Source: Siphonodentalium dalli
Lineage: Eukaryota > Mollusca > Scaphopoda > Gadilida > Siphonodentaliidae
Reading direction: 5' to 3'
Length of the DNA stretch: 64,000 nt
NCBI GenBank assembly: GCA_032622095.1
Contig: CP136064.1
Span: forward strand, 253,646,484 to 253,710,483
Part shown: in pieces, positions 1 to 64,000 of the stretch
Layout: every line of letters begins with the position of its first letter
Numbering within the stretch: the stretch's first letter is position 1
Made by a program: the position numbers and the translations under genes
Notes under the pieces: model-generated
Seen by the model: only the letters and a program-made list of their open reading frames with translations
Databases searched by the model: none
Told to the model about the DNA's origin: nothing

Positions 1-9
1 ATTGCACTA

Positions 10-90
10 TTTTAGTGATTTTGTGTGCGATTTTGCTTTATGTCGCTTAAAATCATACAATTTCTCCCGGGTAATTATCTCCATGATTAT
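10..90 (+). repeat. Segment paralogous to 58,085-58,170
   Basis: The stretch containing TGTCGCTT, ATACAATTTCTC and CCCGGGTA is closely similar to the sequence immediately upstream of the Penelope-like element near 58.1 kb. The similarity stops at the GGGTA where the 58-kb copy runs into a TA dinucleotide tract and then the retroelement. This is visible directly. A local segmental duplication around the cGLR gene is inferred. Confidence 0.7.
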
Positions 91-161
91 TGCGATATCG
101 GCTCACAAAAGTTGCAAAAAGCATGCAATCTCGAGCTGGAACCACCCCCTACTGCATGTGG

Positions 162-404
162 CTGAAATGGTCACTGTTAGTCTATCACCCCATTTCGTTC
201 AGTTGGGTACCAAGCTTTTTGAAATGTTCATTGGGGTATATATCTAGCATTTATAAAAATGTGCATTTGGGTTGCCAGCTTATCTCACGTAGAACGTGAT
301 TTAATTAGAGATTGCCGTCAGTTGAAAACAATAGCGGAGAAGAATAGCAGGCACTGAGGCATGGATACCCAACTGAACGAAACTAGGTGACCATTTCAGA
401 CCTA
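162..404. repeat. Imperfect fold-back (inverted repeat) element
   Basis: The left arm around 166-212 (GAAATGGTCAC ... TTCGTTCAGTTGGGTACC) has its reverse complement at about 364-403 (ATACCCAACTGAACGAAA ... GTGACCATTTC). The arms are about 40-48 bp and the spacer about 150 bp. No transposase is present. This looks like a small MITE or fold-back copy about 0.5 kb upstream of the cGLR start codon. Target-site duplications were not clear. Confidence 0.55.
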
Positions 405-420
405 TTATATGGATTCTATG

Positions 421-520
421 ATTTATTTTTTCAGAGAGAATTATTTCCTGCTAATATCGACGATATCTGCTAGACCTCGTCTGGAATTTCCGACACCGAC
501 ATTCCCAGTATAACAGGTTG
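421..520 (+). other. Possible 5' exon block with splice acceptor, duplicated at 56.25 kb
   Basis: A TTTTTTCAG acceptor-like site is followed by a block containing ATCGACGATATC and TCTGGAATTTCCGACACCGAC. The same acceptor plus block occurs at about 56,251-56,345. Conservation of both the acceptor and the following ~90 bp suggests a 5' untranslated exon of the downstream gene family, or at least a duplicated gene-upstream segment. No ATG-initiated long frame crosses it. Transcript data would settle it. Confidence 0.4.
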
Positions 521-782
521 TGATCTGGAAGCTGGTCTGAAGGCAGCACCTGGAGCTATTATAGCTTATGATGCGAACTGGGTGCGGAGAATTTCCACTG
601 ATTGTGAAATTCGTGTTTGCCATAGGAAAATCCGACTCGTGTAACTAACCCACCGAGAACAGGGATCTTATTACTAGAGGTGTATCAGGATATGTTTGAT
701 ACCGTCGTCTCGAAACCACTATATCCTGTTAATTAGAACCCAAGAGATAATGTTATCTCAGTAGAACGTTCTCTGGCCTGAG

Positions 783-792
783 GATATAAAAC
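783..792 (+). promoter_or_regulatory. TATA-like box upstream of the cGLR candidate
   Basis: GATATAAAAC lies about 135 bp before the ATG at 927, a plausible position for a core promoter if transcription starts near 815. This is motif evidence only. If the block at 421-520 is a real 5' exon, this site would be irrelevant. Confidence 0.25.
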
Positions 793-926
793 AAAGTTTA
801 CTGGATAGTTTTCATGTGCATATAGTGTGAGCCACTGAAACGATGAATTTACATCTTTTAAATATGGCAATTGTCTCAAAATCTGCACACCGATGACTCG
901 CTATAGAATAGGATATCCATATACTT

Positions 927-2888
927 ATGGCATCGTCGTCCAGACGTCGGCGCAGTGAGGACTCGCCGGATTTATCTCCACATTATGACCGGATTCTTCT
1001 CGCTTCACACCAAAGTAGGTTTGTAGCACGAAAATCGTCTGATCGTAATAAGCAGACATTAGTGGGGAGCGCAGGGAGTGGCGTTAATACTTTATGGAGT
1101 GATGCAGATATGATGATCGAACCTCGAGACATAACAATTAATGAATCCAGCTTAATCTACCACGAACACCTCCCTTGTTATGTCCGAGTATCGACCGAGG
1201 GGTTAACTGGGCTTGTGTCGCAGATACTCCTGGGTAAAGAGGGATACATGCGGGCTGATCCGGTCAGAGACATAGCTGAGGAGATATTTGGAGTACCTAA
1301 TAAGTTTGGTAAATCTTCGAAAGTCGGTAAGATATACAACACTCCAGACATCGACATAGACTTTGTGCCACAGCTGAGAATCAGTGGTTTACCACGGACA
1401 GCTCACTCGTTCACCACACGCGACCGGATATGGCCACCATACGACATTATATCACTCGTAAGCGGCGGGGAATTTCACATCGCAGCACGCCCTGCTCCAT
1501 CTAACCCGGATCCAGAGCACGATTTCTGTCTGTCATTCGCTAAGGCAGAAGTCGTGCTGTTGAGAACAATGTCTGCTTACCAGACTCTGAGTATACGTTA
1601 CTTGAAGGTAATCAGACCTTTCATTGATTGTGACCCGCGAGTGTTGACGTCATATCATCTGAAGACGTCAGCTCTCTGGTATTTCGAGAAAACCCATGCT
1701 CGTGCGTGGGAAGAGCATTGCCCGGTCGTGGCTATACTAAAGGGGCTAGATCAGTATTTGAACGCCGGATTCCTGCCTCATTATTTTGTTTCTGAAATGA
1801 ACTTGTTTGCTGGTGTCTCAGAATCAGATCTGATAGATGTCCGTAGGCGCCTGTGGTCATTTCTCGGGTTGTGTCTATTCACCGATGGTATTGGGGAAAC
1901 CAGATCACACACAGTACTGCAGCTCTCTATGAATGTCATGAGCAATCGACTTTCCAAACCATACCTAGAGAAGGATGTTATGTGTGATATAGAGAAGATC
2001 ATGGGACTATCAGAGGTCATGTACGGAACCGGGAATGCTTTCAATAATGTCACTAAAAAAAATTTATCTGAATCTGTAATGAACATAAATCCACTCTATT
2101 TAGTTAGACGTAAGTATAGTGACATGTTTAAAACAATATTTAAATACACCAACAACGTTGTTGATAGCTATGTGTTTTCTAAGCCAAATATTAATACAGA
2201 TATTGCTGTTGGATTCATGCTCATACTCAGTTCCACTAAGGAACCTTTTGAGGAATTCTTTGGTATGAGATCAGCGCAAAAAGTCAGTGGCACCTCTCAT
2301 GGTGTTGACAGAGAATTGCGCAAATCAGAACAGACAATGAATACATGGTTAGCTTTCACCGATGATTTCATTGGAAGGCTGAAATCTCAACTGAGCAAGT
2401 TCAATGACAAGGCGTTATGTGTGATGTCACAGAAGTCATGTGACCACAGCTGTCCGAGCAATGATCAATGCAAGGAAAATATCTACACGCTGTTCGACGA
2501 AGTTACCAAAGACTTATTATCGTTTGCAGTCAGGCAAATTGAAACCTTCGCCTATCCTGTCGAAAATGACACATATTCATTCAGGCCCATTCCAGGTGAT
2601 GATGTTCTGGTAAAAATTACCATATTACATGACGTCATTGAGAGACTGTTCCTTCCGGTAGAGTACGCTATCGTTAGGAGGATTCGTCTCAAAGCATCTG
2701 GTGGATCAGGTGATCGGGCAACAATAATAAAACGAATGATGAATCCAGAGAGCTTGGAATGTCGATGTATGGCAGCGCACGTCGTTTACATTGATATGAT
2801 AGAGGAATTCCGCCAGTTATATTACACGTTTAGCGTATATCAAGGAGTTATGGAATTCATGGTCAACACACTCCGTGCATGGCCGTGA
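927..2888 (+). CDS. Mab-21 domain protein, cGAS-like receptor (cGLR) candidate
   Basis: An uninterrupted 653-codon frame. The ATG at 927 is the first in frame, with an in-frame TAG at 909. A basic N-terminus (RRRR at 6-9) precedes a nucleotidyltransferase fold: a G47-S48 motif, then S-D59-A-D61, then D145-F-V-P as the third acidic residue. All three metal-binding acidic positions of the cGAS/Mab-21 family are therefore present. The Mab-21 helical half follows: FAKAEVVLLR (204-213), SYHLKT (242-247), a W261-centred segment and LPHYFVSEMNLF (283-294). Family members with intact acidic triads include cGAS and animal cGLRs, which sense nucleic acid and make cyclic dinucleotides for STING. Ligand and product here are inferred, not shown. 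The zinc-thumb Cys/His cluster of vertebrate cGAS is not apparent in the core. The C-terminal half (about 320-653) is unassigned and has a small cluster C498, C505, H507, C509, C515. Being single-exon could reflect retroposition. A non-enzymatic Mab-21-like protein is the alternative. Confidence 0.85.
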   Translation: MASSSRRRRSEDSPDLSPHYDRILLASHQSRFVARKSSDRNKQTLVGSAGSGVNTLWSDADMMIEPRDITINESSLIYHEHLPCYVRVSTEGLTGLVSQILLGKEGYMRADPVRDIAEEIFGVPNKFGKSSKVGKIYNTPDIDIDFVPQLRISGLPRTAHSFTTRDRIWPPYDIISLVSGGEFHIAARPAPSNPDPEHDFCLSFAKAEVVLLRTMSAYQTLSIRYLKVIRPFIDCDPRVLTSYHLKTSALWYFEKTHARAWEEHCPVVAILKGLDQYLNAGFLPHYFVSEMNLFAGVSESDLIDVRRRLWSFLGLCLFTDGIGETRSHTVLQLSMNVMSNRLSKPYLEKDVMCDIEKIMGLSEVMYGTGNAFNNVTKKNLSESVMNINPLYLVRRKYSDMFKTIFKYTNNVVDSYVFSKPNINTDIAVGFMLILSSTKEPFEEFFGMRSAQKVSGTSHGVDRELRKSEQTMNTWLAFTDDFIGRLKSQLSKFNDKALCVMSQKSCDHSCPSNDQCKENIYTLFDEVTKDLLSFAVRQIETFAYPVENDTYSFRPIPGDDVLVKITILHDVIERLFLPVEYAIVRRIRLKASGGSGDRATIIKRMMNPESLECRCMAAHVVYIDMIEEFRQLYYTFSVYQGVMEFMVNTLRAWP

Positions 2889-2939
2889 TCAAAGGCATTG
2901 TTCTCAAACCTAATGCTGAACATGAAAATTCTTTCAAGC

Positions 2940-3419
2940 CAGCCCTGGGAATTAACCTAGGCAATAGGCAATGCCTAGGTAAAAGCAAAGGCAAAATTGG
3001 TTTGCCTAGGCAATTATATTTCCTAAGTAAAACAAGTTCATTGGGTTACTAAAATTGATTTGTGTCTATCAGAAATAGAACCTCTTTAGCCAAAATGACT
3101 TCCTTAAATCACTCTTTACATATATTGTCCTACAATTGTTTCCGTGGCACTGGGCCATTAAATAGCTACCAGTTATAAAAGACACTTATTTTGAAGATGG
3201 TTTGGGAAATTAACAAATTGTACATATATGTTGAGAAGTGGCCTGGAAATAATGTTCCCCAAAATAACTAAGCGTTTCAGGTTATTATTGAATCATATTG
3301 TTTTGAGATGGCAATATTGTTGAAAAATTGCCTGGGTAAAATCTGTTTTTGCCTAGGCCGATTTCTTTCACCTAGGCAAATATATTGCCTAGGCAAATTT
3401 TCCTTAATTCCCAGGGCTG
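2940..3419. mobile_element. MITE with 16-bp perfect TIRs and CCTAGG palindromes
   Basis: CAGCCCTGGGAATTAA at 2940-2955 is mirrored by its exact reverse complement at 3404-3419. CAAGC flanks both ends (2935-2939 and 3420-3424), a 5-bp target-site duplication. Inside, the palindromic word TTGCCTAGGCAA and variants recur near both ends. The element is 480 bp and has no coding capacity. It sits 51 bp after the cGLR stop codon, so it probably contributes to that gene's 3' UTR or terminator region. Confidence 0.85.
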
Positions 3420-3650
3420 CAAGCACAACAAAAAAACTCTCTACGTGATGTAACCATTGCATGTGGAGATTTGATAGCAGCTGTATACGGTGTTGTTTTA
3501 CAAAACATATCCAATCTAGAAAACCACCCACTCCATTGGTGACTTATCTGAGAAGCTATCGACAGTTCAAGCTACATAGAATGAGTGGAATTGAATAATT
3601 ATCTTTTCAATTCATTCTCGAAAATATAAATTATGCAAGTTTCCTCTTAA

Positions 3651-4173
3651 AGGTGGATTATCTCTTTGTAAACATGTATTATATAGTTACCGGGGTATAA
3701 AATATTAGATCTGAATCGAAGACTCCTGTTCGGAAATGCTTCTATCGATTAATATTAATTTTATTTCGAATAATTTCTGATCTAAAAGCGTGTGGTTGTT
3801 TAGCTAACAAACAATAGTGGTTACTGTTGACAGCGACCAGAAATGTTATTGTGTAATTTTGTCACAAATAAACGTTAATTATACTCATTATCGCTGATAA
3901 CTATGGAATAAAACAATACAACCAATCAATCTGGGACATTTGACGTTCGGTACATAGCCATATGAACAGCCTATAATGCTCTATATCGCTATATGGTATC
4001 ACCCGAATGGTCTATTCTAAAAATAGACAAATAAAGGGTCCCTATAAAATATTCGAAATAAAATCAACATTAATTGACAGAAGCCTTTCCAGGGGTCTTC
4101 TGTTCATATTTATTATTTTATACCCACGCAACTATTTCAAATTTGTTATTTAAAGAGATATTCCAATCCATCT
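3651..4173. mobile_element. Fold-back MITE flanked by TTAA
   Basis: Long imperfect inverted arms run from AGGTGGATTATCTCTTT at the left to AAAGAGATATTCCAATCCATCT at the right, and pair again internally (GGGGTATAAAATATT with TATTTTATACCC-like sequence). TTAA occurs at 3647-3650 and 4174-4177, the expected target duplication for piggyBac- or Kolobok-type elements. There is no ORF. It shares the AGG terminal bases and TTAA target with elements at 38,683, 49,207 and 52,941. Confidence 0.7.
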
Positions 4174-4177
4174 TTAA

Positions 4178-4960
4178 ATTTCTCGATCACTCAAATAAAG
4201 GTAAAATATATTCTGAGATTTGCATTTTTACCTTTATACGGACATAATTGGAAAATATTCCAATCATTATCAGGTCATATTTAATAACTGTTTTGTATTC
4301 TCAGTTACATGGGCCAGCCTAGAGGGCGACTTGGGAAGATATCTTCTCCCTAAATTGTGTCACTTCTCCTTAATATTGTCCAATAGGGACAAGTGACTTC
4401 TCTTCAGGAAATTTAAACTGTATTTTCTTATTATAATGGTATCCTTACTCATTATATTCATTTTATAAATGGGCTTTTGTATTGTATAATATTTATTGTA
4501 TCATAGAATGGTGATGTTGGGGTGTAAATTCACGTGAGTAAACTTGAGTCATTATGACTTCTCCTTAATAACATGTTATCACTTACAAATAGATGAACTG
4601 AAGTAATGTGATCCATTCAGATGCATTGAGAAATGACATTCTTCAATGTCTTCAATGTTCAAACTAAAAGTAAAATCAAGAATAAAATCTGACTGAGACT
4701 ATACTGCAGACTCTAGTGCACAAATGTACATACAAATATTTTAAATCCATAGCAACTGAAGCTCCACTAAAAGTCAACAGTTCGTGAACATTTGATAACA
4801 TTTAGATCCACACATTCTATTTGCCTTTACTGATATGGTTAGTCGAAAGCAGTCATGTTGTGAGCCCCAATGGATTCACTAGATATATGTAATAGTATTA
4901 AAATTGGCAGTATGGCTATAAAGTCATCTAAATGATCTGTCAAAATCAAAATCAAAATAT
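4178..4960. other. No gene seen; one hAT-MITE-related fragment
   Basis: AT-rich sequence without a convincing coding frame. The part at about 4308-4415 (GGCCAGCCTAGAGGGCGACTT onward) matches the reverse complement of the right end of the element at 40,949-41,410, and more loosely the ends of the MITE at 33,348-33,730. It is probably a solo end or relic. Nothing else was recognised. Confidence 0.45.
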
Positions 4961-4964
4961 GTTA

Positions 4965-5385
4965 ACCCATTGTTGAGTTATAATAATGCAAAATATGTTT
5001 ACGGATGGAACAAGGCCGGTAACTCTGGTATGCATTGACAGGCGAAACATGTGATATGCAGTAATATGTGCATACATCCTTCCCCTATCATTCTGGTCTA
5101 TCACCATACCAAACCACACTTAACTTTTATTGCAAAAACTTGTGTACGGACTGAATTTCATAAAGTCGAACAGGGCCCATAACTCTGGTAGGCATTGATG
5201 GTCACAACCCATGATATTATGCATATTCGTTCCCCATTTATGATCCGTCACCATGCCATAGGGCATCAAAATATGACAACCGACTCTTGAGTTATAATGC
5301 AAAATGTTTGTACGGACGGACGCACGGACGGCTCGAGACGTCAACTATGTACCCGCCGACTAATATCGGGGGGTATAATAACCAT
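4965..5385 (-). mobile_element. Pearl-like element: ~155-bp units plus ACGG microsatellite
   Basis: About three diverged units share a TTGAGTTATAATGCAAAA ... GTACGGA junction near 4972, 5125 and 5283, a period of about 155 bp. They run into GGACGGACGCACGGACGG and end at GGGGGGTATAATA near 5375-5385. Read on the minus strand, the order is terminal TATACCCC, CCGT microsatellite, then tandem units. That is the same order as in the 14,687-16,074 element. Bivalve 'pearl' elements are known to combine ~160-bp repeats with an ACGG tract; assignment to that class is inference. Confidence 0.5.
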
Positions 5386-7660
5386 ATATCTATGTGTATA
5401 CCTAACCAAAAACAATTCCCCTCCCCACCCCACCCCGGTGGATAAGACTAAAGAGTTCATCGGTCATGCACAAATATTGTGGAACCCCTGACCTGTTTAC
5501 CACTATTTACACTGGCCAGTGTTATCTGTCAGACACAACACACTCGATATATTAAGGCTATAATGAGGTCTAGGGCGATTTGTGACATATAGTGTACCTA
5601 CACAATGCTTTATTATTGTTGTTAGATACTGAAAACACCAGGAAACACCTGGAAATACAGTTTATTTTTCGTTTTTCTGATCTGTGTTTACCAATTAAAC
5701 ATGTTATTGCGTGAGTCTTATGGTACACAGCAAGACTTTGCACCAAAAAAGGATAGTGGAATTGGACTGAAAGGCAGTTAACACAGTTATTGAAGAACGG
5801 CTAAAAAAAACTGTGAAATTTTGATAAAAACATGAGAAATTTAAGGGGGGTGGGTCCCCAAAATTTTGGAGGAAAAAAATATTTATTTGCACAAATAGGG
5901 TGGTGGGTCCCTCGGGGTCGGAAAAAAACGTTTTGGGCCCTATATGGGCAATTTTTTTTCCAGACCCCTCTGATTTTGTGAGTAAAATGGAGATAAAACC
6001 GAAGATGGTGTTCTGATTAATTTTGTCAAGCAAAGAGACAAATGCAAGATGGCTGCCAGTGGCCATGTTTTTAATTGGTAATGGTTCAAATTCAGTAGCT
6101 CCCATCTAGAGGTGATCCTAAACATGCTCGTAATTTTCAAACATTTCTCCAACAAATGTGGGCTATAGTGTGTTGATGGATTTAAATGTAAAATATAAGA
6201 TCACTGCTGGCGACCATGAATTTCATCCAATTTTGGAGAACAAAATGGATAACTACTATCAATGAGTATTTAGTATAGAAAGAGTTAAAACTTCTTTGGA
6301 AGTTCTCATTATGGAGAGATCTCATAACCCATGACGGAGATATTTGAACAGGAGACAAAAAATCAACATTTCCAGATAAACGAAGGGGAATATGTCTAGA
6401 ATACAATATGGCATATATTTTATATAAATTGATCTGGGGGTTCGAAAATTAAGTGGGCCTTTAAACTGACATGCTCATTTGAGTTTTTAAAATTGTTCTA
6501 AGTATTCTGGAAGGAGGTATAACATAGGTTAACAAATACATGAAATTGTGATATATCAGCTTCATAAGTTCTAACAAGAGCATAGCTAGAGCTTGGCAAA
6601 ATACCCCCTTTAGCCATTTCGAATTGTACTACCGCAAAATCAAATAAAAATTTGAGCTTACAAGGATTATCTGATATACCCCTAATTTCAATGCCAAAAT
6701 GCAGTCAAATTCCAAGTCGAAAAATGGATGTAGCTCCAGGGGGGGGGGGGGGGGGTCAGGAAAATAATTTCGGATAGAAGGTGGAAATTTTGTGTTTTTC
6801 AGTTTTTTCCACCCAGGTCTGGGACACCCACCCCCAAAATTGATGAAAATTTTGTAAATTCTACTAAATAATGTGTTGTTGGTAGGGTAAGTGTCTCTCA
6901 TTGTGTCTGCAACGGAACTGAGAGAACGCTGATCAAGTACACCCACACAAAATAAACAAACAAAGCACATGGGTGAAAAATATTCCAACAAAACCAGTGA
7001 CAAAACCTTTAAAAACCCAAATATTTATGGTTATAAAGGTAAAATACCCACTTTAACAGGATAGTTGTGTCCCTTATTAGCAATAGGTTAAAATATGTGC
7101 ATGTGTAAAGTAAAACCACCATCAATTTGATTAAATAAACACAGTTCCAGTCCTCTCCATGTGGGAAATCACTGGTGGGCAATGAGGAGCTCCCCTTAAA
7201 ATCATTCTAGGTGAGTGGCGAGTAGCTCTCCTACAGAATAGTAGTAGTAGTATCCCACCATGAGATGCCGAATGCATCTCCGAAGGCCTGAGGGGGGAGT
7301 ACGGGAAGGGGTCAGGGGGCCTCCACCGGAAAATTTTGAAAATTAGATGCTCTGAGATTTATACTATACCATTTGTCCCACCTCAGAATTTAAAAGCCTT
7401 CAAATAACGATTTTGTGTCAATAAGTGACAAAAATACAATGCCACATTGCTAATAGTACACGCAAGTAAGTTGGTATATTTGAAATAAAGTTATCTGATA
7501 TATTACGCACATTTGAAGCATGTGTATTCTGAGTTATCGACAGTATTTTATTGAACCACGTGGTCTCTCTGTTTGTTGTGCAGAAATTGTATTGCCGATG
7601 TGAATACCCACCCACCCGGTCCTTGTGTCCTGTAATTTTTTTCCGACCCCCTCCCCCTGG
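5386..7660. other. Intergenic; dispersed-repeat relics only
   Basis: No convincing gene. About 6020-6180 belongs to the same dispersed family as the tandem repeats at 42.0-43.1 kb (words AAGATGGCTGCCAG, GCCATGTTTTT, AGCTCCCATCTAGAGGTGATCC). Around 6440-6464 is a relic of the right end of the TTAA family seen at 52,941 (GGTTCGAAAATTAAGTGGGCC then TTTAA). A 17-base G run lies at about 6740-6756. Small frames here have no family resemblance. Confidence 0.5.
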
Positions 7661-8120
7661 TAGCTCATGTAAAAATAATTGGACAGAACCTATGTTGAAC
7701 TTGGCCTGTAGTTTTAGCTGGGAAACATGAACACATACCAGCTTTGTTTCAGATAAAATAATCCAAACTGGAGTTATCTATCGGAAACCGAAATGTCATG
7801 AAATTGCTCATGAAAAGGGCTGTAACTCATGTAAAAATAATTGGACAGAACCCATATTCGAACTTGGCCTGTATATTTATCTGGGAAATACGCACACCAA
7901 CTTTGGTTCAGATCAAATAATTAAAACTGGAGTTATCGAATGGAAACCATAAATGTTAACAGACTGTTAAATTCTAAGTCGAAAAAGGGCTGTAACTCAT
8001 GTAAAAATAATTGGACGGAACCCATATCTGTATCTTTAGCTGGGAAATACACACATCAAGATTGGTTCTGATCAAATAATCCAAACTGGAGTTATTGGTC
8101 GGAAACCAAAAATGTTAACA
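7661..8120 (+). repeat. Three-unit tandem repeat, ~165 bp period
   Basis: The phrase ACTCATGTAAAAATAATTGG begins units at about 7661 (diverged), 7822 and 7992. Each continues with similar text (ACTTGGCCTGTA, TCTGGGAAATAC, CTGGAGTTATC, GGAAACC). It ends shortly before the 20-bp minisatellite. Noncoding. Confidence 0.75.
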
Positions 8121-8995
8121 GAGATAAATGCATGGACGTATAGAGGACCAGACGCATGTAATCCAGTATACCCACCAGTTCCTTCAGTCACGGGTCTATA
8201 ATGAGAGGACTAGTTGTTCTTCCCAACAACAAAGCATATGGTAATTAATTGCCTGTCTGTGTTATTAATTGTCTGTCTGGGTTATTAATTGTCTGTCTGG
8301 GTTATTAATTGTCTGTCTGGGTAATTGTCTGTCTGGGTAATTAACTGTCTGTCTGGGTAATTAATTGTATGTCCGGGTAATTAATTGTCTGTCTGGGTAA
8401 TTAATTGTCTGTCTGGGTAATTAATTGTATGTCCGGGTAATTAATTGTCTGTCTGGGTAATTAATTGTATGTCCGGGTAATTAATTGTCTGTCTGGGTAA
8501 TTAACTGTCTGTCTGGGTAATTAATTGTCTGTCTGGGTTATTAATTGTCTGTCTGGGTTATTAATTGTCTGTCTGGGTAATTGTCTGTCTGGGTAATTAA
8601 CTGTCTGTCTGGGTAATTAATTGTATGTCCGGGTAATTAATTGTCTGTCTGGGTAATTAATTGTCTGTCTGGGTAATTAATTGTATGTCCGGGTAATTAA
8701 TTGTCTGTCTGGGTAATTAATTGTCTGTCCGGGTAATTAATTGTCTGTCCGGGTAATTAATTGTCTGTCCGGGTAATTTATGTCTGTCCGGGTTATTAAT
8801 TGTCTGGGTAATTAATTGTCTGTCTGGGTAATTAATTGTCTGTCTGGGTAATTAATTGTCTGTCTGGGTAATTAATTGTCTGTCCGGGTAATTAATTGTC
8901 TGTCCGGGTAATTAATTGTCTGTCCGGGTAATTTATGTCTGTCCGGGTTATTAATTGTCTGGGTAATTAATTATCTGTCTGGGTAATTAATTGTC

Positions 8996-9619
8996 TTTAT
9001 CCACCGCTCACTACGTCTATTGACTACATAAAGCCTGCCTAATAAACGTTACGTTTATTACGTCAATGTAGCTTTATTAGGTCAACGTAGCTTTATTAGG
9101 TTAGTACTACTTTTATGACGCAATTTGATATGCGCAGGTAACTAGGGACGTCAACCGGCCTTAATGACGTCATTGTGATTTCAGAATGTTTTTATCGTGT
9201 ATAATTTACTAAAATAATTCGTAAAATTATATATGTTTTAGCTCTAAAACATCTATAAATCATCAGAACAAGGTCTGCTTATACTAAATGTAAAAATGCC
9301 AACGAACTATTTCGCTCTAAGCTGCACTCCGGTTTTCCCACGTCATGAATGCTAATTGGTTTGCTTGACCTAATAAATGTAATGTCGTCATCGAAGTAAC
9401 AAATGTAAAACTGAGGAAAATGACAGATTTACCTCATAAAAGGCAAGTTTTGTGCGATGGATAAATAAAATGTGTAGCTAATGTCGTCGCTTAAACTGTT
9501 TTTGTCCGCTCGGGGGATTTGGCATCTATTGGACTCGGCAGATCCTCGCCCAATAGATGCTCAAATCCCCCTCACGGACATAAACATTTTAAGCGACGAC
9601 ACTAGCTACATATGCTAAT
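8996..9619. other. Non-satellite insert interrupting the minisatellite
   Basis: About 624 bp of unrelated sequence between minisatellite blocks. It has CCTAATAAACGT- and TTTATTAGGTCAACGTAG-type repeated words in its left half and a long hairpin at its right end. No ORF of note. It could be a mobile element that landed in the array, but clean target duplications were not found. Confidence 0.6.
9473..9610. repeat. Long near-perfect hairpin (~60-bp arms)
   Basis: The left arm starts TGTAGCTAATGTCGTCGCTT and continues through GGGGGATTTGGCATCTATTGG. The right arm is CCAATAGATGCTCAAATCCCCC through AAGCGACGACACTAGCTACA. The loop is about 17 bases, with few mismatches. It could be a snap-back MITE or, if transcribed, a long-hairpin RNA precursor; function is not shown. 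Confidence 0.8.
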
Positions 9620-12160
9620 GTCTGGGTAATTAACTGTCTGTCTGGGTAATTAATTGTCTGTCTGGTTAATTAATTGTCTGTCTGGGTTATTAAGTGTCTG
9701 TCTGGGTTATTAATTGTCTGCCCGTGTAACTAATAGTCTGCCTGGGTTATTAATTGTCTGTCTGTGTAATTAATTGTCTGTCTGGGTAAGTAACTGTCTG
9801 TCCGGGTAATTGTCTGTCTGTAATTAATTGTCTGTCTGGCTTATTAATTGTCTGTCTGGGTTATTAATTGTCTGTCTGTGTTATTAATTGTCTGTCTGGG
9901 TTATTAATTGTCTGTCTGGGTTATTAATTGTCTGTCCGGGTAATTAATTGTCTGTCTGGGTTATTAATTGTCTGTCTGGGTAATTGTCTGTCTGGGTAAT
10001 CAATTGTCTGTCTGGGTAATCAATTGTCTGCCCGGGTTATTAATTGTCTGTCTGGGTTATTAATTGTCTGTCTGGGTTATTAATTGTCTGTCTGTGTTAC
10101 TAATTGTCTGTCTGGGTTATTAATTGTCTGTCTGTGTTATTAATTGTCTGTCTGGGTAATTAATTGTCTGTCTGGGTAATTAATTGTCTGTCTGGGTTAT
10201 TAATTGTCTGTCTGGGTTATTAATTGTCTGTCTGTGTTATTAATTGTCTGTCTGTGTTACTAATTGTCTGTCTGGGTTATTAATTGTCTGTCTGGGTTAT
10301 TAATTGTCTGTCTGTGTTATTAATTGTCTGTCTGGGTAATTGTCTGTCTGGGTTATTAATTGTCTGTCTGACTTATTAATTGTCTGTCTGGGTTATTTAT
10401 TGTCTGTCCGGGTAATTAATTGTCTGTCTGGGTAATTAATTGTCTGTCTGGGTTATTAATTGTCTGTCTGGGTTATTAATTGTCTGTCTGTGTTACTAAT
10501 TGTCTGTCTGGGTTATTAATTGTCTGTCTGTGTTATTAATTGTCTGTCTGGGTTATTAATTGTCTGTCTGTGTTATTAATTGTCTGTCCGGGTAAATAAT
10601 TGTCTGTCTGGGTAATTAATTGTCTGTCTGGGTTATTAATTGTCTGTCTGGGTTATTAATTGTCTGTCTGTGTTACTAATTGTCTGTCTGGGTTATTAAT
10701 TGTCTGTCTGTGTTATTAATTGTCTGTCTGGGTTATTAATTGTCTGTCTGGGTTATTAATTGTCTGTCCGGGTAATTAATTGTCTGTCTGGGTTATTAAT
10801 TGTCTGTCCGGGTAATTGTCTGTCTGTGTAATTATTAGTCTGTCTGGCTTATTAATTGTCTGTCTGGGTTATTAATTGTCTGTCTGGGTTATTAATTGTC
10901 TGTCTGTGTTATTAATTGTCTGTCTAGGTTATTAATTGTCTGTCTGTGTTATTAATTGTCTGTCTGGGTTATTAATTGTCTGTCCGGGTAATTAATTGTC
11001 TGTCTGGGTTATTAATTGTCTGTCTGGGTAATTGTCTGTCTGGGTAATCAATTGTCTGTCTGGGTAATCAATTGTCTGCCCGGGTTATTAATTGTCTGTC
11101 TGGGTTATTAATTGTCTGTCTGGGTAATTGTCTGTCTGGGTAATCAATTGTCTGTCTGGGTAATCAATTGTCTGCCCGGGTTATTAATTGTCTGTCTGTG
11201 TTATTAATTGTCTGTCTGTGTTATTAATTGTCTGTCCGGGTAATTAATTGTCTGTCCGGGTAATTAATAGTCTGTCTGGGTTATTAATTGTCTGTCTGGG
11301 TTATCAATTGTCTGTCTGTGTTATTAATTGTCTGTCTGGGTTATTAATTGTCTGTCTGGGTTATTAATTGTCTGTCTGGGTTATTAATTGTCTGTCTGGG
11401 TTATTAATTGTCTGTCTGGGTTATTAATTGTCTGTCTGGGTTATTAATTGTCTGTCTGCGTAATTGTCTGTCTGGGTAATTAATTGTCAGTCTGGGTTAT
11501 TAATTGTCTGTCTGGGTTATTAATTGTCTGTCTGGGTAATTGTCTGTCTGGGTAATCAATTGTCTCTCTGGGTAATCAATTGTCTGCCCGGGTTATTAAT
11601 TGTCTGTCTGTGTTATTAATTGTCTGTCCGGGTAATTAATTGTCTGTCTGGGTAATTAATTGTCTGTCTGGGTTATCAATTGTCTGTCTGTGTTATTAAT
11701 TGTCTGTCTGGGTTATTAATTGTCTGTCTGGGTAATTAATTGTCTGTCTGGGTTATTAATTGTCTGTCTGGGTAATTAATTGTCTGTCTGGGTAATTGTC
11801 TGTCTGGGTAATCAATTGTCTGTCTGGGTAATCAATTGTCTGCCCGGGTTATTAATTGTCTGTCTGTGTTATTAATTGTCTGTCCGGGTAATTAATTGTC
11901 TGTCTGGGTAATTAATTGTCTGTCTGGGTTATCAATTGTCTGTCTGTGTTATTAATTGTCTGTCTGGGTTATTAATTGTCTGTCTGGGTTATTAATTGTC
12001 TGTCTGGGTAATTGTCTGTCTGGGTAATCAATTGTCTGTCTGGGTAATCAATTGTCTGCCCGGGTTATTAATTGTCTGTCTGTGTTATTAATTGTCTGTC
12101 CGGGTAATTAATTGTCTGTCTGGGTAATTGTCTGTCTGGGTAATTAATTGTCTGTCTGGG

Positions 12161-15100
12161 TAATTAACTGTCTGGGTTATTAATTGTCTGTCTGGGTAAT
12201 TGTCTGTCTGGGTAATCAATTGTCTGCCCGGGTTATTAATTGTCTGTCTGGGTCATTTATTGTCTGTCTGGGTAATTAATTCTCTGACTGGGTTATTAAT
12301 TGTCTGTCTGGGTTATTAATTGTCTGTCTGGGTTATTGATTGTCTGCCTGTGTAACTAATAGTTTGTCTGGGTAATTAATTGTCTGTCCGGGTAATTAAT
12401 TGTCTGTCTGTGTAATTCATTGTCTGTCAGGGTAGTTAATTGTCTGTCTGTGTAATTAATTGTCTGTCTGGATAATTAATTGTCTGTCTGGGTTATTAAT
12501 TGTCTGTCTGGGTTATTGAGTGTCTGCCTGTGTAACCAATAGTCTGTCTGGGTTATTAATTGTCTGTCTGTGTAATTAATAGTCTGTCTGGGTTATTAAT
12601 TGTCTGTCTGGGTAATTAATTGTATGTCTGGGTTATTAATTATATATCTGGGTTATTAATTGTTTGTCTGGGTAATTAATTGTCTGTCTGGGTAATTAAT
12701 TGTCTGTTTGGGTTATTAATTGTCTGTTTGGGTAATTAATTGTCTGTCTGGGTAATTGTCTGTCTGGGTAATTAATTGTCTGTCTGGGTAATTAATTGTC
12801 TGTTCGGGTAATTAATTGTCTGTCTGTGTAATTCATTGTCTGTCAGGGTAGTTAATTGTCTGTCTGTGTAATTAATTGTCTGTCTGTGTAATTAATTGTC
12901 TGTTTGGGTTATTAATTGTCTGTCTGGGTAATTAATTGTCTGTCTGGGTAATTGTCTGTCTGGGTAATTAATTGTCTGTCTGGGTAATTAATTGTCTATC
13001 TGGGTAATTAATTGTCTGTCCGGGTAATTCATTGTCTGTCTGTGTAATTCATTGTCTGTCAGGGTAGTTAATTGTCTGTCTGTGTAATTAATTGTCTGTC
13101 TGGATAATTAATTGTCTGTCTGGGTTATTAATTGTCTGTCTGGGTTATTAATTGTCTGCCTGTGTAACTAATAGTCTGTCTGGGTTATTAATTGTATATC
13201 TGGGTTATTAATTGTTTGTCTGGGTAATTAATTGTCTGTCTGGGTAATTAATTGTCTGTCTGTGTAATTAATTGTCTGTTTGGGTTATTAATTGTCTGTC
13301 TGGGTAATTAATTGTATGTCTGGATAATTAATTGTCTGTCTGGGTAATCAATTGTCTGTCTGTGTAATTGTCTGTCTGGGTAATTAATTGTCTGTCTGGG
13401 TTATTAATTGTCTGTCTGTGTTATTAATTGTCTGTCTGGGTTATTAATTGTCTGTCTGGGTAATTGTCTGTCTGGGTAATTAATTGTCTGTCTGGGTAAT
13501 TGTCTGTCTGGGTTATTAATTGTCTGTCTGGGTAATTGTCTGTCTGGGTAATTAATTGTCTGTCTGGGTTATTAATTGTCTGTCTGTGTTATTAATTGTC
13601 TGTCTGGGTTATTAATTGTTTGTCTGGGTTATTAATTGTCTGTCTGTGTTATTAATTGTCTGTCTGGGTTATTAATTGTCTGTCTGTGTAATTGTCTGTC
13701 TGGGTAATTAATTGTCTGTCTGGGTAATTGTCTGTCTGGGTAATTAATTGTCTGTCCGGGTAATTAATTCTCTGTCCGGGTAATAAATTGTCTGTCTGGG
13801 TAATTAATTGTCTGTCTGGGTTATCAATTGTCTGTCTGTGTTATTAATTGTCTGTCTGGGTTATTAATTGTCTGTCTGGGTAATTGTCTGTCTGGGTAAT
13901 CAATTGTCTGTCTGGGTAATCAATTGTCTGCCCGGGTTATTAATTGTCTGTCCGTGTTATTAATTGTCTGTCCGGGTAATTAATTGTCTGTCTGGGTAAT
14001 TAATTGTCTGTCTGGGTTATTAATTGTCTGTCTGTGTTATTAATTGTCTGTCTGGGTTATTAATTGTCTGTCTGGGTTATTAATTGTCTGTCTGGGTAAT
14101 TGTCTGTCTGGGTAATCAATTGTCTGTCTGGGTAATCAATTGTCTGCCCGGGTTATTAATTGTCTGTCTGTGTTATTAATTGTCTGTCCGGGTAATTAAT
14201 TGTCTGTCTTGGTAATTGTCTGTCTGGGTAATTAATTGTCTGTCTGGGTAATTAACTGTCTGGGTTATTAATTGTCTGTCTGGGTAATTGTCTGTCTGGG
14301 TAATCAATTGTCTGCCCGGGTTATTAATTGTCTGTCTGGGTTATTTATTGTCTGTCTGGGTAATTAATTCTCTGTCTGGGTTATTAATTGTCTGTCTGGG
14401 TTATTAATTGTCTGTCTGGGTTATTAATTGTCTGTGTGGGTTATTGATTGTCTGCCTGTGTAACTAATAGTCTGTCTGGGTAATTAATTGTCTGTCCGGG
14501 TAATTAATTGTCTGTCTGTGTAATTCATTGTCTGTCAGGGTAGTTAATTGTCTGTCTGTGTAATTAATTGTCTGTCTGGATAATTAATTGTCTGTCTGGG
14601 TTATTAATTGTCTGTCTGGGTTATTGATTGTCTGCCTGTGTAACTAATAGTCTGTCTGGGTTATTAATTGTCTGTCTGTGTAATTATACCCCCTTTTTTT
14701 TTTAAAGGGGGGTATACTGTTTTGCACCTGTCCGTCCGTCCGTCCGTCCGTCCGTACGTCCGTCCGATGTCTGTTCATGTCATAACTTGAACAGTAGTGC
14801 TTGGATCTCAATGAAATTAGGTATGGATGTTCACTACTATGAGGACATTAAATAGAGGTTTCCATCGTTTTGTTCGGATTTTCCATTCTAGATTTATTCA
14901 TCTTTGTTTATCTGGAAATAGTGGCTTTTTGGTCTGTCTGGTGTCTGTTCATGTCGTAACTTCAACAGTTGGGCTGGGATCTCAACCAAATTTGGTGTGG
15001 ATGTTCACAACTATGAGGACATTAAATAGAGGGTTCCATCGTTTTGTTCGGATTTTCCATTCTAGAGTTATTCATCTTCGTTTATCTTGAAATGTTGGAT

Positions 15101-18100
15101 TTTTGGTCCGTCTGGTTTCTGTTCATGTCATAACTTGAACAGTAGTGCTCGTATCGCAATGAAATTTGGTACGGATGTTGACTACTACTATGAGAGCATG
15201 CAATAGAGGGTTCCACTGTTTTGTTTTGGTTTTCCATTCTAGAGTTATTCATCTTTGTTTATCTGGAAATGTTGGCTTTTTGGTATATCTTGTGTCTGTT
15301 CATGTCGTAATTTCAACAATTGTGCTGGGATCTCAATGGAATTTGGTATGGATGTTCACTGCTATGAGGACATCAAAAAGAGGGTTCCATCGTTTTGTTT
15401 GAATATTCCATTCTAGAGTTATACATCTTTGTTCATCTGGAAATGTTGACTTTTTGGTCTGTCTGGCTGGTGTCTGTTCATGTTGTAACTTCAACAATTG
15501 TGCTGGGATCTCAATGGAATTCGGTATGGATGTTCACTGCTATGAGGATATTCAATAGGGGGTTCCATTGTTGTGCACCGCTCTTCCTGTCTAGAGTTAT
15601 TCATGTTTGTTCATCTGCAAATGTTGGCTTTTTAGTCCGTCTGGTGTCTGTTCATGTTGTAACTTCAACAATTGTGCTGGGATCTCAATGGAATTCGGTA
15701 TGGATGTTCACTGCTATGAGGACATTCAATAGGGGGTTCCATTGTTCTGTTCCGCTTTTCCATTCTAGAGTTATTCATCTTTGTTTATCAGGAAATGTTG
15801 GTTGTTTGGTCCATCCGATGTCTGTTCAGCTCATAACTTGAACAGTAATGCTCGGAACTCAATGAAATTTTGTATGGATGTTCACCACTATGAGGACATT
15901 TAATGGCACATTTAAAAGTTTGTTTGGTTTTTTGTTCTATAGTTATCTTTGTTTATATGAAAATGCTGATTTCTGGGGCCATATGTCTGAGTATAGCCAT
16001 CATAAGTTATAGATGTGCCCACACTAGGCGGTATGCCACGAGGGGGTATGCTCCGGACGACAGTCCATCTCTTGTTAATAGTCTGTCTGGGTTATTAATT
16101 GTCTGTCTGGGTAATTAATTGTATGTCTGGGTTATTAATTATATATCTGGGTTATTAATTGTTTGTCTGGGTAATTAATTGTCTGTCTGGGTAATTAATT
16201 GTCTGTCTGTGTAATTAATTGTCTGTTTGGGTTATTAATTGTCTGTCTGGGTAATTAATTGTCTGTCTGGGTAATTGTCTGTCTGGGTAATTAATTGTCT
16301 GTCTGGGTAATTAATTGTCTGTCCGGGTAATTAATTGTCTGTCTGTGTAATTCATTGTCTGTCAGGGTAGTTAATTGTCTGTCTGTGTAATTAATTGTCT
16401 GTCTGTGTAATTAATTGTCTGTTTGGGTTATTAATTGTCTGTCTGGGTAATTAATTGTCTGTCTGGGTAATTGTCTGTCTGGGTAATTAATTGTCTGTCT
16501 GGGTAATTAATTGTCTGTCCGGGTAATTAATTGTCTGTCTGTGTAATTCATTGTCTGTCAGGGTAGTTAATTGTCTGTCTGTGTAATTAATTGTCTGTCT
16601 GAATAATTAATTGTCTGTCTGGGTTATTAATTGTCTGTCTGGGTTATTAATTGTCTGCCTGTGTAACTAATAGTCTGTCTGGGTTATTAATTGTATATCT
16701 GGGTTATTAATTGTTTGTCTGGGTAATTAATTGTCTGTCTGGGTAATTAATTGTCTGTCTGTGTAATTAATTGTCTGTTTTGGTTATTAATTGTCTGTCT
16801 GGGTAATTAATTGTATGTCTGGATAATTAATTGTCTGTCTGGGTAATCAATTGTCTGTCTGTGTAATTGTCTGTCTGGGTAATTAATTGTCTGTCTGGGT
16901 TATTAATTGTCTGTCTGTGTTATTAATTGTCTGTCTGGGTTATTAATTGTCTGTCTGGGTAATTAATTGTCTGTCTGTGTAATTGTCTGTCTGGGTAATT
17001 AATTGTCTGTCTGGGTTATTAATTGTCTGTCCGGGTAATTAATTGTCTGTCTGGGTAATTAATTCTCTGTCTGGGTAATTAATTGTCTGTCTGGGTAATT
17101 AATTGTCTGTCTGGGTTATTAATTGTCTGGGTAATTAATTGTCTGTCTGGGTAATTAATTGTCTGTCTGGGTTATTAATTGTCTGTCTGGGTTATTAATT
17201 GTCTGTCTGTGTAATCAATTGTCTGTCTGGGTTATTAATTGTCTGTCTGGGAAATTAATTGACTCTCTGTGTAATTAATTGTCTGTCTGGGAAATTAATT
17301 GCCTGTCTGTGTAATTAATTGTCTGTCTGGGTTATTAATTGTCTGTCTGGGTTATTAATTGTCTGTCTGGGTAATCAATTGTCTGTCTGGGTAATTAATT
17401 GTCTGTCTGGTTAATCAATTGTCTGTGTAATTAATTGTATGTCTTGGTAATTGTCTGTCTGTAATTAATTGTCAGTCTATGTAATTAATTGTCTGTCTGG
17501 GTAATTAATTCTCTGTCTGGGTTATTAATTGTCTGTGTTATTAATTGTCTGTCTGGGTAATCAATTGTCTGTCTGTGTAATTAATTGTCTGTTTGTGTAA
17601 TTTATTGTCTGTCTGGGAAATTAATTGCCTGTCTGGGTTATTAATTGTCTGTCTGGATAATCAATTGTCTGTCTGGGTAATTAATTGTCTGTGTAATTAA
17701 TTGTCTGTCTGGGTAATTGTCTGTCTATGTAATTAATTGTCTGTCTGGTTAATCAATTGTCTGTGTAATTAATTGTCTGTCTGGGTATTTGTCTATCTAT
17801 GTAATTAATTGTCCGTCTGGGTTATTAATTGTCTGTCTGGGTAATCAATTGTCTGTCTGGGTAATTAATTGGCTGTCTGGTTAATCAATTGTCTGTCTGG
17901 GTAATTAATTGTCTGTCTTGGTAATTAATTGTCTGTCCGGGTAATTAATTGTATGTCTGTGGTAATTTAAGTATATGGAAACCAATTGTCTGTCTGGGTA
18001 ATTAATTGTCTGTCTGGGTAATTGTCTGTCCGGGTAATTAATTGTCTGTCTGGGTAATTAATTGTCTGTCTGGGTTATCAATTGTCTGTTTTGGGTAATT

Positions 18101-18756
18101 AATTGTCTGTCTGGGTAATTAATTGTCTGTCCGGGCAATTAATTGTCTGTCTGGGGTAATTTAAGTATATGGGAACCAATTGTCTGTCTGGGTAATTAAT
18201 TGTCTGTCTGGGTAATTGTCTGTCCGGGTAATTAATTGTCTGTCTGGGTAATTAATTGTCTGTGTAATTAATTGTCTGTCTGGGTAATTAGTTGTCTGTC
18301 TGTGTAATTAATTGTCTGTCTAATTAATTGTCTGTCTGTGTTACTAATTGTCTGTCTGGGTAATTCATTGTCTGTCTGGGTTACTGATTGTCTGTCTGGG
18401 TAATTAATTGTATGTCTGTGTAATTAATTGTCTGTCTGGGTTACTAATTGTCTGTGTGTAATTAATTGTCTCTCTGTGTAATCAATTGTCTGTGTGTATA
18501 ATTAATTGTATGTCTGTGTAATTAATTGTCTGTCTGGGTTACTAATTGTCTGTGTGTAATTAATTGTCTCTCTGTGTAATCAATTGTCTGTGTGTATAAT
18601 TAATTGTCTGTCTGGGTTATTAATTGTCTGTCTGGGTAATTAGTTGTCTGTCTGTGTAATTACTTGTCTGTCTGTGTAATTACTTGTCTGTCTGTGTAAT
18701 GAATTGTCTGTCTGGGTAATTAATTGTCTGTCTGGGTAATTAATTGTCTGTCTGGG
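12161..18756 (+). repeat. Higher-order repeat copy 1 (6,596 bp)
   Basis: Text from about 12,161 reappears at 18,757 with the same rare variants in the same order: AACTGTCTGGG, GGTCATTTATTG, CTCTGACTGGG, the 1,388-bp insertion, GAAATTAATTGACTCTC, TTTAAGTATATGG. The offset is 6,596 bp over most of the length. Only small indels and substitutions were noticed between copies. Within the unit there is also a ~2.1-kb sub-period (12.16 kb versus 14.25 kb). Confidence 0.88.
14687..16074 (+). mobile_element. Pearl-like element with ~175-bp tandem units (copy 1)
   Basis: It begins TACCCCC-T(10)-AAAGGGGGGTATAC, followed by a CCGT tetranucleotide tract. About seven diverged units of ~175 bp follow, each starting near TCTGTTCATGTCxTAACTT (14,767; 14,941; 15,116; 15,291; 15,470; 15,645; 15,819). 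It ends near GGGGGTATGCTCCGGAC ... CTTG. Insertion is proven by the empty-site version at about 12,565-12,600, where TGTGTAATTAATAGTCTG is continuous. Here that site is split, with TTA (or TA) repeated on both sides. The small frames inside are stop-free stretches of the repeat, not genes. Confidence 0.85.
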
Positions 18757-21700
18757 TAATTAACTGTCTGGGTTATTAATTGTCTGTCTGGGTAATTGTC
18801 TGTCTGGGTAATCAATTGTCTGCCCGGGTTATTAATTGTCTGTCTGGGTCATTTATTGTCTGTCTGGGTAATTAATTCTCTGACTGGGTTATTAATTGTC
18901 TGTCTGGGTTATTAATTGTCTGTCTGGGTTATTGATTGTCTGCCTGTGTAACTAATAGTTTGTCTGGGTAATTAATTGTCTGTCCGGGTAATTAATTGTC
19001 TGTCTGTGTAATTCATTGTCTGTCAGGGTAGTTAATTGTCTGTCTGTGTAATTAATTGTCTGTCTGGATAATTAATTGTCTGTCTGGGTTATTAATTGTC
19101 TGTCTGGGTTATTGAGTGTCTGCCTGTGTAACCAATAGTCTGTCTGGGTTATTAATTGTCTGTCTGTGTAATTAATAGTCTGTCTGGGTTATTAATTGTC
19201 TGTCTGGGTAATTAATTGTATGTCTGGGTTATTAATTATATATCTGGGTTATTAATTGTTTGTCTGGGTAATTAATTGTCTGTCTGGGTAATTAATTGTC
19301 TGTTTGGGTTATTAATTGTCTGTTTGGGTAATTAATTGTCTGTCTGGGTAATTGTCTGTCTGGGTAATTAATTGTCTGTCTGGGTAATTAATTGTCTGTT
19401 CGGGTAATTAATTGTCTGTCTGTGTAATTCATTGTCTGTCAGGGTAGTTAATTGTCTGTCTGTGTAATTAATTGTCTGTCTGTGTAATTAATTGTCTGTT
19501 TGGGTTATTAATTGTCTGTCTGGGTAATTAATTGTCTGTCTGGGTAATTGTCTGTCTGGGTAATTAATTGTCTGTCTGGGTAATTAATTGTCTATCTGGG
19601 TAATTAATTGTCTGTCCGGGTAATTAATTGTCTGTCTGTGTAATTCATTGTCTGTCAGGGTAGTTAATTGTCTGTCTGTGTAATTAATTGTCTGTCTGGA
19701 TAATTAATTGTCTGTCTGGGTTATTAATTGTCTGTCTGGGTTATTAATTGTCTGCCTGTGTAACTAATAGTCTGTCTGGGTTATTAATTGTATATCTGGG
19801 TTATTAATTGTTTGTCTGGGTAATTAATTGTCTGTCTGGGTAATTAATTGTCTGTCTGTGTAATTAATTGTCTGTTTGGGTTATTAATTGTCTGTCTGGG
19901 TAATTAATTGTATGTCTGGATAATTAATTGTCTGTCTGGGTAATCAATTGTCTGTCTGTGTAATTGTCTGTCTGGGTAATTAATTGTCTGTCTGGGTTAT
20001 TAATTGTCTGTCTGTGTTATTAATTGTCTGTCTGGGTTATTAATTGTCTGTCTGGGTAATTGTCTGTCTGGGTAATTAATTGTCTGTCTGGGTAATTGTC
20101 TGTCTGGGTTATTAATTGTCTGTCTGGGTAATTGTCTGTCTGGGTAATTAATTGTCTGTCTGGGTTATTAATTGTCTGTCTGTGTTATTAATTGTCTGTC
20201 TGGGTTATTAATTGTTTGTCTGGGTTATTAATTGTCTGTCTGTGTTATTAATTGTCTGTCTGGGTTATTAATTGTCTGTCTGTGTAATTGTCTGTCTGGG
20301 TAATTAATTGTCTGTCTGGGTAATTGTCTGTCTGGGTAATTAATTGTCTGTCCGGGTAATTAATTCTCTGTCCGGGTAATAAATTGTCTGTCTGGGTAAT
20401 TAATTGTCTGTCTGGGTTATCAATTGTCTGTCTGTGTTATTAATTGTCTGTCTGGGTTATTAATTGTCTGTCTGGGTAATTGTCTGTCTGGGTAATCAAT
20501 TGTCTGTCTGGGTAATCAATTGTCTGCCCGGGTTATTAATTGTCTGTCCGTGTTATTAATTGTCTGTCCGGGTAATTAATTGTCTGTCTGGGTAATTAAT
20601 TGTCTGTCTGGGTTATTAATTGTCTGTCTGTGTTATTAATTGTCTGTCTGGGTTATTAATTGTCTGTCTGGGTTATTAATTGTCTGTCTGGGTAATTGTC
20701 TGTCTGGGTAATCAATTGTCTGTCTGGGTAATCAATTGTCTGCCCGGGTTATTAATTGTCTGTCTGTGTTATTAATTGTCTGTCCGGGTAATTAATTGTC
20801 TGTCTTGGTAATTGTCTGTCTGGGTAATTAATTGTCTGTCTGGGTAATTAACTGTCTGGGTTATTAATTGTCTGTCTGGGTAATTGTCTGTCTGGGTAAT
20901 CAATTGTCTGCCCGGGTTATTAATTGTCTGTCTGGGTTATTTATTGTCTGTCTGGGTAATTAATTCTCTGTCTGGGTTATTAATTGTCTGTCTGGGTTAT
21001 TAATTGTCTGTCTGGGTTATTAATTGTCTGTGTGGGTTATTGATTGTCTGCCTGTGTAACTAATAGTCTGTCTGGGTAATTAATTGTCTGTCCGGGTAAT
21101 TAATTGTCTGTCTGTGTAATTCATTGTCTGTCAGGGTAGTTAATTGTCTGTCTGTGTAATTAATTGTCTGTCTGGATAATTAATTGTCTGTCTGGGTTAT
21201 TAATTGTCTGTCTGGGTTATTGATTGTCTGCCTGTGTAACTAATAGTCTGTCTGGGTTATTAATTGTCTGTCTGTGTAATTATACCCCCTTTTTTTTTTA
21301 AAGGGGGGTATACTGTTTTGCACCTGTCCGTCCGTCCGTCCGTCCGTCCGTACGTCCGTCCGATGTCTGTTCATGTCATAACTTGAACAGTAGTGCTTGG
21401 ATCTCAATGAAATTAGGTATGGATGTTCACTACTATGAGGACATTAAATAGAGGTTTCCATCGTTTTGTTCGGATTTTCCATTCTAGATTTATTCATCTT
21501 TGTTTATCTGGAAATAGTGGCTTTTTGGTCTGTCTGGTGTCTGTTCATGTCGTAACTTCAACAGTTGGGCTGGGATCTCAACCAAATTTGGTGTGGATGT
21601 TCACAACTATGAGGACATTAAATAGAGGGTTCCATCGTTTTGTTCGGATTTTCCATTCTAGAGTTATTCATCTTCGTTTATCTTGAAATGTTGGATTTTT

Positions 21701-24700
21701 GGTCCGTCTGGTTTCTGTTCATGTCATAACTTGAACAGTAGTGCTCGTATCGCAATGAAATTTGGTACGGATGTTGACTACTACTATGAGAGCATGCAAT
21801 AGAGGGTTCCACTGTTTTGTTTTGGTTTTCCATTCTAGAGTTATTCATCTTTGTTTATCTGGAAATGTTGGCTTTTTGGTATATCTTGTGTCTGTTCATG
21901 TCGTAATTTCAACAATTGTGCTGGGATCTCAATGGAATTTGGTATGGATGTTCACTGCTATGAGGACATCAAAAAGAGGGTTCCATCGTTTTGTTTGAAT
22001 ATTCCATTCTAGAGTTATACATCTTTGTTCATCTGGAAATGTTGACTTTTTGGTCTGTCTGGCTGGTGTCTGTTCATGTTGTAACTTCAACAATTGTGCT
22101 GGGATCTCAATGGAATTCGGTATGGATGTTCACTGCTATGAGGATATTCAATAGGGGGTTCCATTGTTGTGCACCGCTCTTCCTGTCTAGAGTTATTCAT
22201 GTTTGTTCATCTGCAAATGTTGGCTTTTTAGTCCGTCTGGTGTCTGTTCATGTTGTAACTTCAACAATTGTGCTGGGATCTCAATGGAATTCGGTATGGA
22301 TGTTCACTGCTATGAGGACATTCAATAGGGGGTTCCATTGTTCTGTTCCGCTTTTCCATTCTAGAGTTATTCATCTTTGTTTATCAGGAAATGTTGGTTG
22401 TTTGGTCCATCCGATGTCTGTTCAGCTCATAACTTGAACAGTAATGCTCGGAACTCAATGAAATTTTGTATGGATGTTCACCACTATGAGGACATTTAAT
22501 GGCACATTTAAAAGTTTGTTTGGTTTTTTGTTCTATAGTTATCTTTGTTTATATGAAAATGCTGATTTCTGGGGCCATATGTCTGAGTATAGCCATCATA
22601 AGTTATAGATGTGCCCACACTAGGCGGTATGCCACGAGGGGGTATGCTCCGGACGACAGTCCATCTCTTGTTAATAGTCTGTCTGGGTTATTAATTGTCT
22701 GTCTGGGTAATTAATTGTATGTCTGGGTTATTAATTATATATCTGGGTTATTAATTGTTTGTCTGGGTAATTAATTGTCTGTCTGGGTAATTAATTGTCT
22801 GTCTGTGTAATTAATTGTCTGTTTGGGTTATTAATTGTCTGTCTGGGTAATTAATTGTCTGTCTGGGTAATTGTCTGTCTGGGTAATTAATTGTCTGTCT
22901 GGGTAATTAATTGTCTGTCCGGGTAATTAATTGTCTGTCTGTGTAATTCATTGTCTGTCAGGGTAGTTAATTGTCTGTCTGTGTAATTAATTGTCTGTCT
23001 GTGTAATTAATTGTCTGTTTGGGTTATTAATTGTCTGTCTGGGTAATTAATTGTCTGTCTGGGTAATTGTCTGTCTGGGTAATTAATTGTCTGTCTGGGT
23101 AATTAATTGTCTGTCTGGGTAATTAATTGTCTGTCCGGGTAATTAATTGTCTGTCTGTGTAATTCATTGTCTGTCAGGGTAGTTAATTGTCTGTCTGTGT
23201 AATTAATTGTCTGTCTGAATAATTAATTGTCTGTCTGGGTTATTAATTGTCTGTCTGGGTTATTAATTGTCTGCCTGTGTAACTAATAGTCTGTCTGGGT
23301 TATTAATTGTATATCTGGGTTATTAATTGTTTGTCTGGGTAATTAATTGTCTGTCTGGGTAATTAATTGTCTGTCTGTGTAATTAATTGTCTGTTTGGGT
23401 TATTAATTGTCTGTCTGGGTAATTAATTGTATGTCTGGATAATTAATTGTCTGTCTGGGTAATCAATTGTCTGTCTGTGTAATTGTCTGTCTGGGTAATT
23501 AATTGTCTGTCTGGGTTATTAATTGTCTGTCTGTGTTATTAATTGTCTGTCTGGGTTATTAATTGTCTGTCTGGGTAATTAATTGTCTGTCTGTGTAATT
23601 GTCTGTCTGGGTAATTAATTGTCTGTCTGGGTTATTAATTGTCTGTCCGGGTAATTAATTGTCTGTCTGGGTAATTAATTCTCTGTCTGGGTAATTAATT
23701 GTCTGTCTGGGTAATTAATTGTCTGTCTGGGTTATTAATTGTCTGTCTGGGTTATTAATTGTCTGTCTGTGTAATCAATTGTCTGTCTGGGTTATTAATT
23801 GTCTGTCTGGGAAATTAATTGACTCTCTGTGTAATTAATTGTCTGTCTGGGAAATTAATTGCCTGTCTGTGTAATTAATTGTCTGTCTGGGTTATTAATT
23901 GTCTGTCTGGGTTATTAATTGTCTGTCTGGGTAATCAATTGTCTGTCTGGGTAATTAATTGTCTGTCTGGTTAATCAATTGTCTGTGTAATTAATTGTAT
24001 GTCTTGGTAATTGTCTGTCTGTAATTAATTGTCAGTCTATGTAATTAATTGTCTGTCTGGGTAATTAATTCTCTGTCTGGGTTATTAATTGTCTGTGTTA
24101 TTAATTGTCTGTCTGGGTAATCAATTGTCTGTCTGTGTAATTAATTGTCTGTTTGTGTAATTTATTGTCTGTCTGGGAAATTAATTGCCTGTCTGGGTTA
24201 TTAATTGTCTGTCTGGATAATCAATTGTCTGTCTGGGTAATTAATTGTCTGTGTAATTAATTGTCTGTCTGGGTAATTGTCTGTCTATGTAATTAATTGT
24301 CTGTCTGGTTAATCAATTGTCTGTGTAATTAATTGTCTGTCTGGGTATTTGTCTATCTATGTAATTAATTGTCCGTCTGGGTTATTAATTGTCTGTCTGG
24401 GTAATCAATTGTCTGTCTGGGTAATTAATTGGCTGTCTGGTTAATCAATTGTCTGTCTGGGTAATTAATTGTCTGTCTTGGTAATTAATTGTCTGTCCGG
24501 GTAATTAATTGTATGTCTGTGGTAATTTAAGTATATGGAAACCAATTGTCTGTCTGGGTAATTAATTGTCTGTCTGGGTAATTGTCTGTCCGGGTAATTA
24601 ATTGTCTGTCTGGGTAATTAATTGTCTGTCTGGGTTATCAATTGTCTGTTTTGGGTAATTAATTGTCTGTCTGGGTAATTAATTGTCTGTCCGGGCAATT

Positions 24701-25300
24701 AATTGTCTGTCTGGGGTAATTTAAGTTTATGGGAACCAATTGTCTGTCTGGGTAATTAATTGTCTGTCTGGGTAATTGTCTGTCCGGGTAATTAATTGTC
24801 TGTCTGGGTAATTAATTGTCTGTGTAATTAATTGTCTGTCTGGGTAATTAGTTGTCTGTCTGTGTAATTAATTGTCTGTCTAATTAATTGTCTGTCTGTG
24901 TTACTAATTGTCTGTCTGGGTAATTCATTGTCTGTCTGGGTTACTGATTGTCTGTCTGGGTAATTAATTGTATGTCTGTGTAATTAATTGTCTGTCTGGG
25001 TTACTAATTGTCTGTGTGTAATTAATTGTCTCTCTGTGTAATCAATTGTCTGTGTGTATAATTAATTGTATGTCTGTGTAATTAATTGTCTGTCTGGGTT
25101 ACTAATTGTCTGTGTGTAATTAATTGTCTCTCTGTGTAATCAATTGTCTGTGTGTATAATTAATTGTCTGTCTGGGTTATTAATTGTCTGTCTGGGTAAT
25201 TAGTTGTCTGTCTGTGTAATTACTTGTCTGTCTGTGTAATTACTTGTCTGTCTGTGTAATGAATTGTCTGTCTGGGTAATTAATTGTCTGTCTGGGTAAT
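18757..25300 (+). repeat. Higher-order repeat copy 2
   Basis: Head-to-tail second copy of the 12,161-18,756 block, including its own copy of the 1,388-bp insertion. It diverges at about 25,300, where GGTCACTAATTG and later variants replace the expected text. It is slightly shorter than copy 1 through indels of whole units. Confidence 0.85.
21283..22670 (+). mobile_element. Pearl-like element with ~175-bp tandem units (copy 2)
   Basis: Same sequence as 14,687-16,074 shifted by 6,596 bp; no difference was noticed in the stretches compared. Both copies sit at the equivalent satellite position, so one insertion event followed by tandem duplication of the surrounding 6.6 kb explains them better than two insertions. 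Confidence 0.85.
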
Positions 25301-28300
25301 TGTCTGTCTGGGTCACTAATTGTCTGTCTGGGTAATTAATTGTCTGTCTGGGTAATTAAGTGTCTGTCTGTGTAATTAATTGTCTGTCGGGGTAATTAAT
25401 TGTCTGGGTAATTAATTGTCTGTATAATTAATTGTTTGTCTGGGTTACTAATTGTCTGTATGGGTAATTAATTGTCTGTCCGGGTAATTAATTGTCTGTC
25501 TGGGTAATTCATTGTCTGTCTGTAATTAATTGTCTGTCTGGGTAATTAATTGTCTGTCTGGGTAATTAATTGTCTGTCTGTGTAATTAATTGTCTGTCTG
25601 GGTAATCAATTGTCTGTCTGGGTAATTGCCTGTCTGGGTAATTAATTGTCTGTCTGGGTTACTAATTATCTGTCTGTGTAATTTATTGTCTGTCTGTGTA
25701 ATTAATTGTCTGTCTGTGTAATTGTCTGTCTGGGTAATTAATTGTCTGTCTGGGTTATTAATTGTCTGTCCGGGTAATTAATTGTCTGTCTGGGTAATTA
25801 ATTCTCTGTCTGGGTAATTAATTGTCTGTCTGGGTAATTAATTGTCTGTCTGGGTTATTAATTGTCTGTCTGGGTTATTAATTGTCTGTCTGGGTAATCA
25901 ATTGTCTGTCTGGGTTATTAATTGTCTGTCTGGGAAATTAATTGACTCTCTGTGTAATTAATTGTCTGTCTGGGAAATTAATTGCCTGTCTGTGTAATTA
26001 ATTGTCTGTCTGGGTTATTAATTGTCTGTCTGGGTTATTAATTGTCTGTCTGGGTAATCAATTGTCTGTCTGGGTAATTAATTGTCTGTCTGGTTAATCA
26101 ATTGTCTGTGTAATTAATTGTATGTCTTGGTAATTGTCTGTCTGTAATTAATTGTCGGTCTATGTAATTAATTGTCTGTCTGGGTAATTAATTCTCTGTC
26201 TGGGTTATTAATTGTCTGTGTTATTAATTGTCTGTCTGGGTAATCAATTGTCTGTCTGTGTAATTAATTGTCTGTTTGTGTAATTTATTGTCTGTCTGGG
26301 AAATTAATTGCCTGTCTGGGTTATTAATTGTCTGTCTGGGTAATCAATTGTCTGTCTGGGTAATTAATTGTCTGTGTAATTAATTGTCTGTCTGGGTAAT
26401 TGTCCGTCTATGTAATTAATTGTCTGTCTGGTTAATCAATTGTCTGTGTAATTAATTGTCTGTCTGGGTAATTGTCTATCTATGTAATTAATTGTCTGTC
26501 TGGGTTATTAATTGTCTGTCTGGGTAATCAATTGTCTGTCTGGGTAATTAATTGTCTGTCTGGTTAATCAATTGTCTGTCTGGGTAATTAATTGTATGTC
26601 TGTGGTAATTTAAGTATATGGAAACCAATTGTCTGTCTGGGTAATTAATTGTCTGTCTGGGTAATTGTCTGTCCGGGTAATTAATTGTCTGTCTGGGTAA
26701 TTAATTGTCTGTCTGGGTTATCAATTGTCTGTTTTGGGTAATTAATTGTCTGTCTGGGTAATTAATTGTCTGTCCGGGCAATTAATTGTCTGTCTGTGGT
26801 AATTTAAGTATATGGGAACCAATTGTCTGTCTGGGTAATTAATTGTCTGTCTGGGTAATTGTCTGTCCGGGTAATTAATTGTCTGTCTGGGTAATTAATT
26901 GTCTGTGTAATTAATTGTCTGTCTGGGTAATTAATTGTCTGTCTGGGTAATTAAGTGTCTGTCTGTGTAATTAATTGTCTGTCGGGGTAATTAATTGTCT
27001 GGGTAATTAATTGTCTGTATAATTAATTGTTTGTCTGGGTTACTAATTGTCTGTATGGGTAATTAATTGTCTGTCCGGGTAATTAATTGTCTGTCTGGGT
27101 AATTCATTGTCTGTCTGTAATTAATTGTCTGTCTGGGTAATTAATTGTCTGTCTGGGTAATTAATTGTCTGTCTGTGTAATTAATTGTCTGTCTGGGTAA
27201 TTAATTGTCTGTCTGGGTAATTGTCTGTCTGGGTAATTAATTGTCTGTCTGGGTTACTAATTGTCTGTCTGTGTAATTTATTGTCTGTCTGTGTACTTAA
27301 TTGTCTGTCTGTGTAATTGTCTGTCTGGGTAATTAATTGTCTGTCTGGGTTATTAATTGTCTGTCCGGGTAATTAATTGTCTGTCTGGGTAATTAATTCT
27401 CTGTCTGGGTAATTAATTGTCTGTCTGGGTAATTAATTGTCTGTCTGGGTTATTAATTGTCTGTCTGGGTTATTAATTGTCTGTCTGGATAATCAATTGT
27501 CTGTCTGGGTTATTAATTGTCTGTCTGGGAAATTAATTGACTCTCTGTGTAATTAATTGTCTGTCTGGGAAATTAATTGCCTGTCTGTGTAATTAATTGT
27601 CTGTCTGGGTTATTAATTGTCTGTCTGGGTTATTAATTGTCTGTCTGGGTAATCAATTGTCTGTCTGGGTAATTAATTGTCTGTTTGGTTAATCAATTGT
27701 CTGTGTAATTAATTGTATGTCTTGGTAATTGTCTGTCTGTACTTAATTGTCAGTCTATGTAATTAATTGTCTGTCTGGGTAATTAATTCTCTGTCTGGGT
27801 TATTAATTGTCTGTGTTATTAATTGTCTGTCTGGGTAATCAATTGTCTGTCTGTGTAATTAATTGTCTGTTTGTGTAATTTATTGTCTGTCTGGGAAATT
27901 AATTGCCTGTCTGGGTTATTAATTGTCTGTCTGGGTAATCAATTGTCTGTCTGGGTAATTAATTGTCTGTGTAATTAATTGTCTGTCTGGGTAATTGTCC
28001 GTCTATGTAATTAATTGTCTGTCTGGTTAATCAATTGTCTGTGTAATTAATTGTCTGTCTGGGTAATTGTCTATCTATGTAATTAATTGTCTGTCTGGGT
28101 TATTAATTGTCTGTCTGGGTAATCAATTTTCTGTCTGGGTAATTAATTGTCTGTCTGGTTAATCAATTGTCTGTCTGGGTAATTAATTGTATGTCTGTGG
28201 TAATTTAAGTATATGGAAACCAATTGTCTGTCTGGGTAATTAATTGTCTGTCTGGGTAATTGTCTGTCCGGGTAATTAATTGTCTGTCTGGGTAATTAAT

Positions 28301-31300
28301 TGTCTGTCTGGGTTATCAATTGTCTGTTTTGGGTAATTAATTGTCTGTCTGGGTAATTAATTGTCTGTCCGGGCAATTAATTGTCTGTCTGTGGTAATTT
28401 AAGTATATGGGAACCAATTGTCTGTCTGGGTAATTAATTGTCTGTCTGGGTAATTGTCTGTCCGGGTAATTAATTGTCTGTCTGGGTAATTAATTGTCTG
28501 TGTAATTAATTGTCTGTCTGGGTGATTAGTTGTCTGTCTGTGTAATTAATTGTCTGTCTAATTAATTGTCTGTCTGTGTTACTAATTGTCTGTCTGGGTA
28601 ATTCATTGTCTGTCTGGGTTACTGATTGTCTGTCTGGGTAATTAATTGTATGTCTGTGTAATTAATTGTCTGTCTGGGTTACTAATTGTCTGTGTGTAAT
28701 TAATTGTCTCTCTGTGTAATCAATTGTCTGTGTGTATAATTAATTGTATGTCTGTGTAATTAATTGTCTGTCTGGGTTACTAATTGTCTGTGTGTAATTA
28801 ATTGTCTCTCTGTGTAATCAATTGTCTCTCTGTGTAATCAATTGTCTGTGTGTATAATTAATTGTCTGTCTGGGTTATTAATTGTCTGTCTGGGTAATTA
28901 GTTGTCTGTCTGTGTAATTACTTGTCTGTCTGTGTAATTACTTGTCTGTCTGTGTAATGAATTGTCTGTCTGGGTAATTAATTGTCTGTCTGGGTAATTG
29001 TCTGTCTGGGTCACTAATTGTCTGTCTGGGTAATTAATTGTCTGTCTGGGTAATTAAGTGTCTGTCTGTGTAATTAATTGTCTGTCGGGGTAATTAATTG
29101 TCTGGGTAATTAATTGTCTGTATAATTAATTGTTTGTCTGGGTTACTAATTGTCTGTATGGGTAATTAATTGTCTGTCCGGGTAATTAATTGTCTGTCTG
29201 GGTAATTCATTGTCTGTCTGTAATTAATTGTCTGTCTGGGTAATTAATTGTCTGTCTGGGTAATTAATTGTCTGTCTGTGTAATTAATTGTCTGTCTGGG
29301 TAATTAATTGTCTGTCTGGGTAATTGTCTGTCTGGGTAATTAATTGTCTGTCTGGGTTACTAATTGTCTGTCTGTGTAATTTATTGTCTGTCTGTGTAAT
29401 TAATTGTCTGTCTGTGTAATTGTCTGTCTGGGTAATTAATTGTCTGTCTGGGTTATTAATTGTCTGTCCGGGTAATTAATTGTCTGTCTGGGTAATTAAT
29501 TCTCTGTCTGGGTAATTAATTGTCTGTCTGGGTAATTAATTGTCTGTCTGGGTTATTAATTGTCTGTCTGGGTTATTAATTGTCTGTCTGGGTAATCAAT
29601 TGTCTGTCTGGGTTATTAATTGTCTGTCTGGGAAATTAATTGACTCTCTGTGTAATTAATTGTCTGTCTGGGAAATTAATTGCCTGTCTGTGTAATTAAT
29701 TGTCTGTCTGGGTTATTAATTGTCTGTCTGGGTTATTAATTGTCTGTCTGGGTAATCAATTGTCTGTCTGGGTAATTAATTGTCTGTCTGGTTAATCAAT
29801 TGTCTGTGTAATTAATTGTATGTCTTGGTAATTGTCTGTCTGTAATTAATTGTCAGTCTATGTAATTAATTGTCTGTCTGGGTAATTAATTCTCTGTCTG
29901 GGTTATTAATTGTCTGTGTTATTAATTGTCTGTCTGGGTAATCAATTGTCTGTCTGTGTAATTAATTGTCTGTTTGTGTAATTTATTGTCTGTCTGGGAA
30001 ATTAATTGCCTGTCTGGGTTATTAATTGTCTGTCTGGGTAATCAATTGTCTGTCTGGGTAATTAATTGTCTGTAATTAATTGTCTGTCTGGGTAATTGTC
30101 CGTCTATGTAATTAATTGTCTGTCTGGTTAATCAATTGTCTGTGTAATTAATTGTCTGTCTGGGTAATTGTCTATCTATGTAATTAATTGTCTGTCTGGG
30201 TTATTAATTGTCTGTCTGGGTAATCAATTGTCTGTCTGGGTAATTAATTGTCTGTCTGGTTAATCAATTGTCTGTCTGGGTAATTAATTGTATGTCTGTG
30301 GTAATTTAAGTATATGGAAACCAATTGTCTGTCTGGGTAATTAATTGTCTGTCTGGGTAATTGTCTGTCCGGGTAATTAATTGTCTGTCTGGGTAATTAA
30401 TTGTCTGTCTGGGTTATCAATTGTCTGTTTTGGGTAATTAATTGTCTGTCTGGGTAATTAATTGTCTGTCCGGGCAATTAATTGTCTGTCTGTGGTAATT
30501 TAAGTATATGGGAACCAATTGTCTGTCTGGGTAATTAATTGTCTGTCTGGGTAATTGTCTGTCCGGGTAATTAATTGTCTGTCTGGGTAATTAATTGTCT
30601 GTGTAATTAATTGTCTGTCTGGGTAATTAGTTGTCTGTCTGTGTAATTAATTGTCTGTCTAATTAATTGTCTGTCTGTGTTACTAATTGTCTGTCTGGGT
30701 AATTCATTGTCTGTCTGGGTTACTGATTGTCTGTCTGGGTAATTAATTGTATGTCTGTGTAATTAATTGTCTGTCTGGGTTACTAATTGTCTGTGTGTAA
30801 TTAATTGTCTCTCTGTGTAATCAGTTGTCTGTGTGTATAATTAATTGTATGTCTGTGTAATTAATTGTCTGTCTGGGTTACTAATTGTCTGTGTGTAATT
30901 AATTGTCTCTCTGTGTAATCAATTGTCTGTGTGTATAATTAATTGTCTGTCTGGGTTATTAATTGTCTGTCTGGGTAATTAGTTGTCTGTCTGTGTAATT
31001 AATTCTCTGTCTGGGTAATTACTTGTCTGTCTGGGTAATTAATTGTCTGTCTGGGTTATTATTTGTCTGTCTGGGTTATTAATTGTCTGTCTGGGTAATT
31101 GTCTGTCTGGGTCACTAATTGTCTGTCTGGGTAATTAATTGTCTGTCTGGGTAATTAAGTGTCTGTCTGTGTAATTAATTGTCTGTCGGGGTAATTAATT
31201 GTCTGGGTAATTAATTGTCTGTCTGGGTAATTGTCTATCTATGTAATTAATTGTCTGTCTGGGTTATTAATTGTCTGTCTGGGTAATCAATTGTCTGTCT

Positions 31301-32620
31301 GGGTAATTAATTGTCTGTCTGGTTAATCAATTGTCGGTCTGGGTAATTAATTGTATGTCTGTGGTAATTTAAGTATATGGAAACCAATTGTCTGTCTGGG
31401 TAATTAATTGTCTGTCTGGGTAATTGTCTGTCCGGGTAATTAATTGTCTGTCTGGGTAATTAATTGTCTGTCTGGGTTATCAATTGTCTGTTTTGGGTAA
31501 TTAATTGTCTGTCTGGGTAATTAATTGTCTGTCCGGGCAATTAATTGTCTGTCTGTGGTAATTTAAGTATATGGGAACCAATTGTCTGTCTGGGTAATTA
31601 ATTGTCTGTCTGGGTAATTGTCTGTCCGGGTAATTAATTGTCTGTCTGGGTAATTAATTGTCTGTGTAATTAATTGTCTGTCTGGGTAATTAGTTGTCTG
31701 TCTGTGTAATTAATTGTCTGTCTAATTAATTGTCTGTCTGTGTTACTAATTGTCTGTCTGGGTAATTCATTGTCTGTCTGGGTTACTGATTGTCTGTCTG
31801 GGTAATTAATTGTATGTCTGTGTAATTAATTGTCTGTCTGGGTTACTAATTGTCTGTGTGTAATTAATTGTCTCTCTGTGTAATCAGTTGTCTGTGTGTA
31901 TAATTAATTGTATGTCTGTGTAATTAATTGTCTGTCTGGGTTACTAATTGTCTGTGTGTAATTAATTGTCTCTCTGTGTAATCAATTGTCTGTGTGTATA
32001 ATTAATTGTCTGTCTGGGTTATTAATTGTCTGTCTGGGTAATTAGTTGTCTGTCTGTGTAATTAATTCTCTGTCTGGGTAATTACTTGTCTGTCTGGGTA
32101 ATTAATTGTCTGTCTGGGTTATTATTTGTCTGTCTGGGTTATTAATTGTCTGTCTGGGTAATTGTCTGTCTGGGTCACTAATTGTCTGTCTGGGTAATTA
32201 ATTGTCTGTCTGGGTAATTAAGTGTCTGTCTGTGTAATTAATTGTCTGTCGGGGTAATTAATTGTCTGGGTAATTAATTGTCTGTATAATTAATTGTTTG
32301 TCTGGGTTACTAATTGTCTGTATGGGTAATTAATTGTCTGTCCGGGTAATTAATTGTCTGTCTGGGTAATTCATTGTCTGTCTGTAATTAATTGTCTGTC
32401 TGGGTAATTAATTGTCTGTCTGGGTAATTAATTGTCTGTCTGTGTAATTAATTGTCTGTCTGGGTAATTAATTGTCTGTCTGTGTAATTGTCTGTCTGGG
32501 TAATTAATTGTCTGTCTGGGTTACTAATTGTCTGTCTGTGTAATTTATTGTCTGTCTGTGTAATTAATTGTCTGTTTGTGTTATTGTCTCTCTGGGTAAT
32601 TAATTGTCTGTCTGGGTTAT
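25300..32620 (+). repeat. Further higher-order repeats of the minisatellite
   Basis: Landmark variants recur at irregular spacing. TTTAAGTATATGGAAACC occurs near 26,600, 28,200, 30,300 and 31,365. GGTCACTAATTG occurs near 25,314, 29,010, 31,110 and 32,175. GAAATTAATTGACTCTC occurs near 25,931, 27,530 and 29,635. Spacings of about 1.06, 1.6, 2.1 and 3.7 kb indicate repeated unequal exchange with blocks of different size. Confidence 0.8.
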
Positions 32621-32675
32621 TTTGAACTTGATTGCTACATTATGTGCCCTGTTTTCATTGGAACTTAGACCCTAC

Positions 32676-33091
32676 ATATCTATGGGAGGCGAAATTCACA
32701 TTTAATAACCAATTACGCTGTAGCGTAATTCAGATTTCCATTACGCTTAAGGGTAATACCATTATGCTTAAGTGTAATTCAAGGGTAAGGGTAATTCAAA
32801 TTCCATATATCAAAACTCCCCTGGAGCTGAAATGGATGCATCCAATTATTGCTGCTAATAACTTTTGATATATATCTGCCTTAGATGATACCATTATATG
32901 TAAGGTAGTAAGGCTATGAAAACCTATTAAGCTGCATTACACTTAAGCGTAAATGCATTACGCTTGAAGCGTAAATGCATTACTCTTGAGTGTAATGGAG
33001 TTGTGTGAGGCTATTACGCTTAATTAAGCGTAATGGCATTATGCTTAAGCCTAATTAGCTATTAAATATGAATTTGGCCTCCCATACATAT
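32676..33091. mobile_element. MITE with internal ATTACGCTTAAG palindromes
   Basis: Inverted ends ATATCTATGGGAGGC at the left and GCCTCCCATACATAT at the right continue into AAATTCACATTTAATA and its complement. The interior is filled with alternating ATTACGCTTAAGCGTAAT-like palindromes. There is no transposase. It lies directly after the end of the minisatellite array. A target duplication was not resolved. Confidence 0.7.
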
Positions 33092-33347
33092 CAACATTGA
33101 TTTGAATGAGGCTTATCCAAGATCTTTTGGCTGGTTCAGATTTATTAATTCTTTGTTGAATAAACTAAATATGAAAACTTTTCAACAGGGGTGGGGGTGG
33201 GGGTCTCGATGACCCAATGGTGAGTTTCCCCCATAACAGTGGTTTGGTCGGATAAGTGACTTTTGACTGTAAAGTCATACGCTATTCAAATTTTATGCCA
33301 AGTTGTGACACTTGAACAAGGACACTTGTACTGTACTTGCTTCTTCG

Positions 33348-33730
33348 CAGGGAACAGCCTAGGGTCAAAATATAGGGAGAAGTGACTTCTCCCTCTTGGA
33401 AAAATAAGGAGAAGTGGGGGCTTACCAGGGAGAAGTGGAGCGTTAGTGCGACTATTTGTCGCTAGTAACTATTCATTAGAACTGATTGTTTTAGCTGTTA
33501 TTATTGTCCACAATAGATTTTCTACATGGGTGAGGATAAACTGGAAGTGTTAAGCTGAGCAGTAGATCATCCAGTCACCAATTCTTCAGGGAGATTAAAA
33601 ATTTAACTAAAAAACTTTGTTTATTTTGTTTTTTGTTTTTTTAAGGGAGACATCCACTTCTCCCTGACGTCATTTCAGGGAGACTTGCGGCCACACAGGG
33701 CGACTATTTCGCCCCCTAGGCTGGTCCCTG
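33348..33730. mobile_element. hAT-type MITE with 8-bp TSD
   Basis: CAGGGAACAGCCTAGGG at the left and CCCCTAGGCTGGTCCCTG at the right form TIRs. CTTCTTCG is repeated exactly on both sides (33,340-33,347 and 33,731-33,738). An 8-bp duplication is the hallmark of the hAT superfamily. The interior carries AGGGAGAAGTGACTTCTCCC palindromes and no ORF. Related copies or ends are at 4308-4415 and 40,949-41,410. Confidence 0.88.
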
Positions 33731-33738
33731 CTTCTTCG

Positions 33739-34628
33739 TAGCTAGACTTGAAATAGGCACTAGGATTGTTGTGTGATCGTAAGAAAGTGGTGGGAAGTGT
33801 GTGTTGCCACTGTAATGAAGCGTATGTAAAATGGCAGCAGCATTAGACTCAGCATGGCACAATCTGGAGTAATAATGTAAATGTTCAAGCGCTTAGAGAC
33901 ACATGTGATTATAAAGCGCTACATAAAAAATATTAGTCTAGTGCAGTAAGTTTATCCCCGAGCTTGCTAGTCATACTCTATCATCGAAGTGAATAACCCA
34001 CAGTCATTTCCACTGCATCTAACACCTCCAGCCTATCCATAACTGACCAATTAGGAAACATTTAAAAAATAAGTACACCCTGTAATAATCCCCAATAATG
34101 GTAATATGTGACAAAGATCTCAGATATTCAATATATTTTATATAAAATATGGTCATGATTTTGAAATGGCTATTATGACGAATATGGTCAAATATCACAA
34201 AACATATTATAAATAATAGTAACAATCTTTAAAAAAATGGACGGAAACTGATTAAATTAAGGCCTCTTTATTTACAAAATAAATATATTGATGCCTCACT
34301 CCAGTCTCTATAAAAAGGTGCAGCAAACATTTGAGACAAAGTCTTTCCAATTCCAGCTCAAATTGGATTTCTAATCATAAAATCTCAATCAATGATTCAC
34401 TATGAAGCAGAAAGTGATAATCATCCATCAATTTCCAATGCATGGATGGTAAGACTCAGTGTTCATATTACACTGCTATCTGACTGCTGTACTTATAGGT
34501 ACTCAAGGCCTTCGAAGTGGGTTGATGAGAAAAAACATACATTTTTAAAAACCTCTGTAAAACAACCAACATAAACAACTATGTAAAAACAGATCAACTT
34601 TGTTCTTATTTTCATTATGCAAAATCTC
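33739..34628. other. No gene seen
   Basis: AT-rich. A stretch near 33,875-33,930 (CAAGCGCTTAGAGACAC ... TATAAAGCGCTACATAAA) resembles 3' tails seen in several animal SINEs, but no tRNA-like head was found in front of it. Nothing else was recognised. Confidence 0.4.
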
Positions 34629-36950
34629 ATAGCGAGTTTGCGATACCCGTTCGACGGGAACGGGTACGGGTAAATCTGTGAACATCGTCACGGTCACTTG
34701 GGTACTTTCAATGCAGCACATACAGCGATAGCGAATTGAAACGGGTAGATTTGTCCTATTGACCGGTAGCCTTTCACTACGATTTTCTCACTCAAATGTC
34801 CATGAATTCCATGAAATTCCAGTCAGCTATGCGTTAACCTATTTATTGAAAGATTTCATGGGCAAATATTATTGATAAAGTTGTCATTTTAACCCAGGAT
34901 TTGTGTTCAAATTCTCGAGGCGGCTTCTAGCACTTAGATAAATACGGCAGGCCGATTTTTTTTCACTAACAACTTTGTTCACTGCATTAATGACAGGTTG
35001 TGATGAATAGAGTGCGTAGATGGTGCTATAGACGCCCATTGCAGGGACATGGCTATAGATGGTCTGCGCGTTAGGAAGGGTGTCCACCTTCGAATTTCTA
35101 ACTACACATCTCGAACCATATCAAATTCACAAGTTTGCGCGTAAATCCACCCCTCCCCTTGGCTGGCATCAAGCTTTACAATTGTTGGAGATTTTGAGAC
35201 CTGACACCCCCCCCCCAAGCTTGAACAATTTCCAACTGTTTCTGACAGCCATTTCAGTCCAAATTTTGTTACCAAAAATAGGGAAATATGCGAATGTTGG
35301 TCTAAAAACTACAAATTATCCACTAATAAATTGTTCGAAAATCAAACTACGAAAACAATTTCAACCTATTGTTTGTGTGAAATTTCCAACAAATGTTGTG
35401 TCAGGTATATCAAATTTCCCAATGTTGAACATTTGACCAAAGTTGGGGAGGGGGGTTAAGACACCCATGTCGTCACGTCCCTGTCTCAACCCATTGTACA
35501 AGGGCATACATATATCGTGGATTTATCTATGCATTGCACATATGAATACAATTACCGTTTAGTTACCTTATCGTATGTAGGTGGGGACTGATTTCTCATT
35601 TTAATATATATTTACTTTCTGAACGGACATGGCGCATTTGAACTACAATACTTGTGTATACTGTATAGTGGGGATAATATAGGTCGCCAAATACACGAAA
35701 TACCTATACATACTCTACAAAATCTAAGCATATAAGCAGAGCGAGTTTCAGCTGTTTTCTGTGTTTCGCACAGAAGTGAAGCAAACGCTCTTTATTCAAT
35801 CCGTATAATAAACAGACTACATTTTGACACCTTTGTTTTTACCAAGTTAAACATTTCAACCTACTCCCGGGTTTAGATCCCGACAACAATCCCAATTCTT
35901 GGAATAAATATTCCCTTGCCCCGACCGGCCGACCCTTCGATCTGTTGAAAGATTCCAAACAAGGGTTTACTTAAAGCTACTCAAACCGATCAGACGGTCC
36001 CCATATCATAAAGTTACAACAAGAACATTTCTTCAAAATACGCTTTTGTTATCAGAATCGATTAATTACAACAAAATAATGCTAACTGCTGTCAGCTATA
36101 GTATAAAATTTTGGCCGCATTACCACTTGATTTTAGAGTTAAGCATCTTCGTCCGCAATTTTGTCCGGGACCGTCGGTTTGATGACTCTTTTCTGGGCCA
36201 CAAATAATTACATATTTCAAGAAATAACAAACTTCAAAAATCGATATCTGATCACTCTGCGCTTTGATGGTGGGTACCTCGATTCGAATCAAATATTTAG
36301 TTTTACCCCCGAAGCCCAAAAAAATAGTAACTTGGGAGCGTTAATTCGGATTATGCATCTTTAATATGACTAAATATTCCCCAACTAAAATAAGGGACAC
36401 ATGCGGTATTATATCGAACTGAAAGTACATGTAGGACAATGTTAGACCCTTGGCCTAAAACAATACATTTTACATGGAATATTGGTTGGACATTTTAACT
36501 ATATATAACGTAATTGTATATTTGAGCTATCATAATCTATTTTCTAAGTTTAAAAATTCCAACCGATTTATTGTCAACACTCAATCGGTCTATGACTTGT
36601 AGAATCCAATTGTTGAAAATGTTACCAATATGAGTGAAAGAAAAGCAACGTCCTCTTCCAACTTCCACCTAGCTCGTCCTTGATGAAAGCAACTGATTAT
36701 CATGGGGCTCATCTAATCTAAATACAAATTTCCAACAACCCATAACGCTAAGTATAACATAGGTCAATAACGCGAATAACAATCTATATCATAATATCTT
36801 TTTTGTTGCAGTTGGCTCACCATGCATTACCAGTCGATGTGATGAATTCTACCGGTAAAACAGTTTGCGATTTCAAAACGTGTACCGGTACGGGTAGCTA
36901 CCCGTACGCGTACCGGTACCCGTACCGATTTGAAATCGCAAACTCGCTAT
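34629..36950. mobile_element. 2.3-kb non-autonomous TIR element
   Basis: ATAGCGAGTTTGCGAT at 34,629-34,644 is matched by its exact reverse complement at 36,935-36,950. Both ends also carry GGTACGGGTA / ACCGGTACCC-rich subterminal sequence. The right end contains a further palindrome bounded by GTTTGCGATTTCAAA and TTTGAAATCGCAAAC (about 36,851-36,945). No transposase was recognised; the 125-aa frame at 35,059-35,436 looks random. The ends resemble hAT non-autonomous elements, but no 8-bp duplication is seen. Confidence 0.6.
36140..36365 (+). repeat. Dispersed ~220-bp repeat (family also at 41.07, 49.2, 49.5 kb)
   Basis: Shared words are GATTTTAGAGTTA, TTTCTGGGCCA, AAACTTCAAAAATCGATAT, ATCACTCTGxGCTTTGATGG, CGAATCAAATATTT, CCCGAAGCC and AATAGTAA. 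They appear in the same order at 41,070-41,285 (plus), 49,207-49,460 (minus) and 49,490-49,666 (plus). This one is nested inside the 34,629-36,950 element. Confidence 0.75.
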
Positions 36951-37538
36951 TATTAGAGAGTTACTAATATCGATAAAAACTATTATTATGTAAACATTTC
37001 TGTTACAATAGCATTCCAGTAACAATTCCTCATTTATCGAGACTATATAACTTGATGGCCAACATTGGAAAATGTCAATGCATTGAAAAATATTCTGAAT
37101 TTTATGTTTGGACTATTTGAATTATATTTGAACTTACTACGCGATTAGTGATGTTTCTTGACCAAAACTGTAACAGTTTTGTTTACATAACAATGGTTTC
37201 AACACACAAACTTTCGTTATTGGAGAACTATCAATAATGAATATAAGAACAAAGTTTATCTAATTCTTCATGTTCTCCTTAGTTGTGATTTTTCTATTTT
37301 CCCCCCACATTTACCCACTGCGAGTCCCTTGGGTGCTTTAATTCTGGCGCAAACTCGAGTTTCACAAACTGCAGTAAGTAAGTAAGTAAGTAAGTCACTG
37401 TGGTTGTTATTTGGCAGGGTAGCTAGAGCAGTTTGTTCACAGCGTCTTATTGTCCTTGAATTGGAGTAGAACTCTATCAACTGCATCAAATTGTTTCTCT
37501 ATCACAGAACTGTCACATATTTGGAATGTATAGTCTTA
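36951..37538. other. No gene seen
   Basis: AT-rich sequence with a short AAGT tetranucleotide run at about 37,375-37,395. No supported feature. Confidence 0.4.
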
Positions 37539-37540
37539 TA

Positions 37541-37741
37541 CAGTAATGCCCTAAATAATCGACTCCTTAACCACAGCAGAATGGTAACTTTTCATGATTT
37601 AGTCGGAAATATGGCTTGTTGCAATTCATCGGAAAGCTCTCACTGAGAGCTTTCCGACGAATAGCAACAAGCCATATAAATCCTGAAAAGTTACCCATAA
37701 TTCTGTTGTGGTTAAGGAGTCGATTATTTAGGACATTACTG
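37541..37741. mobile_element. Palindromic mariner-type MITE, TA target
   Basis: Almost the whole 201 bp is one palindrome. CAGTAATGCCCTAAATAATC at the left pairs with GATTATTTAGGACATTACTG at the right, with the centre near 37,645 (GAAAGCTCTCACTGAGAGCTTTC). TA flanks both sides (37,539-37,540 and 37,742-37,743), as expected for Tc1/mariner-mobilised MITEs. The two small frames inside are mirror images and not genes. Confidence 0.85.
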
Positions 37742-37761
37742 TACTTCACAACAATAAAGTC

Positions 37762-37905
37762 TTGTTATCGCCTGGGCCCTGGAGATTTGGCCGTAGAATG
37801 TTAACATTGTGTTGTTATCGCCTGGGCCCGGATGATTTAACCGAAGAAGGTTGTGTTGTTATCGCCTGGTCCCTGATGATTTGACCGTAGAAGGTTGTGT
37901 TGTTG
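37762..37905 (+). repeat. Three-unit tandem repeat (~45-50 bp)
   Basis: TTGTTATCGCCTGG starts units at 37,762, 37,812 and about 37,857. Each continues CCCTGxxGATTTxxCCGTAGAA. It abuts the mariner-type MITE. Confidence 0.8.
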
Positions 37906-38678
37906 GAGCAGCTGGTCTTTCCCTTTCCTTCTGTCCTTCCATTTCTATCTTAGCATTTATTTTTTCCCAGTCTATCTCCACCTGTGGGAAAATATGAATG
38001 TTTGATCACAGTTTCAGGAACAGGCATGAGAATATGGTGCTGGACATTTACAGAATGAGGTCCCAAGGGGGTGAAATTTATTTACCCGACCCCAGATAGT
38101 GAGCTAGCATCACTAAATTCACCCTCTGTGGACCTCATTCTATATAGGCCTTATCTTCTTTGGAAAGTATCTTTATTTCCAAATTAACAAGTTTTTTAGT
38201 TTCTTTAGAAACTTTTTCACAAGAATCCTTTTTCTTTTTTAGTTTCCATAGGGAGCCTCGAATATATCAGAGAATGCACTGGCTTACAAGGTGAAGAAAG
38301 ATGAATATTGTTAGGCCAATGCATTACCTTATATAAGTGAGGTCCACTTGGGCGACTCGCATATATAAGAGAATGCATTGGCACAGGGTAGTAAAATTTC
38401 AGAAAGCTCCAGTCATGAAAGTGAGATATATAAGAGAATGCATTGGCACAGGGTAGTAAAATTTCAGAAAGCTCCAGTCATGAAAGTGTTAAAAGCAAAA
38501 CTGTGCTACTAAAACAGCATTTTACATTCACTTACACGGATAAAGTTCAAACTAAACGAGTGTCGTGCAAAATAGAAAACAGTTATATAATCATAGATGT
38601 ATTTCCAACACCAGAGCACAAATCAAAATTTTGGTACAGCATAATTTGACAACAAAAAGTTGTTTGAAAATAGGCAAT
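37906..38678. other. No gene seen; 71-bp direct duplication and a dispersed-repeat family
   Basis: The stretch TATATAAGAGAATGCATTGG through CCAGTCATGAAAGTG occurs twice back-to-back at about 38,362-38,432 and 38,433-38,487. It belongs to a dispersed family (AATGCATTCTCATATA, GGCACAGG, TCATGAAAGGGTTAA) also found at 39,420-39,670, 43,210-43,460 and 50,625-50,770. Confidence 0.6.
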
Positions 38679-38682
38679 TTAA

Positions 38683-39162
38683 AGGTCCAGTTAACTTTCG
38701 AGTCCCAAATCACATTATATAAAATATATGCCATAGTATATACCATTTGAAAGAGGAAGCTCCATCACATTTTATAATCAACTTATTCGGTGTAATAAAC
38801 TGTGAACATGTTGTTTTTGTTGAGATACCGATGTGTGTTCTGTGCTCAAGTTTAATCTGGGCTGTTCTGCAAAGTCTATTATTTTCAATGGAAGGGGACC
38901 ATCTCTATATCTTAAAGATATAGAGTTATTCCCCTTCCATTGAAAATAAACTATAGTTTGAATTATGTTGCATTCTGGTAGCCACAACGGGGGAAATGTT
39001 TCTATGATTTCAGCTATTTTCTATTACTCTATGGGCACCTTCTGAGACACAGATATTCCACATGGTGATGAATTATAGTATTTTATTCATATTTTGCGAT
39101 TGTTATTGTAACATCAAGGCACTATTAAAACATAATTGGTGACTCGAAAATTAAAATGGTCT
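38683..39162. mobile_element. TTAA-flanked MITE with central hairpin
   Basis: TTAA at 38,679-38,682 and 39,163-39,166 flank ends AGGTCCAGTTAACTTTCGAG and CTCGAAAATTAAAATGGTCT, which are inverted with mismatches. The middle holds a strong hairpin, ATTTTCAATGGAAGGGGA ... TCCCCTTCCATTGAAAAT (about 38,880-38,949). The copy at 52,941-53,396 has the same layout. Confidence 0.8.
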
Positions 39163-39166
39163 TTAA

Positions 39167-40320
39167 CATTGAAAGTATGTGTGAATTTCAAATTATGGTG
39201 ACAAAGAATTTTCGATTCAGCAAGCAACAGGTTCAGTTGCTGATTGGTAGAAAATATCTGTAAATAATATCATGAATTTACATTTGAATGGAAATTTAAA
39301 AAATTAGGACCAGACAAAGTCATCTATATCATATTTGTATGTGGGACAACCTGTTAAAAACGAATGCTGGTATAAGCCATATAATATAATTATATCAAGA
39401 GTAAAATTAACATTTCCATGATTGGAGCTTCCTGAAATTTTGTGAAAACCCTGTGTCAATGCATTCTCATATATATGCGAGTCTCCAATAGTGAACCTCG
39501 TATGTATGAGAAAATACATTGACCAAACAATCTTTGCATTTACCTTGTAAGTCAGTGTATTCTCTTATACATGCGAGGCTCCCAATGGGAAACTCGCATA
39601 TATAAGAGAATACATTGGCACAGTATATTTAATGCTGCACCAGCGCAGCTCCCACCATGAAAGGGTTAACCTACAATTATGTTAATAAAACGTGGCTTAT
39701 TTTGATCGATTTTTATCTAGAAATCAATTTTGTAACTTTCGTAATACGTCATGCCTTACTGTCAGTGTATATACAATGTAACATTGTTATCAGTAAGCTC
39801 ATAGTTGCTCCTTTCATCGAAAGGACATGATATAATATCTATGCATGTTGACATTGCCACTCAGATAAAACTTAGTTAAATATCATGTTATCTCGTATCT
39901 CATAGTATGTAAACACATATAATAGTTTATATGTGCGCAATAGATTATCACAGATACATGCTTGGAATAGTAAGCCCAGATTTCTGGTTTAGAAACATTC
40001 ACTGAATCGTAAGTATACTATTGTAGTATACTGGGGGTCCTATGAGCAGGGAGGTTAGTGGGTCATGACCCTCTGGGGCAGGTTCATTCCCGGGTCAAGG
40101 TAGGACACCACATGCCCTAGGGCCAGTATGGGGAAGAAGTAAGATATTGGCATATTTATTGAAGACGTATAACGTATGTATATAAGTATCAATTCAGAGG
40201 GAATTGTGCAGAAGTTATTGTATTTACTTTACTGATAGCTACCTATTGTATGTAATCAATACAGTATCAAAATAGAACAGTAAACGGTACCATCTAAATG
40301 AATCACACTAAAGAGCTGAA
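39167..40320. other. No gene seen; dispersed-repeat copy and possible tRNA-derived relic
   Basis: About 39,420-39,670 is a copy of the AATGCATTCTCATATA family. Near 40,040-40,110 the text GGGGCAGGTTCATTCCCGGGTC resembles a Pol III B box, but no acceptable A box or cloverleaf could be drawn, so it is not called a tRNA. Confidence 0.4.
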
Positions 40321-40322
40321 GA

Positions 40323-40402
40323 AAAACGTTCGTACCCGTAGTTAAGAAATATACCGGAAGTGAAAACGTTCGTACCCGTAGTTATGAAATATACCGGAAG
40401 TG
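40323..40402 (+). repeat. 40-bp direct duplication
   Basis: AAAACGTTCGTACCCGTAGT ... ATATACCGGAAGTG occurs twice in immediate succession, with one substitution (AAGAAAT versus ATGAAAT). Confidence 0.9.
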
Positions 40403-40948
40403 AAAAGCGGATACGCTTCTACTTAAGTATAAATAATTATAATAATCATGTCTCCCAATTTCGTTCCAAAGAACTGGCCATAAAAATGCATGGGTTGGCA
40501 ACTTCCAGTTGGAGGTGGTGAAAACCAAACTCACTGTTGGATGTATTCAGTTGAGCGAACCAACGATTTGGAAAACAACGTGAGGCCTCTTATACCCTCG
40601 AGTGTGGGGGCGCTCGTCTTGGCAAAGCCAATCAGTGATGCCCGTACACCCGGGGCAATGAGAATCAAGCTTCCACATCGCCGATGGCCCGAAAAGTTGA
40701 AGTGGTGACAACTGCTCAGTGGTCAGTCATTTCCATATAGATAACCCTCAGGTAAGGACCTTCCACTGACAGCTGTCACCACCCAACACTCCTACACTAC
40801 ATAGGGAAGTTAGGGAACTGTCGGTACATTGATATTCTCAAGACGTTCATTAATTAATGATATTTTATCAGCCGATCACTCAGGCATTGGAAATGGTATA
40901 TGCACAATTGTAATTTGGTTCAAACAGATGAAGTATTGAATGATACAA
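40403..40948. other. Unassigned; 72-aa frame of unclear status
   Basis: A frame at 40,490-40,708 (ATG start) lies in a locally GC-richer patch than its surroundings. It resembles no family I recognise and has no clear splice signals. It could be a degraded exon or chance. Confidence 0.2.
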
Positions 40949-41410
40949 GGACCAGCCTACATGTTTCAAATTGGGCAAAGTCACTTCTCCCTGTATAGTT
41001 ATTAGGGAGACACACCATCATAGTCAGTTTTTAGGTTGTGGGAATATACTCAACAATCCACAATAGACTAGTTGATTTTAGAGTTATCCATCTTACACCC
41101 GCAATTTGTCCGTTTTGCCAACTTGTGGGCTTCATATCCGAAAATTAATTGATTTCAAAAATCGATATATAATCACTCTGAGCTTTGATGGGTGGGTTCC
41201 TCGAATCGAATCAAATATTTTTTACCACCAAAGCCAAAGAAATAGTAATATAGGACCCTCTGATCGGATTGAGTACCTTTCAATATGATGTTGGGACATA
41301 TGTGTACTGGTGTGCGAGAAAGAAGTCACTTCTTCCCGGGACAAAACTAGGGAGATGTCACACATTTTAGGGAGAAGATATCCCCCAAGTTACCCTATGG
41401 GTTGACTGCT
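40949..41410. mobile_element. MITE of the CAGCCTAGG family, carrying a nested dispersed repeat
   Basis: The left end, GGACCAGCCTACATG then AGTCACTTCTCCCTG, and the right end, GAGAAGATATCCCCCAAGTTACCC ... CTGGTCC, match the two sides of the 33,348-33,730 MITE and the relic at 4308. The 41,070-41,285 segment is a copy of the ~220-bp dispersed repeat, probably nested. The ends are diverged. Confidence 0.6.
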
Positions 41411-41990
41411 GGTCCATGGAATGATATGAGTAAAATGACGGGAAATATATGGGCGGCCGTTGGGTCGGAAATTACATGAAATCAAAGCTAAACAATTACA
41501 TGCACCGCACAGCACATTCAATATAAGTCCATTCCGTTTTAATAGCAATCTTTTTCAAACCAATGGCGTCCATTTTCATACTAAACTTCTTTAATCTCAC
41601 CATTGTTACTTGACAATATAAAACTACCAACCATCTACCATTCAGCCTTATGACAGACAAAGGATTCATTAGTATTAATCCTCATCCAGCACGGCAGGCT
41701 AGCATCACCAAATTCACCCTATAGGAACCTCATTCTGCCTAGGCCTCAACTGCTATAGGAGACCTAGGATCAGATTGAATTTCTCAGGTTTAAGTTGGTG
41801 ATGTTCACCCATTTGTCACCTCAATTTTATGCATTTTATCTTCTGCAAATTTTATAGGGGATATAGAAACTTCCCAGAATGTAAAAAAGTAACTAATTAC
41901 AATGTTAATTTGAGACTATAGACAACCCAGAAGATGAGACCTAAGCAGATTGAGGTCCACAGAGAGTGAATATGGTGATTGCTAGCCGAA
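41411..41990. other. No gene seen
   Basis: Noncoding sequence. ACCTCATTCTGCCTAGGCCT and the region around 41,935-41,985 (AGATGAGACCTAAGCAGATTGAGGTCCAC) suggest another old inverted repeat, with weak similarity to 38,050-38,150 (GCTAGCATCACCAAATTCACCCT). Too diverged to bound. Confidence 0.35.
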
Positions 41991-43070
41991 TTTTAGATAA
42001 AAAACGATGGCTCCCATCTAGTGGTCACCTCGAACATCCATATGAAGTTTGGTGACGATTGGATGAGGTATGTAGGGTGTGCCAAAGGATTTGGTCATGC
42101 AAAGAGTGAAATTCCAAGATGCTGCCAGCGGCCATGTTTTTCATCGAAAGTCGTTCAAATTTGATAGCTCTCATACAGGTGATCCTAAACATGCATCAAT
42201 TTTCCAAACATTTCCCCAAATGAAAGTGTCAATGACACGGTAGCTCAACTTGGAGAGTGGATAATTTCATGTGTTACAATCAAAGGAGCAATTAGAAATG
42301 TGGAAAATTGAAATGTCAACATGAAGACATATATATAAATTAAAATCCGACTCGCATCTAGTGGTCATCCCGAAGATCCGTATGAAGTTTAGTGACAATC
42401 AGACGAGGGATGTCATCTGCAGGATGAACCAAAGGATTTAGTCATCTAAAGAGTAAAATCCAAGATGGCTGCCGGTGGCCATGTTTTTCATTGAATTTTT
42501 TTTTAATTTGATAGCTCCCATCTAGAGGTAGATCATAAACACGCCTGTAAAATTTCAAAAGAATTCTCAAATAAATGCCGGCTGCAAGGTGTGCCAATGG
42601 ATTTAATATTTGAAATCCAAGATGGCTGCTGGCGGCCGTGTTTTTTTCGAGGGTGGGGGGTGGATGGCTCCCATCTGGAGGTCAGCCTGAAGATCCACAT
42701 GCAGGTTAGGGATGATCGAATCAGGGAGGTGGCCTGTATGGTGTGCTAACGGAAATTGTTGACGGATCACGGACGTGTGGACAGACGGACGATGGACGCC
42801 AACCCATTTGTCAAGTTGAGCTAAAAATGCGGACTGCAGGGTGTGCCAATGGATTCAAATTGTTAATACAAGATGGCAGCTGGCGGCGATGTCTTTTAAA
42901 ACTAATTTCTGAACAAACGGCTCCCAATCTGGAGGTTACCCCAAAGATCCATACCAATTTTGGTGATGATCGGATACGAGATGTGGCATGTAGGGTGTGA
43001 TAAAGGAGTGTATTGATGGACGGATGTATGGACTGACAGATGATGGACGCCAACCCATGACAATAGCTCA
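41990..43070 (+). repeat. Tandem dispersed-repeat units (AAGATGGCTGCC family)
   Basis: Diverged units share AAGATGGCTGCxxGCGGCCATGTTTTT, GGCTCCCATCTxGAGGT, GAxGATCCxTATGAAGTTxGGTGACGATxGGAT and GTAGGGTGTGCCAAxGGAT, near 42,005, 42,340, 42,470, 42,600, 42,850 and 42,920. The block is bounded by two copies of a motif around GACAGACGATGGACGCCAACCCAT (42,783 and 43,036). Single units occur at 6020-6180 and 43,900-44,400. Noncoding, despite short frames such as 42,743-43,000. Confidence 0.75.
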
Positions 43071-44449
43071 AACTTGATTCGTCAAGTTGAAACAATAAAT
43101 TACTGTCAGCAGAAGTGTACATACATTGAGAATATCGATTTGTTATCCCGGTTGTTGTGATCAGAGGATTTTTGTTTTAGATGCTTTTCTTTGAATCGCA
43201 TTCCAGTTTCTTAACCCTTGCATGACTGGAGATTTCTGCAATTTTACGAAAACCCTGTTCCAATGCATTCTCATATAGGTGAGGGTCCCATGGTGAGCTT
43301 GGAGAATACATTAGCTTAACAATATTTACCTTGATCTTGTAAGCCAGTGTATTATCTTATGTATGCATGGCTATCTGTGGGAGACTTGCCTATATATAAG
43401 ATAAAGCAATGACACAGGATCTTTAATTTTGCACCAGCGCAGCTCCTGCCATGAAAGGGTTATAAAAGGTCCGGTATGTGATCAATTTTGAAGCAATGGA
43501 TTCAGCGCTGTAAATGTGTTAATGTTTATAAACACCTCAAAAAAAGAAAGTCCCCCTAATATATTCGGTAATATTTTATGAGATATTGGATGGATTTTGA
43601 CGAAACTTTCCACAAATGATTTGTGGTACCAGAGAAAAATTTTCAAGTACGTATGGCATTTTTTCCCTTTCGATCATTTTTTGTACCCACCCAACCCCAC
43701 CGCCAAATTTTTTTCCGTTTTCGGCAGTTTTTTCCGACTATTTTTTGACACCCACCCCCCCTTTTAACACTAAAACAGAGATTTGCGGGGAAAATTCACT
43801 GTAAACAGCTGTATATGAATTTCTGTGCATACTATTTATCATGGATGTTAACATGGACATGTAAATAGGAATGAGTCATTTTGAGGTCATTCGGCCAAAA
43901 AAACATGGCTGCCAGCGGCCATCTTGGATTTCAAAATTTGCAACAAAATACAACACGATAACTGCCTGCAGTCAGTTTACAGTTAGAATTACATTATTTC
44001 TCTCATTCAAAGTGGGTTTGAAGCCCAACTCATTGCCAAAACACTAAAAAACAAGCAGGAAATTTTTTTTTTAGTTGCGGAAAAAATTGCTTGTTGGTTT
44101 CACCCCCCCCTCCCTGCAGGGCCAGGAAAAATGTGTAAGCCGGGCTGCTAAACCACCCACTCAGCCAGGCCTATAGTGTTCGGATATACATATGAAGTGT
44201 AGTGATGACCGGATGAGGATGTTTTTTTTAACGAATATCGGTGAAAAAATTGGAGGTCATACCGAAGATCCGTATGATGTTTGGTGACGATCGGATGAGA
44301 GATGTGTCCTGTAGGGTGTACTAAATGAATGTATTGATGGACGGATGAATGGACTGACATATGATGGACGCCAGCCCATGACCATGGCTCAAACTTGACT
44401 GTTAGAAAAAGTGTACTCTTTGTGTAGACTTTGAGAATATCAATTTGTT
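43071..44449. repeat. Segment duplicated at 44.25-44.45 plus 50.57-50.83 kb
   Basis: 43,118-43,530 reads in the same order as 44,420-44,455 followed by 50,570-50,830: GAGAATATC, TTTGTTATCC, GGTTGTTG, TTTTAGATGCTTTTCTTTGAA, TGCACCAGxGCAGCT, TGAAAGGGTTA, GAAGCAATGGATTCAG. The later copy is split by the 6.1-kb element. About 43,640-43,790 is C-rich noncoding text. Confidence 0.75.
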
Positions 44450-44511
44450 ATCCTGTATGGAAGCGTATTGGTGCCACATAAAAATAAAAATTTGGGTCCC
44501 ATTATGTCCAA

Positions 44512-44690
44512 ATTAGGAGATAGTAAGTCCTAATTAGGAGATAGTAACTCCTAATTAGGACATAGTAAGTCCTAATTAGGAGATAGTAAGTCCTAATTAG
44601 GAGATAGTAAGTCCTAATTAGGAGATAGTAACTCCTAATTAGGACTTAGTATCTCCTAATTAGGAGTTATTATCTCCTAATTAGGAGATA
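44512..44690. repeat. CCTAATTAGG array, left end
   Basis: Eight to nine units of about 21 bp alternate CCTAATTAGG with AGATAGTAAGT or AGATAGTAACT spacers. The orientation of the spacer flips toward the inner end. Confidence 0.9.
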
Positions 44691-44691
44691 A

Positions 44692-45343
44692 TCTATTATA
44701 TATTTTTGGAAGATCTGTATGTGTGTGTGTGTGTGTGGGGGTGTGTCTGTCTGTGTGTTCGCGATGGACTCGAAAACGGCGGAGCCGATTTCGATGAAAC
44801 TTGGTATGTGGGGGTACTTTCGGCCGTGGAGTGACATGGTCCTGTTAATTTGCCCGTGCGACGTGACCTTGACCTTGAAATCGGGTCATTTCAAGGTCGA
44901 ACGCCCGAGTATCACGGGATTTCGATGAAAATTAGTGTCTGGGGATACTTTCGTATGGGGAGTGTCGTAAGCCTATTCGTTTGCCCGTGCGACGTGACCT
45001 TGAAATCGGTTAATTCAAGGTCAAATCGCGAATTTTGATGGGATTTCGACGAAATTTGATACGTATGGTTACTTTTGTCCACTGGGTGTTTTCGACGGAT
45101 CAAATCGTGACCCCGACCTGACCTTGACCTTCAAAATGATCAATTCGAGGTCAAATCGGGTAAAACCGGATGGATTTCGACGGGTACTTTTGTCGGGTAC
45201 TTTTCTCCGGGCAGTGTTTTCGACGGGTCAAATCGTTACCCCACCTGACCTGACCTTCAAAATGGACAATTCAAGGTAAAATCGCGCAATTCGCCGAAAA
45301 GCAGAGGGGAAACATCCCGGACGAAGTCGGGTCCACCTGCTAG
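44692..45343 (+). mobile_element. Non-autonomous Helitron, nested
   Basis: The 5' end is A|TCTATTATATATTTTT. The 3' end has the hairpin CCCGGACGAAGTCGGG (45,316-45,331), then 8 nt and CTAG (45,340-45,343) followed by T. This is the classical Helitron arrangement: TC start, 3' hairpin, CTRR end, insertion between A and T. A GT microsatellite (44,718-44,740) and about four diverged internal units (GATTTCGACGAAA, GTACTTT, GTGACCTTGACCTT) fill it. Five exact matches to TGACCTTGA/TCAAGGTCA lie at 44,864, 44,870, 44,995, 45,015 and 45,119. No Rep/helicase is present. Confidence 0.85.
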
Positions 45344-45482
45344 TATAGGTTTTAAGAACTCAACACCAGTTAGCGGTCATTTCCATTCCCATTCATCGCT
45401 CAGAGTCGCCGCCCAGAGAAAGGAAGTGCCCTCTTTGAGCGACGGTTGATTTTTCTGTCGGGCTTGGCTGGACATGGATAGC

Positions 45483-45826
45483 TTAAAGGGGGACTGTACA
45501 CTAAATCCGACCATTTGTGTGACCGTCTCCGTTTATACTCAACAGAGTTTATGCAACAAATGAATGAATTTGAGACATGTATTAGTGCACTCGTGTGCTC
45601 TATGAACGAATAAAATAACATGGTAATTATAATGAAAATTTATTTATGACTCCAGCCGTTTATTAATTTCCATTATACTTACCATGTTGTTTGCATCATT
45701 CGTAGAGCACACGAGTGTACTTTGCGCTAATCAATGGCTCAAATTCATTCATTCATATATATTATGTTGAGTATAAAAGGAGATGGTCTCATAAATAACC
45801 GGATTTAGTGTACAGTTCCCTTTAAT
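45483..45826. mobile_element. Fold-back MITE
   Basis: AAAGGGGGACTGTACACTAAAT at the left pairs with ATTTAGTGTACAGTTCCCTTT at the right. Pairing continues through the arms (GAGCACACGAGTG with CACTCGTGTGCTC; ACCATGTTGT with ACATGGT), so most of the 344 bp is palindromic. Outer CTTGGCTGG / CCAGCCAAG pairs suggest it may be nested in, or part of, a larger fold-back. Confidence 0.75.
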
Positions 45827-46537
45827 CCCCAGCCAAGTCTCGCACGAGGTGAACTCTTTCCAGTCGGTGCATTGTGTCCATGGACCAATCATGACCATAC
45901 GTACAAATGCAGGCTGACTTGAAGTGGTTTTGCAGTAACAGGTCACACCAGTAGCAACAGTAACTGGAAGTGGCCTGATAGGGTATGATATACCTCTGGT
46001 AGGACCGACAGGAAACCACCCTCAGGGGGCCACCAAGACCACTCGAGGGAAGAAGAAAAAGAACAAGTGAAACACAGTATACAGTATACAGAATTAGGGG
46101 GAAAAGCGAAAAAGAAGAAGTAAAGTTTAGATCATTTTCCCATAATTTTTCATTGTTATATCACCATTTATAACACCCAACATCATTCCTAAGTGGGTCG
46201 TGGGGGAGTACATACTGCCCTTCCAAATCCTCCGGGGCCCCAATACCAAATTCCCAATAAACGGTTCGCGGTCATTTAGAACCACTCACAATGTTATTAT
46301 ATTCATTCGTTTGCAATGGATGAAGCATTGCAACTCTACTTCAATTTGGGGCTGAGTTATAAATACATCGTCCAATGTTTGTCTAATTTACACGGAATTT
46401 GCACATATCTCTACGTACTGTTAAGCGTAAACTGAAAATGAAATGAAATTATTTTGGCATATAAACAGGTGTCATCAAATTATCTCTGGATAGTCACTGG
46501 TATATACATTATACTCTATGCCGTGGATTGACTATGT
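45827..46537. other. No gene seen
   Basis: Interior of the 6.1-kb element. Short frames only, none with a recognisable family. Confidence 0.4.
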
Positions 46538-46650
46538 AAAGGATAATGTTCGAAGCAGAGGGAAATCGGTAAAAGAATAGACGAGGGCTTGCCCGAGTCT
46601 ATTCTTTGCCGACTTCCCGACGCTGAGAATATTATCTGACTTAAAACCAC
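46538..46650. repeat. Hairpin / fold-back
   Basis: GGGAAATCGGTAAAAGAATAGAC pairs with GTCTATTCTTTGCCGACTTCCC around the centre at about 46,590 (GAGGGCTTGCCC). Weaker pairing extends outward (GGATAATGTTC with GAATATTATC). Confidence 0.75.
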
Positions 46651-47839
46651 TCATTGAATTGTCATTGGAGCCAACTATCCATTTTGTCTCACTCACAGCT
46701 CTGCCTTGATTACCTGAGTACACGCCCACATATCAGCACGGACAGTTTGTGATGTCCGTGTTGGCCACGCCGATAAGCAACACATTTCTATTATTATTTA
46801 ATTCGAACTAGGAGTCGCCAGTTGAGGGACGTTTCTTCCGAAGTTTGTCGTTGCGCCATGGATTCGGACAGTCTATGTGAGCAATATATTACTAACCAAT
46901 TGTGTTTATTTTTTTTTCTTTCTTGATTTAAAGATGCCTCATCTAGTTCGACATCAAATATGTTAACATTCCATAATAATTTATCAGGAAATAAAACATG
47001 AAAAATAATGGTAATGATGTAAAAACGCTCTTTATACAATGTGATTTTTCGAATATGCTGGCGCCAACAACACGATACCTGGTAAAACTGTCTCATTAAT
47101 AATAAGTCGAAAGCACACAAGAAGCTTGCATAAATGGGTTTACTGTTTCTTCCTCATTGTTATCTTGTGTAGAATACGCATGGATAGAAGTATTATAGTG
47201 TTCAATCGTATGGGGTATTTTGAATTTCGAATTATTATCAGAAAGAAACCTACATGATGTACTTGCTTGAATTTTAAGTATCATCCTATGGTTTATACAC
47301 AGGGGGCGTGGCTAGACGTGACTCAGAACAACATGACAATTTAATTTCGCACTCCAACCCCCTTCATGGTGTTTCAAACTGAAAAGTATCATAGCATTTC
47401 CAGTTATTGGACAATTCTTACATGACATGGGCCACCCCCGTTGTTAGAAATTTCCCATCGCATATGCATGATTTCCAAATATTCACTCAACACGATGACC
47501 TTATATGTACCTTTAAGTATCACCAACAGAAGTTAACAAATGGTTAGTGCTCAAATGTATAACATGTATTATATTTTCTTCGAAACGGCATACAATCGCG
47601 TATAAATAGTGATTATATATCGTTCCAATATATAGTTGATTAGTCACCAGCGACGTGACTAGAGGGCTCCTGTGATTTTCCGGCTGCATCCCGCCCCTTT
47701 TAACCAGACCGAGCTCGCAATGTCGTGTAATTTTATTTGCTTCCCACCCCGGGTTTGGAATTTCCTAACTGTACCAATTGTGGGGAGGAATCATGAAACA
47801 ATTTGAAATATGAGCCTGAAATCTGTAAAATCCTAGCAT
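46651..47839. other. No gene seen
   Basis: AT-rich sequence of unknown origin inside the 6.1-kb element; no coding frame, tandem repeat or inverted repeat of note. Confidence 0.4.
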
Positions 47840-48545
47840 CTATAAAAACAAGTCTAACTCCATGAAAACTCAGGCCTCGATTTGTTTTGTTTTGTTTTTA
47901 AATTCAGTTAATAATGGAATGTGGTATGCCAGTATTAAACATGGGGTTTTCGCAGTGAGTAAATGTGCACACAATTTTTTTTTTCAAACACCAAAACCTC
48001 GTTTTAACTGGATCGCTGATGCTCAACAACGACACTTTCCATGTATTTTGCATACTTATGTGAACAGTACTGTAACATTAATAGTCATTTTATCGCCAAA
48101 TAGTGCATGAATCTCGGTTCTGTTGACCATTTACCAAAGAGATTGTATCGATTGTAAAACGACTCGTGCTTCAAAAAAAGTTAAAAATAACAACGCATGA
48201 TCACGTTATCCATGTCTTATCGACAATCAACACAAGAACAAACCAATCCATTGTTCAACATTTTCTCTTGGTGATACTGATTTTACAGACCAATGCGAAC
48301 GCCTTACGTACCTATAATGTTCACCCTAAAATGTTCAAGTTCGGCACACATGTTAGATCATGCCATGAATCTTTACTCTGGCTATATACCCCCGTATTTT
48401 CCATACGTTCAAACCCTGTGAACATTTTCTATTATCTTCTGATGGGGTTGAAGATTGAACAAACCACGCAGGGAATATATTTCTGTGTTAATACTTGTTC
48501 CTTGAAAATAAATTCCCAGCTCGAGATTGCAAGATTTGTGTAGCT
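47840..48545. repeat. Segment partly paralogous to 57,900-58,030
   Basis: About 48,445-48,500 (GAACAAACCACGCAGGGAATATATTTCTxTGTT ... TTGTTCCTT) matches about 57,980-58,035 (GAACAAATCCTGCAGGTAATATATTTCTTTGTT ... CTGTTCCTT). A 125-codon frame at 48,166-48,543 begins at a GTG and has no family resemblance, so it is not called a gene. Confidence 0.5.
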
Positions 48546-49202
48546 TTGTGAGCCAACACCAATGAAATTCCAAGCGACGCAAAGTACAAGCGATTAATTC
48601 AAGTCCCCCAAACCATGCAAACTCGAGTTGGGACCTTTACCTGCTATAAAATACAATGTTATTACGGAACAGGTATAACCGAGCATTATATTAACTGCAT
48701 TTTTTTTTCAATGTTATAAAACTTCCCTGTCGGAGCAACAGAAAGTTACCATATTTTGAACTAGTGGAGTATGATATCTTGGCGAAGCCAGAGTAGATAT
48801 GCATGACATGATCTATACACATGGATATACCCTATTTTGTTTCAATTTGATACTGGAAATGATATTTTTTTCTGTGCTTCACCATTGTATTAAAAATAAC
48901 CATGTGAGCACTTTCTCGTTCAATAAGTAACGTATAGTTATTACATGATCCAAAACATCGACAAAACATACTTAAATCAACAAATGGGATGCGAAACTAA
49001 CATCGGCTTCTATAAGGCATGCGATGACGTTTCAGGTAACTATATATATGTGTTTTAGCCTGTCTGTGGACTTTTCTAAATAGTTAGTCCAAATAGCTGT
49101 TGGGTGTTTTTGTATCAAAGTTTGATGAAAGTTTATTTTATTTTTTGGCAATATAAAACCAAAATCGCTAAATATTTGTCAGTTTTAATTAGCTCAGACA
49201 AA
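48546..49202. other. No gene seen
   Basis: AT-rich noncoding sequence without supported features. Confidence 0.4.
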
Positions 49203-49206
49203 TTAA

Positions 49207-49666
49207 AGGTATTCAATCCGATTAAGCACCCCTAAATTACTATTTCTTTGACTTCAGGGGTAAAAAAAATATTTGATTCGAGTCGAGGAACCCATCCATC
49301 AAAGCTCAGAGTTATTATATATCGATTTTTTATGTTTGCAATTTTCTCAAGATGCGTACTAATAATTGCCCCCAAGTTTGTAATTTTCTCGAGATGTGTA
49401 CTAATAATTTTCACAGAAACACTTATTCAAACATGCGAAGCTGGATAACTCTAAAATCAATTGTATTAACAACGCAATTTTGACTGAGACCATCCTTTTG
49501 ACGGCGTGTTTCTGGGCCAGAAACAATAGAAATAACCAAACTTCAAAAAAACAATCTGATCACTATGAGCGTTGATAAGTAGGTTTACTCGTCTCGAGTC
49601 AATTATTTTTTATCCCCGAAGCCAAAGAGATAGTAATTTATGTGGGCCTGATCGGATTGAGTACCT
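49207..49666. mobile_element. TTAA-flanked fold-back made of two inverted ~220-bp repeats
   Basis: AGGTATTCAATCCGAT at the left and ATCGGATTGAGTACCT at the right, with TTAA on both sides (49,203-49,206 and 49,667-49,670). Each arm is a copy of the dispersed ~220-bp repeat found singly at 36,140 and 41,070. Those single copies may therefore be half-elements of this family. Confidence 0.75.
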
Positions 49667-49670
49667 TTAA

Positions 49671-50214
49671 GTGTTCCGATATTTAATGCAGCTCGCCGAC
49701 AGGCTCTTGACTCAACATACATGATTGGGGAGGAGCCCCTCTATGACGTCCCTCAATCGATTTAATCCCTCGCGTATTCGTAAAAAATAATGCCCACGGG
49801 CATTCTTAAAAAATAATTCCCACGGGCATTCTTAAAAAAGAATGACTGTTGGCGTTAAAATAATGCTCATGCGATCAAAACGCCTGAGCGTTCTGCCAGA
49901 TAAGAGCCGTGTCCGGACAAAGGGGTAACACGCCGGTGGGTTTTAAATGGTACACATACCTGGCCCCGCGGTAACAGAACTTTGTCATATATATATAATA
50001 AAATGACAGCGGCGGATTGGGGTATATATGGGGTGGCTAACTCCGGGATTCTCGAAAGGGCCCATATGTCCTTCCCCTAACCCCTCATTTTAAACCTTTA
50101 ATTTTGAAAACAAAGGCGAAAGGCATGAGAACGAACGGAGCGATGCGACCGTCAGCCGAGTGATCCGGAGACGATATTAATCTGACCACGAACATGTTGT
50201 TTATATCTGTGTTA
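49671..50214. other. No gene seen
   Basis: Contains three short GCCCACGGGCATTCTTAAAAAATAAT-like repeats at about 49,790-49,850. Otherwise unremarkable. Confidence 0.45.
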
Positions 50215-50510
50215 TCTCCTAATTAGGAGATAATAAGTCCTAATTAGGAGATACTAAGTCCTAATATCTCCTAATTAGGAGATATTAAGTCCTAATTAGG
50301 AGATACTATGTCCTAATTAGGATATATTAAGTCCTAATTAGGACTTACTATCTCCTAATTAGGACTTACTATATCCTAATTAGGACTTACTATCTCCTAA
50401 TTAGGACTTACTATCTCCTAATTAGGACTTACTATCTCCTAATTAGGACATAGCTATCTCCTAATTAGGAGTTACTATCTCCTAATTAGGACTTACGATT
50501 TCCTAATTAG
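50215..50510. repeat. CCTAATTAGG array, right end
   Basis: About fourteen units of the same ~21-bp repeat as 44,512-44,690. The spacer orientation reverses near 50,330, so the array is itself roughly palindromic. Confidence 0.9.
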
Positions 50511-50854
50511 GACATACTGGGACCCAAATTTATATTTTTATGTGGCACCAATACGCTTCCATAATCCTGGTTGTTGGGATGAGGGGATTTGTTTTAGATG
50601 CTTTTCTTTGAATTGCATTTCAGTTCCTTAACCTTCCATGACTTGAGCTTCCTGAAATTTGACGAAAACCTGTGCCAATGCAATCTCTTAATACATGTAT
50701 ACGAGTCTCACTGGCACAGGATCTTTAATGCGATCTGCACCAGTGCAGCTATCGTAATGAAAGGGTTAAGAAAGGTCCTGTAAATTTTGAAGCAATGGAT
50801 TCAGAGCTGTAAAAAGTGTTAATAATATATTTATAGCCGCACAACGATAAGTCT

Positions 50855-51640
50855 AGTTCCACACGTTAACGAACACGATATTTGGAACTTAATCCCTATT
50901 CCTTATTCATTATTTTCAAAAATGTCGCTTTCGGCCGATTTGAAGGCATGGGTGGGTGGCCCGCCCCAAATACCCCCTGGAAACACCTCGACCCCCACCC
51001 ATCACACCCGGGGGTACCACCCCGAGAGGGTGAAAATGTGGTATGGACCATTTTCGAGAACGGTAAGGATTTCGACCGATTTGACGTCATGGATGGGTGG
51101 CTCGCCCCAAATACCCCCTAAAAACACCCCGACCCCACCCATCACTCCGGGGGGTACCACCGAGGGGGTAAAATGGGGTAAGGATCTCGACCGATTTGAC
51201 GGCATGTGTGGGTGGCCCGCTCCAAATAACCCATACCCCCCAATACCCCACCATCACCCGGGGGGTACCACCCCGAGGGGGTGAAAATTGGGTAAGGACC
51301 ATTTTCGAGAACGGTAAGAATTTCGACCGATTTGACGGCATGGGTGGGTGGCCAGCCCCAAATATCCCCTGAAAACACCCCGACCCCCACCCATCAGCCC
51401 CGGGGGGGGGGGGGGGGGGGTACGACCCCGAGGGGGTGAAAATGGGGTATGGGCCATTTTCGAAAACGGTATGGATTTCGGTCAATTTGATGGCAGGAGT
51501 GTGTGTCCCGCCCTAAATACTCCCTAGAAACGCCTCAACCCTCACAGCCGGGGGGGGGGGGGGGTGAAAATCTGGTTTGGATCTTTTTATTCCTTATTCG
51601 ATAAAACATGTTATTTCGGTCAATTTGACAGCATGGGTGT
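50855..51640 (+). repeat. GC-rich tandem repeats (~115-155 bp units)
   Basis: CGATTTGACGGCATGGGTGGGTGG or a close variant starts units at about 50,938, 51,077, 51,191, 51,327, 51,482 and 51,617. Each continues with CCCCAAATACCCCCT, CACCCCGACCCCCACCCATCA, GGGGGTACCACCCC, GAGGGGGTGAAAAT and CCATTTTCGAGAACGGTA. G runs of 15-18 bases occur near 51,402 and 51,550. Overlapping long frames on both strands come from the low stop-codon content. An inverted copy of one unit with its flank is at 55,975-56,215. Confidence 0.88.
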
Positions 51641-52029
51641 CAAATACAACCTAGACCCCCCCCAATCACCCTCACCCCCAAATAAACAAACAACTCTAGT
51701 CTTCACCCCTTGGACCATGCAGTCTGCATGATGCAGCCCATATCAAGTCTTGATCAAATACGGTCGGTGTCCTTTGATTTGGCAAAATAGATACCGGCGT
51801 TTGACGTCTTTGCTACACACAAATAACATTGACAGGAATATCAGACATCGTTCACATGGTTCACAGACACGTAGCAATTTCGACGACCGACGTCATATCT
51901 GATGTATGAAAATGTACTTGATGACTCCGTACCTGACTGAGATTGGGGAATATTTGTGTCGCGAGCAGGGACGTCTCATTTGTGGAGGTTCATGGATTCA
52001 GTTCCTTGCTCCGTGTTCCTTATTCAGCC
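51641..52029. other. No gene seen
   Basis: Transitional noncoding sequence between two tandem-repeat blocks. Confidence 0.4.
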
Positions 52030-52562
52030 TTCGATTCAAATCTGCTAGTTCCTTATTCCCTGTTTCTTATTCAACCTCCGATTCAATTTTTTGGTAGGTA
52101 GTATTTCTTCAGCCACCGATTCGAAATATTTACCGGATTGGGCAGGATTTGCAGCAAATAGCCCATTATGCCAACCCAATTGGGCATAATTAGAGGTTTG
52201 CGTCAAAACTGAACCAAAAATGTTGCTAAATTGCCGATTGTGGGAGATCTTATTGTGGCTACTCTTGGTGTGAATTCGTCCATAGACACCTTAGGGGGAA
52301 CCACTGTAAAAAAAAAGTACCCGGGTAGGCCGTTATACCCGCAGTCCAAATTGGCCGTGAGTAGAGTCTGGCGTTGAAACAGACCTACGAAATGCTGCTA
52401 AATTCTCAGTTGTGTGAGACCAATCCTATTTGTGGCCCCTTGTGGGGGTGAATTCGTCCATAGACACCCTATAAGGGGCAATTCACCATAATAAGAGTAC
52501 CAGGGTAGCCCATTATACCCTGCCACAAATTGGTCGTATAAAGTAGAGTCCAGCGTCAAAAC

Positions 52563-53815
52563 GGGTAGGGTTCATTATTCCGAAGGTTCGCTATTCCGAA
52601 GGTTCATTATTCCGAAGGTTCGCTATTCCGAAGGTTTGCTATTCCGAAGGTTTTCTATTATGGGCGTATTGAACCAGAAATGAATGAAAATTTGCACCCC
52701 TGCCCCCACCACAAAAAAACACACGCGGAATGAAAAATACTATTACGCTAGTATTCACATATATACACCCACTTCTAATTCCCAAATTGTTCCAGATGTC
52801 AGTTATTAATAGCAAGAAGACAGTATCAGTTTATCGTTTATTATGGAAAGTTGAAAACACGATGACTGAAATAAACTACATGTAAGATATATAGTTTTTC
52901 CGAACTGGCTATCTGTATTTGAAAGAAACATCAACATTAAAGGCCCACTTAATTTTCGAACATCCAGATCACATATATATAACTACCCTTGGACATAGGA
53001 AGCTCTCTAACACTGTATTATCAGCTTATCCGGTGTAATAAACTGTGAACATGTTATTTTTGTTGAGTTAACGACGTGTTTTGTGCTTAAGGTTCATCTG
53101 GTTTTGTTGCGCAAAGTGTATTATTTTCAATGGAGGGGGAATAACTCTATATTTTAAAGATAGTGTTATTCCCTTTCAATTGAAAATACATTAGGTTGGA
53201 CTATGTTGCATTCTGGGAGCCATAACGGGGCGATCTTTTTCTGATTTAAGCTGTTTTCTATTTCTCTATGGACATCTTCTGATACAGACGTTTCAAATGG
53301 TGATGAACTATAGTGTTTTAATCATATTTTATGGCACAGATTGTTATTAAAACCTGATATCAAGGCACTATAAAAAAATAGTCGGTGACTCGAAAATTAA
53401 GCCCCACTGTTTTAATCCGCCTTTAGCTGGCGTATTCTTGCCTCTACGATTATTGAGATATATAACGTCATACGTGATGACATTAAATCGTATGGAAACA
53501 TAGCAATTGTGTGGGCTGTCTGACGTGAATATGTTTTGGGAAATAACGCCATACGTAATGACATTTAATCTCAAGGAAACCCGCGAAGAAAAAAGTCGAT
53601 CACATTTATTGTTTCAATGTTTTATGTTATTTCCTTCATAAAAAGAGTCTTCGTTATAAAGAACCCTCTCAATACTTTAGAATATAGAATTAACCTTTAA
53701 AATATAAAAAATCTTCGGAATAGCGAACCTTCGGAATAGAGAACCTTCGGAATAGCGAACCTTCGGAATAGTGAACCTTCGGAATAGCGAACATTCGGAA
53801 TAGAGACATGTTCCC
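52563..53815 (+). mobile_element. 8-bp-TSD element A with CTATTCCGAAGGTTCG arrays
   Basis: Starts GGGTAGGGTTC and ends GACATGTTCCC, flanked by GTCAAAAC at 52,555-52,562 and 53,816-53,823. Subterminal arrays of TATTCCGAAGGTTCGC (about 52,578-52,655) and the inverted form (about 53,712-53,805) form the TIR-like ends. There is no transposase. It contains a nested TTAA MITE at 52,941-53,396. The 8-bp duplication suggests hAT-type mobilisation. Confidence 0.85.
52941..53396. mobile_element. TTAA-flanked MITE nested in element A
   Basis: TTAA at 52,937-52,940 and 53,397-53,400. The left end is AGGCCCACTTAATTTTCGAA and the right end GGTGACTCGAAAA. The interior matches the 38,683-39,162 element (CGGTGTAATAAACTGTGAACATGTT; ATTATTTTCAATGGAGGGGGA ... 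TTGAAAATA hairpin). The right terminus looks a few bases shorter than in its relative. Confidence 0.75.
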
Positions 53816-54339
53816 GTCAAAACAGACCATGAAATGTTGCCAAATTCCCGATTCTAGGGGCATTCATCTAATTTGTGGCCACTTTTGGAGTGAATTCGTC
53901 TATAACGAACCTATAACGAATTACTGTAAACAAAAAGTATCCAGTTAGCACATTTCGCCTGCCACAAATTGGGTGTAAGTAGAGTCTGGCATCACAACTG
54001 ACCCTAAACTGTTGCTAAATATTCCTGATTGTGGGATACCTATATATGTTATATGTGGCCAGTTTGGGAAGAATTCGCCCAATAGTCACCCTTGGGGCAA
54101 GTCAAAAACAAAATAATAATCCTCGGTGGCCTATTAGCCCATCACAAGTTGGGCGTAAGTAAAGTATGGTGTCAAAACGGACCAAAAATGTTGCTAAATA
54201 TCCGATTGTTTGAGATATATCATATTTATGGTCACGTTTGGTGTGAGTTCGACCATAGCCAACATAGGGGCAAAAAGTACCGAAATAACCCATTATAACC
54301 GGCCAGAAATTGGGCGTAAGTAGATACTGGCGTCAAAAC

Positions 54340-55209
54340 GGGAACATGTCTCTATTCCGAAGGTTCGCTATTCCGAAGGTTCACTAATCCGAAGGTTCAC
54401 TAATCCGAAGGTTCACTAATCCGAAGGTTCACTATTCCGAAGGTTCACTATTCCGAAGGTTTTTGTTATTTTAAAAGTTAATTCTATATTCTAAAGTATT
54501 GAGAGGGTTCTTTAGTACGAAGACCCTTTTTATGAAGGAAATAACTTAAAACATTAAAAAAATAAATGTGATTTTTGTTTTCGTGGGTTTCCTTGAGATT
54601 TAACCCTTTGGCGAGTAGAACGACATATATGTCGTCTATCGACTGAGGACTAAAACGACGTTTTAGGAAGTGTTATTTTACGTAGACATAACTTCAATAA
54701 ATCATCTGATTTATAAATGATTTACATAAGAGTTATTTTGATTAATATAATGTCCCAAATGCTAAAGGCGGACTATAACAGTGGGGCTCTTACGGTCAAT
54801 CAATACTGGAGCGCTATAACTTACTGTATAGCAGAATACCGCTGAATGGACCTAACTGCAATTCTGACTTTGTATTGATTTTAATGTTGATGTTTCTTTC
54901 AAGTACAGATTGCCAGTTCGGGTAGAATGCATCTCTAACTCGTAGTTTATTTCAGTCATTGTGTTTTCAACTTTCTATAATATTAAAATGATAAACTGAT
55001 ACTGTCTTCTTGCTATTAATAACCGACATCTGGGACAAATTAGATATTAGATTGGGGTGTATAAATGTACGGGGGCGCAAATTTTGATTCATTTCTGGCT
55101 AAAAACTCCCATAATAGAAAACCTTCGGAATAGCGAACCTTCGGAATAGTGAACCTTCGGATTAGTGAACCTTCGGAATAGCGAACCTTCGGAATAGAGA
55201 ACCCTACCC
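54340..55209 (-). mobile_element. 8-bp-TSD element B, inverted copy of element A
   Basis: Starts GGGAACATGTC and ends GAACCCTACCC, the reverse complement of element A's ends. It is flanked by the same GTCAAAAC (54,332-54,339 and 55,210-55,217). Internal sequence matches A in reverse (TTTCCATAATA / TATTAATAGCAAGAAGACAGTATC region; AGTGGGGCT). It lacks the 456-bp nested MITE and carries a different ~110-bp insert there, bounded by AATCAATAC / GTATTGATT. Confidence 0.85.
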
Positions 55210-55390
55210 GTCAAAACTGACCCTAAACTGTTGCTAAATTCCTGATTGTGGGAAACCTATGCAATTGGAGGCCTCTTTTGTGGTGAATTCATACATAACC
55301 AATTTAGGGGCGAATCACTATCGGAAAGGTACCCGGGTAGCCCATTTTACCCGGTCACAAATTGGGCGTAAGTAGAGTCCCCGGGGAGCA

Positions 55391-55970
55391 GTAGATTGTT
55401 ACTGGTGTTGGGGTTCATCAATGTAATGATTGTCCCACGCATTGAAACGGGGTACCTTATAATTCATGTACTAAATGGATAAATTTTTATTCTGGACAAT
55501 CTTGTGTTAATATGTGCGTATTTTAACATTCCTCATTACATTTCTTCACACGACATACACAAGTCCATATATTAACTAAACAATCGTTCTGCACAGACAT
55601 CGGTGCACGACGAGCAGTCGGGCACAATTTTGTCACATTGGAAGCGTGGCCCATTTCGCAACAACAGCGAAATTGTGTATAATTCAGGAACGCTGCTCCC
55701 CATTGCATATCTGGCGACGTAATAGACAAGTTGGGTTTTTTAAATACTAATTTATCATATTGTCATGACATTTAAGTATTGGGGGGTGACATGTGCATGG
55801 TAACTATACCTGCACATGTCATATACCATTTGCTTAATTCTGGTGTGCTTCGTATTCTTGAATATAACACAATGGTGAATTGGTCTGCACATATTTGGAT
55901 ATATTTTTCGAATAGTCAACGTCATTGCACATGCATTAAGTCAGAACACTTTACAATACCTGTCGGTTAA
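55391..55970. other. No gene called; a Cys-rich frame on the minus strand
   Basis: A minus-strand frame at 55,523-55,729 is Cys-rich (CCC, CP, CVCR, CNEEC) and could be a relic exon. It opens with TTG rather than ATG, lacks a clear acceptor and matches no family I know. Otherwise noncoding. Confidence 0.25.
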
Positions 55971-55974
55971 TTAA

Positions 55975-56215
55975 TGCGAAATAATCGGTCGAAATCCTTA
56001 CCGTTCTCGAAAATGGTCCATACCCCATGTTTACCGAGGGGTGGGACCCCCCCCCCCCCGTGGTGATGGGTGGGGTCTGGGTGTTTCTAGGGGGTATTTG
56101 GGGCGGGCCACACACCCATGCCGTCAAATCGGACGAAAGCGACATTTTTGAAAATAAGGAATAAGGAATAGGGAATAAGTTCCAAATGTCATGTTCTTCA
56201 CACGTTAATCGTTAT
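55975..56215 (-). repeat. Inverted copy of the 50,855-51,060 repeat unit and flank
   Basis: Reverse-complement match to 50,855-51,060: CACACGTTAA, TTGGAACTTA, ATTCCTTATTCxTTATTTTCAAAAATGTCGCTTTCG, then one GC-rich unit. The pair brackets the whole 51-56 kb satellite region as an inverted repeat. Confidence 0.75.
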
Positions 56216-56244
56216 CAAAAACAAGCGTTGATTTTGAAATGTTC

Positions 56245-56345
56245 ACTATGACTTCTATGATTTATGCTTTCAGAGAGACGACGTGTTATTTCATACTGAC
56301 ATCGACGATATCAGTTCTGCCAAGCCTAGTCTGGAATTTCCGACA
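56245..56345 (+). other. Paralogue of the 421-520 acceptor/exon-like block
   Basis: TGCTTTCAG acceptor-like site followed by GAGAGACGACG, ATCGACGATATC and TCTGGAATTTCCGACACCGACA, as at 421-520 upstream of the cGLR gene. No Mab-21 coding frame follows here. Confidence 0.55.
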
Positions 56346-57114
56346 CCGACAACCGGTATTAAAAATGTTTCGCAATAAATATAGTATTGAATGTTTGATA
56401 CGCATAATGGCTTTTCTTGTATATGTTCAGATTATTGGAACACTGCGAAAAAGACAAATTAAAAAAAATATAACGGTACTTTTTGTTAACAGCATCAGTT
56501 TGCCCTAACAGCATCATAGCAATTCAGCAGGACCCAACCACATCATAGCACGTTAGCAGGACCACTTGACCAGGTGTGTATATGCGGGTAAATAGGTAAT
56601 TTTTATGAGGTACCGGGATTCATATTCCCATGGTAACCAGTTGATAACTGAATATTTGTTAATGGATAGTTATTTGTTTTCAATTGATCGATTTGTAAGG
56701 ATGTCACCCAATAAGTTCAACAAATGTCTTAACTCTTTCTATATACTAAATACTCATTGATGAGTAGTTATCCTTTAGGAAATGTTCTGATTGTGCGTTC
56801 TAAAACAGGTCACAGGTCGTTTGTTGAACATATTATCTAAACATTTCCCTCCAATAAATAGGACTCCTTCTGTACTTCTGTAATCTGCAGTCTGCTTATT
56901 TTTTTCCCTGACCTCTCCAAATGAATAATAGACCATTCCAATATTTACTGATATGGGTGAATTGGAGAATACATTTAGTATAAAGAGTTAATTGTGTTTG
57001 TTGAACTTATTAGTTGAACATCCTTATGAATTAATACAATGGTGTTTCTCTGCCTGTAGTCAGCTTGTATGATCTGAACCGCACAACACCTGAAGAATAG
57101 TACTTCAGTAACAA
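56346..57114. other. No gene seen
   Basis: AT-rich noncoding. AACAGCATCATAGCA-like short repeats occur at 56,490-56,560. Nothing else was recognised. Confidence 0.4.
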
Positions 57115-57458
57115 TGAAGGCGTCTTATTGTCGCCACATATGCGTGTGTCGCCACATATTCGTGTTTTGGGTACCCAGCTTTGGGAATAGGTGTTTTGGA
57201 TACCAGACTGACCTTTGTAGTTTTATGTGATATATGTTGTCGTAAATAGTAAAGTTATATCGCCGAGAAAAAGCAAGTAGTAGTCAGAAATATCAATTTT
57301 GAAGGTTTGTACTCATCCGCCAGTTGATAGCATACGGCATTTCTTGGACAAGTAAGTGTGTGCTCAAAACAATACAGAGGTCAAGCTTGGTACCTAAAAC
57401 ACCTTTTCCTAAAGATGGGTACCTAACACTCCAAAATGTGGCGACAATAACCCCTTCA
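57115..57458. mobile_element. Fold-back MITE
   Basis: GAAGGCGTCTTATTGTCGCCACA at the left pairs with TGTGGCGACAATAACCCCTTC at the right. Inner arms GTGTTTTGGGTACCCAGCTTTGGGAATAGGTGTTTTGG and CTAAAACACCTTTTCC ... GGGTACCTAACACTCCAAAA are also complementary. Length 344 bp, no coding. Confidence 0.75.
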
Positions 57459-58183
57459 GCTTTAGTAACTGAATGGAAGAGTTTATTAAACAGTAAGAGG
57501 GATAGTTGATACTTCGGACTCATATAAGATATATACCAAACAAAAGCGCTTCCATACAGCGTTTACAGCACCAGGTTGTCAACAATTTGAAATTTTCTAG
57601 CCAATTTTGATGAGCTTTAGTCCCAAAATTCGTGGTATATTGAGGTATTAGAAGTAACATAAAAAATGTGAGAAAATAGATGGAATATAAACTTGATATA
57701 AATTAGGGGATAAACATGCTGTCTGTTGTGGATTTGGGACATTTATTTGTGGATTTTACGATGGAAAATGGAGTTTTACTGGCGACACGAGGAGCCATAT
57801 AACAGTAATTTTTCATCGGAAAAACTAGTCGAAACTCTACGGGATAAAGATATCGAATTTTGGACTATATATACGGAAAAGCTATATCATATCACGAATC
57901 TTTAGCTAAGCCCGTAAAGATCACAATCCACCAGTTCAAAACCTGGGAACTTTTTGATGCTGTGACATGGAAGTTATAACATTGAACAAATCCTGCAGGT
58001 AATATATTTCTTTGTTTTTACCTGTTCCTTACTAATGAGTTTCACTGTAGGTGAAGGTTCAAATTCGAATTATCAACTATTTAAGTGACTTTGTGTCCGA
58101 TTATTTTAAGTGAGTTTGTGTACGATTTAGCTCTGTGTCGCTTACAAACATACAATTTCTCCCCCGGGTATATATATATATAT
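57459..58183. other. Flank of the retroelement; paralogous fragments only
   Basis: 57,980-58,035 matches 48,445-48,500, and 58,085-58,170 matches 10-90. A TA dinucleotide tract (58,169-58,184) lies exactly at the truncated 5' end of the retroelement. Confidence 0.6.
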
Positions 58184-58641
58184 ATGTTTGTATTGCTTCT
58201 TACCCAGGTGGCAATTTAGGTCATTTCTGCAACATGGCCCACAAACTGAAATCGAAGCCAGAAAAGACACCTCGACACGTCATCATCAACATTGGCATCA
58301 ACAACCGAGAGGACTGGAAGACAGACAACGACAAAGGCAAAACAGCAGGCACCACAGCTAAAAGCAGGGTAACTAACATGGTTAGTAATTTCCGAAAAGT
58401 TTTTCCTAATGCGACACTTCATTTTCAGGAAATAAATATCTCATTCAGTTTAGATTCTAGGGACCAGGATGTTCTGCGTGCCATTAACAGCCAAGCTCGT
58501 CAGACACAGAACCTCAAGGTCATACAGGCAATACCCCCCCGCGACTTTCACGTGGAGAATGACAACATCCACTGGACATCACAGACGGCGGCGAAAATCT
58601 ACCAAGGCTGGACCAACATCTTTAAAGGTCATTTAAACTAA
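58184..58641 (+). pseudogene. 5'-truncated ORF1 of the Penelope-like element (SGNH-like domain part)
   Basis: Encodes residues 332-483 of the 483-aa ORF1 found complete at 61,803-63,254, here without its start. It keeps the NIGINN block and the DNIHW block of the SGNH-like domain but lacks the nucleophile block. Upstream in-frame codons come from flanking TA-repeat DNA. It ends with the same slippery heptamer and TAA as the intact copy. Confidence 0.85.
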
Positions 58642-61004
58642 TTCCTCAGAAGGGCATCAGCCATGCGGAAAGAGTCGGTCTCGGCACCGAGATAGTCAAT
58701 CTTGTACCCGACCTTTCCCTGAGCGCTGGCGAGAAATCAATACTTAGGTATGGTCTAACCTTTGTTCCTACCCCACCCGATCTCAAAGAAACACCACATG
58801 TTGTTGAGACGGAGGATGGAACATTGGTTTTACCAGACTCTATGTATGCCATGGAAATGAACGGCGGTCCAGCAAGCATGCAATTTAGGGAAGTAACAGC
58901 TATGGCTGATTTCTTTCGCAATTCGACAGGTTTAAAAGATCAATTTAAAGAACCTTCGATATGGACCCCCTCTGATCGCCAGATTGACCACTCCATTCCC
59001 GAGGTCGCTGGCTTAGTCAAAACCGACATCACAAATTTACCAAAATTTCACAACGAGGATAACCTCACTAAAGTTGAAAGAACTGCACTAAAAACTCTTC
59101 GCAGCAATAAAAACATTGTAATCAAACCTTGTGACAAAGGCAGCTCGCTCGTCATCATGTCTAAAGAAAATTACATTCTAGAAGCGACGCGCCAATTAAG
59201 CAACACTAAATATTACAAACCATTGGATGGGCCAATTTGGAAATCCAATGTTTTAAAATTCAATCTCATTCTCAAAAGCTTGCTGGACCAGGACGTTTTA
59301 AAGAAAAAACATGTTCAGTATCTAATTGCAAAACCTGAATCCAATAATAGGACATTTTATTTGCTACCTAAAATACACAAACCTTTGAGCTGTTGGACTA
59401 ATCCATACACACCACCCGGTCGCCCCATCATCAGCGACGTGGCTTCGGAGTCGTACCACATTTCGGAGTTTATTGATTTCTATTTGAAACCAATTGCTAC
59501 CCGCCATCCGAGCTATCTAAAAGACACGGAGGACTTCCTCATTAAATTGTCGAAAATTGAAGTTCCATCTTCTGCTTACCTAATTAGTCTCGACGTGGAA
59601 TCTATGTATACAAATATTGGAATCGATGCCGGATTAAAGTCAATTAAGAATGCATTTGATTTCCACCATGATCCTCATAGACCTGGAGATGAACTACTTC
59701 AATTATTAGAACTTTCTCTTAAAGGGAATGACTTTGAATTTAATGGACGATATTATTTACAGGTCTCCGGCTGCAGTATGGGCAAGAAGTTTAGTCCTAA
59801 TTTTGCCTCAATTTTTGTTGCAGAGTGGGAGAAAGGCGCCCTGGCCAAATCTGATAAACAACCATTAGCCTATTATAGATTCTTGGACGACATATTTATC
59901 ATTTGGACTCATGGTCTGGATGAGTTTAGGGTGTTCTTGGACATCTTGAACAGTCATGACGAATCAATCAAACTCAAAGAATCAATATCGCAAACCAGCA
60001 TTGATTTCCTTGATTTAACAATATTTAAGGGCCCACAATTTACATCATGCAACATTTTAGATACAAAACTTTTTACGAAACCAACGGATTCTCACCAGCT
60101 ACTTCATCGTAAATCTTTCCATCCGCCAAAACTTTTCAATGGATTGATTAAATCTCAAATCATTCGATATCACCGGAACTGCACGAACAGAAGCGACCTA
60201 AATCAAGCTTGTTCAGTGCTTTTCCAGGCTTTACGACCGCGCGGCTACTCTAGTAGATTACTGCGCCAAGTAAAGTCCGAAACTCTCAGAGAATTGAACT
60301 CGTCACGCCATGACCCAACATCGACTGAACCAACAAGGATACGGCACAACCGGCCGGTGTTGGGTAATGGTTCAGCCTCATTTTGTCACAAAAAACGATG
60401 TTACATCAATACAATAGGATATATCAATACTAGTAACACTTTCACCAGCGAACAAACACGCATATCGTATCAAATGCATAGCGAACTTAATTGTGATTCT
60501 AAAAATGTAATTTACTTAATCACATGCAAAAGATGCCGTATACAATATGTTGGACAAACAAAAACCTCTCTCAAAGTTAGAATGTCTAATCATCTTTCCA
60601 GTGTTCGCAAAAAACTCGACATGCAAATTTCCGATCATTTCAACTCATCTAATCATGACATTAAATCCCATTTCAGCTTTCAGCCAATAGAACAGACACC
60701 AATTCTAGCCGACGAAGACCAAACCGATTCAATACGCCTAGAACGCGAAAATCATTGGATGGGCGTACTTAAAACATATCTTCCGTTCGGACTTAACATT
60801 GACTACAAAGGTGTTTCTCGAAATTTCTTGTGCTTTCCTCTGATCTACAATCGTAGAAATGTTGAAATCGCAAACATTTTCAGAAAAAACTTTGCATTAT
60901 TAAACACTAAATTGACCGAGCCTCTCGACAAACGGGTTATTATTGCCTACAAGAAAAATCCCAGTTTGAGAGATATGCTCGTTCGATCTAGACTCAGACC
61001 TTGA
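58626..61004 (+). CDS. Penelope-like reverse transcriptase with GIY-YIG endonuclease (ORF2)
   Basis: Copies element RNA into DNA at nicked chromosomal sites. The frame is open from 58,626. The first ATG is at 58,842, inside what looks like conserved N-terminal sequence (a GLTFVPTP motif lies before it), so entry by frameshift from ORF1 is likely. Counting from 58,824: N-terminal CDKGSSLVI (103-111), RT motif A SLDVES (D257), motif B SMGKKFSP (318-325), motif C FLDDIF (D355, D356), a Cys-containing linker (CHKKRC, 521-526), then GIY-YIG with VIYLI (562-566), YVGQT (575-579), R586 and E640. All catalytic positions are intact and no internal stop is present. The RT plus C-terminal GIY-YIG order identifies an endonuclease-bearing PLE rather than a LINE. 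It is probably translated only as a fusion with ORF1; a truncated copy 1 may lack a promoter of its own. Confidence 0.93.
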   Translation, partial: RSFKLIPQKGISHAERVGLGTEIVNLVPDLSLSAGEKSILRYGLTFVPTPPDLKETPHVVETEDGTLVLPDSMYAMEMNGGPASMQFREVTAMADFFRNSTGLKDQFKEPSIWTPSDRQIDHSIPEVAGLVKTDITNLPKFHNEDNLTKVERTALKTLRSNKNIVIKPCDKGSSLVIMSKENYILEATRQLSNTKYYKPLDGPIWKSNVLKFNLILKSLLDQDVLKKKHVQYLIAKPESNNRTFYLLPKIHKPLSCWTNPYTPPGRPIISDVASESYHISEFIDFYLKPIATRHPSYLKDTEDFLIKLSKIEVPSSAYLISLDVESMYTNIGIDAGLKSIKNAFDFHHDPHRPGDELLQLLELSLKGNDFEFNGRYYLQVSGCSMGKKFSPNFASIFVAEWEKGALAKSDKQPLAYYRFLDDIFIIWTHGLDEFRVFLDILNSHDESIKLKESISQTSIDFLDLTIFKGPQFTSCNILDTKLFTKPTDSHQLLHRKSFHPPKLFNGLIKSQIIRYHRNCTNRSDLNQACSVLFQALRPRGYSSRLLRQVKSETLRELNSSRHDPTSTEPTRIRHNRPVLGNGSASFCHKKRCYINTIGYINTSNTFTSEQTRISYQMHSELNCDSKNVIYLITCKRCRIQYVGQTKTSLKVRMSNHLSSVRKKLDMQISDHFNSSNHDIKSHFSFQPIEQTPILADEDQTDSIRLERENHWMGVLKTYLPFGLNIDYKGVSRNFLCFPLIYNRRNVEIANIFRKNFALLNTKLTEPLDKRVIIAYKKNPSLRDMLVRSRLRP
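58632..58638 (+). promoter_or_regulatory. -1 ribosomal frameshift slippery heptamer (T TTA AAC), copy 1
   Basis: TTTAAAC sits in ORF1 phase as T-TTA-AAC, immediately before the TAA at 58,639. A -1 slip enters the ORF2 frame at CTA ATT CCT. This matches the canonical X XXY YYZ rule. Downstream, small hairpins are possible: GCAT/ATGC at 58,654-58,666 and TCTCG/CGAGA near 58,678-58,691. No strong pseudoknot at the usual 5-9 nt spacing was found by eye. Confidence 0.7.
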
Positions 61005-61080
61005 TTAACACGCAGTTCAATTAGCTTTTAGCTTATGTCAACACCATTATCCTTAGTTTGTGCTCAACACAATATTTTAT

Positions 61081-61262
61081 GTCAATTTCCGACACAACCC
61101 AAGCAAATTTAGCTAGTTCCATCTTTGAATGGCAACAATGCTCAACAAATTATTCAATGTCAATTTCCGACACAACCTAACAAAATTGATGTCAATTTCT
61201 GACACAACCTAACAAAATTTATGTCAATTTCCGACACAACCTAACAAAATTTAGCTAGTTCC
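61081..61262 (+). repeat. 3' UTR minisatellite of the Penelope-like element
   Basis: TGTCAATTTCCGACACAACC followed by TAACAAAATT occurs about four times (61,081; 61,158; 61,191 variant; 61,223), with AAATTTAGCTAGTTCCAT at both edges. It lies between the ORF2 stop and the next ORF1. Confidence 0.85.
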
Positions 61263-61601
61263 ATAGAAATAATTACATAAGAAATCGGATTCCGACCTGT
61301 GCCCGCGCTCTCCACACTTTCAAAATATATATATCGCCTGTGCCAGGGATATCTTTTATTTCTATTTACTTAACACATATGTATTACTGTCTAATTGCGT
61401 ACTGTCACTAGGATTTGGATTAGGGGCTTCCGGAAGCCATTACACAACCCATTAAGAACGCGCGATCTTAAATAAACACGGGCGTCGTGACGGCGCCAAA
61501 CATTTTGTATGCATTGTTTCACTGTTTGTTTTAAACAGGAACATAGCTGTTGACACGTCTCTCGAAACCCTGGAGCACAATGGGAGCTTATCTCACACGG
61601 G

Positions 61602-61609
61602 TATATAAG
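61602..61609 (+). promoter_or_regulatory. TATA-like box of copy 2
   Basis: TATATAAG about 50 bp before the putative leader intron and 195 bp before the ORF1 ATG. A promoter in this inter-copy region would fit the pseudo-LTR arrangement of Penelope-like elements. Motif evidence only. Confidence 0.4.
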
Positions 61610-61622
61610 ATCCATGGAAAAA

Positions 61623-61680
61623 CCTCAACATTCGAACCTAGCTTGCTTCCTGAAGAAGGTAATTCTACCGAAACGTTGAG
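61623..61680 (+). ncRNA. Hammerhead-ribozyme-like fold
   Basis: CCTCAAC (61,623-61,629) pairs with GTTGAGG (61,675-61,681). CTGAAGA (61,650-61,656) matches the CUGANGA core. GGTA/TACC (61,658-61,669) forms stem II with loop ATTC, and GAAA (61,670-61,673) follows. GAA/TTC gives a short stem I after a TTC cleavage-type triplet. Oddities are one extra A after the CUGANGA box and mismatches at the base of stem III. Hammerheads are known in PLE pseudo-LTRs; activity here is inference. Confidence 0.4.
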
Positions 61681-61777
61681 GCAACTTGACAGTGCGCTCC
61701 TAAGTACTTTTTTATTTTATATCTTCGCGTTCCGTTCTTTGTGTATTATATGTTACTAATCATTACCTTTATTCACA
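61659..61777 (+). other. Putative leader intron of the Penelope-like element
   Basis: Donor AAG|GTAATT, branchpoint TACTAAT (61,753-61,759), pyrimidine tract and acceptor TTCACAG (ending 61,777). The intron would be 119 bp. ORF1 starts 25 bp after the acceptor. Penelope itself is known to carry a short intron near its 5' end. If spliced, the donor overlaps stem II of the hammerhead-like fold, so splicing and ribozyme folding would be mutually exclusive. Confidence 0.6.
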
Positions 61778-61802
61778 GCCAAAATTCAAGTCCTGGATCA
61801 AA

Positions 61803-63254
61803 ATGACTCAACCAAAACAACATAAACGTGGAAAAACTAACCGCCCAGAGCGGCAAAAAGACCAGGCTTATTTAGACCATTCAAATCTAGTAAAGTTGCT
61901 ATACAAAATTCTACAACTTTGGCACCATATTAATTTTTTACAGGACCGTTTGGAGAAGAAGGTCCTTCCGAAAGGCTTTTCGGCCATCGTTGAGTCAGGG
62001 CGAAAGAAGACATTCCGACCAGTGCTCCCCTGTGAGGATGTCTTCAATTCGCTTAAAGCGGACGCTTTTCAGTGGGGTTTAAACTCCATGAAAACTTTGG
62101 TAAATTATTATCGGAAAACGGAATCAGAAATTGAAGTCAAGGTTCTTTCGGCTCTTTCTTCTAAAACCCTTGACTTCGACCGAGCACGTGACACGGCATT
62201 AAAATGGGGACTGAAGAATTTTGGCACCAAATTAACCAATGAGACAAAATCAAAGTTCTTGAGCATCTGGGGTAATCTTCAGTCCTCGATAGGTACACGA
62301 GTTGGCGTCCAAACTCATACAAACAAACGTGGTCGGTCACCCTCCCCTCCCCCACTAATCGCTCGCCAGCTTCAATTTCAGGATAGTCCAGGCAGGGATC
62401 AGACAACGTCGTCGTCTGTGAGATCCACACCAAAACGCGTCAAAGCCACACCACAGCCACAGAGACCTGCACCAAAACCACGGACGTCACGCATATCCAC
62501 TCCACCAAATACATCACTTCAAAATTCACCAGCCAAGAAAACAACACCACCAAAGCACATCTCTTCCAGCCCTCCTTCGCCTGTTGGTTCCATTGCTTCG
62601 ATGACATCGCCAGCGATTTCAACATCATCACCATCGTATGCCGAGGTATTATCAACATCACCTAAGGTATCCAAATTTTATAAATTTCGTCAACCTGGCC
62701 CTAAGAAGGATTGGTCCTTCCCTAAACAGATAAAAAACCCTGTTGTTATTTTAGGCTCTTCTAATGTGTCCCGGATCGATGTCGATCCTCCCAAAAATGT
62801 TTGTATTGCTTCTTACCCAGGTGGCAATTTAGGTCATTTCTGCAACATGGCCCACAAACTGAAATCGAAGCCAGAAAAGACACCTCGACACGTCATCATC
62901 AACATTGGCATCAACAACCGAGAGGACTGGAAGACAGACAACGACAAAGGCAAAACAGCAGGCACCACAGCTAAAAGCAGGGTAACTAACATGGTTAGTA
63001 ATTTCCGAAAAGTTTTTCCTAATGCGACACTTCATTTTCAGGAAATAAATATCTCATTCAGTTTAGATTCTAGGGACCAGGATGTTCTGCGTGCCATTAA
63101 CAGCCAAGCTCGTCAGACACAGAACCTCAAGGTCATACAGGCAATACCCCCCCGCGACTTTCACGTGGAGAATGACAACATCCACTGGACATCACAGACG
63201 GCGGCGAAAATCTACCAAGGCTGGACCAACATCTTTAAAGGTCATTTAAACTAA
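61803..63254 (+). CDS. Penelope-like element ORF1: basic/proline-rich protein with SGNH-hydrolase-like domain
   Basis: 483 aa from the ATG just after the putative leader intron. Residues 1-50 are basic and helical. Residues 55-165 form a predicted helical region (WGL repeats at 91 and 135). Residues 176-285 are a Ser/Pro/Thr-rich basic linker. Residues 313-483 read as an SGNH-type fold: block I VILGSSNVSRI (nucleophile candidate S320), G341 in PGGNLGHF, NIGINN (367-372, oxyanion Asn) and D458-x-x-H461. SGNH/esterase ORF1 proteins are established in CR1-type LINEs; I do not know one as standard in PLEs. A role in RNP formation or membrane/lipid contact is inference. A TTTTTTACAG tract at about 61,935-61,944 inside the frame could be a second acceptor. 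ORF1 ends at the slippery heptamer. Confidence 0.85.
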   Translation: MTQPKQHKRGKTNRPERQKDQAYLDHSNLVKLLYKILQLWHHINFLQDRLEKKVLPKGFSAIVESGRKKTFRPVLPCEDVFNSLKADAFQWGLNSMKTLVNYYRKTESEIEVKVLSALSSKTLDFDRARDTALKWGLKNFGTKLTNETKSKFLSIWGNLQSSIGTRVGVQTHTNKRGRSPSPPPLIARQLQFQDSPGRDQTTSSSVRSTPKRVKATPQPQRPAPKPRTSRISTPPNTSLQNSPAKKTTPPKHISSSPPSPVGSIASMTSPAISTSSPSYAEVLSTSPKVSKFYKFRQPGPKKDWSFPKQIKNPVVILGSSNVSRIDVDPPKNVCIASYPGGNLGHFCNMAHKLKSKPEKTPRHVIINIGINNREDWKTDNDKGKTAGTTAKSRVTNMVSNFRKVFPNATLHFQEINISFSLDSRDQDVLRAINSQARQTQNLKVIQAIPPRDFHVENDNIHWTSQTAAKIYQGWTNIFKGHLN

Positions 63255-64000
63255 TTCCTCAGAAGGGCATCAGCCATGCGGAAAGAGTCGGTCTCGGCAC
63301 CGAGATAGTCAATCTTGTACCCGACCTTTCCCTGAGCGCTGGCGAGAAATCAATACTTAGGTATGGTCTAACCTTTGTTCCTACCCCACCCGATCTCAAA
63401 GAAACACCACATGTTGTTGAGACGGAGGATGGAACATTGGTTTTACCAGACTCTATGTATGCCATGGAAATGAACGGCGGTCCAGCAAGCATGCAATTTA
63501 GGGAAGTAACAGCTATGGCTGATTTCTTTCGCAATTCGACAGGTTTAAAAGATCAATTTAAAGAACCTTCGATATGGACCCCCTCTGATCGCCAGATTGA
63601 CCACTCCATTCCCGAGGTCGCTGGCTTAGTCAAAACCGACATCACAAATTTACCAAAATTTCACAACGAGGATAACCTCACTAAAGTTGAAAGAACTGCA
63701 CTAAAAACTCTTCGCAGCAATAAAAACATTGTAATCAAACCTTGTGACAAAGGCAGCTCGCTCGTCATCATGTCTAAAGAAAATTACATTCTAGAAGCGA
63801 CGCGCCAATTAAGCAACACTAAATATTACAAACCATTGGATGGGCCAATTTGGAAATCCAATGTTTTAAAATTCAATCTCATTCTCAAAAGCTTGCTGGA
63901 CCAGGACGTTTTAAAGAAAAAACATGTTCAGTATCTAATTGCAAAACCTGAATCCAATAATAGGACATTTTATTTGCTACCTAAAATACACAAACCTTTG
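63239..64000 (+). CDS. Penelope-like ORF2, copy 2, partial at window end
   Basis: Same frame and sequence as 58,626-59,387 of copy 1, running off the window before RT motif A. No disabling change was noticed in the visible part. The first ATG is again well inside conserved sequence, so frameshift entry is expected. Confidence 0.9.
63245..63251 (+). promoter_or_regulatory. -1 ribosomal frameshift slippery heptamer (T TTA AAC), copy 2
   Basis: Same site as at 58,632, placed at the end of the complete ORF1 and directly followed by TAA (63,252-63,254). This is the copy in which a full-length ORF1-ORF2 product could be made. Confidence 0.7.

Follow-up and report, generated by a model that had tools for sequence, protein, structure and literature searches.

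How the reverse transcriptase of a Penelope-like element is translated is the question raised by the 64,000-nucleotide stretch of Siphonodentalium dalli DNA analyzed here (the window), in which the frame encoding this enzyme opens, with no ATG near its beginning, at the very end of an upstream ORF. Penelope-like retroelements (PLEs) are the third class of eukaryotic retroelement. Judged from its predicted domains, the element is a GIY-YIG-bearing PLE with two ORFs (Table 1), the RVT_1 score of ORF2 being exactly at the cut-off (29.6 vs 29.6 bits). The first-pass annotation had pointed out that both copies in the window share the same slippery heptamer at the end of ORF1. This is true (58,632 and 63,245) but carries no weight: the copies are 4613-bp tandem units, 100% identical, the first of them 5'-truncated, and for that reason we rejected them as independent evidence. 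At least 57 full-length ORF2 copies printing as 100% identical were found in the genome (2.23 Gb, 9 contigs), a lower bound for the window family because only the best candidates were scored. Since copies of this family are practically identical genome-wide, they could not be used to test conservation. So many near-identical full-length copies suggest recent mobility.

Table 1. Positions of the element's features in the window (forward numbering; aa, amino acids; A, B and C are element families described in the text)
Feature	Position	Strand	Basis or remark
ORF1 remainder of the upstream copy, 5'-truncated	58184-58641	+	Tandem repeat comparison
Identical heptamer TTTAAAC in the upstream 5'-truncated tandem copy	58632-58638	+	Letter match
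Complete ORF2 of the upstream copy, 792 aa	58626-61004	+	Open frame with RT and GIY-YIG domains
Reverse transcriptase domain, residues 308-444 of the ORF2 frame	59547-59957	+	Pfam RVT_1, E 7.2e-07
GIY-YIG endonuclease domain, residues 627-714	60504-60767	+	Pfam, E 1.9e-08, over cut-off
Three 32-bp repeats in the spacer from one unit's ORF2 to the following unit's ORF1	61157-61253	+	
ORF1, 483 aa	61803-63254	+	N-terminal domain and proline/serine-rich linker, followed by a probable SGNH/GDSL-like domain at the C-terminus; TAA as stop
ORF1 residues 291-483, modeled SGNH-like stretch	62673-63251	+	AlphaFold model (pLDDT 48), Foldseek
ORF2 (RT + GIY-YIG), window copy	63239-64000, past window end	+	-1 frame, no ATG before residue 73
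-1 slippery heptamer T TTA AAC in ORF1 phase	63245-63251	+	Kept in families A, B and C
TAA stop of ORF1, flush against the heptamer	63252-63254	+	Kept in A, B and C
TTCCTCAG, possible splice acceptor with its end at 63262	63255-63262	+	In A and B, absent from C

ORF1 starts with the ATG at 61803, and positions 63243 to 63254 read CAT TTA AAC TAA in its frame, which places T TTA AAC in phase. The claim that ORF1 ends with an in-phase canonical heptamer abutting its stop is thus correct letter for letter (63245-63254). The claims that ORF2 is exactly the -1 frame, open across the junction, and that it lacks an ATG before conserved N-terminal sequence also stood: the -1 frame reads TCA TTT AAA CTA ATT and continues as ORF2, and the first ATG, at residue 73, lies inside the conserved N-terminal part in family A, the family of the window. 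An ATG located 21 bases past the ORF1 stop belongs to the ORF1 frame. The -1 frame is closed upstream by a TAA at 63236-63238, three codons before the heptamer, which leaves ribosomes translating ORF1 a 16-base overlap as their only place to enter ORF2. Readthrough of the UAA was rejected because the ORF1 frame of the window copy meets a TAG after 17 further codons. Across the ORF1s of families A, B and C (1392 codons), canonical heptamers are in phase 11 times when the three junction sites are counted, about 0.8% per codon, and the chance of finding one in the window overlap, with its three or four possible places, is about 3%. Taken alone, the heptamer of the window copy is only suggestive when set against chance. 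Within the same ORF1, a second in-phase TTTAAAC lies at 62078-62084 (codon 92) and an in-phase TTTTTTA at about 61934 (codon 44), neither with a heptamer listed at this codon in B and C; hence the heptamer word by itself is insufficient.

The reading that we favor, with a probability of roughly 0.85, is that programmed -1 frameshifting on U UUA AAC joins ORF1 to ORF2. Most ribosomes would terminate at the UAA. A minority, with UUA in the P site and AAC in the A site, would slip one base back on U UUA AAC, the tRNAs would re-pair with UUU AAA and reading would continue into ORF2. The predicted product is a fusion of about 1271 amino acids (483 from ORF1 and 788 from ORF2) that would link the N-terminal domain and the esterase of ORF1 to the reverse transcriptase and the endonuclease. 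We infer from the sequence both the shift and its frequency, as well as the role of the fusion as the working reverse transcriptase. In the part of a recoding review that was covered (PMC5009743), U_UUA_AAC, the site of infectious bronchitis virus (IBV), ranks among the shiftiest words on mammalian ribosomes.

Diverged relatives of the element provided the evidence that its identical copies could not. A GIY-YIG profile search of the genome was followed by scoring of 150 of the 796 candidates, from which 20 loci were chosen and fetched. Three of these belonged to another clade, four were without junction DNA and 13 had junction DNA of the clade with the esterase-bearing ORF1. The families with this kind of ORF1 are A, B (L009 and L010) and C (L001, L004, L006 and others). 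Their ORF1 proteins are 52% identical between A and B and about 35% identical in the A-C and B-C comparisons, while the ORF2 proteins are 68.5% identical between A and B and 49.9% and 49.2% in the A-C and B-C pairs. Four-fold sites are 42% identical between A and B and 21-34% in the comparisons with C, which is near chance. In spite of these near-saturated four-fold sites, the in-phase heptamer, the flush UAA and the -1 relation are all kept: A, B and C carry the same TTTAAACTAA at their junctions, with ORF2 in the -1 frame each time. The decamer was retained by 12 of the 13 junction-bearing loci, the sole exception being a broken C copy, L003, which reads TTTAAAATAA, another slippery word (T TTA AAA TAA). 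The first-pass annotation had proposed aligning related PLE copies for TTTAAAC and the frame relation, and both proved to be conserved in this alignment. The residues alignable among the three families begin at the heptamer, with F-K-L. Given the Leu-Asn pair, T TTA AAC is expected at 0.017 to 0.030 per family. On this comparison the conservation of the heptamer across diverged families is much more than chance, and the site is conserved beyond protein constraint. The decamer of A, B and C counts as one inherited trait, since the three families form one clade. Two codon-restricted patterns for further families of the esterase clade gave no match and a third gave 93 matches with nearly identical letters of the family C type; families using other codons escape all three patterns, and further members of the clade may therefore exist beside A, B and C. 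All comparisons were made within one genome, and searches for relatives among viral contigs and other genome contigs confirmed none.

The same junction could also be read as a splicing signal. An intron would fuse ORF1 to ORF2 in frame, CTAATTCCTCAG would supply its branch point together with the 3' splice site, and the heptamer would be a by-product, an explanation that we consider improbable. The heptamer of family A does overlap a passable 3' splice site. A and B share 20 letters at the junction, TTTAAACTAATTCCTCAGAA, and both have a YAG with 9 pyrimidines of 14 that ends 18 bases past the start of the heptamer, from where ORF2 continues in phase 0. As for donors, scored with a rough matrix, phase-0 donor-like sites lie at 62982 and 62994 in family A, and splicing from them would remove the last part of the esterase; C has a phase-0 donor-like GTAAGT (L006, position 1313) at the codon that, by our reading, is homologous to 62982. 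A transcribed Penelope copy with an intron is reported in the passages covered of PMC3846280. However, no acceptor in C passes the filter, and the C copy L001 has no CAG; no phase-0 donor in B passes it either, so that both signals are present only in A. What A, B and C have in common is the decamer, not the acceptor. A 22-base intron from the GT at 63241 to the AG at 63262 was rejected for giving the wrong frame.

The frameshift reading received further support from the other clade, whose ORF1s are of a different kind: by hhalign, the ORF1s resembling that of family D have no detectable homology to the esterase ORF1s or to the N-terminus of a third clade, K. In family D (L007, L008 and L016) ORF1 overlaps ORF2 by 163 bases in the -1 relation and contains an in-phase TTTTTTA; U UUU UUA is the frameshift word of HIV-1. 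ORF2 protein searches with D, H and I gave 62, 143 and 152 matches, respectively, and led to further families. The sample comprised 17 longer pieces (L021 to L037) and 40 junction pieces around matches near the ORF2 start. It was chosen by hand and is not exhaustive, and the heptamer played no part in the choice. After leaving out L030 and L034, which had no usable anchor, and adding the three D loci, 58 junctions were compared. A script found an in-phase TTTTTTA in 42 of them, and six more (L037, L049, L052, L068, L070 and L072) have TTTTTTA in their letters at the homologous site, an indel or a misplaced anchor having broken the phase count. In total, 48 of the 58 copies (42 by script and six by eye), from eight of nine families, have the word at this site, although copies within a family are related and not independent. 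By families, grouped by eye, the counts are D 4/4, E 8/8, F 12/13, G 3/3, H 8/11, I 6/8, J 5/6, M 2/2 and N 0/3. Among the ten copies in which the heptamer is missing from the site, one of family N reads TTTTTTG, L029 has TTTTTTT in a shortened stretch, and L022 and L023 are each one letter off TTTTTTA and keep long ORF2 frames, each with one internal stop. Codon bias does not explain the word, since TTT accounts for just 43% of the Phe codons in seven ORF2s of this clade; given Phe-Phe-Arg, the expectation for TTT TTT AGR is about 0.084. Transcriptional slippage would also be conceivable on a run of T, but hardly on TTTAAAC. In both clades, ORF2 was in the -1 frame at all 14 loci where the ORF1 end overlaps it (nine families, A to I), these loci having been hand-picked from 40 fetched loci plus the window with broken ends and near-copies left out. 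The proposal that a PLE may express its reverse transcriptase by -1 frameshifting is thus supported by the diverged families A, B and C and by a second clade with its own heptamer. As a separate observation, GCCAG starts 7 bases after the heptamer in families E (L021), F (L027), G (L033) and J (L036), possibly another motif at the nucleotide level, located where both frames are read.

Two other ways to account for ORF2 fare worse with these data. A new start, whether by reinitiation after termination at the UAA, through internal entry of ribosomes or at a near-cognate codon, is even less probable than splicing. It would suit the stop adjoining the ORF2 frame, and some non-LTR elements use reinitiation. 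Nevertheless, the first ORF2 ATG of family A is only at residue 73, and the ATG 21 bases past the stop would be read in the frame of ORF1. C has AAT in place of the near-cognate ATT seen in A and B, and the slippery word itself is what has been conserved. Reinitiation moreover does not fit the second clade, where the heptamer is 54 to 108 bases upstream of the ORF1 stop. That the heptamer is a chance match held by two-frame protein constraint, with ORF2 expressed otherwise or the elements dead, is very unlikely, because, for all that in-phase canonical heptamers are not rare (the 11 noted above), the synonymous freedom seen elsewhere is unused at the heptamer in three families, two different canonical words occupy the point of hand-over in the two clades, and the apparent recent mobility of the window family speaks against dead elements.

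Concerning the RNA downstream of the site, a stimulatory 3' hairpin or pseudoknot is usual, though not universal, at -1 frameshift sites. No stable hairpin was found at the usual spacing, +5 to +54, at 12 sites (z from -1.35 to +1.54). The lowest folding z-score, -2.36 for 110 bases in family B, has no counterpart in A (-0.80) or C (-1.16). In a crude scan for H-type pseudoknots, none of seven sites scored above the best of its own 12 shuffles: no pseudoknot came up for A, E or G, and the scores of B, C, D and F exceeded only the shuffle mean. The consensus fold of A, B and C was weak, with two-sided changes in 4 of 20 pairs and an unfavorable covariation term. The weak point that the first-pass annotation had named, the absence of an obvious pseudoknot at normal spacing, therefore stands after folding, pseudoknot scan and consensus fold, all unconvincing. 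With no convincing structure found downstream, efficiency may be low or another stimulator may be needed. A stop flush against the frameshift site has viral precedents, e.g. in equine arteritis virus and barley yellow dwarf virus.

Clade K differs in layout. The four uncut pieces of eight (L082, L083, L085 and L087) have a single frame with an N-terminal ATG 146 to 149 residues ahead of the conserved NLS block; the open frames measure 877 to 901 amino acids, two of them with one TAA inside the match. We read this as a different layout and not as a refutation of frameshifting. When the K N-terminus was compared with the esterase ORF1s by hhalign, ORF1 columns 28-76 aligned on K columns 13-59 (P 0.0006, probability 29%), a score reached by none of 200 column shuffles. 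This is a weak hint that the frameshift may re-join to the reverse transcriptase a domain that single-ORF PLEs carry in frame. In a maximum-likelihood tree of 13 ORF2s, each of the three groups lies on one side of a well-supported branch; the tree is unrooted and holds only elements of this genome, with J 34% filled, and one and two origins of frameshifting are indistinguishable in it. More tentatively, and with somewhat less than even odds, a gag-pol-like -1 frameshift may have arisen in PLEs on at least two occasions, as U UUA AAC with a flush UAA in the esterase-bearing elements and as U UUU UUA with unrelated ORF1s. In that scenario the esterase clade would dispense with a pseudoknot, the flush stop, through slow termination in the A site, would act as stimulator, and the N-terminal domain of single-ORF PLEs would be re-joined to the reverse transcriptase. 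In another part of ORF2, the stretch HFSFQPIEQT (60669-60698) is identical in A, B and C despite the approximately 50% ORF2 identity between A and C.

The C-terminal domain of ORF1 is probably an SGNH esterase, according to a low-confidence model. Residues 291-483 contain GSSN, YPGG, NIGIN and DNIHW, which we take to be motifs of an SGNH-like domain. The Pfam Lipase_GDSL_2 match of the family A ORF1 is below cut-off (E 0.012), as is the GDSL lipase match of family C, and the family B ORF1 gave no Pfam GDSL lipase match. A PDB sequence search with ORF1 returned nothing (best E 0.5). The single-sequence AlphaFold model of residues 291-483 was poor (pLDDT 48), and Foldseek found 37 matches for it at E up to 0.001. 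The best of these are mostly esterases and acetyltransferases of the SGNH/GDSL type; at least one of the 37, 4mso, is not.

The combination of features departs from the PLE layouts described so far in the sources covered. In the passages covered of PMC11167929 and PMC3846280, PLEs have a reverse transcriptase with a C-terminal GIY-YIG and tandem partial copies, and canonical GIY-YIG PLEs are single-ORF elements. The element analyzed here is like these endonuclease-containing PLEs of the Penelope/Poseidon type in its domains and tandem partial copies, but it has two ORFs joined by a -1 site; clade K has their single-ORF layout. The part of PMC6431247 covered describes PLEs with either one ORF with reverse transcriptase and endonuclease or two ORFs without endonuclease, whereas this element has two ORFs with an endonuclease. 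Esterases in Neptune-like PLEs of fish and mollusks are mentioned in the relevant passage of PMC5408684 (its source, Arkhipova 2006); an esterase accompanies the PLE in both cases, likened here by description only, and that passage is silent on how the ORFs join. Passages of the same paper place an SGNH esterase ORF1 in CR1/L2/RTEX non-LTR elements, where the esterase likewise occupies a gag-like place upstream of the reverse transcriptase, but the reverse transcriptase class differs and the likeness is one of position only. With retroviral gag-pol and coronaviral -1 frameshifting the site shares the canonical X XXY YYZ in phase, U UUA AAC being the IBV word in the part covered of PMC5009743; unlike those viral systems, it has no convincing 3' pseudoknot or stem-loop and its host is a Penelope-like element. 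In the open-licence literature, covered mostly as titles and abstract openings and with subscription papers largely outside it, we found no report of frameshifting in PLEs, and Penelope is not mentioned in the part covered of the recoding review PMC5009743. The junction would thus represent a known recoding device in a retroelement class for which we found no record of it.

If this holds, PLEs may need a fixed ratio of ORF1 to ORF1-RT protein. In retroviruses and many LTR elements, it is frameshifting that determines how much polymerase is made relative to structural protein; in PLEs, whose life cycle is poorly known, a fixed ratio would suggest assembly into a particle-like structure or an RNP. 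Annotations that demand an ATG-started single ORF would miss the N-terminal part of the protein in such PLEs. Two words in two clades offer natural replicates, and the site is short.

Three other features of the window were recorded. The hammerhead motif is common, though not universal, in endonuclease-bearing PLEs; no Rfam hammerhead match was obtained up to E 1 in 57000-64000, the only match there being MIR821, far below its gathering score, overlapped by an imperfect inverted repeat at 57125-57450 (arms of 25 nt, 84% complementary, 276 bases apart). Both the Mab-21 nucleotidyltransferase domain (E 1.4e-06) and the Mab-21_C domain (E 1.4e-12) score above cut-off in a single open frame of 658 amino acids at 912-2888, whose predicted product is a Mab-21-like protein. 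Finally, identical open frames of 157 amino acids at 15368-15841 and 21964-22437, 6596 bp apart, mark a duplicated segment.

Follow-up and report, generated by a model that had tools for sequence, protein, structure and literature searches.

Esterase domains in retroelements

SGNH-hydrolase domains have been reported from LINEs, LTR elements and Penelope-like elements (PLEs) (PMC5408684, PMC3905857). One such protein that has been both solved and assayed is the ORF1p of zebrafish ZfL2-1, a CR1-clade LINE, in which an element-encoded SGNH domain (PDB 4c1b) lies behind N-terminal helices. Schneider et al. describe the transposon-type esterase ORF1p as having an N-terminal dimeric coiled coil, and they name two residues, H191 and S228, as conserved only among transposon esterases (PMC3905857). 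According to the same paper, double mutation of H191 and S228 in ZfL2-1 abolished activity and left liposome binding intact, the active site was not needed for liposome binding, and the esterase showed no binding to oligo-(A) RNA (PMC3905857).

In 2013 Schneider et al. also stated that this esterase type occurs "even in Penelope-like elements", RepBase entries among them, and argued for a single origin of transposon esterases that takes in Penelope (PMC3905857). GDSL ORFs have been described from the endonuclease-deficient Athena and Terminon PLEs of bdelloid rotifers (PMC5408684, PMC6431247), and sharing of ORFs between retroelement types has been argued (PMC5408684). The portions available to us of two further papers (PMC7599744, PMC7140322) held no mention of PLE esterases. 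Given the 2013 statement and the Athena/Terminon reports, a PLE with an SGNH ORF is no novelty and has been known in outline since 2013.

The locus described here lies near the end of the window, by which we mean the whole 64,000-nucleotide stretch of DNA that was analysed (Table 1). An earlier note on this DNA had proposed an SGNH-like domain in residues 310-483 of the ORF1 of an endonuclease-bearing PLE and had treated such a find as new, a case either of convergent capture or of exchange between retroelement classes. The observation itself was sound, since ORF1 has 483 residues, the residue numbering agrees and every block named in the note is present, and the novelty has largely given way to the catalogued cases (PMC3905857, PMC5408684). 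What is different here, judged from sequence, is the absence of the reported transposon-esterase hallmark and the presence of a candidate frameshift junction between ORF1 and ORF2.

Table 1. Coordinates of the element copies and their parts within the window
Feature	Position	Strand	Remarks
First element copy	58184..61004	+	5'-truncated within the SGNH domain; ORF2 complete
ORF2 of first copy	58626..61004	+	792-aa open frame; RT, Cys pair C587/C592, GIY-YIG endonuclease
Inter-copy stretch, ORF2 of copy 1 to ORF1 of copy 2	61005..61802	+	3'/5' UTR, pLTR-like
Hammerhead-like stretch	61623..61681	+	core CTGAAGA ... GAAAC (61650-61674); in pLTR-like stretch ahead of ORF1
ORF1	61803..63254	+	483 aa, pI about 10.3; N-terminal helices, then a basic linker rich in Pro, Ser and Thr, then the SGNH domain
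ORF1 N-terminal all-helical domain, residues 21-166	61863..62300	+	predicted; conserved in ORF1 relatives
ORF1 linker, residues 167-296	62301..62690	+	low model confidence; 47% Pro/Ser/Thr; net charge +17
SGNH-hydrolase domain, ORF1 residues 297-483	62691..63251	+	S320, G340, N371, D458, H461
ORF1/ORF2 overlap	63239..63254	+	16 nt; ORF2 in -1 frame
T TTA AAC heptamer, ORF1 frame	63245..63251	+	candidate -1 frameshift site, directly 5' of ORF1 stop TAA (63252-63254)
ORF2 of second copy	63239..64000	+	runs off the window after 254 aa; earliest ATG in frame at 63455

An endonuclease-bearing Penelope-like element in tandem copies

The window holds two copies of the element, a 5'-truncated one followed by a second that runs past the window end; ORF1 in copy 2 and ORF2 in copy 1 are uninterrupted frames. 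Across the region that both copies share (62797-64000 in the second) all 1204 bases are identical (100%), which suggests that the element was inserted recently; later conversion or duplication would look alike. This arrangement of a truncated copy, a pLTR-like stretch and a successor identical over the shared bases matches the tandem and partial-tandem arrays that are described as usual for PLEs (PMC11167929).

The ORF2 frame of the first copy combines a reverse transcriptase and a GIY-YIG endonuclease, the combination in one ORF that marks endonuclease-bearing PLEs, and through the identity of the copies this part of the earlier note is borne out. The RVT_1 match (PF00078) just reached its cut-off of 29.6 bits, with a score of 29.6, and an FLDD box lies at residues 419-422; the GIY-YIG match (PF01541) scored 34.9 bits against a cut-off of 22.6. 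Besides the Cys pair between RT and endonuclease there is a second pair, C634/C637, within the endonuclease domain. Neptune-group PLEs carry Cys residues in the segment that separates RT from GIY-YIG (PMC3846280), and the one Cys pair here gives a lead towards a Neptune-like affinity of the element.

In the pLTR-like stretch a hammerhead-like core has a short stem between CTGAAGA and GAAAC, and the GTTGAGG that follows the core can pair over 7 bp with an upstream CCTCAAC (61623-61629); the stretch 61623-61681 matched no Rfam family at E≤1. At about 61061-61264, also between the copies, the UTR carries short repeats with spacings of about 32, 78, 111 and 143 bp.

ORF1 and its SGNH domain

The ORF1 reading frame is open over 61704-63254, and its first Met gives the 483-residue protein. 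An AlphaFold model has a mean pLDDT of 82 over residues 1-176, which include the helical domain. That domain is conserved in two alignments of ORF1 relatives; a Foldseek search found no PDB match for it at E≤0.001. In the C-terminal domain the Ser, Gly, Asn and His blocks follow one another in order as GSSN, PGGN, GINN and DNIHW, the last also supplying Asp-x-x-His, and the predicted structure is a flavodoxin-like alpha/beta fold for which Foldseek returned SGNH matches. With sequence profile and predicted fold in agreement, as the earlier note had expected, a real SGNH domain is present in this endonuclease-bearing PLE.

A single-sequence search found seven relatives of ORF1 and a profile search nine, the same seven included; they lie on contigs of 2.7-92 kb. 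Identity to the ORF1 of the window is 28-38%, and the catalytic S, G, N, D and H are invariant in all nine aligned rows. The Asp that precedes the nucleophile is absent from two of the nine, and one row gave a match to the OSK domain (E 0.045).

One relative, P0001, carries a NADAR domain at residues 163-295 (PF08719, E 1.4e-15) between its helical and SGNH domains; against TIGR02464 this region scored 61 bits, below the cut-off of 73.7. Since NADAR domains have been reported from Gypsy elements and Tx1 LINEs (PMC12477816), the host of P0001 may represent a third retroelement class with this domain, on the assumption that this host is a PLE.

Comparison with the ZfL2-1 esterase

When the family profile was searched against PDB sequences the best match was the ZfL2-1 ORF1p esterase (4c1b, E 1e-7), followed by a sialate O-acetylesterase at E 0.013, a gap of about five orders of magnitude. 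The SGNH domain also occupies the same place in ORF1 as it does in ZfL2-1, and a single origin of transposon esterases, Penelope included, has been argued as noted above. These points favour a scheme in which the domain reached PLEs from CR1/L2-type LINEs by exchange between classes and later lost the H191-S228 lock, which we consider possible though somewhat short of an even chance. Three things weigh against it. The profile ranking is weak evidence for LINE kinship, as 4c1b is the only transposon esterase among the PDB matches listed; structurally, PAF-AH and bacterial esterases outrank 4c1b, which came 27th by Foldseek and was absent from the best 50 matches listed in a second structure comparison; and both hallmark residues are missing from every row of the alignment. 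That this PLE lineage instead acquired the domain separately, from a cellular SGNH gene of the PAF-AH/GDSL type, is a tentative possibility of the same standing; against it, the LINE esterase scores best in the profile search.

The counterpart of H191 is ORF1 residue 367, which is N in the window and S in all eight others, so that none of the nine rows has H. S228 corresponds to residue 413, where the window has Q, seven rows have P and one has A, and none of the nine has S. The family thus differs from ZfL2-1 both at these positions and in its host, a PLE with GIY-YIG. It would differ too from the RepBase Penelope esterases, inasmuch as the paper that reports them gives H191/S228 as conserved across transposon esterases (PMC3905857), and it differs from Athena and Terminon, which are telomeric, multi-ORF giant elements that lack the endonuclease (PMC5408684, PMC6431247).

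As the two positions are changed here, catalysis cannot be carried over from ZfL2-1; either the domain is packed differently inside in this family, or it is a poor enzyme. Oskar is an example of an SGNH protein that is non-catalytic, and by analogy the domain in ORF1 might be kept solely as a structural or binding module, its catalysis lost or irrelevant. The altered hallmark positions in all nine rows, the two rows without the Asp ahead of the nucleophile, the OSK match and the liposome binding of ZfL2-1 without need of its active site would all agree with this. Nevertheless we think it unlikely, as S, G, N, D and H are kept in 9/9 rows at 28-38% identity, a degree of conservation that a pure scaffold would not require. 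A PLE family that has the catalytic residues but not the LINE H191-S228 lock would allow the selected property to be probed, the candidates being membrane docking, opening of the half-domain and hydrolysis, and the ORF1 family provides a set of sequences for testing movement between classes against repeated capture of SGNH.

The ORF1/ORF2 junction

The overlap of ORF1 and ORF2 contains T TTA AAC, an in-frame heptamer of the form X XXY YYZ. The earliest ATG in the ORF2 frame falls at residue 73, and the sequence upstream of this codon is conserved: the relative P0010 can be aligned to 100% of the frame, with 51% identity, and P0012 to 98%. Of the 891 relatives found for ORF2, 120 matches were listed, and 11 of these have N-[IVL]-[IVL]-N-[LI] near the N-terminus, a motif that served as a selection pattern; among these listed matches FKL precedes the motif in seven of the 11. 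At the equivalent position the ORF2 frame of the window reads TTT AAA CTA. In the ORF1 frame the same bases give LN as TTA AAC, and LN falls within the last seven residues in five of the nine ORF1 relatives. Both readings of the heptamer, FKL and LN, therefore recur in relatives, which fits an overlap of ORF1 and ORF2 that is conserved across them.

From these features we put forward, tentatively and at somewhat less than an even chance, that ORF2 is made by a -1 frameshift at T TTA AAC. The perfect in-frame heptamer within a 16-nt overlap speaks for this, as does conserved sequence upstream of 63455 in a frame with no earlier ATG, and the same two facts tell against the alternative that ribosomes, once past ORF1, reinitiate or begin at a non-AUG codon to express ORF2. 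Such expression without frameshifting we nonetheless regard as having close to an even chance, for several reasons. The residue before LN is His or Phe in P0001, P0005 and P0008, which can carry the heptamer, but it is Gln in P0002 and P0004, that is, in two of the five LN-ending relatives; Gln codons end in A or G, so T TTA AAC is excluded there. The recorded protein has a Met upstream of FKL in 6/7 FKL relatives, in which a normal ORF2 start is thus possible. Downstream of the heptamer (63252-63371), where a -1 signal would be expected to have a stimulatory structure at a distance of 5-9 nt, folding without pseudoknots gave no notable structure (MFE z -1.06). Two points weigh against frameshifting itself. 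The FKL peptide would not arise from a slip at the heptamer, and ORF1 has five in-frame heptamers in its 484 codons, one of them a second TTTAAAC at 62078, from which we estimate that a heptamer in so short an overlap is roughly 5% likely by composition. None of the titles listed in a literature search on frameshifting for PLE ORF2 dealt with frameshifting in PLEs.

A proposed role for ORF1

Gene order, the helical N-terminus, the basic linker and the SGNH domain with its five catalytic positions are observed or predicted directly; the functions proposed here are inferred from the data on ZfL2-1 and their discussion (PMC3905857). We consider it fairly probable that ORF1 is a Gag-like accessory protein of an endonuclease-bearing PLE that was probably inserted recently, acting as follows. 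By analogy to ZfL2-1 ORF1p, the protein would associate with itself through its N-terminal helices and hold the element RNA by its basic segments, although RNA binding is a guess because oligo-(A) RNA was not a ligand of the ZfL2-1 esterase. Following the same analogy the SGNH domain may dock the RNP onto negatively charged membranes, and a slow hydrolysis of esters would perhaps serve as a switch, that is, a release or regulatory step. Judged from the overlap, the RT-GIY-YIG polymerase of ORF2 would be joined to ORF1 through a -1 frameshift at U UUA AAC, a step that taken alone we hold with the same reserve as above; in Gag-Pol fashion, a minority of ORF1 would then bring the polymerase into the RNP. 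Insertion by the usual PLE route would then give rise to the tandem copies.

A bolder reading, which we think rather improbable, is that endonuclease-bearing PLEs (here, and probably in fishes and other sources) hold a second retroelement lineage of SGNH domains, independent in origin of the CR1/L2/RTEX esterases, and that a -1 slip at UUUAAAC fuses ORF1 to ORF2, SGNH to RT-GIY-YIG, in a truly Gag-Pol-like layout. If real, the frameshift would explain how a two-ORF PLE can produce its polymerase with no start codon for ORF2.

Other features of the window

Between 10001 and 32000 there is strong strand asymmetry, with GC skew from 0.20 to 0.37 and AT skew from -0.35 to -0.49. Two frames of 157 aa, at 15368 and 21964, have the same sequence and suggest a large repeat array. 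Related short-repeat arrays at 44496-44696 and 50212-50523 match each other on both strands. At 912-2888 a 658-aa open frame contains a GSGVNTLWSDADMM stretch, which we take to resemble Mab-21/nucleotidyltransferase motifs.
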